Source: Bryobacterales bacterium
Lineage (GTDB): Bacteria > Acidobacteriota > Terriglobia > Bryobacterales > Bryobacteraceae
DNA length: 35,576 bases
Assembly: GCA_003167255.1 (NCBI GenBank)
Contig: PMTR01000090.1
Span: forward strand, 1,381-36,956
Direction: 5' to 3'
The notes below the pieces were generated by a model, which had not been told where the DNA came from, searched no databases, and worked only from the letters and a program-made list of their open reading frames with translations. A program made the position numbers and the translations under genes. This document shows positions 1-35,576 of this stretch, piece by piece (the stretch's first letter is position 1; the number at the start of each line of letters is the position of its first letter).

Positions 1-16
1 ATTCCTCGACAGGAGA

Positions 17-54
17 GCGGGTCCAGGGGGACCCGCGCAGACCAGGGGGTCTGC
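17..54. repeat. Tandem double-hairpin repeat downstream of mqnA
   Basis: Two perfect hairpins lie back to back. GCGGGTCC (17-24) pairs with GGACCCGC (29-36), and GCAGACC (37-43) pairs with GGTCTGC (48-54). Both loops are AGGG. The pair sits about 16 bp beyond the stop of the minus-strand mqnA. It has the same stem and 4-base-loop design as the other intergenic elements in this window. It could help end the mqnA transcript, but on that strand no clear U-run follows, so a REP-like dispersed repeat is the better reading. Confidence 0.75.
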
Positions 55-70
55 CCCACTTTTCGCAGGT

Positions 71-862
71 TCAGACCGGACGTCCCGCACCCTCCCGCGC
101 GTATCGCAGGAACAACTCCATCCCCTCATAGTCGCGCGGACCCAGTTCATGCACAATGTGGTTGGTGAGGTACTCCCGCACCAGGCGAGCGGAGAATCCG
201 CGGCGCGGGCCCTCCGCAGCCACAATTTCCTCGATTCGCCCGAGCCCATACCGGCAGGATTCCCGAAACGCCTCGGCCACGGGCGGGGTGACCGATGCGC
301 GCCGGCCGGCCCAAACCGCGAACACCATCGGCAACCCGGTCATCTCGACCCACTCGGCGCCCAAATCGTAAACGTGATAAGGCAGACATTCCGGTTCGAT
401 CCGCAGCGCCGGGTCGCCGATAATCAGAGCCGCATCCGCTACTCTCAACATGGCCTCCAGATCGGGGGCATGGGCGGTCATAACAGGCTCGGCCCCGTAC
501 CGCCGCTCCAGAATCACGCGCGCCAGTTGCACCGACGTCCGCGAGCTGCTGTCCACTGCCAGAGTACGGATTTCGCCAGCCGCCCGCGACGATACCAGCA
601 GGATACTGCGAACCGCTCCATGGCAAGCGATCCCGACGCCTGGAATTATCTCTAAGTCCTGCCGTGTCAACTCGAAAGACGGGACGATACCGATATCCGC
701 GGCGCCCGACGCCAACTGCTCGGCGCAGCCCGAGGGTACCCGGAAATCCAGCTCGAAGATTCCCTTCTGGGGGCCGTGCAGCATCCCCCACACCAACGGG
801 GTGGTGTTCAAGAAGCTCACCGCACAAACCCGGGGCCTGGTGGTAGGTGTCTCCTGGAGCAA
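71..862 (-). CDS. mqnA: Chorismate dehydratase MqnA (futalosine pathway)
   Basis: The 263-residue product matches the MqnA/MqnD periplasmic-binding-like fold. Its beginning (RVCAVSFLNTTPLVWG) corresponds to the family's usual start, followed by a GAADIGIVPSFEL segment and a LIIGDPAL segment. MqnA dehydrates chorismate to 3-enolpyruvylbenzoate, the first step of the futalosine route to menaquinone, in the cytoplasm. Length is normal for the family. The start is uncertain: the frame opens with TTG at 862, and the conserved part begins about 10 residues in, so a start a few codons downstream is possible. A CAGGAG sequence lies just inside the frame. No other mqn gene is visible in the window, so the pathway genes are probably scattered. 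The gene is divergent from the NHL protein gene. Confidence 0.88.
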   Translation of the reverse strand: MLQETPTTRPRVCAVSFLNTTPLVWGMLHGPQKGIFELDFRVPSGCAEQLASGAADIGIVPSFELTRQDLEIIPGVGIACHGAVRSILLVSSRAAGEIRTLAVDSSSRTSVQLARVILERRYGAEPVMTAHAPDLEAMLRVADAALIIGDPALRIEPECLPYHVYDLGAEWVEMTGLPMVFAVWAGRRASVTPPVAEAFRESCRYGLGRIEEIVAAEGPRRGFSARLVREYLTNHIVHELGPRDYEGMELFLRYAREGAGRPV

Positions 863-925
863 TCCTCAGTGTAACAAACCGCCGGTTCCACCCCTGTCCC
901 CGGGGCCAGCCAGTACCGAACATAC

Positions 926-953
926 TTGCATGCAGCCCCTTGTCTGGTATCCT
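926..953 (+). promoter_or_regulatory. Probable sigma-70 promoter of the NHL protein gene
   Basis: TTGCAT (926-931) and TATCCT (948-953) are separated by 16 bp and lie about 45 bp upstream of the ATG at 997. The -35 is good and the -10 moderate. It is read from sequence only. Confidence 0.45.
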
Positions 954-996
954 CTTAGTGAGCGCATCCGCGTCGCGCCATCCTGGTGGAATCTTC

Positions 997-3900
997 ATGA
1001 CTCAAAAGTACATCTCTGTCCTTACTTTGGCTTTTGCCGGCGCCGTTACCGGGTTTGCGCAGATTACTCTGAACTCGGTCCCCTCGCGATCAATCGGATC
1101 TCCCGCGTTGAACATCACGAGCCTCAATCCCAATCTGGTGGATGGCCGCGAATTCTACTCCCCGCAAAGCGTGGCGGTCGACACCTCGGTTTCGCCACCC
1201 ATCCTCTACGTCAGCGATACCCAAAACAACCGCGTGCTGGCGTGGAAAAACGCCAACAGCTTCCAGAGCGGCCAGAAGGCCGATCTGGCCATCGGCCAGC
1301 CCGATCTCCTCACGACTTTCCCGGGCGGGCCCGCAACGGCTTACTCCACCGGCCTTTACCAACCTACCGGCGTTGCCGCCTACAAGGGCGACCTGTATGT
1401 TGCCGACAGCGGCAACAACCGCGTGCTGCGCTACCCCAATCCGTTCAATCAGGTCACGCAACAGCAGAAACAGTTCCCCACGCCGGACTTGTGGATCGGC
1501 CAAGCCACCCTCAGCACGCGGGTTGTCAACTATACCGGGCAGGCTACACCCAACGCCCAAGGCGTCTTTCTGACGAACGGCACTGCCGTTCTCCAGTCCT
1601 CGATCGCTTTCGACAGCCAGGGGAATCTCTGGATGTCCGACGCCGGCAACCTGCGCGTCCTGCGATTTAAGGCCGGCGATGTTGCGAGCGGTGGCGGCGG
1701 TCTGACGGCCGATCTCGAACTCGGCCAGAACGATTTCGTGTCCCTGCAAACCCAACTGAGCACAAGCAACGCCACCGCTAAATACATCACCAACCAATTC
1801 TTCCTGCCCGACGCCCTGGCTTTCGATCCCAGCGGCAACTTGTTCGTTACCGATTTCACTACGACCTTCAGCCGCGTGATGGTCTTCACCCCGCCCTTCA
1901 CCACGGGCATGTCGGCGAGCCCCCATATCATGGAAGTTTTTCCAGCCACATTCGTTTTCCCCACTGACCTGACCGTGTACCAGGCCCTGTTGGACAAGAC
2001 GGTCATGTCGAGCCCGGAAGGCGTATTCTTCCTCACCGGAAGCACGCCGGCGGTGGGCGTGGTCGATTCCGGCAGCAGCCGGATCCTTCTGTTCGATACC
2101 TTCGCCAACTGGCCCACCGATGGCACCCCGCCGCAAGCCAAATCCATTTATGGGCAGCCGAACACCACCTGCCCGGCACAACAAACCGGTTTGCCCACTT
2201 ACGCTGCGTGCCGCTACCCCAACAACGGCCTTCCCAGGCCCGCCGCCAACACGCTGTATGGTCCCGGCGGCGCGTTCGCTACCAGCACCGATTTGTTCGT
2301 GGCGGACAGCGGCAACAATCGCGTCGTAGACCTCCCGATATCGGGCAATACGCTCACCTCCGCCACCCGGGTTCTGGGCCAGGACCGCAACGACACCAAC
2401 TCCATCAACCTGATTGAAGGCCGCGAATTCCAGTTTGGCAACGTCATCGGAACGGACTCGGCCATAGCCATCGACGCCACTGGAAGCGTCCCGCACTTGT
2501 ACATTTCCGATCCCGGAAACAACCGGGTGCTGGGCTTCAAGGATTTGCGGAATCTCAAACCCGGCGCGAGAGCCGATATTGTCCTCGGCCAGCCGGATAT
2601 GCAAAGCGCGCTGGTCAACTACCCGAATAACGACGGCACCAAGCCCAACTCATCGGGCCTCTACCGCCCCATCGGCCTGCTGGTGGATTCCCATGGCAAC
2701 CTCTACGTGGCCGATTCGCTGAACGGCCGTGTTCTGCGCTTCCCGGCTCCATTCGCCTACACGGGCTCCGCCAATCCCGAAGCGGCCGACCTGGTGCTCG
2801 GCCAGCAGAATTTCACGACGAAGATCCCCGACCCCACTTCGAGCACGATGGCCGCTCCCTATGGCTTGGCCTTCTCCGGCGTAAATGGCCTGGTGGTATC
2901 CGATCAGGGCGATGACCGCGTGCTGTATATTCCCATGACCAACGGCACCTTCGCCGCCGGCAGCGATAACGGCAAAGCCGCCACCATTGTCTTCGGCCAG
3001 CAAGGTTTCAACGGCAAGGCCACCGGCAGCGACCTCACCGGCATGAACAACCCGCATGGTGTTTCCTGCGACTCCAACGGCTATGTGTATGTAGCCGACA
3101 GCGGCAACAACCGCATTCTGATCTTCAACGATCCGCACTCGAGCAGCACCCAATCCGGCGAGGCCGCGGCCACTTTCATTGGCAGCCTGAGTGACCCCCA
3201 GAGTGTTTTCGTCAACCTGCAAACCGGTGAAATCTGGGTAGCCAATACCAACGGCGGCGTCTCGCTGCGTTATGCCAATTACAACTCCGTGCTGCTGGGC
3301 AACGGATCCATTTCCGGCATTCAGGAAGTTTCCAGCTACAACGGCAGCAACATCGGTTTGCACCCATTGGCGGTGGCCCAGGATCAATACGGCGCGCTCT
3401 ATGTCGCCGACGACGCCAACCGCGTGGCGTTCTACTTCCCGGGCTTGAATGCCTGCAACGGCGCGACTTTCATGGCCGCATTTGCGTCCAAGGCGCCCAA
3501 TCTGTGCGCGCCCTTTGACAGTTCGAGCAACAACACGTTGAATGCGCACCCGCTGGCGCCGGGAGTCTTGGGGACTCTCTTCCCCTGCGCGAATTGCGCC
3601 GGCGACCAATTCGGCGACGTAACAGGCGCATTCAATGGCACGTACCCCATGCAGACCACCTTGAACGACGTCCAGGTGTTCGTCGATGGCGTTGCCACAC
3701 CGCTATATTACGTTGGCGCCCCCATCCCGCCCGACCACCCGTCCGGGCAGATCAACTTCGTGGTGCCCAATACCGCCCGCACCGTCGGCAACGCCGATGT
3801 CGAGGTGGTCCGCTTTTCCACGGGGCAAGTTCTGGGCGCCACGCTGGTGCCCATGGCAGCCGCATCGCCGGGAATCCTGGTTTGCCAGAATTTCACGGGG

Positions 3901-4296
3901 ACCTACCGCGGCGCCTGCGTGATCAACCAGGACAACACCGTGAATGGCCCCAGCAATCCGGCGCCCCGCGGCTCGGTAATGTCGATCTACGCCACCGGCC
4001 AGGGGTTCGTTCCCAATGCCCCGTCGGACGGAAGTTCTCCAGGCGCGCTCCCGGCGCCCGCGGCGCTCACAGTGTTCATCAACGGGGTTGACGTCAACGG
4101 CTACTCGGGCGAAACGGGCCAGCACATCCAATATTCCGGGCTGGACCAGTTTCCCGGCGTCTGGCAGATCAATGTGCTAATTCCCCAAGGCGTCGCGCCC
4201 AGCAGCGTGACAACCACTTTGCTCAATATCATCGTAAACGGCACCGCCAACATCGACCTCGGGCTCGGTTGGAAAACGGTCATTTGGGTGAAGTAG
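997..4296 (+). CDS. Secreted NHL-repeat beta-propeller protein with Solibacter-type C-terminal domain
   Basis: The product has 1099 residues. ATG 997 is chosen because GGTGGA lies 6 bp upstream and a signal peptide follows at once (MTQKYISVLTLAFAGAVTGFA). Residues about 40-830 carry many NHL-type repeats of the form VADSGNNRVLRY, for example YVSDTQNNRVLAW, WMSDAGNLRVLRF, YISDPGNNRVLGF and YVADSGNNRILIF. Several are preceded by a recurring DLxLGQxDF phrase. They probably form one or more six-bladed propellers. The last ~200 residues resemble the TIGR03437-type 'Solibacter C-terminal' domain (LTVFINGVDVNGYSG then QINVLIP). The protein is probably exported and may bind glycans or proteins; no catalytic residues can be named. 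It stands alone between mqnA (divergent) and the diguanylate cyclase (convergent). The exact function is unknown. Confidence 0.88.
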   Translation: MTQKYISVLTLAFAGAVTGFAQITLNSVPSRSIGSPALNITSLNPNLVDGREFYSPQSVAVDTSVSPPILYVSDTQNNRVLAWKNANSFQSGQKADLAIGQPDLLTTFPGGPATAYSTGLYQPTGVAAYKGDLYVADSGNNRVLRYPNPFNQVTQQQKQFPTPDLWIGQATLSTRVVNYTGQATPNAQGVFLTNGTAVLQSSIAFDSQGNLWMSDAGNLRVLRFKAGDVASGGGGLTADLELGQNDFVSLQTQLSTSNATAKYITNQFFLPDALAFDPSGNLFVTDFTTTFSRVMVFTPPFTTGMSASPHIMEVFPATFVFPTDLTVYQALLDKTVMSSPEGVFFLTGSTPAVGVVDSGSSRILLFDTFANWPTDGTPPQAKSIYGQPNTTCPAQQTGLPTYAACRYPNNGLPRPAANTLYGPGGAFATSTDLFVADSGNNRVVDLPISGNTLTSATRVLGQDRNDTNSINLIEGREFQFGNVIGTDSAIAIDATGSVPHLYISDPGNNRVLGFKDLRNLKPGARADIVLGQPDMQSALVNYPNNDGTKPNSSGLYRPIGLLVDSHGNLYVADSLNGRVLRFPAPFAYTGSANPEAADLVLGQQNFTTKIPDPTSSTMAAPYGLAFSGVNGLVVSDQGDDRVLYIPMTNGTFAAGSDNGKAATIVFGQQGFNGKATGSDLTGMNNPHGVSCDSNGYVYVADSGNNRILIFNDPHSSSTQSGEAAATFIGSLSDPQSVFVNLQTGEIWVANTNGGVSLRYANYNSVLLGNGSISGIQEVSSYNGSNIGLHPLAVAQDQYGALYVADDANRVAFYFPGLNACNGATFMAAFASKAPNLCAPFDSSSNNTLNAHPLAPGVLGTLFPCANCAGDQFGDVTGAFNGTYPMQTTLNDVQVFVDGVATPLYYVGAPIPPDHPSGQINFVVPNTARTVGNADVEVVRFSTGQVLGATLVPMAAASPGILVCQNFTGTYRGACVINQDNTVNGPSNPAPRGSVMSIYATGQGFVPNAPSDGSSPGALPAPAALTVFINGVDVNGYSGETGQHIQYSGLDQFPGVWQINVLIPQGVAPSSVTTTLLNIIVNGTANIDLGLGWKTVIWVK

Positions 4297-4392
4297 GACA
4301 GGCCTCCTGGCCTGTCTTCTCGCCTCACAAGTGTAGCTTGACGCATTGCGAACGTGCTCCGCAAATCAGAATGACAGGCCGGGAGGCCTGTC
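4297..4392. repeat. Paired inverted hairpin element (REPIN-like) between convergent genes
   Basis: The left hairpin is GACAGGCC-TCCT-GGCCTGTC (4297-4316) and the right is GACAGGCC-GGGA-GGCCTGTC (4373-4392). The right copy is the reverse complement of the left with one loop change, so the two form an inverted pair around a 56-bp spacer. The left hairpin begins on the base after the NHL gene's TAG. The right one ends 6 bp before the stop of the convergent GGDEF gene. Confidence 0.8.
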
Positions 4393-4398
4393 CCACTT

Positions 4399-5589
4399 TC
4401 AAACGGCCGGCGGGCGCTCCCGCGCGGGGACCTCGCCGGCGCGTTCCCGTTTCATCCCGTACATTTTCTGGTCGGCTTCGTCCAGCGCTTCGCGCAAAAC
4501 GCGTTCGCGCGCTTCGGCCGTTCCCCAACTGAATCGGATGGGCAACACGCCGTGGCCGCGCACCCGGAAATCGCGCAGCCGGGCTTCGATATCCACCATG
4601 CGCTTCTGCGCCACTTCCGGCAGTTGATTGTGGAACAGGATCACGAACTCGTCGCCGCCCCAGCGGAAGGCCTCGTCCTGGTGGCGGATGGAAGCCTGCA
4701 ACAAGTTGCCGATGTTGCGCAAGATCTCGTCGCCCACTAGGTGGCCATGGCGGTCGTTGATGTCCTTGAAGTTGTCCATGTCGCACACCGCCACCACACC
4801 TTCGAACGGGCCCGGCTGTTCCACGCGCCGCGCCAGCGCCGCCTGGTTCAGCAGCCCCGTCAGATAGTCCAGGTCCATGCTCTGCCGGTTCTCGCGGCGC
4901 AGGTGATCCACTTCCGCGGCCAGATCCTGAATGCGGTCGATCTGGCTTTCATTCCACATCGCCATGGCCGCGAACGCCAGCACGCAGTGCAGCGTGAAGT
5001 CGATGTAGGTCTCGTGCTGCAGGTAGCGGGCCCATTCCGGCGCGCTGCCGGTGTGGTAGAGGTAGAAGAAAATCACCGCGGTTTCCAGAAACGCCGCCGC
5101 CAGCACCAGCAGCGAGAACCGGAAAAACCTCGCTCCCAACCCGGCGTTCTTCCGCAACGCCATGAAATTGTAGATGTACACGCCGCTCAGCACCAAAGCG
5201 TGCGACGCATGGTAGCCTTCCAGCCGTGAATTCCACCCGAAGGCATACACCAGCGCCACGAAGATGGGCAGAATGGAAATGAGCCGCAGCACCGTGCGCC
5301 AGTCCTGGAACCCCGAGGCGAAGCCCGCGCGCGCCGCCGCGATCAGCACGATGGCAAATGCGAACTCGAACACCGCATAAGGCGCCAGCCACCCGAAGTG
5401 GCCGGTGCGCAGCAACTCGAATCCGAAGAAGGCCGCCAGAAGCCGCAGCAGCCACGCCACCGCCCACAGTCCGAAATACACCACCCGCGACTGCTTGTAG
5501 AGAAAGAGGAAAACGCCGCCGAACAACAACGCGCCGATTTCCTGGATATAAAACGCCGTTATATCCGGAAGCGGGTTGGTCGGATTCAT
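4399..5589 (-). CDS. Membrane-bound diguanylate cyclase (GGDEF)
   Basis: In this 396-residue protein, residues 1-215 are strongly hydrophobic with about six or seven membrane helices and no recognised sensor family. A short coiled coil (about 216-236) leads to a GGDEF domain (about 237-380). The active-site motif GGDEF is intact at 311-315 within FRWGGDEFVI, and the metal-site Asp lies in DMDNFKDIND (near 270). The product-inhibition I-site RHQD is at 302-305, five residues before GGDEF as usual. The enzyme should therefore make c-di-GMP from two GTP and be feedback-inhibited. It starts at ATG 5589, four bases after the ymdB stop, so the two are almost certainly co-transcribed. The C-terminal tail (after about 385) is Arg/Pro-rich. 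Confidence 0.92.
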   Translation of the reverse strand: MNPTNPLPDITAFYIQEIGALLFGGVFLFLYKQSRVVYFGLWAVAWLLRLLAAFFGFELLRTGHFGWLAPYAVFEFAFAIVLIAAARAGFASGFQDWRTVLRLISILPIFVALVYAFGWNSRLEGYHASHALVLSGVYIYNFMALRKNAGLGARFFRFSLLVLAAAFLETAVIFFYLYHTGSAPEWARYLQHETYIDFTLHCVLAFAAMAMWNESQIDRIQDLAAEVDHLRRENRQSMDLDYLTGLLNQAALARRVEQPGPFEGVVAVCDMDNFKDINDRHGHLVGDEILRNIGNLLQASIRHQDEAFRWGGDEFVILFHNQLPEVAQKRMVDIEARLRDFRVRGHGVLPIRFSWGTAEARERVLREALDEADQKMYGMKRERAGEVPARERPPAV

Positions 5590-5593
5590 GGTC

Positions 5594-6373
5594 TCAATCT
5601 CCGTTGATCGCGTGCCGGCGGATGGCGCGCGCCTTGCCGGTGGTCTCGTCCACGTCCACGATCACCGCGTGCAGTTCCACGCCCTTCCGGGCCGCTTCCA
5701 TGCGGACCGGCAGCGCCGTGAGAAAACGTTGCAGGATGACGTCGGTCTCGACCCCGATCACCGAATCGTACGGCCCGGTCATGCCGCAATCGGTCTGGTA
5801 GGCGGTGCCGCCGGCGAGGATGCGGGTATCGGCCGTAGGCACGTGCGTGTGCGTTCCCACCACCGCCGAGACCCGTCCGTCCAGGTAGCGGCCCAAGGCG
5901 ATTTTTTCGCTGGTCACTTCCGCGTGGAAGTCCACGAACTTCACCTTCACCGCCGGGTCCAGCGCGCCCAGGATTTCATCCGCCTTGCGGAACGGGCAAT
6001 CCGTGGAAGGCATATAGGTGCGCCCTTGCAGGTTGATCACCGCGCAATCCACGCCGTTTCGCGCGCGCCGCACCACTACCCCGCTGCCCGGCGAACCCGC
6101 GTAATTGGCCGGCCGGAGCAACCGCGGCTGCCGCGCAAAATAGTCGTACAACTCCCGCTTGTCCCAGACATGGTTGCCCGACGTCAGCACATCCAGGCCC
6201 AGCGCCAGCAGTTCTTCGGCGATGGCCGGGGTGATGCCGAATCCCCCAGCCGCATTCTCCGCGTTGGCGATCGCCAGATCGATGCGGTTGGTCTCGATGA
6301 TATCCTGCACATGGTCGGCCACGATGCGCCGCCCCGGAGACGCGAAGATATCTCCGATGAATAAAATGTTCAT
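5594..6373 (-). CDS. ymdB: YmdB-family metallophosphoesterase (2',3'-cNMP phosphodiesterase)
   Basis: The 259-residue product carries every metal ligand of Bacillus YmdB at the identical residue number: Asp8 (FIGD), Glu39-Asn40 (NAEN), Asn67-His68 (SGNH), His150 (DFHAE), and His175 and His177 (GTHTH). The family hydrolyses 2',3'-cyclic nucleotides with a di-iron-type centre and affects RNA turnover and biofilm or cell-fate decisions in Bacillus; that role is known there and only inferred here. Length is typical. ATG 6373 has only a weak upstream AGGG, but it places the conserved MNILFIGD start correctly. The diguanylate cyclase follows after four bases. The gene is divergent from the deoxyhypusine-synthase-like gene across a 73-bp gap. 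Confidence 0.92.
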   Translation of the reverse strand: MNILFIGDIFASPGRRIVADHVQDIIETNRIDLAIANAENAAGGFGITPAIAEELLALGLDVLTSGNHVWDKRELYDYFARQPRLLRPANYAGSPGSGVVVRRARNGVDCAVINLQGRTYMPSTDCPFRKADEILGALDPAVKVKFVDFHAEVTSEKIALGRYLDGRVSAVVGTHTHVPTADTRILAGGTAYQTDCGMTGPYDSVIGVETDVILQRFLTALPVRMEAARKGVELHAVIVDVDETTGKARAIRRHAINGD

Positions 6374-6446
6374 CCCTAGGATTCAAAGTTAACACGGGGA
6401 GCGGCGGCGGTCCGGCCTGTGTTTTTCGCGCGGCCGCTGCCGCCCT

Positions 6447-7706
6447 ATGTCTGATACTGTCAAGAAGATGTCCGCGAAACACCGTCATTACGTCCACGTC
6501 CGCCGCGTCGATGAGTGCTCCACCCTGGACGAACTCTTCACACACTGCTTGCCGTCCTTCGGTGGCGCCTTCCTGCGCCGCATCTACCAGATCCTCGACC
6601 GCGCCATCGGCATGGGCTGCCCGCTCACCGTGGCCGTCTCCGGCCCCGTCACCGTCTCCGGCCAGCACCACACCTGGCTCATCCCGCTGCTCGAAACCGG
6701 TTGGGTGGCTTATCTCAGCACGACCGACGCCGTCTGCTACCACGACGGCCACCGCAGCCTGGACGCCTACAAGAGCGGCCCCATCCACGAAGTTCCCATC
6801 TTCACCGACGACGCCGCGCTGCGCGACGAAGGCACTATCCGCGTCACCGACATGGCCTTCGACGAAGGCGTGCTGCTGGACCAGGACCGCTTCGTTACCG
6901 CCGTCCTGGCTCTTCCCGACTTCCAGCGCAAGATGGCCGGCACGGAATTGCGCTTTCTGCTCGGCAAGTATTACGCCGCCCAAGAGCGGCAGAACGGCGT
7001 CGCGGGCGGCCTGCTCTCGGCTTGCTATCGCGCTGCCATCCCCATCTTCGTGGGCGCGCCCGGCGATGGCAGCGTCTTCCTCAATTCCATGAAGCTGTGG
7101 GCCATGCGGCAAGCCGGCCTGATCCCCCATTACGCCTTCGATCTGGACCTTCACGCCGAAGTTTTCGAAGCCTGCGCCTACCACCGCTGGGGACTCTTCG
7201 ACAACTCCGTGCACGCTCTCGGCACGCTCATCCTGGGCGGCGGCGTCCCCAAAAACTACAATCTGCAGCCCGAGCCGGCGCTGGGCCAGGTGCTGGGCCT
7301 GCCCAACGTGCGCGGCTATCAGTTCGACGTCCAGATTGTCACCGCGCCGGTGACCGATGGCTCGCTTTCTTCCTGCCCTCCGGCTGAGGCCGTCACCTGG
7401 GGCAAGGTGGATAAGGACACCTACCTGCAAACCACCGAGAGCATGCAGTCGGATTACTCCATCGTGATGCCGTTCCTGATCAAGGCGCTGCTCGACAACC
7501 GCGCGCGCTACCGGCAAATGGCGGATGAGGAAGGCGAGGAAACCATTTTCGCGTGCGAACCCAAGGCCCGCGGCTATCTGCGTCCGCGCGCCGGCTATCG
7601 GCTCTTCGACCAGCGGGAGGAGCTGTGCCGGCGTCTGACGGAGGATGTGCGCAACAACCGCGAGTGGCTGCTGGAGAGCCTGGCGTATCCGCTGGCGGCG
7701 GGCTAG
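6447..7706 (+). CDS. Deoxyhypusine synthase-like polyamine enzyme
   Basis: The 419-residue protein belongs to the deoxyhypusine synthase family. It shows the GGGVPKN segment (about 264-270), the DGSLSS segment (about 304-309) and the EAVTWGK motif, in which Lys320 corresponds to the lysine that carries the aminobutyl intermediate in the eukaryotic enzyme. Bacteria have no eIF5A, and characterised bacterial relatives transfer an aminobutyl group between polyamines (for example homospermidine formation), NAD-dependently. The substrate here is therefore probably a small polyamine, which is inference. No other polyamine gene is nearby. A second ATG at 6468, seven codons in, is an alternative start; neither has a strong Shine-Dalgarno site. 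The stop codon lies inside a repeat element. Confidence 0.88.
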   Translation: MSDTVKKMSAKHRHYVHVRRVDECSTLDELFTHCLPSFGGAFLRRIYQILDRAIGMGCPLTVAVSGPVTVSGQHHTWLIPLLETGWVAYLSTTDAVCYHDGHRSLDAYKSGPIHEVPIFTDDAALRDEGTIRVTDMAFDEGVLLDQDRFVTAVLALPDFQRKMAGTELRFLLGKYYAAQERQNGVAGGLLSACYRAAIPIFVGAPGDGSVFLNSMKLWAMRQAGLIPHYAFDLDLHAEVFEACAYHRWGLFDNSVHALGTLILGGGVPKNYNLQPEPALGQVLGLPNVRGYQFDVQIVTAPVTDGSLSSCPPAEAVTWGKVDKDTYLQTTESMQSDYSIVMPFLIKALLDNRARYRQMADEEGEETIFACEPKARGYLRPRAGYRLFDQREELCRRLTEDVRNNREWLLESLAYPLAAG

Positions 7707-7800
7707 CACCAATACTGTTCAGTTCGGTGGGACAGGCCATCGTCTTTCGTGGCCTGTCATGCCTCGCCGAAGCACGGGCGCTTGACAGTATTGGGGCTAG
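7703..7800. repeat. 98-bp nested inverted-repeat element overlapping a stop codon
   Basis: The ends are a 16-bp inverted repeat with one mismatch: CTAGCACCAATACTGT at 7703-7718 and ACAGTATTGGGGCTAG at 7785-7800. Nested inside is a second inverted repeat, GACAGGCCA...TGGCCTGTC (about 7731-7759), which carries the same GACAGGCC core as the element at 4297-4392. The TAG stop of the upstream gene (7704-7706) lies within the left terminal repeat. No open frame of note is inside. It could be a tiny MITE-like or REPIN-like element. Confidence 0.75.
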
Positions 7801-7895
7801 CGCCAACGGGAACTCCGATCCGAGCCGCGCGAGTAAGCAAGCGTCCTGGCAATATGCGAACGAACTTCTGGAACCATCTGGGCTAACGTAGAGGA

Positions 7896-8141
7896 ATGGC
7901 GCAGTTCAACGTTCATGAGGCCAAGGCAAACCTGTCGCGTCTGCTTGCGCTGGTTGAGCGGGGCGAAGAGGTCACGATTACTCGCGGCGGCAAGCCGGTT
8001 GCCGATCTGGTGCGGCACCGGCGGAAATCCGGGCACCGGAGACTCGGTGCGCTGGCCGGCACTATCTCCCTGCCGCAGTGCTGGGATGCGCCAATGACGG
8101 ATGAGCAGGCCGAGCGGTTTCTAGAAGGCAAAGAGTGGTGA
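7896..8141 (+). CDS. Phd/YefM-family antitoxin, no toxin partner
   Basis: The 81-residue product opens with the classic Phd/YefM DNA-binding half: NVHEAKANLSRLLALVERGE, then EVTITRGGKPVADLV. The C-terminal half (about 45-81), where these antitoxins wrap their toxin, ends in MTDEQAERFLEGKEW, a tail common in antitoxins paired with PIN-domain (VapC) toxins. No toxin gene follows: the next 12 bp are non-coding, then a convergent small gene begins. It is therefore either an orphan antitoxin acting in trans or the remnant of a broken module. ATG 7896 has a weak GAGG-like site (GTAGAGGA) upstream. Confidence 0.82.
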   Translation: MAQFNVHEAKANLSRLLALVERGEEVTITRGGKPVADLVRHRRKSGHRRLGALAGTISLPQCWDAPMTDEQAERFLEGKEW

Positions 8142-8153
8142 CCTATCCGGTGC

Positions 8154-8330
8154 TCAGTTTGAGATTTCGGACCAGCTTTCGACCACCTCTATTGCGAACA
8201 TGGGAGCCAGTTCGCCATTTGCCTTCAGCAGGACCAGATAGTCGTCTGCGACTTCCGCGGTAGCGGCGATGACCCGCTGCGTGCTCGTTTCAGGAGGTTT
8301 GAATGTCACGATGTGGGTCCTGTCCTTCAT
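8154..8330 (-). CDS. Small hypothetical protein (58 aa)
   Basis: The frame could be read from 8378, but ATG 8330 is preferred because GAGG lies 4 bp upstream; the product then begins MKDRTHIVTFKPPETSTQRV. It has 58 residues, no membrane segment, no cysteine and an acidic C-terminus (IEVVESWSEISN). The alternating hydrophobic pattern in FKPPET...VADDYLVLLKANGELAPMFAIEVV suggests beta strands. I do not recognise a family. It is convergent with the antitoxin gene, 12 bp apart. The C-terminus rules out an intact PIN toxin. Confidence 0.5.
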   Translation of the reverse strand: MKDRTHIVTFKPPETSTQRVIAATAEVADDYLVLLKANGELAPMFAIEVVESWSEISN

Positions 8331-8479
8331 TGCGCCTCGCGCCATAATCCTAGCATGCCTGCCCGTCAAGCAAGCCAAGCGATGACGGCTTTGCGCCGGC
8401 CGCCCGGCGCGTGTTGGCGCAGACTATCGCAATCGCTTGCTTACGCGCGCGGCTCCGATTGAACGCCACCCGGAATCTC

Positions 8480-9061
8480 TCAGCGCGTAATCGCATTGCG
8501 CCGAAAGCATCCCGCGGCGTGATCGTTCACGATTCCCGTCGCCTGCATCCAGGCATAGACAATCACGGGACCGACGAATTTGAAGCCGCGCTTCTTCAGC
8601 GCCGCGGATATCTCTTCGGAGAGCGCCGTCTTCGCTGGAACTGGTCCCTTGTTCTGAATCGGCTTGCCACCCGCCATGGTCCAAACGAAGCGGGAGAAAT
8701 CTTCGCCGGCCTGCGCCATGGCCAGATAAGCGCGGGCGCCCCCGATGGTGGCTTCGATTTTGGCGCGAGAGCGGACGATGCCCGGGTTCTTCATCAATCG
8801 CTCAATGTCCGGCGTGCCGAATCGCGCCACCACAGCCGGATGGAAGCCCCGAAACGCTTCGCGGAAAGCTTCGCGCTTTTTCAGGATGATGGACCAGGAG
8901 AGACCGGCCTGGAACCCGTCGAGCATCAGCTTTTCCCACAGTGCCCGGCTATCGCGCTCCGGGACGCCCCACTCTTCGTCATGGTAGGCGCAGAGCATGG
9001 GATCGCTTTCCGCCCATGCACAGCGGCGCAGCGGCTTAGTGGCGTTAGCGCTCATCGCCAT
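8480..9061 (-). CDS. tag: DNA-3-methyladenine glycosylase I
   Basis: The 193-residue product resembles E. coli Tag throughout. It removes 3-methyladenine from alkylated DNA as the first step of base-excision repair. The zinc ligands are all present: Cys14 (RRCAW), His27 (YHDEEWG), and the His and Cys of VNDHAAGC near residues 178-183. The base-binding segment LDGFQAGLSW (about 47-56) is present. The residue matching E. coli Glu38, which contacts the substrate base, is Asp48 here; this conservative change may be common in the family but deserves notice. Two ATGs (9061 and two codons later) are possible; GAGG lies about 13 bp upstream of the first. An antitoxin-like gene ends 14 bp upstream on the same strand. 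Confidence 0.93.
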   Translation of the reverse strand: MAMSANATKPLRRCAWAESDPMLCAYHDEEWGVPERDSRALWEKLMLDGFQAGLSWSIILKKREAFREAFRGFHPAVVARFGTPDIERLMKNPGIVRSRAKIEATIGGARAYLAMAQAGEDFSRFVWTMAGGKPIQNKGPVPAKTALSEEISAALKKRGFKFVGPVIVYAWMQATGIVNDHAAGCFRRNAITR

Positions 9062-9075
9062 ATACTACCGCGACC

Positions 9076-9348
9076 TCATGAGCGCTTTTGTTGCGCTAGC
9101 CAAGCCGCCTTCCGTTTGTCGAGCCGGCCGCGCAGTTCCTCGCCGGGGATGCCCTCACCGCAGTCAAGCTGCGCAATGGCCCGTTCGATTTTCCGATTGA
9201 TGGCGTTTTTGTTTCGCGAGAACCATTGGTCTTCAGAACGGAGCACTTCCAAAGCCCTCTCAATCACTTCATCCGGGCTGTGATACGCGCCGGATTGAAT
9301 CGCCTGAGTGATTGCCCTCTCATGCTCCGGTCGAAGGGTGATCGCCAT
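9076..9348 (-). CDS. ParD-like antitoxin, no toxin partner
   Basis: The 90-residue product (MAITLRPEHERAITQAIQSG...) has the ribbon-helix-helix start typical of ParD/CopG antitoxins and the SPDEVIERALEVLRSED helix segment. Its C-terminus contains GIPGEELRGRLDKRKAAWLA, like the toxin-neutralising tail of ParD proteins. ATG 9348 is chosen over the upstream start at 9390 because AGAGG sits about 6 bp ahead. ParE is normally encoded directly downstream; here tag occupies that place 14 bp away, so the gene is an orphan antitoxin. The reading of family is from motif pattern only. Confidence 0.72.
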   Translation of the reverse strand: MAITLRPEHERAITQAIQSGAYHSPDEVIERALEVLRSEDQWFSRNKNAINRKIERAIAQLDCGEGIPGEELRGRLDKRKAAWLAQQKRS

Positions 9349-9438
9349 AAACGCCTCTTCATTTGTATTGTCGCAGCTTCCGCGCACCAATTGGCTGGAC
9401 GCCGGGGATGCAGGCCATATCTGGTAGAATTCCGTGTA

Positions 9439-10935
9439 ATGTCACAACTCTTTGAGCGCAAGCCCATCGCAGCGTTGATCTCGGAGACGGAAGGCTCCGG
9501 TGGGCTGAAGCGAAGCCTCCGCGCCGGCGACCTCATCATGCTCGCCATCGGCGCCGTGATCGGCGCCGGCATCTTCGGCGCCATCGGCACCGCGGCGGCC
9601 GGTCAACTGGGGCCTAACGGTGAGGTGATCCGCGTGGGCGCCGGCCCGGCGCTGGTGTTTTCTTTCCTCCTCCTGGGCGGGGCTTGTGCGCTGGCCGGCC
9701 TTTGCTATGCCGAACTGGCGTCCATGATTCCTCAAGCCGGCAGTGCTTATGCTTACTCCTACGCCACGCTGGGCGAACTGATCGCCTGGATCATCGGCTG
9801 GGATCTCATTCTCGAGTATGCCGTCGGCAACGTCGCCGTGGCCATCTCCTGGGGCGATTACTTCAGCACCTTGGTTCGTGGGTTTGGCGTGGTACTCCCG
9901 CCGTGGTTGTCCACCGGTTACCGCACCGCGCTGCTCAGTCCGGACGCGCCGGTCCACGCACTCATCCAGTCCGCGCCGCACGTCTTCGGAATCCCCATCC
10001 TCATCAACCTGCCGGCGGCCGGCATCGTGATGCTGATCACCTGGCTGCTGCTGCGCGGGGCGCGGGAGAGCGCCACGGCCAACAACGTCATGGTGGTCAT
10101 CAAGCTGCTGGCGCTGACCCTGTTCGTCCTGGTTGGCATCACCCATATCAAGGGCGCCAACCTGCATCCTTTCGCACCCAACGGATTCAAAGGCATCCAC
10201 CAGGGCGCGGCCATCGTCTTCTTCGCCTATATCGGCTTTGACGCCATCTCCACCGCCGCCGAAGAGACCATCAACCCGCAGCGAAATCTGCCCATCGGAA
10301 TTCTGGGAGGGCTCGGCATCTGCACGCTGATCTACGTGATTGTCGGTTTCGTCATGACCGGCATGGTGCCCTACAAGAAACTGCTCGGCGTGGCCGACCC
10401 TCTCTCCCGCGCTCTCGAATTGTCCGGCTTCACAGCCGTCGGTTGGATTGTGGCCCTGGGCGCGGCGGTATCCATGTCAGCCGTCCTGCTGGTATTTCAG
10501 TACGGCCAACCGCGCATCTTCTTCGCCATGGCGCGCGACGGTCTGTTGCCAAAGTGGGCCGCCAAGATCCACCCGCGCACCCGCATCCCTTGGGCCACCA
10601 CTCTGCTCACCGGAATGTTCGTGGCGCTGTGGGCGCTGGTGGGCGACTCCGGGGAGACCTACGACCTGACCAACATCGGTACGCTCTTCGCCTTCATCCT
10701 GGTCAGCATCGGAGTGCTGGTCCTGCGCCACAAGGAACCAGACCGCCCGCGGCCGTTCAGGGTGCCCATGGTCTGGCCGGTCTGCCTTCTCTCCGCCGCC
10801 GGTTGCCTCTATATCATGACAGGCCTTCCGCACCAGGCGTGGGTGCGGTTCTGCGTGTGGCTCGCGGTCGGACTGGTGCTGTATTTCTTCTACGGATTCT
10901 GGCACAGCAAGCTGCGCGCCGCCAACAAACAGTAG
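9439..10935 (+). CDS. APC-superfamily amino acid permease
   Basis: The 498-residue inner-membrane protein has about 12-13 hydrophobic segments. The first conserved helix reads GAVIGAGIF (38-46), the glycine-rich substrate-binding break of the amino acid-polyamine-organocation superfamily. The segment FFAYIGFDAISTAAEETINPQRNLP (quoted here as FFAYIGFDA followed by AEET and NPQRNLP) is the hallmark of the cationic amino acid transporter (CAT/YfnA-like) group. It probably imports amino acids with protons; the substrate cannot be stated. ATG 9439 is chosen because the frame before it has no family match and MSQLFERKPI is a typical start. The gene is divergent from the ParD-like gene and monocistronic. 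Its TAG stop is the first three bases of a repeat. Confidence 0.9.
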   Translation: MSQLFERKPIAALISETEGSGGLKRSLRAGDLIMLAIGAVIGAGIFGAIGTAAAGQLGPNGEVIRVGAGPALVFSFLLLGGACALAGLCYAELASMIPQAGSAYAYSYATLGELIAWIIGWDLILEYAVGNVAVAISWGDYFSTLVRGFGVVLPPWLSTGYRTALLSPDAPVHALIQSAPHVFGIPILINLPAAGIVMLITWLLLRGARESATANNVMVVIKLLALTLFVLVGITHIKGANLHPFAPNGFKGIHQGAAIVFFAYIGFDAISTAAEETINPQRNLPIGILGGLGICTLIYVIVGFVMTGMVPYKKLLGVADPLSRALELSGFTAVGWIVALGAAVSMSAVLLVFQYGQPRIFFAMARDGLLPKWAAKIHPRTRIPWATTLLTGMFVALWALVGDSGETYDLTNIGTLFAFILVSIGVLVLRHKEPDRPRPFRVPMVWPVCLLSAAGCLYIMTGLPHQAWVRFCVWLAVGLVLYFFYGFWHSKLRAANKQ

Positions 10936-10958
10936 CGCCGGCGATCTTGTCGCGCCGG
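10933..10958. repeat. Hairpin repeat starting with the permease stop codon
   Basis: TAGCGCCGGCGATCTTGTCG followed by CGCCGG forms a GCGCCGGCGA/TCGCGCCGG-type hairpin. The same sequence, with two changes in the first 20 bases, begins at the TAG of rpiB (25620). In both cases the repeat provides the gene's stop codon. Confidence 0.7.
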
Positions 10959-10962
10959 AGTC

Positions 10963-11133
10963 GGCAGGCGAAAGCGCCTGCCCCTGGAGTTTCTACATTT
11001 CCGACTGCATGAGGTTATGATCTGGTTTGTATCAGGGCATGAGCCTCGGCTTGGTCGACGCGCGGTGGGACCGTCAGGAAATCCGTACCGAAATGTAGAA
11101 ACTTCAGTGGCAGGCGGCACCGCCTGCCCCACC
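10963..11133. repeat. 171-bp inverted-repeat element with hairpin ends
   Basis: The left arm has a hairpin GGCAGGCG-AAAG-CGCCTGCC (10963-10982) followed by CTGGAGTTTCTACATTTC (10984-11001). The right arm has GAAATGTAGAAACTTCAG (11090-11107), then a hairpin GGCAGGCGG-CA-CCGCCTGCC (11109-11128) and CCACC. The arms are inverted copies (17 of 18 match in the inner part). The 88-bp centre (11002-11089) has no gene that I can support. The element lies between the permease and the end of the small basic-protein gene on the other strand. Confidence 0.8.
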
Positions 11134-11142
11134 TTGGAAGCA

Positions 11143-11301
11143 CTACCGCTTGCGCTGGCCTTGAGCCTGGTGGCGGATCTTCTTCTTGGTCGATCCGCGT
11201 GCCACACCTGCGGCCCGTTTGGCCTTCGGCGCTGCCTTCTTGCGCGCCGTGCGCTTCAGCTTCTTGCGTTCTGTCTTGTCGGTAACTGTCTTCGTATTCA
11301 T
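11143..11301 (-). CDS. 52-aa highly basic Lys/Arg/Ala protein coupled to UvrD
   Basis: The minus strand encodes MNTKTVTDKTERKKLKRTAR, then an Ala/Lys/Arg tail ending QAQGQRKR. About 21 of 52 residues are Lys or Arg, with no Cys, Trp or Phe. Its ATG (11301-11299) overlaps the TGA of the helicase gene (TGATG), the arrangement of translational coupling. Composition resembles histone-H1-like or ribosome-associated basic peptides, so nucleic-acid binding is the likely property; this is inference and no family is recognised. The frame is intact and ends with TAG at 11143, just outside the repeat element. Convergent with the permease. It is short enough to be missed by standard gene callers. Confidence 0.65.
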   Translation of the reverse strand: MNTKTVTDKTERKKLKRTARKKAAPKAKRAAGVARGSTKKKIRHQAQGQRKR

Positions 11302-13682
11302 CAGCTTCTTTTCAGTCCTGCGAATTTTTCTATCAGCTTCTTGAGGCCAAAGCGGGGAAAGTTAACAGTGATCTTAGCATCTTCGCCGTCCCCTTCGCGG
11401 CGCACCACTGTGCCGGTGCCGTACTTGGGATGCTCCACCATCATGCCCGCCCGTATTCTGCGGGGGGCTGGCGGCGCAACCGCCGCCGGCTTGGCTGCGG
11501 CTCCAACCGGCGCGCCCATCGGGCCGGGCGGCTGCGGCAATCTCGGAGCGATAGGCGCGGGCGGCCGTTGCGGCGCCGCAATCGGTTTATTGGCCGCGTT
11601 GAAGGGCAACCCCCGCTCACCGAAAAACTGCGGGATATTCTCCACCGAATTGTAGGTCTTGCCCGTGAACGTGTTTCGCCGCACCACCGTCCGCACGCCG
11701 TATCGTTCCGCCTGCATGGTCATTTCGCCGGCCTCGTCGCGCACGCCCATCTCCGCGATCAGCTCCGCCGGCACTTCGCTCAGGAACCACGAGGGCGTCG
11801 ACCGCTCCTGCTCGCCGCCGCCGAAGCGCCGCCGGTACTTGGCCCACGTCAGAATCAGCCGCTCGCGCGCGCGCGTCATCCCCACATAGCACAGCCGCCG
11901 CTCCTCTTCGAGCGCCGTTTCCGAATCCATCGACCGGCTGTGCGGAAACAACCCCAGCTCCATTCCGGAGAGGAACACCACCGGGAACTCCAGCCCCTTG
12001 GCGTTGTGCAGCGTCAACAGGCTGACCGAAGACTTTTCGTCAAACGAGTCGGCCTCCGCCACCAGCGCCGCGTGATCCAGAAAATCCGAGATGGATTCGC
12101 CTCGCTCCGCCGCTTCCGTCGCCGCCGTGACCAATTCGTCCAGGTTCTCGAGGCGCGCTTCTCCGTCCGGCGTCTTTTCCTGTTCCAGCATGCGCCGGTA
12201 GCCCGTGCGCTCCAGAATGAACCGGAGCAGATCCGGCAGCGGCGAGGAACTGGCCACCAGCGAAAGCTCCTGGATCAGATTGCGGAAAGTGACCAGCGAA
12301 GATTGCGACCGCGTCGAGAGCTTCTCATCGTCGATGATCCGCTCGATCGAGTCCCACAGGCTGAGCCCGTGATCCCGTCCGTACTTTTCGATCTGGTCCA
12401 CGGTGGTCTTGCCGATGCCGCGCGCCGGCGTGTTGACAACCCGCAGCAAGCTCACCGAATCGTAATTCGAAGCCGCCAGCTTCAGGTACGCCACGGTGTC
12501 TTTGATTTCCGCCCGCTGATAAAAGCTGAAGCCCCCGACGATGTTGTACTTCCGCCCATAACGCCGCAGCGCTTCTTCGATCTGCCGCGATTGGAAGTTG
12601 GTGCGGTACAGCACCGCCACGTGATCCTGGGGATTCGCCGCCAGGTGCTTTTCGATGGTGTCGGCGATGAACAGCGCCTCGTTTTCGGCGTCGTAGCCGG
12701 CGAAGAGCCCCAACTTCTCGCCCGCGGCGGCCTCGGTCCACAGCTTCTTTCCCTTGCGCGCCTTGTTGTTCTCCACCACCGCGCCGGCCGACGCCAGGAT
12801 GTTCTTGGTCGACCGGTAGTTCTGCTCCAGCCGGATGGTCTTGGCCTTCGGAAAATCGCGCTCGAAATCCAGAATATTGCGGATGTCCGCTCCGCGCCAG
12901 CTATAAATGGATTGATCCTCGTCGCCCACCACGCAGACGTTGCCGTGGCTTTCCGAGAGCAGCCGCATCAGGTCGTACTGGGTGCGGTTGGTGTCCTGGT
13001 ATTCGTCGATCATCACGTAGCTCAGCCGCCGGTTCCAGGCCTCGCGCGTGGACTGGTCGTGTTGCAGCAGGCGCACCGCCTCGAGCAGCAGATCGTCGAA
13101 ATCCAAGGCGTTGGCCGTGCGCAACGCCTTTTCGTATGCTTCAAATACCGCGGCCAGCGATTCGCTCTCTTTGTTGATCGCGGCTTTGAACAAATCGGCC
13201 GGCCCTTGCTTGGTGTTCTTGGCGCGACTGATCTTGGAAAGCGCCGCGCGATACTGCAGGAACTCCTTTTCGTCGAGCCCCAGCCCCCGGTAAGCCGCCT
13301 TCACCACGCCGAGCTGGTCCTCGTCGTCATAGATGCTGAAGCGCCGCGAGAATCCCGGGCGGATGCGCGCCAGCGGATCGCCATCTTTGCGCAGCAGCCG
13401 CACGCAAAACGAGTGGAACGTGGAGATGTTGGGCGGCGAATCCAGGTTGACGTCGGCCAGCAGCGCCGACACGCGTTCGCGCATTTCATTGGCGGCTTTA
13501 TTGGTAAAGGTAACGGCTAAAATGGCGGACGGGGGCACGTGCCGCGCCGTGATAATGTACGCGACACGGTGTGTGATGACCCTGGTCTTGCCGCTGCCCG
13601 CACCCGCGAGAATCAGAAGCGGCCCTTCCGTATGGGTTACCGCTTCCCGCTGCTGCGGGTTGAGCCCTTTGAGAAAATCCAT
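11301..13682 (-). CDS. pcrA: ATP-dependent DNA helicase UvrD/PcrA
   Basis: The 793-residue superfamily-1A helicase moves 3'-5' on DNA in nucleotide-excision and mismatch repair and in clearing recombination or transcription complexes. It starts MDFLKGLNPQQREAV (Q-motif), followed by Walker A AGAGSGKT (26-33), AVTFTNKAANEM (motif Ia), DEYQDTN (motif II), VGDEDQSIYSWRGA (motif III), QNYRST (motif IV) and LLTLHNAKGLEF (motif V). The C-terminus holds a Pro/Ala-rich linker (about 680-730) and the Tudor-like domain (VEHPKYGTGTVVRREG) that binds RNA polymerase in PcrA/UvrD. Length is slightly above the family norm owing to the linker. It is the first gene of a two-gene unit with the basic peptide. 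Confidence 0.96.
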   Translation of the reverse strand: MDFLKGLNPQQREAVTHTEGPLLILAGAGSGKTRVITHRVAYIITARHVPPSAILAVTFTNKAANEMRERVSALLADVNLDSPPNISTFHSFCVRLLRKDGDPLARIRPGFSRRFSIYDDEDQLGVVKAAYRGLGLDEKEFLQYRAALSKISRAKNTKQGPADLFKAAINKESESLAAVFEAYEKALRTANALDFDDLLLEAVRLLQHDQSTREAWNRRLSYVMIDEYQDTNRTQYDLMRLLSESHGNVCVVGDEDQSIYSWRGADIRNILDFERDFPKAKTIRLEQNYRSTKNILASAGAVVENNKARKGKKLWTEAAAGEKLGLFAGYDAENEALFIADTIEKHLAANPQDHVAVLYRTNFQSRQIEEALRRYGRKYNIVGGFSFYQRAEIKDTVAYLKLAASNYDSVSLLRVVNTPARGIGKTTVDQIEKYGRDHGLSLWDSIERIIDDEKLSTRSQSSLVTFRNLIQELSLVASSSPLPDLLRFILERTGYRRMLEQEKTPDGEARLENLDELVTAATEAAERGESISDFLDHAALVAEADSFDEKSSVSLLTLHNAKGLEFPVVFLSGMELGLFPHSRSMDSETALEEERRLCYVGMTRARERLILTWAKYRRRFGGGEQERSTPSWFLSEVPAELIAEMGVRDEAGEMTMQAERYGVRTVVRRNTFTGKTYNSVENIPQFFGERGLPFNAANKPIAAPQRPPAPIAPRLPQPPGPMGAPVGAAAKPAAVAPPAPRRIRAGMMVEHPKYGTGTVVRREGDGEDAKITVNFPRFGLKKLIEKFAGLKRS

Positions 13683-13782
13683 GAGATGGGGAACCCCTAG
13701 AGTTTAGCATGCGTTACTACGGAGCCTGTTCGGCCCGGCCGTGACTGGGTGCACGATTTAAGAGTGGAATCGCTGGCGTGCC

Positions 13783-13888
13783 TGTGGGGTCAGGCCTTCA
13801 GCCTGCCGCCGGGCTTCTGCCCGGCGTCTCGCGACAATCGAAGAACGCCGGCTAAAAGCCGGCGGCAGGCTGAAAGCCTGGCCCCACA
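13783..13888. repeat. 106-bp paired inverted-repeat element
   Basis: The left arm (13783-13828) begins TGTGGGGTCAGGCCTTCAGC and contains two hairpins (CAGGC..GCCTG and GCCGGGC..GCCCGGC). The right arm (13844-13888), read in reverse complement, begins TGTGGGGCCAGGCTTTCAGC and has the same two hairpins with compensating changes. About 38 of 45 positions agree. A 15-bp spacer separates the arms. The 13683-13917 gap holds nothing else that I can name apart from this element; it should also contain the promoter of the helicase. Confidence 0.8.
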
Positions 13889-13917
13889 TGGGCGCGCACA
13901 TGCTGCGACTCCGGGCG

Positions 13918-14799
13918 TTATTTCCCTCCGGCCTTGGCCGTCAGCAGTCCCCGCCCGCGCAGCCAGTCTGCTAACCGCCCCGGCCACGAAGACAGTGCCG
14001 GATCGTTCTGCGCAAGGCCAACACCGTGGCTGCCGTGTTCGTAGATGTGCAGTTCCGCCGGTACGCCGGCTTTTCGCATCGCCAGGTAGAATAAGACGCT
14101 GTTTTCCACCGGCACGGTCTTATCGGCATCGGTGTGAAACAGAAACGCCGGTGGAGTCTGCGCCGTCACCTGCAACTCATTCGACAAGTTCTCGACCAAC
14201 TTTGGATCGGGATTCTCGCCTAAGAGGAACGTCATGGAGCCGCGATGCACGTAGTTGGTAAAGGAAATCACCGGGTAGCACAGCACCAGAAAATCCGGCC
14301 GGCTGCCGGCGCGGTCGATGGGGTCGGCCGCTGCCGCGTTCCCCGCATCGAAATGCGTCCCGGCAGTCGACGCCAGATGCCCGCCGGCCGAAAAGCCCAT
14401 AATCCCGATGCGATCCGCCTCGAGGCCATACTCCGCCGCGCGAGACCGCACCAGACGAATCGCCCGTTGCGCATCCTGTAACTCGCTGGGGTGGTGATAG
14501 CGCGGCCCCAGGCGGTATTGCAGCACGAATGCCGACACCCCGATGGAATTCAGCCATTGGGCCACCTGGTAGCCTTCCTTGTCCATGGCAAGGTGCTGGT
14601 AGCCGCCGCCGGGGCAGACGATCACCGCGGTTCCCACCGCGCTGCCCTTTGCCAGGACGAACGGCGCGAGCGAAGGCTGGTCCTCCGGCGATGTTCCCAG
14701 CGCGCCCGGCGCACCCTTCGGCCACAACAATTCCGCCTTCGGCGCCTGCGCCAGCAGGGCGCCCGCCGTCAGAATCAAGCAAATCGCTAATCGGCTCAT
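13918..14799 (-). CDS. Secreted alpha/beta-hydrolase (acetyl-esterase-like)
   Basis: The product has 293 residues. ATG 14799 is chosen because a signal peptide follows ([18 protein letters not shown]). The oxyanion region CPGGGY is at 62-67. The nucleophile elbow GFSAGGH has Ser137, and a late [13 protein letters not shown] segment and an EHGSHGVGL segment supply the likely acid and His242-282-region histidine. It resembles the BD-FAE/acetyl-xylan-esterase-like hydrolases that Solibacter-type genomes carry in number, so it probably de-esterifies plant or microbial polysaccharides outside the cytoplasmic membrane (inference). Five bases separate its start from the cas6 stop, so the two share a transcript despite no obvious functional link. 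Confidence 0.85.
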
Positions 14800-14804
14800 A
14801 AGTC

Positions 14805-15716
14805 TCAGGCTATCACCCGCACGTCCCCCTTGCCCCATACGGTTTGCCGGCCCACTCCCACCCACCGGGCCGCCCGCAGCCACGGCAGAAACTCCCCCAG
14901 CGAGCCTTCGTATTCGGCTTCTCCGGTGAAACCGCCCAGCGGATGCGTCTGCCCCGTGCGCCCGGATTTCCTTTCCACCTTCTCCCACTGCAGTTGGCAA
15001 TGGACCATGCGGATCTTCGCCGCGCGCTCGCCCACTTCCCGGAAGTCGATCTCCAGCGCCCCCGCCCCGTACAGCGCCCGTAGCGTGCTGATGCGGTCGC
15101 GCAGCCGGCCGAAAAGGACGGCGAACTCCGGGCGCTTCGCCAACGCCCCGCCGCTCTTCAGTTCCGTCGGGGTCAGGAAGCGTAGGTGCACGCGCTCTAC
15201 GCGTGCGATACTCGGATCGAGATCCGGGTCCAGGTCCGGATCGAGATTGAGAATCAGCGGCGGGCGGCCCACCTCATCCGCCCCGTCGTCCAGGTTGAGT
15301 TGTTCCACCCGTTCCAGCGAAACGCGGCCGTGGCCCGGCCCGATTCCCTGCGCCCCAAACGCGGCAAACGCCTCGCGAAAATACTTGAGCACCGGCGCGC
15401 GCAGGTCGAAGACATGCACGTCGAAACAGAAACGCTCGGCCCTGGCGATGGCGCGCCCGTCCAGACTGCCCGCCCGTAGCACGAAGGGCCGCGGCCAGTC
15501 CCCGAGGCCGCTGGGAGCTTTTCCCAGGCCGCTGCCCGGCTCGAACAGCCGCGCGTAGGCGGCCGGCGAAGCGGTGTCGCGCAGCACCATCCCCAAGGCG
15601 CCCCGGATCACGTTACCGCTTTTTCCCGCCGGAAAGTACACCGGGTCGATCGCCCGGAAATAAAACCGGAATCGGTAGAACTCGAATTGGGTCACCAGAC
15701 CGGCCGGGTCTTGCAC
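14805..15716 (-). CDS. cas6: Orphan Cas6-family CRISPR RNA endoribonuclease
   Basis: The 303-residue RAMP protein resembles the Cas6 family whose C-terminal domain is called CRISPR_Cas6. It has the [11 protein letters not shown] segment (180-190), the [14 protein letters not shown] helix, and the terminal [14 protein letters not shown]...[11 protein letters not shown], whose glycine-rich loop (287-297) binds crRNA. Cas6 cuts pre-crRNA at repeat stems. No array, other cas gene or interference complex lies in the window. The GTG at 15716 is chosen because AGGAG lies four bases upstream; the frame extends to 15911 but overlaps the csp leader. A small acidic tandem repeat, [10 protein letters not shown] (159-168), interrupts the middle. 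It could have a host RNA-processing role or serve a distant array. Confidence 0.8.
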
Positions 15717-15780
15717 TGTTCTCCTGTTGTATAATGGTATGGCATTTGACTCTTGTTTTCCGCTTGGCGACAGATCTAAG

Positions 15781-15814
15781 AGGGGGCTGCGTGAGTCCAT
15801 CCGCGCCCCCTTTT
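15781..15814 (+). terminator. Terminator-like hairpin in the csp leader
   Basis: AGGGGGC (15781-15787) pairs with GCCCCCT (15805-15811). The stem extends by three more pairs (GCG with CGC) after a one-base bulge and is followed by TTTT. It lies 60 bp upstream of the csp ATG in the same direction, so it may be an attenuator or thermo-responsive leader element, or the end of a short leader RNA. A TATAAT sits upstream at 15730-15735 without a convincing -35. Confidence 0.55.
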
Positions 15815-15870
15815 CCTGTTTCAGGGCGGTTTGGGTCGATGCATTTTCAGTAAAGAAGGAATATAGGCAG

Positions 15871-16074
15871 ATGAAAGAAAAAGGTACAGTGAAGTGGTTC
15901 AACGCGGCCAAGGGCTACGGTTTTATCCAGAGGGAGAATGGAGAAGATGTCTTCGTACACTTCTCGGCGATTCAGTCCGAGGGTTATAAGAGCCTGGATG
16001 AAGGCGCCAGAGTGGAGTTTGAGGTGACCAAAGGGCCCAAAGGCCTGCAGGCGACCAACGTCACAGTGGGCTGA
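15871..16074 (+). CDS. Cold-shock protein (CspA family)
   Basis: The 67-residue OB-fold protein has both RNA-binding motifs, KGYGFIQ (14-20, RNP1) and VFVHF (27-31, RNP2), and starts [11 protein letters not shown] as is usual. It binds single-stranded RNA or DNA and melts secondary structure, mostly during cold or growth transitions. ATG 15871 is preceded by AAGGA at 12-16 bp and the family start fits; the longer frame beginning at 15727 is leader. Length is typical. It is followed 62 bp on by infA in the same direction. The structured leader suggests post-transcriptional control, as known for csp genes. Confidence 0.95.
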
Positions 16075-16085
16075 TGCAGTAGAGG

Positions 16086-16115
16086 AACGGCCGGTGCTTC
16101 GGGCCCCGGCCGTTT
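16086..16115 (+). other. Hairpin between csp and infA
   Basis: AACGGCCGG (16086-16094) pairs perfectly with CCGGCCGTT (16106-16114) over an 11-base loop, followed by only TC. It may weakly terminate or shield the end of the csp message, letting some transcripts continue to infA. The U-run is too short to call it a firm terminator. Confidence 0.5.
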
Positions 16116-16136
16116 CACCCAGGGTTGTGGAGGTTT

Positions 16137-16355
16137 ATGAGTAAAGAAGACAGCATCGAAGTCACCGGCACGGTATTGGAAAAGTTTCCCAGCGGGCTGT
16201 TTAGCGTGCAGCTCGAGCACGAACGGATTGTTCTGGCCCACCTGGCCGGCAGGCTGCGCCGCAATCGCATCCGCGTCCTCGCGGGCGATAAAGTCACCAT
16301 GGAACTGTCTCCTTACGATCTGACCAAAGGCCGTATCACGTTCCGCCACCGGTAG
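16137..16355 (+). CDS. infA: Translation initiation factor IF-1
   Basis: The 72-residue product is the usual IF-1 length. [39 protein letters not shown] and [12 protein letters not shown] match the family along the whole length. IF-1 binds the ribosomal A site with IF-2 and IF-3 to start translation. GGAGG lies five bases upstream of ATG 16137. It stands next to a cold-shock gene rather than in the usual ribosomal-protein/secY operon. IF-1 rises on cold shock in E. coli, so the pairing makes sense. Some residues ([14 protein letters not shown]) diverge from the commonest IF-1, so a second infA copy in the main ribosomal cluster is possible. Confidence 0.93.
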
Positions 16356-16424
16356 TCCCCATCCGGGGTCCATCCGCAATTTCTCTGTTTCCAGCCAGAT
16401 AAAGTGAGTATTGACGCATCCTTT

Positions 16425-16445
16425 GTTGTAAGAAAATGGTACAAC
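16425..16445. promoter_or_regulatory. Perfect short palindrome upstream of the AAA+-REC gene
   Basis: GTTGTA (16425-16430) and TACAAC (16440-16445) form an inverted repeat around nine bases, about 100 bp upstream of the gene start and just after a TTGACG (16411-16416). The arrangement suits an operator overlapping a promoter, but no good -10 is seen. The rest of 16356-16546 is comparatively AT-rich and holds no gene. Confidence 0.35.
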
Positions 16446-16546
16446 CGTAAGGATGTGAGATCGGCAGTCACAAGCCCAAGAAGTTTTTTTGTGTTCCGCG
16501 GCGAATGCTTGGAAACTATTGTTTTTAAAGGCATAAGAGCAATAAT

Positions 16547-18067
16547 ATGAAAGAGCCGAATCCTCCCCAGGAACGGCGGCGTAACCGGGTTAGGCCCTCC
16601 CCCGCCGATATAATCAAATCGGAGAGTGGGATGGAGAAACCAAAGAATTCCCCGAGCCGGGCCAAAAAGCAGGCTCCCGAGTCCACCGAAGACCTTGCGA
16701 CGGTCCTTTCGCGCACGGTAGTGGGGCAGCCGGCCGCCACGCGCCTCATCGTTCCTTATATACAGATGTTCCAGGCCGGCCTCGCTCCGGAAGGCCGCCC
16801 GGTTGGCGTGTTCCTGCTGCTGGGGCCCACTGGCACGGGCAAGACCAAGACCGTCGAAGCCCTGGCCGAAATCCTGCACGGCAGCGAGAAGAACGTCCTC
16901 AAGGTGGATTGCGGCGAATTTCAGATGGAGCACGAGGTGGCCAAGCTGATCGGCGCGCCCCCCGGCTATCTGGGCCACCGCGAGACACAGCCCATGCTCA
17001 CCCAGCAGAAGCTGACCGCCGTCACCAGCGACAAGTGCAATCTCTCCCTGGTGCTGTTCGACGAAATCGAAAAGGCCGCGCCCTCCATGACGCGCCTGCT
17101 GCTCGGCGTGCTCGACAAAGCGCAATTGCGGCTCGGCGATAACACCACCGTCAACTTCGAAAAAAGCATGGTCTTCCTGACCAGCAACCTGGGCTCGCGC
17201 GAAATGCTGCGTGAGATGAATCCGGAATTCGGCTTCCAATCGGCGCAACACTCCGAGCGCGCCGATCTCATCGGCAAGCTGCAGAGCATCGGCCTGGTGG
17301 CCGTGCGCAAGCGCTTCTCCCCCGAATTCGTAAACCGCATCGATTGCATCATCACCTACCAGCCGCTCAGCCAGGAAGCGCTCGCCGCGATCCTGGAACA
17401 CCAGATCGCCGACCTGCAGAGCCATGTCAATACGCGCCTGGGAGACCGATCGTTCACTCTCGAAATTCCGCCCGAGGCGCGCCAGTTCCTGCTCGAAAAA
17501 GGCACCAGTGCGGAGTACGGCGCGCGCGAGTTGAATCGCACCATTCACCGCTTCCTCACCCAGCCGCTGGCGACCATGGTGGCCACCAACCAGGTGAGCG
17601 CCGGGGCGAAGGTGCGCGTGGACGTAGCCGACCCTCCCGAAAAGCTTTCCATCCGCGCGTTGGAACCGGAAGTAGTCCCGGCGGCGGCACATCCCACGGT
17701 GCTATTGGTGGACGATAATCGCGATCTGCTGCACTTCCTGGAGCGCCTGATGGGGGACGCCGGCTGGACGCTGTTCACCGCCGAATCGGCCACCGAAGCC
17801 CGGCGCCTGGCCCTTCTGCACAAGCCCAATGCGGCGCTGCTCGACTACATGCTGCCCGATGGCAACGGCGTAGAACTCGGCGTGGAGTTCCTGCAGGCCG
17901 TTCCGCAAATGCTGGTGATTGTGATGACCGGAACCATTCTGCCGCCGGAAGAAGAGGCGCTGTGCGAAGAACATAACTTCCCGGTACTGCGCAAACCATT
18001 TCTGGCTTCGGATGTGGTGAACCAGATTCGGGGACGGCTGGCGGCGGCAGGTGGGGGCCGCGGGTAG
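16547..18067 (+). CDS. ClpB/ClpA-type AAA+ ATPase fused to a response-regulator receiver domain
   Basis: The product has 506 residues. Residues 50-370 form one AAA+ module of the second-ring ClpA/B type: Walker A GPTGTGKT (93-100), pore-loop GYLGH (140-144), Walker B LVLFDEIEK (168-176), sensor-1 TSNLGSRE (212-219), arginine finger in FVNRID (Arg264) and sensor-2 GARELNR (325-331, Arg327). A short Pro/Ala linker leads to a CheY-like receiver domain (384-500) with acidic pair Asp389-Asp390, phospho-acceptor Asp433 (LLDYMLPD), Thr461 and Lys483. No N-terminal Clp domain or first ring is present. It probably unfolds or remodels a protein under phosphorylation control; partner kinase and substrate are not visible. 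ATG 16547 has a weak site; ATG 16631 (residue 29) has GGAGAG ahead and is a real alternative. Confidence 0.9.
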   Translation: MKEPNPPQERRRNRVRPSPADIIKSESGMEKPKNSPSRAKKQAPESTEDLATVLSRTVVGQPAATRLIVPYIQMFQAGLAPEGRPVGVFLLLGPTGTGKTKTVEALAEILHGSEKNVLKVDCGEFQMEHEVAKLIGAPPGYLGHRETQPMLTQQKLTAVTSDKCNLSLVLFDEIEKAAPSMTRLLLGVLDKAQLRLGDNTTVNFEKSMVFLTSNLGSREMLREMNPEFGFQSAQHSERADLIGKLQSIGLVAVRKRFSPEFVNRIDCIITYQPLSQEALAAILEHQIADLQSHVNTRLGDRSFTLEIPPEARQFLLEKGTSAEYGARELNRTIHRFLTQPLATMVATNQVSAGAKVRVDVADPPEKLSIRALEPEVVPAAAHPTVLLVDDNRDLLHFLERLMGDAGWTLFTAESATEARRLALLHKPNAALLDYMLPDGNGVELGVEFLQAVPQMLVIVMTGTILPPEEEALCEEHNFPVLRKPFLASDVVNQIRGRLAAAGGGRG

Positions 18068-18086
18068 GGCTGTTGGTAGGGCTGTG

Positions 18087-18122
18087 GCCGGCCCCCCCGC
18101 TTGGGTGGCGGAGATGGCCGGC
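18087..18122. repeat. Inverted repeat between convergent genes
   Basis: GCCGGCC (18087-18093) and GGCCGGC (18116-18122) enclose a C-run/G-rich centre that can pair partly. It lies in the 62-bp gap between the convergent AAA+-REC and radical SAM genes and may act as a two-way stop. Just before it is a small tandem copy of TAGGGCTGT. Confidence 0.4.
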
Positions 18123-18129
18123 AATCAGT

Positions 18130-20133
18130 TCACTCGATCAGACCTTGTTGGCGCAATGTTGCTAACCCCAAAAGGCATACTTTTGGGCCAGGGATTCCGG
18201 CAATGTCTTTAGGGAGTCGAAGCCCGCGGGCAATCTGCTTCGGGCCGCTTATGCCGTTGCACGATGCCAGAAGCTGCGCCGCGAGTGGACTGGGCCGCGT
18301 CACCTCTAGTTTCTGGTTGCCGATCTCACGCGTTGCGATCAAGACGCGGGAGGCCGGCACGGCAGCCAGGGGCTCACGGGTCCTCAGGCAGTCGAGGATC
18401 CGGTGATAGTCGGCGCCGAGCCGCACGATTCGGACGCCTGCCGCGAGGCGCGGTGCGCCAGCTTTTTTTCCAGGCTTGGATGGATTCTGGTTGAGCGCCA
18501 ATTCGAAATTCAGGAGTGCACGCAGGGGACCGCGATTTCTGGCGCGGCGGAGGCACCGGTTCCGGACAAATTCCAGAAGGTCCTGCGAAAACTCGCTGCG
18601 GGCATAATAGGGCGCCTCATCCGCACCCGCCGATTCCCGTCTGGTGGGCCGGCTTTCCTGGAGCCACAAGAGCCAGGCGTCGAAGACCTCCAGCAGACCG
18701 CCGTTATCCTGGTGCAGGGCCACCATCAGCCAGCGGTAGCGCGGAATGGAGTGTTGAATGAAATCCCGGAGTTCTTTTATATATCCGAGGTCAAGCGATG
18801 TGGGAACAGAGTAGAAGTTCGGGAAAATATCCGGGTGCGCCCGAATGATCTCCCGGTCCGCCGGATCCTGGCGCCAACCGTGGTGGGAAATATCGGAAAG
18901 GATGTCAGCCTGCTGCAGGCGGCCGCGATATTGCTCGTAAATCGGGGTCCCGGCCAAGGGAGCGAGGAGATGGAGCTGCAACCTGGCGGCGTCAAAGCGC
19001 GCCGCATCCATCAGAAAGTCGACGGTGTCCCTAAGGTCTTTCTTGGTCTCGTCCGGAAAACCGGTGATCAGTGAGACGGTGGTGTCGATACCGTGCCGGT
19101 CGGCGCAAGCGACGCGCGAAGCAGCTTCGCGAAGATCCAGGTTCTTATCGATCAGCCGCTGCAGGCGCGCCGAACCGGTTTCAATGCCGAAGAACATGCC
19201 CGCGCAGCCGGCTCGAGCCATCAAAGCGATCAACTCATCGTCAACGCAGTCGGTCCGCGCGCTGCAGTGCCACTGGAACCGTTCCCCCGAAGCCAGTAAG
19301 GCTTCACAGAACTCCACGACTCTCTTGCGATCGACCGTGAACATGTCGTGGATCAGCTCGAATCGGGTGTTTCCGTAAGTTCGGTGGATAATACGCATCT
19401 GCTCGATTACGCGCGCAGGCGACTTGAGGCGAAAACGGCGGCGGAAAAAATCGTTCGTCGAGCAAAACGTGCAGGCAAAGGGACAACCCCGGCCCAATTC
19501 CAGGGGCACGGCGTGGCATTCGCCCAGTTTGGGGTACTGGTCGAATGCCGGCATCGGAAGTTGATCGAGGTCGAGGACGACCGGGGCATTCGGGTTGCGA
19601 ACAATGCTTCCCCCGCTGCGGAATGTGACTCCCGGAATTTCGCGCAAGCGGCGCTGATCGGGGAGAGCCGCGAGCACCAGGGGAAGGGTCTCGTCGGCTT
19701 CACCGCGCACAATGAAATCGATGAAGGGAAACGCCTGCAAGGTAGCGGCGTCCACCACGGAAGCCTGTGGGCCGCCTAACATGACGACGCTTTGGGGATG
19801 GGACCTTTTCAACTCCCGGGCGATGCGGATGGTCAACGGATAGGTACTGCAGATCGTGCTGAAGCCACAGATATCAAAGGATCGGGAGGCGAGCTCCCGC
19901 GCCACGAAGGAGCAAAAATCCAGACCGCGGCGGTAAGCAGCCGACCGGAGATAGCGGTAATAGGTCTGGTTTAGATCGACAACCTCAACTGTGATTCCAT
20001 GCTGGCCGAGGATGGCGGCCAGGGTCAGAATTCCGATCGGGGCTTGTTCGGAGATCAGTCGCACGGCCTCGCTCTCCGCCACCTGGGGATCGAATTCGGT
20101 TACGGTTGGCGAACTGACCAGGCAGATGCGCAT
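18130..20133 (-). CDS. Cobalamin-binding-type radical SAM enzyme with winged-helix-like C-terminus
   Basis: The product has 667 residues from ATG 20133, preceded by GGAG (a TTG at 20160 is a weaker alternative). Residues 1-160 look like the B12-binding fold found before class-B radical SAM methyltransferases (APIGILTLAAIL, VVMLGGPQAS, FIVRGEADETLP); the DxHxxG base-off motif is not apparent, as is usual in this group. The cluster motif CPFACTFC (Cys217, Cys221, Cys224) binds the 4Fe-4S. The glycine-rich SAM region follows, with FFGIETGSARL and LITGFPDET. Residues ~560-667 are outside the core and end SPLAAQLLASCNGISGPKQI...LGLATLRQQGLIE, reminiscent of PqqD-like peptide-binding domains (weak resemblance). 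Twenty-seven bases upstream ends a 77-residue peptide gene. Substrate unknown: peptide, lipid or small molecule. Confidence 0.88.
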   Translation of the reverse strand: MRICLVSSPTVTEFDPQVAESEAVRLISEQAPIGILTLAAILGQHGITVEVVDLNQTYYRYLRSAAYRRGLDFCSFVARELASRSFDICGFSTICSTYPLTIRIARELKRSHPQSVVMLGGPQASVVDAATLQAFPFIDFIVRGEADETLPLVLAALPDQRRLREIPGVTFRSGGSIVRNPNAPVVLDLDQLPMPAFDQYPKLGECHAVPLELGRGCPFACTFCSTNDFFRRRFRLKSPARVIEQMRIIHRTYGNTRFELIHDMFTVDRKRVVEFCEALLASGERFQWHCSARTDCVDDELIALMARAGCAGMFFGIETGSARLQRLIDKNLDLREAASRVACADRHGIDTTVSLITGFPDETKKDLRDTVDFLMDAARFDAARLQLHLLAPLAGTPIYEQYRGRLQQADILSDISHHGWRQDPADREIIRAHPDIFPNFYSVPTSLDLGYIKELRDFIQHSIPRYRWLMVALHQDNGGLLEVFDAWLLWLQESRPTRRESAGADEAPYYARSEFSQDLLEFVRNRCLRRARNRGPLRALLNFELALNQNPSKPGKKAGAPRLAAGVRIVRLGADYHRILDCLRTREPLAAVPASRVLIATREIGNQKLEVTRPSPLAAQLLASCNGISGPKQIARGLRLPKDIAGIPGPKVCLLGLATLRQQGLIE

Positions 20134-20160
20134 AATCTCCGGCCGCGGGCGGGCGCACAA

Positions 20161-20394
20161 TTATTTCTTGCCTTTTTCGTCTTCGCCGTTGCCGTTGCCG
20201 GGGATGGGGACGCCGTTGGTCACGCCGGTGATCACGTGGATAGCGCCACCGAACTTTGCAAAGGTGGCGTTGGCTAATGGTTCCAGTGCCACTTCGAGTT
20301 TCTTTACGTCTGCCGGGGACAGTCCCCACTTGCTCGGGACCAGCACAATCAGCTCTTTGCGATTCGCGGAGATAGTCTTCTTCTTGGTCGCCAT
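20161..20394 (-). CDS. 77-aa peptide gene upstream of radical SAM enzyme (possible RiPP precursor)
   Basis: The product has 77 residues. AAGGAG sits seven bases ahead of ATG 20394, the strongest ribosome site on this side, and a near-consensus promoter lies about 33 bp upstream of the ATG. The N-terminal two-thirds is charged and helical-looking (ANRKELIVLVPSKWGLSPAD, then VKKLEVALEPLANATFAKFG). The rest is GAIHVITGVTNGVPIPGNGN, ending GEDEKGKK. It lacks Cys, so thioether (sactipeptide-type) cross-links from Cys are excluded. No signal peptide or membrane helix. I recognise no family. The layout (small leader-plus-core-like protein, then radical SAM 27 bp on) matches RiPP precursor/enzyme pairs, but a small partner protein is equally possible. 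No transporter or protease gene follows. Confidence 0.72.
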   Translation of the reverse strand: MATKKKTISANRKELIVLVPSKWGLSPADVKKLEVALEPLANATFAKFGGAIHVITGVTNGVPIPGNGNGEDEKGKK

Positions 20395-20426
20395 AGCGGC
20401 TCCTTCTAAATATGAGATCGCCCTCC

Positions 20427-20455
20427 ACTATACATAAACCGCATCCCGGTTACAA
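20427..20455 (-). promoter_or_regulatory. Strong sigma-70 promoter of the peptide/radical SAM operon
   Basis: On the minus strand TTGTAA (20455-20450) and TATAGT (20432-20427) are separated by exactly 17 bp. It lies in the 79-bp gap between the kinase stop and the peptide ATG, so the peptide and radical SAM genes have their own promoter and are not simply a tail of the kinase transcript. Confidence 0.65.
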
Positions 20456-20473
20456 GAGATAAGAAGCAGAAAC

Positions 20474-23236
20474 TCACTTTTGACCCGTGCCCGTTTGCAT
20501 CATCCAGAGGTTGCCCTTCACCTCCAGAAGATTGAAAGCCAGCTTGTCTGCCGCAACCGAGAGCCCCAGCCTGTCCAGCCCCATGTGCATGATGGAGAGC
20601 CCCGTGCTATGGAAATGCTGAATGGCCAGCGGCGGTCCCACCGGCTTCCTGGTGGCCGGATCCACAGCTTGCTTCCAGATACATCCAAAGCCGTCTCTCC
20701 TGGAATAGAAGTAGACAAGATTTCCGCGCTGAGACCAGCGGGGCCGGTCGTCCCATGACGCACCGTCCGTGACAGGTATCCACTGGTCTTCGGAAACTGC
20801 CGCCCCGTCCCGAAGCGGAATGGCGAAAATCCGTGTGTGACTTGGATCGATGTGCGCCAGTACGCTGATCCAGGCCCCGTCGGGAGCGAATTGAGCCTGG
20901 TCGATGCTGTACCGGGCGGACTGCGCAATCCTGGCCTTCCGGCCCGTAGCTACGCTGAATGAGCCGACGGCTCCGGGTTGGCCGTGGATGTAGATGATCC
21001 GGCTGCCATCCGGCGACCAGTCGACTGGCACGCCGCAGTCGTCACACACCTTTTCGGGAACGCTCGAGTCTGGCGACAGGCGGGCATCGACGACATAAAT
21101 CGGTTGAGTGGCCTGCCCGGAGATGGTGTACGCCACCTTCCTTCCGTCGCCGGAAATCACTGGCGACGCCTCGTCCAGAGGAGTCGAGGTCAGAGCTGCC
21201 TCCCGCCCGGTTTTCAAATCTTTGATCCACACGTCCCGATTTCCAAGCCGTCCGGACGTAAACACCAGTTTTGTGCCGTCATGTGAGATCGAAGGCGTGG
21301 CTTCGTAGGCATCGCCTTCGGTGATACGCCGCATTTCGGTGCCTGCTTGCCCGCGCCCATCAATTGGCAGGAGCCAGATATTATTGGCAAATCGCAAACT
21401 GGCGAAGACCACCCGGCCGCCTGTGCTCGGGAAAGGCTCCGCATCCAATCCCGTGCCGAATGTCAAACGCTCCAGACTGTCCGCGGCTTTCCAGTTTCCC
21501 CTCGAGATGGGTATCTGGTAGATGCTCCGCGCGTTGATCATTATCCCGGCGTTGGACTCGTTTGCGGAAAAGACGATTTGTTCGCCTCGGAAGCCGCCCG
21601 GGCCCATGTAAACCGAAATCGCCTTGCGGCGAAACACGGCAAAAGCCCCGGTCTTCACCGCTGGTTCATTGGCTTGGATTTCTGAACCAACCCGCGCGAC
21701 CCACCAATCCGGTTCTTCCTGGGCCGAGCGAGTGCCCTGAAACAGGATGTGCTTGCCGTCGGGCGTCCAGATCGGATAGCGGGCGTCGGCAAAGCCCGGT
21801 TGGACCTGCACCGGTTTGCCGCCGGTGGCGGGCACGATGTAAACCTTACCGGACGGCGCGTAATAGTTGGGTTCGCCGATCCAGTACACGATCCACATGC
21901 TGTCCGGCGAGAACCTCGGATTCTGGCCGCCGGGCGCAATAAGCCGTTCCTGACCACTCAGGGTGGGGACGGCATAGATGCCGCCGCCGCTCCGATAGGA
22001 ATGGAAGGCAATCCGGCTGCCATCGGGCGAGAACGAAGGCGACTCCTCGTCCGCGGGATCTCGCGTCAAGCGGGTCGGCTCGCCGCCGCTGACGGGCTGC
22101 ACCCAGATGTCCAGGTTGCCTTCGCCGGCACGATCCGAGGCATAGGCCAGGAGTTCTCCGTTCGGCGATAGAGCCGGATCTACGGTAAGTCCGGAATCCC
22201 ATGTCAATCTTGTCAATCGGACCAGCGGAGCGGACACACCGGACCGTCCCAGCCACCAGGTGGCAGCCAGCGCGCATAGCAGCAGCAGACTTCCGGCCAC
22301 CATCCGCCACCGGCTGAAGCGTTGCTCAAGGGCTTGCTGCGCCTGACCCAACTTGCCGGCATCGCTCCTTTCTCTCAGGTTCTCCAGCAGGATCTTGAGG
22401 TCAGCCATCGTCTGGAGTCTTCTGCCGAGATCCTTCCGCAGGCACAGGCCGATCACCTCTCCCAGTTCGGGGGGAATGCCGTGCACCAACTCGCTCGCGG
22501 CCTTTGGCTCTTCGCGTAGCACAGCCGCCAAAATCGACATTTTTGTCTTGCCCTGAAATGCCCGCCGCCCGGTCACCATTTCGTAAAGGACCGAGCCAAA
22601 TGAGAAGATGTCGGAGCGCCCGTCGACGCTCTTGCCTTCCACCTGTTCGGGCGACATGTAGGCCACCGTTCCGACCACCTTGCCGCCGGTGGTTTGGGGT
22701 TCGCCATCGCGATCCAGACTCTGCGTGCTGGCGAACTCGCCGATCTCCGCGGTGGAGGTTTGTTTGGCTAAACCGAAATCCAGCACTTTGATGTTGCCGT
22801 TCGCGGCGCTGATCATGATATTGGCGGGCTTGATGTCACGATGGACCAGACCGACAACATGAGCTGCCGTCAGCGCGTCGGCGATCTGGACCGCGTATGA
22901 CAGCGCCTCGCCGGGAAGCAACCTTCGGTTATGGATCAAATGCGCGAGAGTCTTGCCGCGCACATATTCCATTGCGATGAAGTCCAGGCCGTCGGCATTG
23001 TTGATTTCATAGATGGTGACGATGTTGGGGTGATTCAGCGAAGCCAGCACATGCGCCTCGCGCTGGAAGCGGACCATATAGTCGGCATCGTTGGCTAGCT
23101 CGGCCGGAAGAATCTTTAATGCGACGTCGCGGCCCAGTTTGATGTCGCGGGCGCGGTACACCTCTCCCATTCCTCCTGCGCCGAGCGGCGCAAGGACCTC
23201 GTAGTAGCCGAGGCGAGTCCCGATAGAGATGGACAT
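20474..23236 (-). CDS. Transmembrane Ser/Thr protein kinase with TolB-like propeller
   Basis: The product has 920 residues. The kinase domain (about 11-290) is complete: G-loop GAGGMGEVY (19-27), Lys41 in VALK, Glu60, HRDIKPAN (132-139), DFG (153-155) and MSPEQ as the APE-equivalent. A single membrane helix (about 311-331) follows. The outside half (about 340-910) has repeated PD40/TolB-type blades with SPDGSRIAF-like phrases such as SFSPDGSRIAFHSY, SHDGTKLVFTS and SPDGSRIIYIHG. Kinases of this build are common in Solibacter-type genomes and presumably sense something periplasmic and phosphorylate cytoplasmic partners; ligand and targets are unknown. It is transcribed alone on the minus strand, upstream of the peptide/radical SAM operon. 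Confidence 0.93.
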   Translation of the reverse strand: MSISIGTRLGYYEVLAPLGAGGMGEVYRARDIKLGRDVALKILPAELANDADYMVRFQREAHVLASLNHPNIVTIYEINNADGLDFIAMEYVRGKTLAHLIHNRRLLPGEALSYAVQIADALTAAHVVGLVHRDIKPANIMISAANGNIKVLDFGLAKQTSTAEIGEFASTQSLDRDGEPQTTGGKVVGTVAYMSPEQVEGKSVDGRSDIFSFGSVLYEMVTGRRAFQGKTKMSILAAVLREEPKAASELVHGIPPELGEVIGLCLRKDLGRRLQTMADLKILLENLRERSDAGKLGQAQQALEQRFSRWRMVAGSLLLLCALAATWWLGRSGVSAPLVRLTRLTWDSGLTVDPALSPNGELLAYASDRAGEGNLDIWVQPVSGGEPTRLTRDPADEESPSFSPDGSRIAFHSYRSGGGIYAVPTLSGQERLIAPGGQNPRFSPDSMWIVYWIGEPNYYAPSGKVYIVPATGGKPVQVQPGFADARYPIWTPDGKHILFQGTRSAQEEPDWWVARVGSEIQANEPAVKTGAFAVFRRKAISVYMGPGGFRGEQIVFSANESNAGIMINARSIYQIPISRGNWKAADSLERLTFGTGLDAEPFPSTGGRVVFASLRFANNIWLLPIDGRGQAGTEMRRITEGDAYEATPSISHDGTKLVFTSGRLGNRDVWIKDLKTGREAALTSTPLDEASPVISGDGRKVAYTISGQATQPIYVVDARLSPDSSVPEKVCDDCGVPVDWSPDGSRIIYIHGQPGAVGSFSVATGRKARIAQSARYSIDQAQFAPDGAWISVLAHIDPSHTRIFAIPLRDGAAVSEDQWIPVTDGASWDDRPRWSQRGNLVYFYSRRDGFGCIWKQAVDPATRKPVGPPLAIQHFHSTGLSIMHMGLDRLGLSVAADKLAFNLLEVKGNLWMMQTGTGQK

Positions 23237-23333
23237 AAGGCTGCTAAACGATTTTACGCTTCTGGAGTTAAGCCCTGGGAAACGGTCTTCCGGAGAGTGC
23301 GCTCATCCTATTGGAATCCCGCTTGCTAGCGCG

Positions 23334-23357
23334 CAGCCGCGAACGTAAGAGAGCGTC
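23334..23357. repeat. Dispersed CCGTAAGGGAGCG-type repeat, copy 1 (diverged)
   Basis: CAGCCGCGAACGTAAGAGAG followed by CGTC matches the better copies at 25103 and 31604 with a few changes. It lies about 98 bp upstream of the kinase start on the minus strand. The remainder of 23237-23377 shows no gene. Confidence 0.5.
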
Positions 23358-23377
23358 GCCGGACGATGGAACAAGCA

Positions 23378-25060
23378 CTAGTACCGCCAGCTCCGCGTAT
23401 CCGCGCCCGGCGGCGCGGTCGAGATCATGTGGTCCATCATCAGGGGCATCAGGCGCTGGTTGATGGTGGGACCGGAGACGCTCATGGGTACGTGCGGATT
23501 GCCGGTGTAGCAGTGCGGCATACCCGGCCCGTAATCGAAATCGCCCGCGTAATACGGCCCTTTCGCCAGATCCTTGGTGGATTCCAGAAATTTCTCGGTG
23601 AGACGGACGGCGTGATCCAGGTAATAGCTGTCGGCGTCGCCCACCGCGAAGTGAAGTTTGCCGGCCAGCTTGGGCCCAAGCGTCTTCCAATCGCGCTGCA
23701 TGATGTGGTTGAGGTCGTAGTGCTCTTTCCAATATTCGGCCACCTGATGGTCGATCACGCCGGTGTGCGGGTCCAGGATCAGCTTGGGATAGCCATCCTC
23801 GCCGGCCGGGCTGTAGACCGCCTGCCAGATGTCGAACTGCTCGCCGGAGCGGCCTTTGGTGCCGAGCACCAACTCAAAGCGGATGGCGTCTTCCATGACC
23901 GAGAGCACCTTGCCGTCGGCGGTGCGCTCCATGGGAATGGGCACCTCCTTCCAGGGGCCACCGGCATAAAAAGCGTTCTTGTCCTGGTAGAGGTTGACCA
24001 GCGAATAGGCGCTGAAGTCGATGGGATCGGGGCAGGCCGCCCAGGCGCCGTTAAAGAAATCGGGGTAAAAAACCTGCAAGCCAAGCACGCGCCATCCGCC
24101 GGTCGAGCCGCCGTAAAGTGAGCGCGCCCACGCTTCCCCGATCCCGCGGAATTGCTTCTCGATATACGGATACAGCTCCTGGGTGAGCGCATCGCCGTAC
24201 GGGCCCACGTTGGCCGAGTTCACGGCGTAGGAATCGTCATAGTAGGGATTGGCGTCCTGCGTATCGACGATCAGCATGCGCGGCAGGCGGCCGCTGGTCC
24301 AATCCTGATAGAAGCGATAGCCGTTCTGGTTGCCGCCGCGCCCGCCTCCGCCTCCTCCGCCCGCTGGCGGCTCCGTGGTGAAACCCACACCGGCGTTGAA
24401 CGATGGCGAAAAGTGGCCCTGGTAATACAACACCGGATAGTGCGTGTTGGGATGCTCGTCGAAGCCCTCCGGCAGCAGAACAATGGCGCCCAGATACATG
24501 GGCCGGCCCCAGAATTCGCTCAGCAGTTTGCTTTGAATGCGCACATGCTTGATGTACTTGGTGTCCGCCTGGGGCTCGATGGGCGGAACAGTCTTGGTGA
24601 GCTCGATCTTGACGACGTCTGTGGAGGCCGGATCGATTTTCACTTTCACCGGCTGGCTGTAAAGGTTGCCGGGCTTGCGTGCCCAGTGCTGGCCTTCGCC
24701 CTGGTCCATGGGCAGCTTGACGGTGTGGCCGTCGGCGCGATGGAAGGTTTCGTAGACATTGAGCACGGCCTGCACGTAATACTCGCCGGCGGGCACCTGG
24801 TCGAGCGACAGGCGGGGATAGCCCAGCGTGGATCCGTCGATGGAGACGCTGCGCGCGCCTTCGGCGTCGGCGCCGAACATCTGCTGGGTGTTGAGACCTT
24901 CGCTGATGGAGAAGCGCGGCTCGGGCGTGCCGGTTGTGGCGATGACCAGGACGACGCGCCCGTCCATCGGGTTGGCCCAGGAGACCTCGAAACGCAGGGG
25001 CGATTTCGCCTGCGCCACAAACGGGGCGGCGAGCAACAGAAGGCTGGCAAGAAGTCGCAT
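23378..25060 (-). CDS. Secreted esterase-fold alpha/beta hydrolase
   Basis: The product has 560 residues, with a signal peptide at the start (MRLLASLLLLAAPFVAQA). Residues ~20-160 look like an Ig/beta-type N-terminal domain. Residues ~170-540 resemble the 'putative esterase' (esterase D/enterochelin esterase-like) fold, with nucleophile elbow GGSTGGW (317-323, Ser319). A late His (HTGVIDHQVAEYWKEHYDLNH region, or the C-terminal GMPHCY) completes the triad, not assigned with certainty. A glycine run (PPAGGGGGGGRGGNQNG, 231-247) lies before the core and is unusual. The substrate is unknown; location is periplasmic or extracellular. Start at ATG 25060 has a GAGA-rich site upstream. The gene is divergent from rpiB and shares its 115-bp gap with a repeat. 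Confidence 0.85.
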   Translation of the reverse strand: MRLLASLLLLAAPFVAQAKSPLRFEVSWANPMDGRVVLVIATTGTPEPRFSISEGLNTQQMFGADAEGARSVSIDGSTLGYPRLSLDQVPAGEYYVQAVLNVYETFHRADGHTVKLPMDQGEGQHWARKPGNLYSQPVKVKIDPASTDVVKIELTKTVPPIEPQADTKYIKHVRIQSKLLSEFWGRPMYLGAIVLLPEGFDEHPNTHYPVLYYQGHFSPSFNAGVGFTTEPPAGGGGGGGRGGNQNGYRFYQDWTSGRLPRMLIVDTQDANPYYDDSYAVNSANVGPYGDALTQELYPYIEKQFRGIGEAWARSLYGGSTGGWRVLGLQVFYPDFFNGAWAACPDPIDFSAYSLVNLYQDKNAFYAGGPWKEVPIPMERTADGKVLSVMEDAIRFELVLGTKGRSGEQFDIWQAVYSPAGEDGYPKLILDPHTGVIDHQVAEYWKEHYDLNHIMQRDWKTLGPKLAGKLHFAVGDADSYYLDHAVRLTEKFLESTKDLAKGPYYAGDFDYGPGMPHCYTGNPHVPMSVSGPTINQRLMPLMMDHMISTAPPGADTRSWRY

Positions 25061-25102
25061 CTCTTGAGAGCTACCACTTCCGGCGGCGATCCCGCAAGCA
25101 CC

Positions 25103-25126
25103 GAGCCGCGACCGTAAGGGAGCGGT
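25103..25126. repeat. Dispersed CCGTAAGGGAGCG-type repeat, copy 2
   Basis: GAGCCGCGACCGTAAGGGAG then CGGT can form a CCGC...GCGG hairpin. It sits 43 bp upstream of the esterase start (minus) and 50 bp upstream of rpiB (plus). Confidence 0.6.
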
Positions 25127-25175
25127 GGCCAGTTGGAGTGAACTGCGCCGGCAGTCGCAGCGGTATGATGGACTC

Positions 25176-25622
25176 GTGAACCTGGCAGTCGCAACCGATC
25201 ACGGCGGTTTCCCGCTCAAGGAACGCATCATCCAGGAACTGAAACGGCTCGGCCACCACGTCACGGATCTGGGGACGAATTCGGCCGAGCCGGTCGATTA
25301 CCCTGATTACGCGGAGGCCGTGGCTCGCGAAATCCTGGAAGGCCGTGCCGAGCGCGCCGTGCTGATCTGCGGCAGCGGCGCGGGCGCCTGCGTGGCGGCC
25401 AATAAGTTCAAGGGCATCCGTGCCGCTACCTGCCACGATAGCTTTTCCGCGCACCAATGCGTGGAGGATGACGACGTCAATGTCCTGTGCCTGGGCGCGC
25501 GGGTGGTGGGGCCGGGATTGGCGGTCGAACTGGTCCGCGACTACGTGAACGCGGTGTTCTCAGGCGCCGAACGGCATCGCCGGCGGCTGGGAAAGATCGC
25601 GGCCTTCGAAACCAACTGGTAG
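25176..25622 (+). CDS. rpiB: Ribose-5-phosphate isomerase B (RpiB/LacAB family)
   Basis: The product has 148 residues when read from GTG 25176, which gives MNLAVATDHGGFPLKE, the family's usual beginning; the frame extends to 25125 but those residues have no match. ATDHGG (6-11), the active-site Cys65 in ICGSGAGACVAANK, and CHDSFSA with His87 or His93 in the phosphate and ring-opening positions are all conserved. LGARVVG is near the C-terminus. It interconverts ribose-5- and ribulose-5-phosphate in the non-oxidative pentose-phosphate pathway. Length is typical. No strong Shine-Dalgarno site is visible. Its TAG stop is the start of a repeat shared with the permease gene end. Confidence 0.9.
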   Translation: MNLAVATDHGGFPLKERIIQELKRLGHHVTDLGTNSAEPVDYPDYAEAVAREILEGRAERAVLICGSGAGACVAANKFKGIRAATCHDSFSAHQCVEDDDVNVLCLGARVVGPGLAVELVRDYVNAVFSGAERHRRRLGKIAAFETNW

Positions 25623-25717
25623 CGCCGGCGGTCTTGCCGCCGGTGTCTTATGCGCGCTGAACTACCGCCGCTCTTCGGGAAGAGAGAGAACCGGCGGCAT
25701 AGACCGGCGGCGCTGCT
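25620..25717. repeat. 98-bp paired hairpin element between convergent rpiB and ggt
   Basis: The left hairpin starts TAGCGCCGGCGGTCTTGCCG (25620 on), and includes the rpiB stop codon. The right copy (about 25689-25717), in reverse complement, reads GCAGCGCCGCCGGTCTATGC then CGCCGG. The two are inverted, with 24 or so shared positions. The ggt stop lies 4 bp beyond the right end. Confidence 0.75.
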
Positions 25718-25720
25718 CCC

Positions 25721-27406
25721 CTATTTCTTCGGTGCCCCAAAATACGGCTCTGGCTCGGGAACCGCCGCGCCGTCCTTACGCGGGTCCGACGCTCCCCAAT
25801 TCACTCCCGTGGATGAATCGTGGACCACCGCCTGGCCGCCGCCCATAAAGCTCGAGAAATCTCCCACCAACTCCAACTGGTGGCCGCGCGCCATCAGGGC
25901 CTCGCGAACCTCCAGCGGAAAGCGGCTCTCCACGGAAACGTCGCAGCCGCCGAAAGTTTTCTTGGTGAAGCGCGGCGCCTCCAGCGCCATCTGAATGTTC
26001 ATGCCGTGATCCACCACGTTGGAGACGAACTGCGCGTGCGCTTGCGCCTGGTTTAGCCCACCCATGATGCCGAAACCCATGTGCAGGCTGCCCTTTTCCA
26101 TGAAGGCCGGGATGATGGTGTGGAAAGGCCGCTTGCGCGGCGCGAGCGCATTGGGGTGCCCGGCGTCCATCTCGAACAGGCCGCCGCGATTCTGCATCGC
26201 GAATCCGTACTCATCCACTACAACGCCCGAGCCGAAGTGCTGGTAGAGGCTCTGAATCAGGGAGACGATGTTGCCCTCGCGGTCTACCACGGAAAGGTAG
26301 ATGGTGTCGCCCTGCACCACGGGCGGCTGTCCGGGCGTGACGTCGCAGCGCGCGCGAACCGGGTCTATTAGCTTGGCGCGCTCGCGCGCGTAGTCCATCG
26401 AAATCATTCCTTCCACCGGCACTTTGCCGAACTTGGGATCGGCGACATAGCGCTGCAAATCGGAGTAGGCCAGCTTCTGTGCTTCGATTTGCAGGTGCAA
26501 CTCCTCAAAACCGCGCGGCGGATAGTCGGCCAGCGGAAAGAGAGAGAACAGGTTCAGCATCTGGATGGCGGCGATTCCCTGCCCGTTGGGCGGCAGCTCG
26601 TAAACCTTCCAGCCATGGTAGTCGGTGGAAATGGGCTCGACCCATTCCGCCTGAAACTCGGCGAGGTCGGCGGCGGTCATCTTGCCGCCCAAGCGCTCGC
26701 TGGTCTTCAGGATGGCTTTGGCGATGGCGCCTTTGTAAAAAGCCGGCGCGCCCTGCGAAGCCACCAGCTTGAGCGCGGCGGCCATTTCGGGATCGCGGAA
26801 GACGTCTCCCACCTTGGGAGCGCGGCCCTCGTGCAGGAAGATGCGCTTGCCGTTCTGGTCTTTGCCAAGCTTCTCCTCTTCCGTTTTCCAGGCGGCGCCG
26901 ATCATCTCAGTGACCGGGTATCCATGATCGGCGAAATAGATGGCCGGCTGGAAGAGGTCGCTCCACGGCAGCTTGCCGAAGCGCTTGTGCAGCTTGTCCC
27001 AGCCGTCGACGCAGCCCGGCACGGTGACCGAGTGGACGCCTTCCTGCGGCATCTTGGTTTCGCCTTGCGACTTCAGGAAGTCGATGGTGAGCCCGGTGGG
27101 CGCCCAACCGCTGGCGTTGATGGCGGAGAGCTTCCCGGTTTTGGCGTCCCAATAAATGGCGAAGAGATCGCCGCCCATGCCGTTGCTTTCAGGCTCCACG
27201 ACGCCCAGCGCGGCGTTCGCGGCAATGGCGGCATCAATTGCGGAGCCGCCGCGCGCGAGGATCTGCGCCCCCGCCTGCGACGCCAGCGTCTGGCTGGTCG
27301 CAACGATGCCGCGCCCGGAGATGACCATCGAGCGCGCCTGCGAGCGATCCTGTGCATGTCCAGGTGTGTACAGCATAAGCAGTGAGAGCGAAGCGAGAAA
27401 CCGCAT
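25721..27406 (-). CDS. ggt: Gamma-glutamyltransferase (GGT family), secreted
   Basis: The product has 561 residues from ATG 27406, where a signal peptide begins (MRFLASLSLLMLYTPGHAQ); the upstream extension lacks a match. Residues 25-365 form the large subunit, with the family opening GRGIVATSQTLASQAGAQIL. The cleavage site and nucleophile is Thr368 in GDTIYLSVVD, aligned with E. coli GGT Thr391 (TTHYSVVD). FGSGVVVDEYGF and GGLNQAQAH near 400 and 480 fit the small subunit. The family hydrolyses or transfers gamma-glutamyl groups of glutathione and related compounds after autocleavage, in the periplasm. Some members lack transferase activity. It is convergent with rpiB and divergent from the coiled-coil gene. 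Confidence 0.93.
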   Translation of the reverse strand: MRFLASLSLLMLYTPGHAQDRSQARSMVISGRGIVATSQTLASQAGAQILARGGSAIDAAIAANAALGVVEPESNGMGGDLFAIYWDAKTGKLSAINASGWAPTGLTIDFLKSQGETKMPQEGVHSVTVPGCVDGWDKLHKRFGKLPWSDLFQPAIYFADHGYPVTEMIGAAWKTEEEKLGKDQNGKRIFLHEGRAPKVGDVFRDPEMAAALKLVASQGAPAFYKGAIAKAILKTSERLGGKMTAADLAEFQAEWVEPISTDYHGWKVYELPPNGQGIAAIQMLNLFSLFPLADYPPRGFEELHLQIEAQKLAYSDLQRYVADPKFGKVPVEGMISMDYARERAKLIDPVRARCDVTPGQPPVVQGDTIYLSVVDREGNIVSLIQSLYQHFGSGVVVDEYGFAMQNRGGLFEMDAGHPNALAPRKRPFHTIIPAFMEKGSLHMGFGIMGGLNQAQAHAQFVSNVVDHGMNIQMALEAPRFTKKTFGGCDVSVESRFPLEVREALMARGHQLELVGDFSSFMGGGQAVVHDSSTGVNWGASDPRKDGAAVPEPEPYFGAPKK

Positions 27407-27415
27407 GAAGTGGGA

Positions 27416-27553
27416 ATGATAGCAGTGTTGGGAGCGGCGGTGGGCACGCCACTGGCGCAAACTACCGTGGAGAAATTACTCTCCCATGAGGCGGCCACCG
27501 CGTGGATCGATGCAAACACAGCTCCGGCGGGTTTGGCACGCGAGATGCACTAG
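27416..27553 (+). CDS. Possible 45-aa small ORF before the coiled-coil gene
   Basis: ATG 27416 opens a frame with MIAVLGAAVGTPLAQTTVEK, then LLSHEAATAW...LAREMH, ending TAG at 27551. The beginning looks like a short signal peptide with an Ala-x-Gln cleavage-like site, and the rest is amphipathic. GTGGGA directly precedes the ATG, too close for a good ribosome site. It ends 25 bp before the coiled-coil gene. It may be a real small secreted peptide, a remnant, or chance in a GC-rich gap; no family is recognised. Confidence 0.3.
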   Translation: MIAVLGAAVGTPLAQTTVEKLLSHEAATAWIDANTAPAGLAREMH

Positions 27554-27578
27554 TAGCACGCGGAGGCTGGTTTTTATC

Positions 27579-28505
27579 ATGAATACGCAACTGAACGACA
27601 AGAACGATAACAACGAAGGCAGGTCCCCGGGAGCGGCAGAGCAAGCGCACCGCGCGCCCGTGCATGTTCTCTGGTACGTGGCAATCGGAGTGGCTCTGGT
27701 TGCGATCATGGGCCTCTTCATCGGCGCGCATCAGCTCGCGACCCAGGTGTCGCGTCTCAACGACAGCACCCAGGCGCAGATTGCCAAGCTGAGCGACCAG
27801 GTGACTCAGAGCAGCACCGAGAACGCCAAGCGCGCTGAATTGGTGGCGCAGGAAGCGCACGATACCGCCGCTTCCGTGGAGTTGCAGGCGCGATCCGAAA
27901 TGCGCAAGAGCGCCGCGACCCTGTCCGCGAAGCTTGCGGAACAAGGGCAGACCGAGCGGCAGACACAGCAGCAGGTGGCCGGCGAGTTGGAGAACCTGAA
28001 GGCTGCCGACACCGACGCCAGTTCGAAGCTCAACGCGATCAGCGGCGATGTGACCAGTGTCAAGGGCGATGTGACCAGCGTAAAAGGCGACGTCGCATCG
28101 ACGCAGGCTGCGGTGGAGAAGACCGGTTCCGAGCTGAAGCGGATGACTGGCGATATGGGAGTGATGAGCGGACTGATCGCCACCAATGCCGGGCAACTCT
28201 CCGCGCTGAAGGACCTCGGCGAACGCAACTACCAGGAATTCGATATCAAGAGGACCGGCGGCTTGCAGAAGATCGGCACCATCCAGTTGGCGCTCTCGAA
28301 AGCCGACCCCAAGCGAAACCGCTTCACGCTGGATGTACTCGCTGACGACAAGAGGGTGCAGAAGAGAGATCGCACCATCAACGAGCCGGTGCAGTTTTAC
28401 CTGGCCGGCAACCGGCAGCCGGTTGAGATCGTGGTGAACGAAGTGAAGAAAGACGAAGTCATGGGATATGTGGCCATGCCGAAGGTGAAGATCGGCAGAC
28501 CGTAA
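27579..28505 (+). CDS. Membrane-anchored coiled-coil protein, unknown function
   Basis: The product has 308 residues from ATG 27579; GGAGG lies about 12 bp upstream, and upstream codons look non-coding. A hydrophilic N-terminus (1-28) precedes one membrane helix (about 29-50, HVLWYVAIGVALVAIMGLFIG). Residues 50-215 are rich in Ala, Gln, Glu, Lys and Ser and form a long coiled coil. Within it, a seven-residue unit GDVTSVK occurs twice in tandem and is followed by GDVASTQ (about residues 149-169). Residues ~235-308 (QEFDIKRTGGLQKIGTIQLA...) form a beta-rich tail, no family recognised. With the N-terminus inside, most of the protein would be periplasmic. Its end is marked by a strong terminator. 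It resembles envelope spacer proteins only in shape. Confidence 0.75.
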   Translation: MNTQLNDKNDNNEGRSPGAAEQAHRAPVHVLWYVAIGVALVAIMGLFIGAHQLATQVSRLNDSTQAQIAKLSDQVTQSSTENAKRAELVAQEAHDTAASVELQARSEMRKSAATLSAKLAEQGQTERQTQQQVAGELENLKAADTDASSKLNAISGDVTSVKGDVTSVKGDVASTQAAVEKTGSELKRMTGDMGVMSGLIATNAGQLSALKDLGERNYQEFDIKRTGGLQKIGTIQLALSKADPKRNRFTLDVLADDKRVQKRDRTINEPVQFYLAGNRQPVEIVVNEVKKDEVMGYVAMPKVKIGRP

Positions 28506-28524
28506 GCGCAACAGCAACAGCAGG

Positions 28525-28563
28525 GCAAACGGCGGGGCTTGACAAAGCAGCCCCGCCGTTTGC
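28525..28563. terminator. Strong hairpin, probably two-way terminator
   Basis: GCAAACGGCGGGGCT (28525-28539) and AGCCCCGCCGTTTGC (28549-28563) form a perfect 15-bp stem with a 9-base loop. It lies between the convergent coiled-coil and FucI-like genes. The A and T tracts are within the stem (AAAC/GTTT), so termination could work in both directions, though there is no long U-run. Confidence 0.75.
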
Positions 28564-28575
28564 ATTGGCAGGCGG

Positions 28576-30189
28576 TTATTCCAGGCCGTGGTGGGTGCCG
28601 CAAATGTTGACGGCGATTCCCATTTCGCGAAACATGGCGGCCTTGACGGCCAGCGCGCGATTGGCGCCACCGGCATCGGGACCGTAGGCCACCTGGATGT
28701 GATTCGCCTGGTGCTTGGCCATGAACTGGTCGCGCGAAACACCGTAAGTGACGGCGTGCATGACGGGCCACTGTGGCGTGGTAACCTGCCAGCGGCGTTC
28801 GGTTTCCGCTGGCGGCAGACCGATCGCTTTGGCACGGCCGAGATCGGCGTGCAGCTTGCCGCTTTCCACGTAGATGCGGCTCCAGACGATCTCGCCGGGC
28901 TTGCTGACGCCCTTGATGGTGCCGCCGCCCAACCGGAAATACATGGGCGGCTGGCGCTCGCTGACGGCGCCGGCGTAGCCGCCCACCAGGTGCTGGGGCG
29001 GGACGGAGCCGGAGATCTCGAAGACCCACACGAAATCGCCGTTATACGCTTCGCCGTATCGAACGTCGTGGAGGGTGGTTTCGGGATCGTAGCCCAAGCG
29101 GGTCCAGACGCGGTTGGTGACCAGCGCGTCGAGGCCGGCGCACTCATCCACCTCATTGAAGTGTGGCAACGGGCGGCCTTCATAGAGGACGCGGCCGTTC
29201 GAGTGGCCGTCCGGTGCGGCAGTGACAGGGGGCCGATCGGCATTGTTGAGCAGGCCTTCAGCCAGGTCCGAGGCCGGCGCGAGATCCTTGAGACCCTGCT
29301 GGTACTGAATGCCGATGACGTCGCAACCGAAGTCGTCGGCAATCCGCAAGGCAGCGATGTACATCTTGCATTGGCCCAGGATCTGGTCTTCGGTGAGATC
29401 GGTTTCGGGGTTGGAGCCGGTGCGGAAAGTCATCCCTTTGCGGCGAAGCCACTCACGTACCGCGTGGGCCTCGGCATCGCCGACGCCGCACATGGCGGCA
29501 TAGAGGCTGGACTGGCTCAAGCGCTCCTTGAAGACGCCGAAGGGCATCATGCATTCATCGGGAATGATAGCGTTATACATGCCCATGCAGCCTTCGTCGA
29601 AAATACCCATGATGGCGCGGTTGCGGCGCAGGTGAGCGGCTAACTCGCGGCCCGCGATTTCGGCGTCGATGGGCAGGTGAAACTCGGCCAGCGGGCGCGC
29701 GTGACTGGTATCGTGTTGCACCATGTCTCCGGCCAACCACTGGCGCAGGCCGCGCAGGAACGTCTCGTCGGTGAAGTCTTCGCTCCATAGCGTGGAATAG
29801 GGGACGCCTGCCTTGGTGAGGCATCCGTTGAGATTGAGCATGCCCACCAGGCCCGGCCAGGTACCGCTCCAGTTAGCCACGGTAAGGATAGGGCCCTTGT
29901 GGCCGAACAGGCCGGGGAGAAGGTGATGGCTGTATTGCCAGACGGCCTCGCAAACCACTACCGGCGCATGGAGCGGGATATTGCGGAAGACCTGGTTTCC
30001 GTGCTTCTGGCTATCGATGAAACCGTGCTGCCGCTCGGGATCGTAGGGATGGGCGCGGTCAATCTGACGGCCTTCACGGCGGATGGCCTGCATGATCGCC
30101 TGCTCGGCCTGGTTCTGGGCCAGCCAGCACTGGCGATTAGCGGAAAGCCGCAAATCGCCGTTCGCAACGAGATAGATAACGTCGGACAC
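28576..30189 (-). CDS. L-fucose/arabinose isomerase-like sugar isomerase
   Basis: The product has 537 residues from GTG 30189, with GGGAGG nine bases ahead. The sequence shows the family's N-terminal Rossmann-type segment (VIYLVANGDLRLSANRQ), a central segment around VVVCEAVWQYSHHLL and ILTVANWSGTWPG, and a C-terminal AKHQANHIQVAYG and GTHHG. It fits the FucI/AraA-type isomerase superfamily only in outline, so a specific sugar cannot be named. These enzymes interconvert aldose and ketose with a metal ion (Mn). Length is about normal for a FucI-type protein. It lies downstream of the alginate-lyase-like gene, separated by 164 bp and a repeat, and belongs to the sugar-acid region. Role in a uronate/fucose pathway is inference. 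Confidence 0.75.
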   Translation of the reverse strand: MSDVIYLVANGDLRLSANRQCWLAQNQAEQAIMQAIRREGRQIDRAHPYDPERQHGFIDSQKHGNQVFRNIPLHAPVVVCEAVWQYSHHLLPGLFGHKGPILTVANWSGTWPGLVGMLNLNGCLTKAGVPYSTLWSEDFTDETFLRGLRQWLAGDMVQHDTSHARPLAEFHLPIDAEIAGRELAAHLRRNRAIMGIFDEGCMGMYNAIIPDECMMPFGVFKERLSQSSLYAAMCGVGDAEAHAVREWLRRKGMTFRTGSNPETDLTEDQILGQCKMYIAALRIADDFGCDVIGIQYQQGLKDLAPASDLAEGLLNNADRPPVTAAPDGHSNGRVLYEGRPLPHFNEVDECAGLDALVTNRVWTRLGYDPETTLHDVRYGEAYNGDFVWVFEISGSVPPQHLVGGYAGAVSERQPPMYFRLGGGTIKGVSKPGEIVWSRIYVESGKLHADLGRAKAIGLPPAETERRWQVTTPQWPVMHAVTYGVSRDQFMAKHQANHIQVAYGPDAGGANRALAVKAAMFREMGIAVNICGTHHGLE

Positions 30190-30268
30190 GATGAATTGCC
30201 TCCCAGTTACTCCACAGTTTTATAAAACCACATCGTATTCCCCAAAGATAAGGAAATCACCCTGTTTG

Positions 30269-30291
30269 GTGGGGCATGCTTTAGCTTGCCC
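30269..30291. repeat. Single degenerate hairpin repeat
   Basis: GTGGGGCATGCTTTAGCTTG then CCC has the GGGGCA-GC-TTTA-GC-TGCCC form of the paired elements above, with one mismatch in the stem and no inverted partner nearby. The 30190-30353 gap holds nothing else that I can name. Confidence 0.5.
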
Positions 30292-30353
30292 GTCCTCAGC
30301 GCGGTCTCGGCCAGCGCGGTGCTGGAACAATTCACGTCGTACGATCATCGGTT

Positions 30354-31502
30354 TCATACCCAAAGCAGGGGCTGTCGCACGGGAAAATTGCGCAGCACTT
30401 CTTCCACGGTGGGGTCGGGATCGAGCCGGCGCCAAAGCGCCAGGTACTCAGGCCGGCCGAGCGCTAACCCCGCGAATAGCAGGCAGGGCTGGCGTACGGG
30501 CCATTCTTTGTCATACATCACGTCGGGCGGAAGCGGCCACTTCTTCTTGTCCAGCATATACGGATACATATAAGACATGGCGCGGCCCATGCCGCGGCCA
30601 TCGGGCAACTGCCACCGCCATAGCGAGTCGTCAGCGGTTGTGAGAGTCTGCGCGATGAAGGACAGAGCGTCGAGGTTGAACAACGAATATCCGTACGGTT
30701 TGGTGCGGCGGAGTTCTTCGGGGAAGCTGCCGTCGGGCGCTTCCTGGTTGGGGATCAGCACGGTGCGGAAGCGGTCGCGGCACCATGCGGTGAGCGAGGC
30801 GTTGCCGGTGAGCTGAGCAAACGAGGAGACCTGCGCCACCCAGCAAGTGCCGTGGTTGTTCTTGGCGTCCCGCTCGGCGATGCCATACGGGTGCGTGTTC
30901 ATCCACTGCAGATAAGCGGCAAACCACTGCTTGACGCCGTCTCGGACGGCGGGAGCGAGAGGCAGACGCGAGGCAGCGCGCGCGACTTCCATCAGGTGCA
31001 AGGTATCGATGATGCCGATGCCCCGGCCCGTGACGAGGCCCTTGATGGCCTGCGCATATTGCAGGCTGGGGTTCATGCGCGTCGAGTCATCGATGAACCA
31101 GGCGCGCAAATGCGTGGCAGCGTGATCCGCGTACTTTTTCTGTTTGGTCAACTGCCAGGCCGCGGCCAGCGCGGGCACAACCAGGCTCAAACGCACCATG
31201 GCGCGGCGATGCCCGAGGAAATTGTCGGGGTTGCTCATGCCGTCGCGGTTGATGTAGGGGCCGTCGGGATTCTTTGGGTCGGGCCAGAAATAGTCGGCCT
31301 CGGAGAAGAAATCGTGAGGACCGCCGGCGCTGCGCGGCGAACTGGAGGCAGTCACAGTGACGGGTTGGTGGGCGAGGTAACGGTCCGCGGCACTGAGAAC
31401 GCGGGGGCGTTCGATCGAGGCAAGGTCAAACTTTTCGGCGCCGCGCGCGCAACGGGCGGCGGCGGCCAGCGCTGCGCTATTGAGAAAGTCTCTGCGTCGC
31501 AT
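30354..31502 (-). CDS. Alginate-lyase-family secreted protein
   Basis: The product has 382 residues. It starts MRRRDFLNSAALAAAARC, a twin-arginine-like or general signal with a short Ala-rich core, so export is likely. NNHGT (215-219), with AERDAKNNHGTCW around it, is the characteristic sequence of the polysaccharide-lyase 5-type alginate lyases, in which the Asn-His pair acts in beta-elimination of uronic-acid polymers. YADHAATHLRAWFID and MNPSLQYAQAIKG are further shared segments. It probably cleaves alginate or another uronate polymer, outside the cytoplasm. No Shine-Dalgarno site is obvious before ATG 31502. It sits between LacI and the isomerase gene. The reading fits a role supplying the gudP/gudD genes, but uronate to aldarate conversion is not encoded here. 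Confidence 0.8.
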   Translation of the reverse strand: MRRRDFLNSAALAAAARCARGAEKFDLASIERPRVLSAADRYLAHQPVTVTASSSPRSAGGPHDFFSEADYFWPDPKNPDGPYINRDGMSNPDNFLGHRRAMVRLSLVVPALAAAWQLTKQKKYADHAATHLRAWFIDDSTRMNPSLQYAQAIKGLVTGRGIGIIDTLHLMEVARAASRLPLAPAVRDGVKQWFAAYLQWMNTHPYGIAERDAKNNHGTCWVAQVSSFAQLTGNASLTAWCRDRFRTVLIPNQEAPDGSFPEELRRTKPYGYSLFNLDALSFIAQTLTTADDSLWRWQLPDGRGMGRAMSYMYPYMLDKKKWPLPPDVMYDKEWPVRQPCLLFAGLALGRPEYLALWRRLDPDPTVEEVLRNFPVRQPLLWV

Positions 31503-31603
31503 TAGGTTAGTGGATACGCCAGATCACGCATAGTGAATACAACCATGTGCCCGATTATAGCGCCACGCTCGCGCAAGGACTATAGCGCTAACGGAGGCGA
31601 TCA

Positions 31604-31632
31604 GAGCCGCAACCGTAACGTAAGGGAGCGGT
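31604..31632. repeat. Dispersed CCGTAAGGGAGCG-type repeat, copy 3 with 5-bp tandem duplication
   Basis: GAGCCGCAACCGTAACGTAA then GGGAGCGGT is the same repeat as 25103-25126, but with CGTAA doubled. It lies about 102 bp upstream of the alginate-lyase-like start on the minus strand. The rest of 31503-31653 shows nothing clear. Confidence 0.6.
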
Positions 31633-31653
31633 CTTCGCGGAACGGGAAGCGCG

Positions 31654-32664
31654 TCAGCCCTTGCGGCGGCTGGAATCGCGGACTACCAGCCGCGGTGGGA
31701 TGAAAATCCGCCGAGGCGCCGCCGGTTTCTTCGATTCCATGGACTGCAACAGCAAATCGGCGGCGGTTTCGCCGATCGTCGTGCTGCTTTGATCCACCGT
31801 GGAGAGCGGAACCCGCAGCAGATCCGAGTAGTGAACATTGCCCGCGCCGATGACGGCGATATCTTCGGGAACGCGCAGCCGGGCTTCGAGGATTGCCTTG
31901 ATGGCGCCGGCAGCCACCGGATCGTTATAGCAGAACACGCCATCGGGCCGCGGGCTGGTGCGCAGAAGCTGCTGCATGGCCTCATAGCCGGTGTTATCGC
32001 CGTACTGGCCGCTGGCAATATGTTGCGGGCGGGCCGTCATTCCGTGGCGGGCCAGGGCGCGGCGATAACCGCGCAGGCGGCCGGTGCCGGTGGCAACCGC
32101 GGGACCACGGATGTGCGCGATCTTCCGGCAACCCTGCGCGATCAGGTGCTCGGTGGCCAGCGCGCCCAGATCGTCGTCCTTCACGCCCACATAGTTGGCT
32201 TGCGTTCCAGGAAGAATGCGATCGATGAGCACGTACGGAATCTTGTTGCGATCGAGCATCTGAAACAGCTCCAGACGGCCGTTGTGCTGAGCCGAAGCGA
32301 TGATCAGGCCATCCACCTTGCGATTGACCAGCACGCCGACCTGGCGCCGTTCAATTCCGCCGTCCTCTTCCGTGTCGGAAATCACCACCTGGTAACCCAT
32401 GGGCTGTAGCTTGCGGGCGACGCCCTTGGCCACCTCCGCAAAGAAGGAGTGCATCAGGTCCGGCAATACCAGACCCACCAGGTAGGTGCGGCCCGTGACC
32501 ATGCTGCGGGCGATCCAATCGGGCTGGTAGTTGAGCTCCCGCATCCGTTTGAGCACGCGGTCGCGGGTTTTCTCGCTGATGTCGCTGTGGTTGCGCAGAG
32601 CCTTCGACACTGTCATCAACGACACGCCCAGATCGTCGGCAATGTCCTTCATGCGAACGGCCAA
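31654..32664 (-). CDS. LacI-family transcriptional regulator
   Basis: The product has 336 residues. Residues 5-24 (MKDIADDLGVSLMTVSKALR) are the helix-turn-helix, followed by the hinge-helix (ARSMVTGRTYLVGLVLPD) and a periplasmic-binding-like effector domain ending PPRLVVRDSS. TTG 32664 is chosen because AGGAGG lies seven bases upstream; ATG 32652 (four codons later) would still keep the domain. Regulators of this class usually repress sugar-use genes until a sugar or sugar acid binds. It is divergent from gudP/gudD and next to the lyase and isomerase, so it probably controls both. A minus-strand TATAAT at 32693-32688 may be its own -10. The effector is not known. Confidence 0.93.
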   Translation of the reverse strand: MAVRMKDIADDLGVSLMTVSKALRNHSDISEKTRDRVLKRMRELNYQPDWIARSMVTGRTYLVGLVLPDLMHSFFAEVAKGVARKLQPMGYQVVISDTEEDGGIERRQVGVLVNRKVDGLIIASAQHNGRLELFQMLDRNKIPYVLIDRILPGTQANYVGVKDDDLGALATEHLIAQGCRKIAHIRGPAVATGTGRLRGYRRALARHGMTARPQHIASGQYGDNTGYEAMQQLLRTSPRPDGVFCYNDPVAAGAIKAILEARLRVPEDIAVIGAGNVHYSDLLRVPLSTVDQSSTTIGETAADLLLQSMESKKPAAPRRIFIPPRLVVRDSSRRKG

Positions 32665-32721
32665 CTCAACACCTCCTCAACCGTTCAATTATACCGTGAT
32701 AGTTAGCGGTCAAGTTACAAA

Positions 32722-32750
32722 TTGTGACCTACGCAGCCAGGCTGTATAAT
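32722..32750 (+). promoter_or_regulatory. Strong sigma-70 promoter of gudP-gudD
   Basis: TTGTGA (32722-32727) and TATAAT (32745-32750) are 17 bp apart, with a perfect -10. Transcription would start near 32757, leaving a ~110-base leader. A second, minus-strand TATAAT (32693-32688) faces away toward lacI, and both carry GTATAATTG, so the two promoters lie back to back. Confidence 0.75.
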
Positions 32751-32752
32751 TG

Positions 32753-32767
32753 TTTCGCGATGCGAAA
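32753..32767. promoter_or_regulatory. Operator-like palindrome at the start site
   Basis: TTTCGC-GAT-GCGAAA is a perfect 6-bp inverted repeat that covers the predicted transcription start of gudP-gudD. This is the place where a repressor blocks polymerase. The LacI-type regulator encoded next door is the natural candidate; binding is inference. Confidence 0.5.
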
Positions 32768-32798
32768 TGCGGTGGCCCCTTAGCTTTCGCTCGTCACC

Positions 32799-32812
32799 TG
32801 CAAGCGTTTCGG
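32799..32812. promoter_or_regulatory. Possible LacI-type operator in the leader
   Basis: TGCAAGCGTTTCGG agrees with the LacI/CcpA-type operator pattern (TGNAANCGNT core with the central CG) at 11 of 14 positions. It lies about 55 bp upstream of the gudP start, inside the leader. It is weaker than the palindrome at 32753 and may be chance. Confidence 0.3.
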
Positions 32813-32867
32813 AATACCAGGTTGCACTTATGAAATAGTGTACTTAGTGGCACGGACATCTTCATTC

Positions 32868-34202
32868 ATGCCTGAAACCGCGGCGTCACCCGCGCCCACG
32901 CGGGTTCGCTACCTCGTGCTCACCATGCTGTTTGTGGTGACCACGCTGAACTTTGCGGATCGCGCCACGCTCTCGATTGCGGGGCCCGCGGCAGCCAAAC
33001 AACTGGGCTTCAACGCGATCGAGATGGGATATGTGTTTTCCGCGTTCGGCTGGGCCTACGTGCTGGGCCAAATACCGGGCGGCGTGCTGCTGGATCGTTT
33101 CGGTTCGAAGAACGTATATACGCTGAGCATCGTGGCCTGGTCGGTGGTCACGGCTCTGCAGGGCTTCGTCGGACACTTTGGGCCAACCGCGGCTTTGATT
33201 GCGCTCTTTTCGCTCCGGCTCCTGCTGGGGCTGGCCGAATCGCCTTCGTTTCCAGGGAATAGCCGGATCGTAGCCGCGTGGTTTCCAACCCGCGAGCGCG
33301 GAACCGCATCTGCGATCTTCAATGCCGCTCAGTATTTCGCCACGGTTCTGTTCGCCCCTCTCACCGGATGGCTCACCCACACTTACGGTTGGCAATATGT
33401 TTTCTGGGTCATGGGCAGTCTGGGCGTCTTTCTCACGTTCTTTTGGGTGAAGACGATTCACCGCCCCCGCGAGCATCCGCTTGTGAACAAAGCCGAGTTG
33501 GAGTATATCGAACGGGGCGGCGGCCTGATCGACATGGACCGGCCGGCCGTCGCCGCCAGGGCCGCAGGCCCGAACTGGTCGCACGTAAAACAAATGCTGG
33601 CCAACCGCATGCTGCTGGGCATTTTCCTCGGCCAATACTGCATCACCACCCTGACTTATTTCTTCCTCACCTGGTTCCCGGTTTACCTCGTCACGGAGCG
33701 CCATATGTCCATTCTGAAGGCCGGCTTTGCCGTTTCCCTTCCTGCCCTGTGCGGATTCTTTGGCGGCGTGCTGGGCGGGCTGTTCTCGGACTACCTGCTG
33801 AAGCGCGGCCACTCCCTGGCAGTCGCCAGGAAAGTGCCCATCGTGGTGGGCATGCTGCTCTCGGTCAGCATGATTGTGTGCAACTACGTGGATGCGGTTT
33901 GGCTCGTGGTCGGCATCATGAGTCTGGCCTTCTTTGGGAAGGGAATCGGCTCCCTGGGTTGGGCCGTCGTGTCCGACACCGCGCCGAAGGATGGCGCCGG
34001 CCTCTGCGGCGGCCTCTTCAATATGTTCGGCAACACCGCGGCCATCACCACGCCGACCGTGATCGGGTACATCGTCCAGGGAACCAGGTCGTTCAATGGC
34101 GCCCTCATCTTTGTCGCCGCCAACGCGGTGACGGCCATTATCTGCTACCTGTTCGTGGTCGGCGACATCCAGCGCGTGGAACTGCGCAAGGAGCCGGCAT
34201 GA
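32868..34202 (+). CDS. gudP: MFS aldarate (glucarate/galactarate-type) transporter
   Basis: The 444-residue inner-membrane protein has 12 helices and belongs to the anion:cation symporter group. Residues 28-40 ([13 protein letters not shown]) match GudP's start almost exactly, and [16 protein letters not shown] is the group's loop. It probably brings in glucarate or related sugar acids with protons, and the next gene supports this. ATG 32868 is chosen; GTG 32838 is an alternative, and neither has a strong site. Its TGA overlaps the ATG of the next gene (ATGA), so the pair is translationally coupled. Substrate could also be galactarate, galactonate or hexuronate, all handled by relatives. Confidence 0.85.
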
Positions 34203-35521
34203 CACCGGCGGTAACGGAAATGCGCGTGGTGCCGGTGGCGGGTCACGACAGCATGCTGCTGAATCTCAGCGGCGCGCATGGTCCGTTGTTCACGCGGAAT
34301 CTGGTCATCCTGAAAGACAGCGCCGGCCACACCGGCGCCGGCGAGGCGCCCGGGGGCGAACGGATTCGCCAGACCATCGCCGATGCGCAGCCACTCGTCG
34401 TGGGCCAATCGATCGGCGCTTATGCCAACATTCTCCGCACCGTGAGCGGTCGCTTTGGGGATCGCGATGCCGCCGGCCGCGGCCTCCAGACCTTCGATCA
34501 GCGGACCACCGTGCATGCCGTGGCCGCCATCGAGAGCGCGCTGCTCGATGTGTTAGGCCAGTCGCTCGGCGTACCCGTGGCGGCATTGCTCGGAGACGGA
34601 CAACAGCGCACGGCGGTCGAAGTATTGGGGTATCTCTTCTATATCGGCGATCGCCGAAAAACCGATCTGCCCTACTTGAATGCAGCCGGCGCGGCGGACG
34701 ACTGGCTGCGCTTGCGCCACGAACAAGCCTTGACACCCCAAGCCATCCTACTGCTGGCCGAGGCGGCACAGGCGCGGTACGGCTTTCGCAGTTTCAAACT
34801 GAAGGGTGGCGTGATGCGTGGCGCCGAAGAAATGGAAGCCGTGGCCGCGCTCGCGCAACGCTTTCCGGAAGCCCGCATTTCGATCGACCCGAATGGCGCC
34901 TGGCCACTCAATGAAGCCATCTCCCTCTGCCGCGGCCAGCGCCATGTTCTGGCGTATGCCGAAGATCCCTGCGGAGCGGAGAGCGGCTATTCCGGCCGCG
35001 AGGTGATGGCGGAGTTCCGGCGCTCGACCGGAATCGCGACCGCCTCGAACATGATTGCGACGGACTGGCGCCAACTGGGACACGCCCTTCAATTGCACGC
35101 GCTGGACATTCCTCTGGCCGACCCGCACTTCTGGACGCTGCGCGGCTCCGTGCGAGTCGCCCAGTTGTGCCGCGAATGGGGGCTTACCTGGGGCTCGCAC
35201 TCCAACAATCACTTCGATGTGTCCCTCGCCATGTTCACTCATGTTGCCGCCGCCGCGCCCGGCAACATCGCCGCCATCGACACTCACTGGATCTGGCAGG
35301 ACGGACAGCGTCTCACCAAAGAGCCATTCCAAATCCGCGGCGGGATGGTGGAGCTTCCGGACCGCCCCGGCCTGGGAATCGATCTCGACATGGCCGAGGT
35401 GGAGAAAGCCAACCGCCTGTACACCAGCATGGGACTCGGTCCGCGTGACGACGCCCAGGCTATGCAGCACCTGATTCCCGGCTGGCAATTCGATCCCAAG
35501 CGTCCGTGCCTGGTGCGCTGA
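34199..35521 (+). CDS. gudD: Glucarate dehydratase-like enolase-superfamily enzyme
   Basis: The product has 440 residues (E. coli GudD has 446) and is similar along its length. All catalytic residues are found at E. coli number minus five: Lys200 and Lys202 (FKLKGG), Asp230 (SIDPNG), Glu255 (YAEDP), Asn284 (ATASNM), Asp308 (LADPHFW) and His334 (GSHSNNHFD). It removes water from D-glucarate (or L-idarate) to 5-keto-4-deoxyglucarate, with Mg. The gene overlaps gudP by four bases and ends 55 bp before the window ends; what follows is not visible. Next steps (aldolase, semialdehyde reductase) are not in view and may lie beyond. A galactarate-type substrate is less likely given the pattern. Confidence 0.9.
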
Positions 35522-35576
35522 AGGTATCATGCAGCAACCCCGCAGGGTCGAAAAACGGAGTGGGGCGGCCAATTCT

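Follow-up and report, generated by a model that had tools for sequence, protein, structure and literature searches.

A probable RiPP cassette pairing a small peptide gene with an ApyD-like B12-binding radical SAM enzyme in Acidobacteriota

Introduction

What is the role of a 77-residue reading frame placed directly ahead of a B12-binding radical SAM enzyme in the genome of a Bryobacterales bacterium? The window analysed here is a 35,576-nucleotide stretch of contig PMTR01000090.1 (assembly GCA_003167255.1), and a sequence-only reading of it had proposed that the two genes form a RiPP-like cassette. We followed up that proposal with family searches, comparison of related loci, trees and structure prediction. 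We consider it probable that the locus is a compact RiPP cassette, whose peptide precursor is bound by the C-terminal domain of the enzyme and modified by its B12/radical SAM core. A search of the literature found no description of this cassette among the titles and abstract openings listed.

Locus organization

Three genes follow one another on the minus strand, in the order kinase (20474-23236), 77-aa ORF (20161-20394) and 667-aa enzyme (18130-20133), with the following features.

20474..23236, minus strand: Ser/Thr kinase with PD40 beta-propeller, 920 aa (Pfam Pkinase 3.8e-50, PD40 3.2e-40)
20427..20455, minus strand: promoter-like TTGTAA-17-TATAGT (1 observed vs 0.7 expected)
20400..20405, minus strand: Shine-Dalgarno sequence AAGGAG, 5 nt before the peptide ATG (sequence reading)
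20161..20394, minus strand: putative RiPP precursor, 77 aa, ATG start (coding score; single-sequence AlphaFold2)
18130..20133, minus strand: ApyD-like B12-binding radical SAM enzyme, 667 aa (NF050148 398.7 bits vs cut-off 750; Pfam)
19675..20043, minus strand: B12-binding domain, enzyme residues 31-153 (PF02310 4.8e-14)
19012..19500, minus strand: radical SAM core, enzyme residues 212-374, with CxxxCxxC at 217-224 (PF04055 1.9e-20)
18133..18468, minus strand: C-terminal RRE/PqqD-like domain, enzyme residues 556-667 (homologue Pfam matches; window copy unmatched)

Coding signal. Codon usage in the 77-aa frame (0.352 per codon) exceeds that of all 107 equal-length open stretches in wrong frames (their maximum 0.203), and it scores at or above 75% of 75 chunks from ten long window ORFs; the controls were cut from those ten ORFs, taken as genes. 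With the AAGGAG 5 nt before its ATG, this bears out the claim of a peptide gene with a Shine-Dalgarno site. The coordinates also agree with the spacing read earlier, the enzyme ATG lying 27 bp past the peptide stop codon. The enzyme ORF itself spans 18130-20160 of the minus strand and encodes 676 aa from a TTG, or 667 aa from the ATG at 20133. The near-consensus promoter that had been noted is present as sequence but lost its value as evidence for the peptide gene: it scores 9/12, and one such site against 0.7 in shuffles is a frequency at chance level.

Window peptide. The peptide contains no Cys or Tyr, two Phe and one Trp, and ends in Lys. A single-sequence AlphaFold2 model of low confidence (mean pLDDT 55.9) places a strand at residues 15-19, a helix at 27-48, a strand at 52-56 and a polar G/N/P tail at 57-77. 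No NCBIfam or Pfam family, leader models included, matched it at E up to 10, and a search of 60 other genomes returned only four weak matches, all within long ORFs. With no homologue there, the case for this peptide is made by position and coding signal rather than by conservation of its own.

Neighbours. On the opposite strand, downstream of the enzyme, lies an AAA/ClpB-like ORF with a response-regulator domain. A gamma-glutamyltranspeptidase-like gene is found 5.3 kb upstream of the peptide.

The enzyme and its likely chemistry

Catalytic part. Pfam recognizes both the B12-binding N-terminal domain (PF02310) and the radical SAM core (PF04055), as the sequence-only reading had it, and the cysteines of the CxxxCxxC motif, C217, C221 and C224, are unchanged in 17 of 17 aligned enzymes. 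The nearest other B12-radical SAM protein in the genome of the window is 32% identical. None of the 25 NCBIfam models shown, among 28 matching the enzyme at E up to 1, reached its cut-off. The top model is NF050148 (ApyD), with 398.7 bits over residues 30-448 against a cut-off of 750; next come BchE (151 bits) and HpnJ (144.8 bits), while TIGR03975 (rSAM_ocin_1), a model of RiPP maturation radical SAM C-methyltransferases that the enzyme also resembles, gave 131.1 bits, below its cut-off of 281.85. A lipid- or cofactor-modifying family had been named in advance as the alternative home for this protein, and the search placed a RiPP enzyme, ApyD, nearer than BchE or HpnJ.

C-terminal part. The sequence-only reading saw a PqqD-like pattern at the C-terminus. 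This stood for the homologues, whose C-terminal domains matched Pfam PqqD (8 of 17) and NGO1945_C (7 of 17), but not for the window copy, which matched no Pfam family at E up to 10; the homologue matches speak against a domain of a kind that does not bind peptides, which had been raised as an objection. We take NGO1945_C to belong to RRE-type partners. Many RREs besides PqqD are said to sit in Pfam PF05402, according to the accessible text of PMC12710340. When the C-terminal domain was compared by profile with solved structures, no RRE was returned (best E 0.2, an unrelated ubiquitin ligase). Its single-sequence model, poor at pLDDT 47.8, shows a helix, two strands and three helices, and the best Foldseek match of that model had E 2.7; the second, to a lasso-peptide leader-binding protein (E 3.4), was discounted.

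Comparison with ApyD. In the accessible parts of PMC10635010 and PMC11117315, ApyD is described as an RRE-containing B12-radical SAM enzyme that methylates the beta-carbon of Tyr in a RiPP precursor, giving beta-methyltyrosine. It is the best curated match of our enzyme and, by the same descriptions, pairs an RRE-containing protein with sequence-diverse small precursors. The two differ in that our enzyme scores 398.7 rather than 750 bits and in that its C-terminal part falls outside the NF050148 alignment. The aminopyruvatide (apy) precursor has a central CBX2-3G motif and a C-terminal Asp, and the accessible text of the paper treats an MNIO gene as defining the class (PMC11117315); the window peptide, in contrast, has no Cys and ends in Lys. 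Pfam (1e-3) found no MNIO or P450 in eight neighbouring ORFs between 11.3 and 27.5 kb, which also sets the locus apart from the apy cluster as described there, and a Pfam scan of the upstream kinase ORF found no MNIO either. The cut-off, the MNIO gene and the precursor motif were each tested and each was lacking, so the cassette lies outside both the ApyD equivalog and the aminopyruvatide class.

Proposed reaction. We infer that the peptide is the substrate, held by the PqqD-like C-terminal domain of the enzyme, probably through the N-terminal strand ELIVLVP. The B12/radical SAM core would alter a residue further toward the peptide C-terminus; the likeliest reaction is C-methylation at an unactivated carbon, either in the C-terminal strand or in the Gly/Asn/Pro tail. 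Modification of the peptide without methylation, through a carbon-carbon or other cross-link or an oxidation, seems to us unlikely. It has a precedent in PbsB, which the accessible text of PMC12257519 presents as a B12-radical SAM enzyme that acts, as ours would, on a small precursor and cross-links two ortho-tyrosines in the pbs pathway to biphenomycin-like RiPPs. PbsB as described works on aromatic motifs after an MNIO, whereas such a motif is absent from the window peptide and the neighbouring ORFs scanned include no MNIO; the nearest curated relative, ApyD, is a methyltransferase; and the absence of Tyr and Cys, with two Phe and one Trp, leaves few candidates for a PbsB-like aromatic cross-link.

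Distribution and pairing

The enzyme is patchy. It was found in 7 of 396 genomes of the phylum (E up to 1e-80), 11 of 399 of the class (1e-90), 14 of 250 of one family (1e-70) and 6 of 200 of the window's own family (1e-60); the phylum, class and own-family counts include the genome of the window, and the genome samples overlap. Matches in rhizobia and on Streptomyces plasmids (31-35% identity, three opened) were set aside as pairs, having different gene settings. A scan of genome contigs also gave two distant archaeal loci, which were left out of the analysis. In a tree of the enzymes the group A loci, defined below by their peptides, form one group (100/99), and the window enzyme falls near them (87/94, below the star of the tool).

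Pairing rule. A locus was counted as paired when an ATG ORF, 55-130 aa long and with a Shine-Dalgarno match of 4 or more, had its end between 210 bp ahead of the enzyme start and 12 bp beyond that start. The set was the window plus 21 loci, and other genes of the same loci served as controls. Two loci were dropped from the count: L053, whose enzyme ORF is broken in the assembly, and L058, at a contig edge. Of the 20 countable loci, 17 have a Shine-Dalgarno-led small ORF immediately ahead of the enzyme; of the 92 control genes, 7 have one, once matches lying mostly inside a called gene are removed, a filter put on controls only (Fisher p 6e-12, related loci treated as independent). The prospect that homologues of the enzyme usually occur without the peptide, which would have told against the proposal, is thus not what these counts show. 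Three loci fail the rule: G398 and G122, both distant, and G731, whose 127-aa ORF runs 4 bp past the start of the enzyme and has no Shine-Dalgarno match by the rule. G580 is counted among the 17 with a match that begins at an internal Met of its ORF. The cassette reading made from the window alone gained support from the recurrent pairing, from ApyD as best match, and from the PqqD and NGO1945_C matches of the homologues.

Among larger genes, those recurring in at least three of the 22 loci are the enzyme, a kinase, and one gene common to three closely related loci. None of the genes shared by at least three loci is a protease, an exporter or a second modifying enzyme, in gene calls that miss most small ORFs. 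A leader-removing protease or an exporter nearby is not a strict requirement for a RiPP cassette.

The PD40 kinase neighbour

The kinase upstream of the window peptide has, by reading, a membrane span between its kinase domain and its PD40 propeller. In 9 of the 22 loci (the window, G372, G239, G284, G643, G549, G696, G788 and G731) the next gene upstream is a PD40 kinase on the same strand; a kinase piece lies on the opposite strand at G580, and group A loci have no kinase. The genome of the window holds 50 matches to the window kinase (E up to 1e-20), a number that makes chance adjacency unlikely for nine loci, although four of them belong to one genus.

Lanthipeptide-type clusters. The closest full-length kinase in the same genome is 40% identical to the window kinase, and downstream of it come an 80-aa ORF that contains Cys and has a strong Shine-Dalgarno sequence, and then APH, HopA1 and LanC-like genes. 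In the accessible text of PMC9486802, dehydration in the class V lanthipeptide cacaoidin is ascribed to an APH-like kinase and a HopA1-like lyase; compared with that description, the LanC-like gene is an addition in the clusters here. Of 200 genomes of the family, 23 carry HopA1-family genes, and 17 of 21 opened HopA1 loci (of 29 matches listed, L092 included) carry the complete set of APH, HopA1 and LanC. A PD40 kinase is directly upstream on the same strand in nine of these 17, while two of the eight full clusters without it, L136 and L138, had less than 1 kb of upstream sequence. Between kinase and cluster, at least five of the nine have a Shine-Dalgarno-led Cys-containing ORF with a GWSxPP-bearing tail; for the remaining kinase-bearing clusters the rule gave no ORF or a doubtful one. 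These clusters, found in the genome of the window and in its family, resemble the cassette in that a PD40 kinase often immediately precedes them; they differ from it in having different modifying enzymes and in their kinases, a separate group on the tree.

Kinase trees. An earlier tree, with nine cassette kinases, placed these together, but with the own-genome kinase L063 (later found beside lanthipeptide genes) among them. Two near-copy cassette kinases were omitted from the two later trees. In the one with own-genome controls, cassette and lanthipeptide-side kinases formed one clade. The other took in 7 cassette, 7 of 9 lanthipeptide-side and 6 own-genome kinases with 16 closer kinases labelled 'non', of which 13 had their downstream genes examined (L177-L179 being the other three); here the cassette kinases again group, with a support of 58 when the window kinase is included and of 100 when it is left out, but the single clade of RiPP-linked kinases is gone.

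Kinases like that of the window are common, matching at 1e-140 in 43 of 150 family genomes. Downstream of 20 opened ones, nearly all top-ranked of 69 matches listed, no radical SAM, HopA1 or LanC gene was found (six stretches were shorter than 4.3 kb), and we rejected the idea that this kinase subfamily is tied exclusively to RiPP genes. Downstream of the same 20, a single weak match to APH, over 59 residues, was seen. Given these 20 and the loss of the joint clade once closer kinases were added, we favour the view that the kinase is a neighbour recruited from a large kinase subfamily and inherited within each type of cassette.

A signalling role for the kinase is speculation. We nevertheless weighed an extension of the cassette reading to a kinase-linked signalling or sensing unit, with the modified peptide as ligand or as a product monitored by the PD40 kinase, and judge it improbable. 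It draws on the nine of 22 loci with a same-strand kinase directly upstream, on the grouping of the cassette kinases (58 or 100, as above) and on the kinases of the same subfamily that precede 9 of 17 opened APH-HopA1-LanC clusters, at least five of the nine with a Shine-Dalgarno-led Cys-containing ORF between; set against it are the 0 of 20 window-like kinases with radical SAM, HopA1 or LanC genes downstream (six on the short stretches), the joint clade dissolved by closer kinases and the group A loci without a kinase. Within a single bacterial family, RiPP-type genes of two different chemistries are found next to PD40 receptor-like kinases, and with this the question of what these abundant kinases respond to becomes testable.

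The sister peptides

Peptide sequences vary between lineages, forming several types that lack known relatives. Group A comprises the peptides of G316, G476, G516, G534, G567, G495 and G583, with that of G544 related; they have the pattern EREWARALARH...LTxxQxxELRxAFENTLxTNMGC, with some variable residues after it, and are present as one copy or two, the tail past the conserved '...NMG' being short and variable by reading. Some group A copies carry an N-terminal DRRxxxRGALxxGG stretch, which is reminiscent of a twin-arginine signal. A second pattern, LxxKIPxTEEGxxFL...TTYxLxxRxEQEG, is common to G372, G239, G284 and G643. The window, G580, G549, G788, G696, G731 and G795 each have a peptide type of their own; the G731 peptide contains a duplicated unit, and several loci have two paralogous copies. 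The lack of Cys noted for the window peptide holds there but not across the sister peptides, several of which contain Cys. Ten cassette peptides run against NCBIfam and nine against Pfam gave weak sub-cut-off matches only, the best (0.015 and 0.0079, respectively) both from the G731 peptide. With a scattered minority of related bacteria carrying such pairs, and with peptides that vary by lineage, the cassette resembles a known kind of natural-product pathway, of which it appears to be an uncharacterised branch.

Selection. For 18 close-relative pairs in two peptide groups (9 loci), peptide dN/dS was 0.10-0.73, in all cases below 1, against 0.07-0.21 for the enzymes of the same pairs. The peptide ratio was higher in 16 of the 18; in the two exceptions, G316-G516 and G495-G516, synonymous sites are near saturation. 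The sister peptides are therefore constrained protein genes, mostly diverging faster than the enzyme.

Motif search. An ungapped search for a common motif used ten peptides (nine whole and one G731 repeat unit) and 20 composition shuffles. The motif beat all 20 shuffles at three widths when the shuffles had fewer restarts; with equal restarts, 0, 0 and 2 of 20 shuffles reached it at widths 14, 18 and 24, and these numbers became 1, 2 and 6 of 20 when the two group A peptides were taken out. A single motif across peptide types is unconvincing once group A is omitted, so we claim no homology between the types.

A wider scheme would have hypervariable small-domain-like precursors, some of them with a twin-arginine-like N-terminus, modified by a fused-RRE B12-radical SAM enzyme in an Acidobacteriota RiPP family, with the product of the kinase-bearing branch sensed by, or regulating, the PD40 kinase as a peptide-and-receptor-kinase signalling unit; we hold this to be rather improbable.

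Quite improbable, in our judgement, is that the small protein is a partner of the enzyme (an activator, chaperone or substrate-delivery subunit) and that the enzyme modifies something else. The low-confidence model of the window peptide predicts a strand-helix-strand fold rather than a flexible leader and core, and a reading of the G372-G239-G284 set puts the C-terminal stretch among the best-conserved parts, as in a folded partner. A partner is harder to square with fast divergence between loci, with two copies in several loci and with an RRE-like domain already fused to the enzyme. Chance adjacency of an orphan ORF and an ordinary B12-radical SAM lipid or cofactor enzyme, for which one could cite the weaker BchE and HpnJ matches and the window peptide without database relatives, is disfavoured and very improbable in view of the upstream ORF (17 of 20 loci, 7 of 92 controls), purifying selection on the sister peptides and the RRE-like domain in homologues.

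As a probable RiPP cassette, the locus points to an Acidobacteriota branch of RiPP-type enzymes whose scanned precursors match no Pfam or NCBIfam leader family, and the divergence of the peptides from locus to locus supplies natural variants for testing. In the cluster of the distant relative G122, an NHLP-like ORF matches NHase_alpha (1e-5) just below its cut-off.

Codon usage of the enzyme gene

The gene of the B12-binding radical SAM enzyme (window 18130-20133) has a codon usage of 0.118 per codon, well under the median of 0.291 for the window's gene chunks, and may have been acquired from elsewhere. A further minus-strand ORF of the window (14808-15911) has a CRISPR_Cas6 match (9.4e-16), a match of this single ORF.

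RiPP-like genes at related enzyme loci

Upstream of the enzyme relative in genome G731, the peptide (L057:7204-7587) includes one tandemly duplicated unit (SELSEEDKAELLEFLDPV...LEIRLERTN), and its ORF shares 4 bp with the enzyme start. At the G583 locus (L053), two ORFs for sister peptides of group A are open and the adjoining enzyme ORF is broken in the assembly.

About 3 kb downstream of the distant enzyme relative in G398 lie two ORFs with the same N-terminus (MAEKDVQIMPINSNILTGITIDELEDRLEMQLLGLFDVLALSQ; L026:12441-12897). The gene after them appears, from its sequence, to encode a second radical SAM protein, and together these look like another RiPP cluster. An NHLP-like ORF (NHase_alpha, 1e-5) occurs in G122, home of another distant relative, at L027:16260-16526, with two B12-radical SAM-like genes downstream.

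PD40 kinases at lanthipeptide-like clusters

Directly downstream of another PD40 kinase, 40% identical to that of the window, the window's genome carries a lanthipeptide-like cluster (contig C75, L092):

476-3779, minus strand: 80-aa Cys-containing ORF, APH, HopA1, LanC-like

In related genomes, APH-HopA1-LanC clusters are likewise immediately preceded by a PD40 kinase (loci L125, L126, L127, L132, L133, L135, L137 and L140), and candidate precursors of L127, L133, L135, L137 and L092 have in common a GWSxPP motif near the C-terminus.
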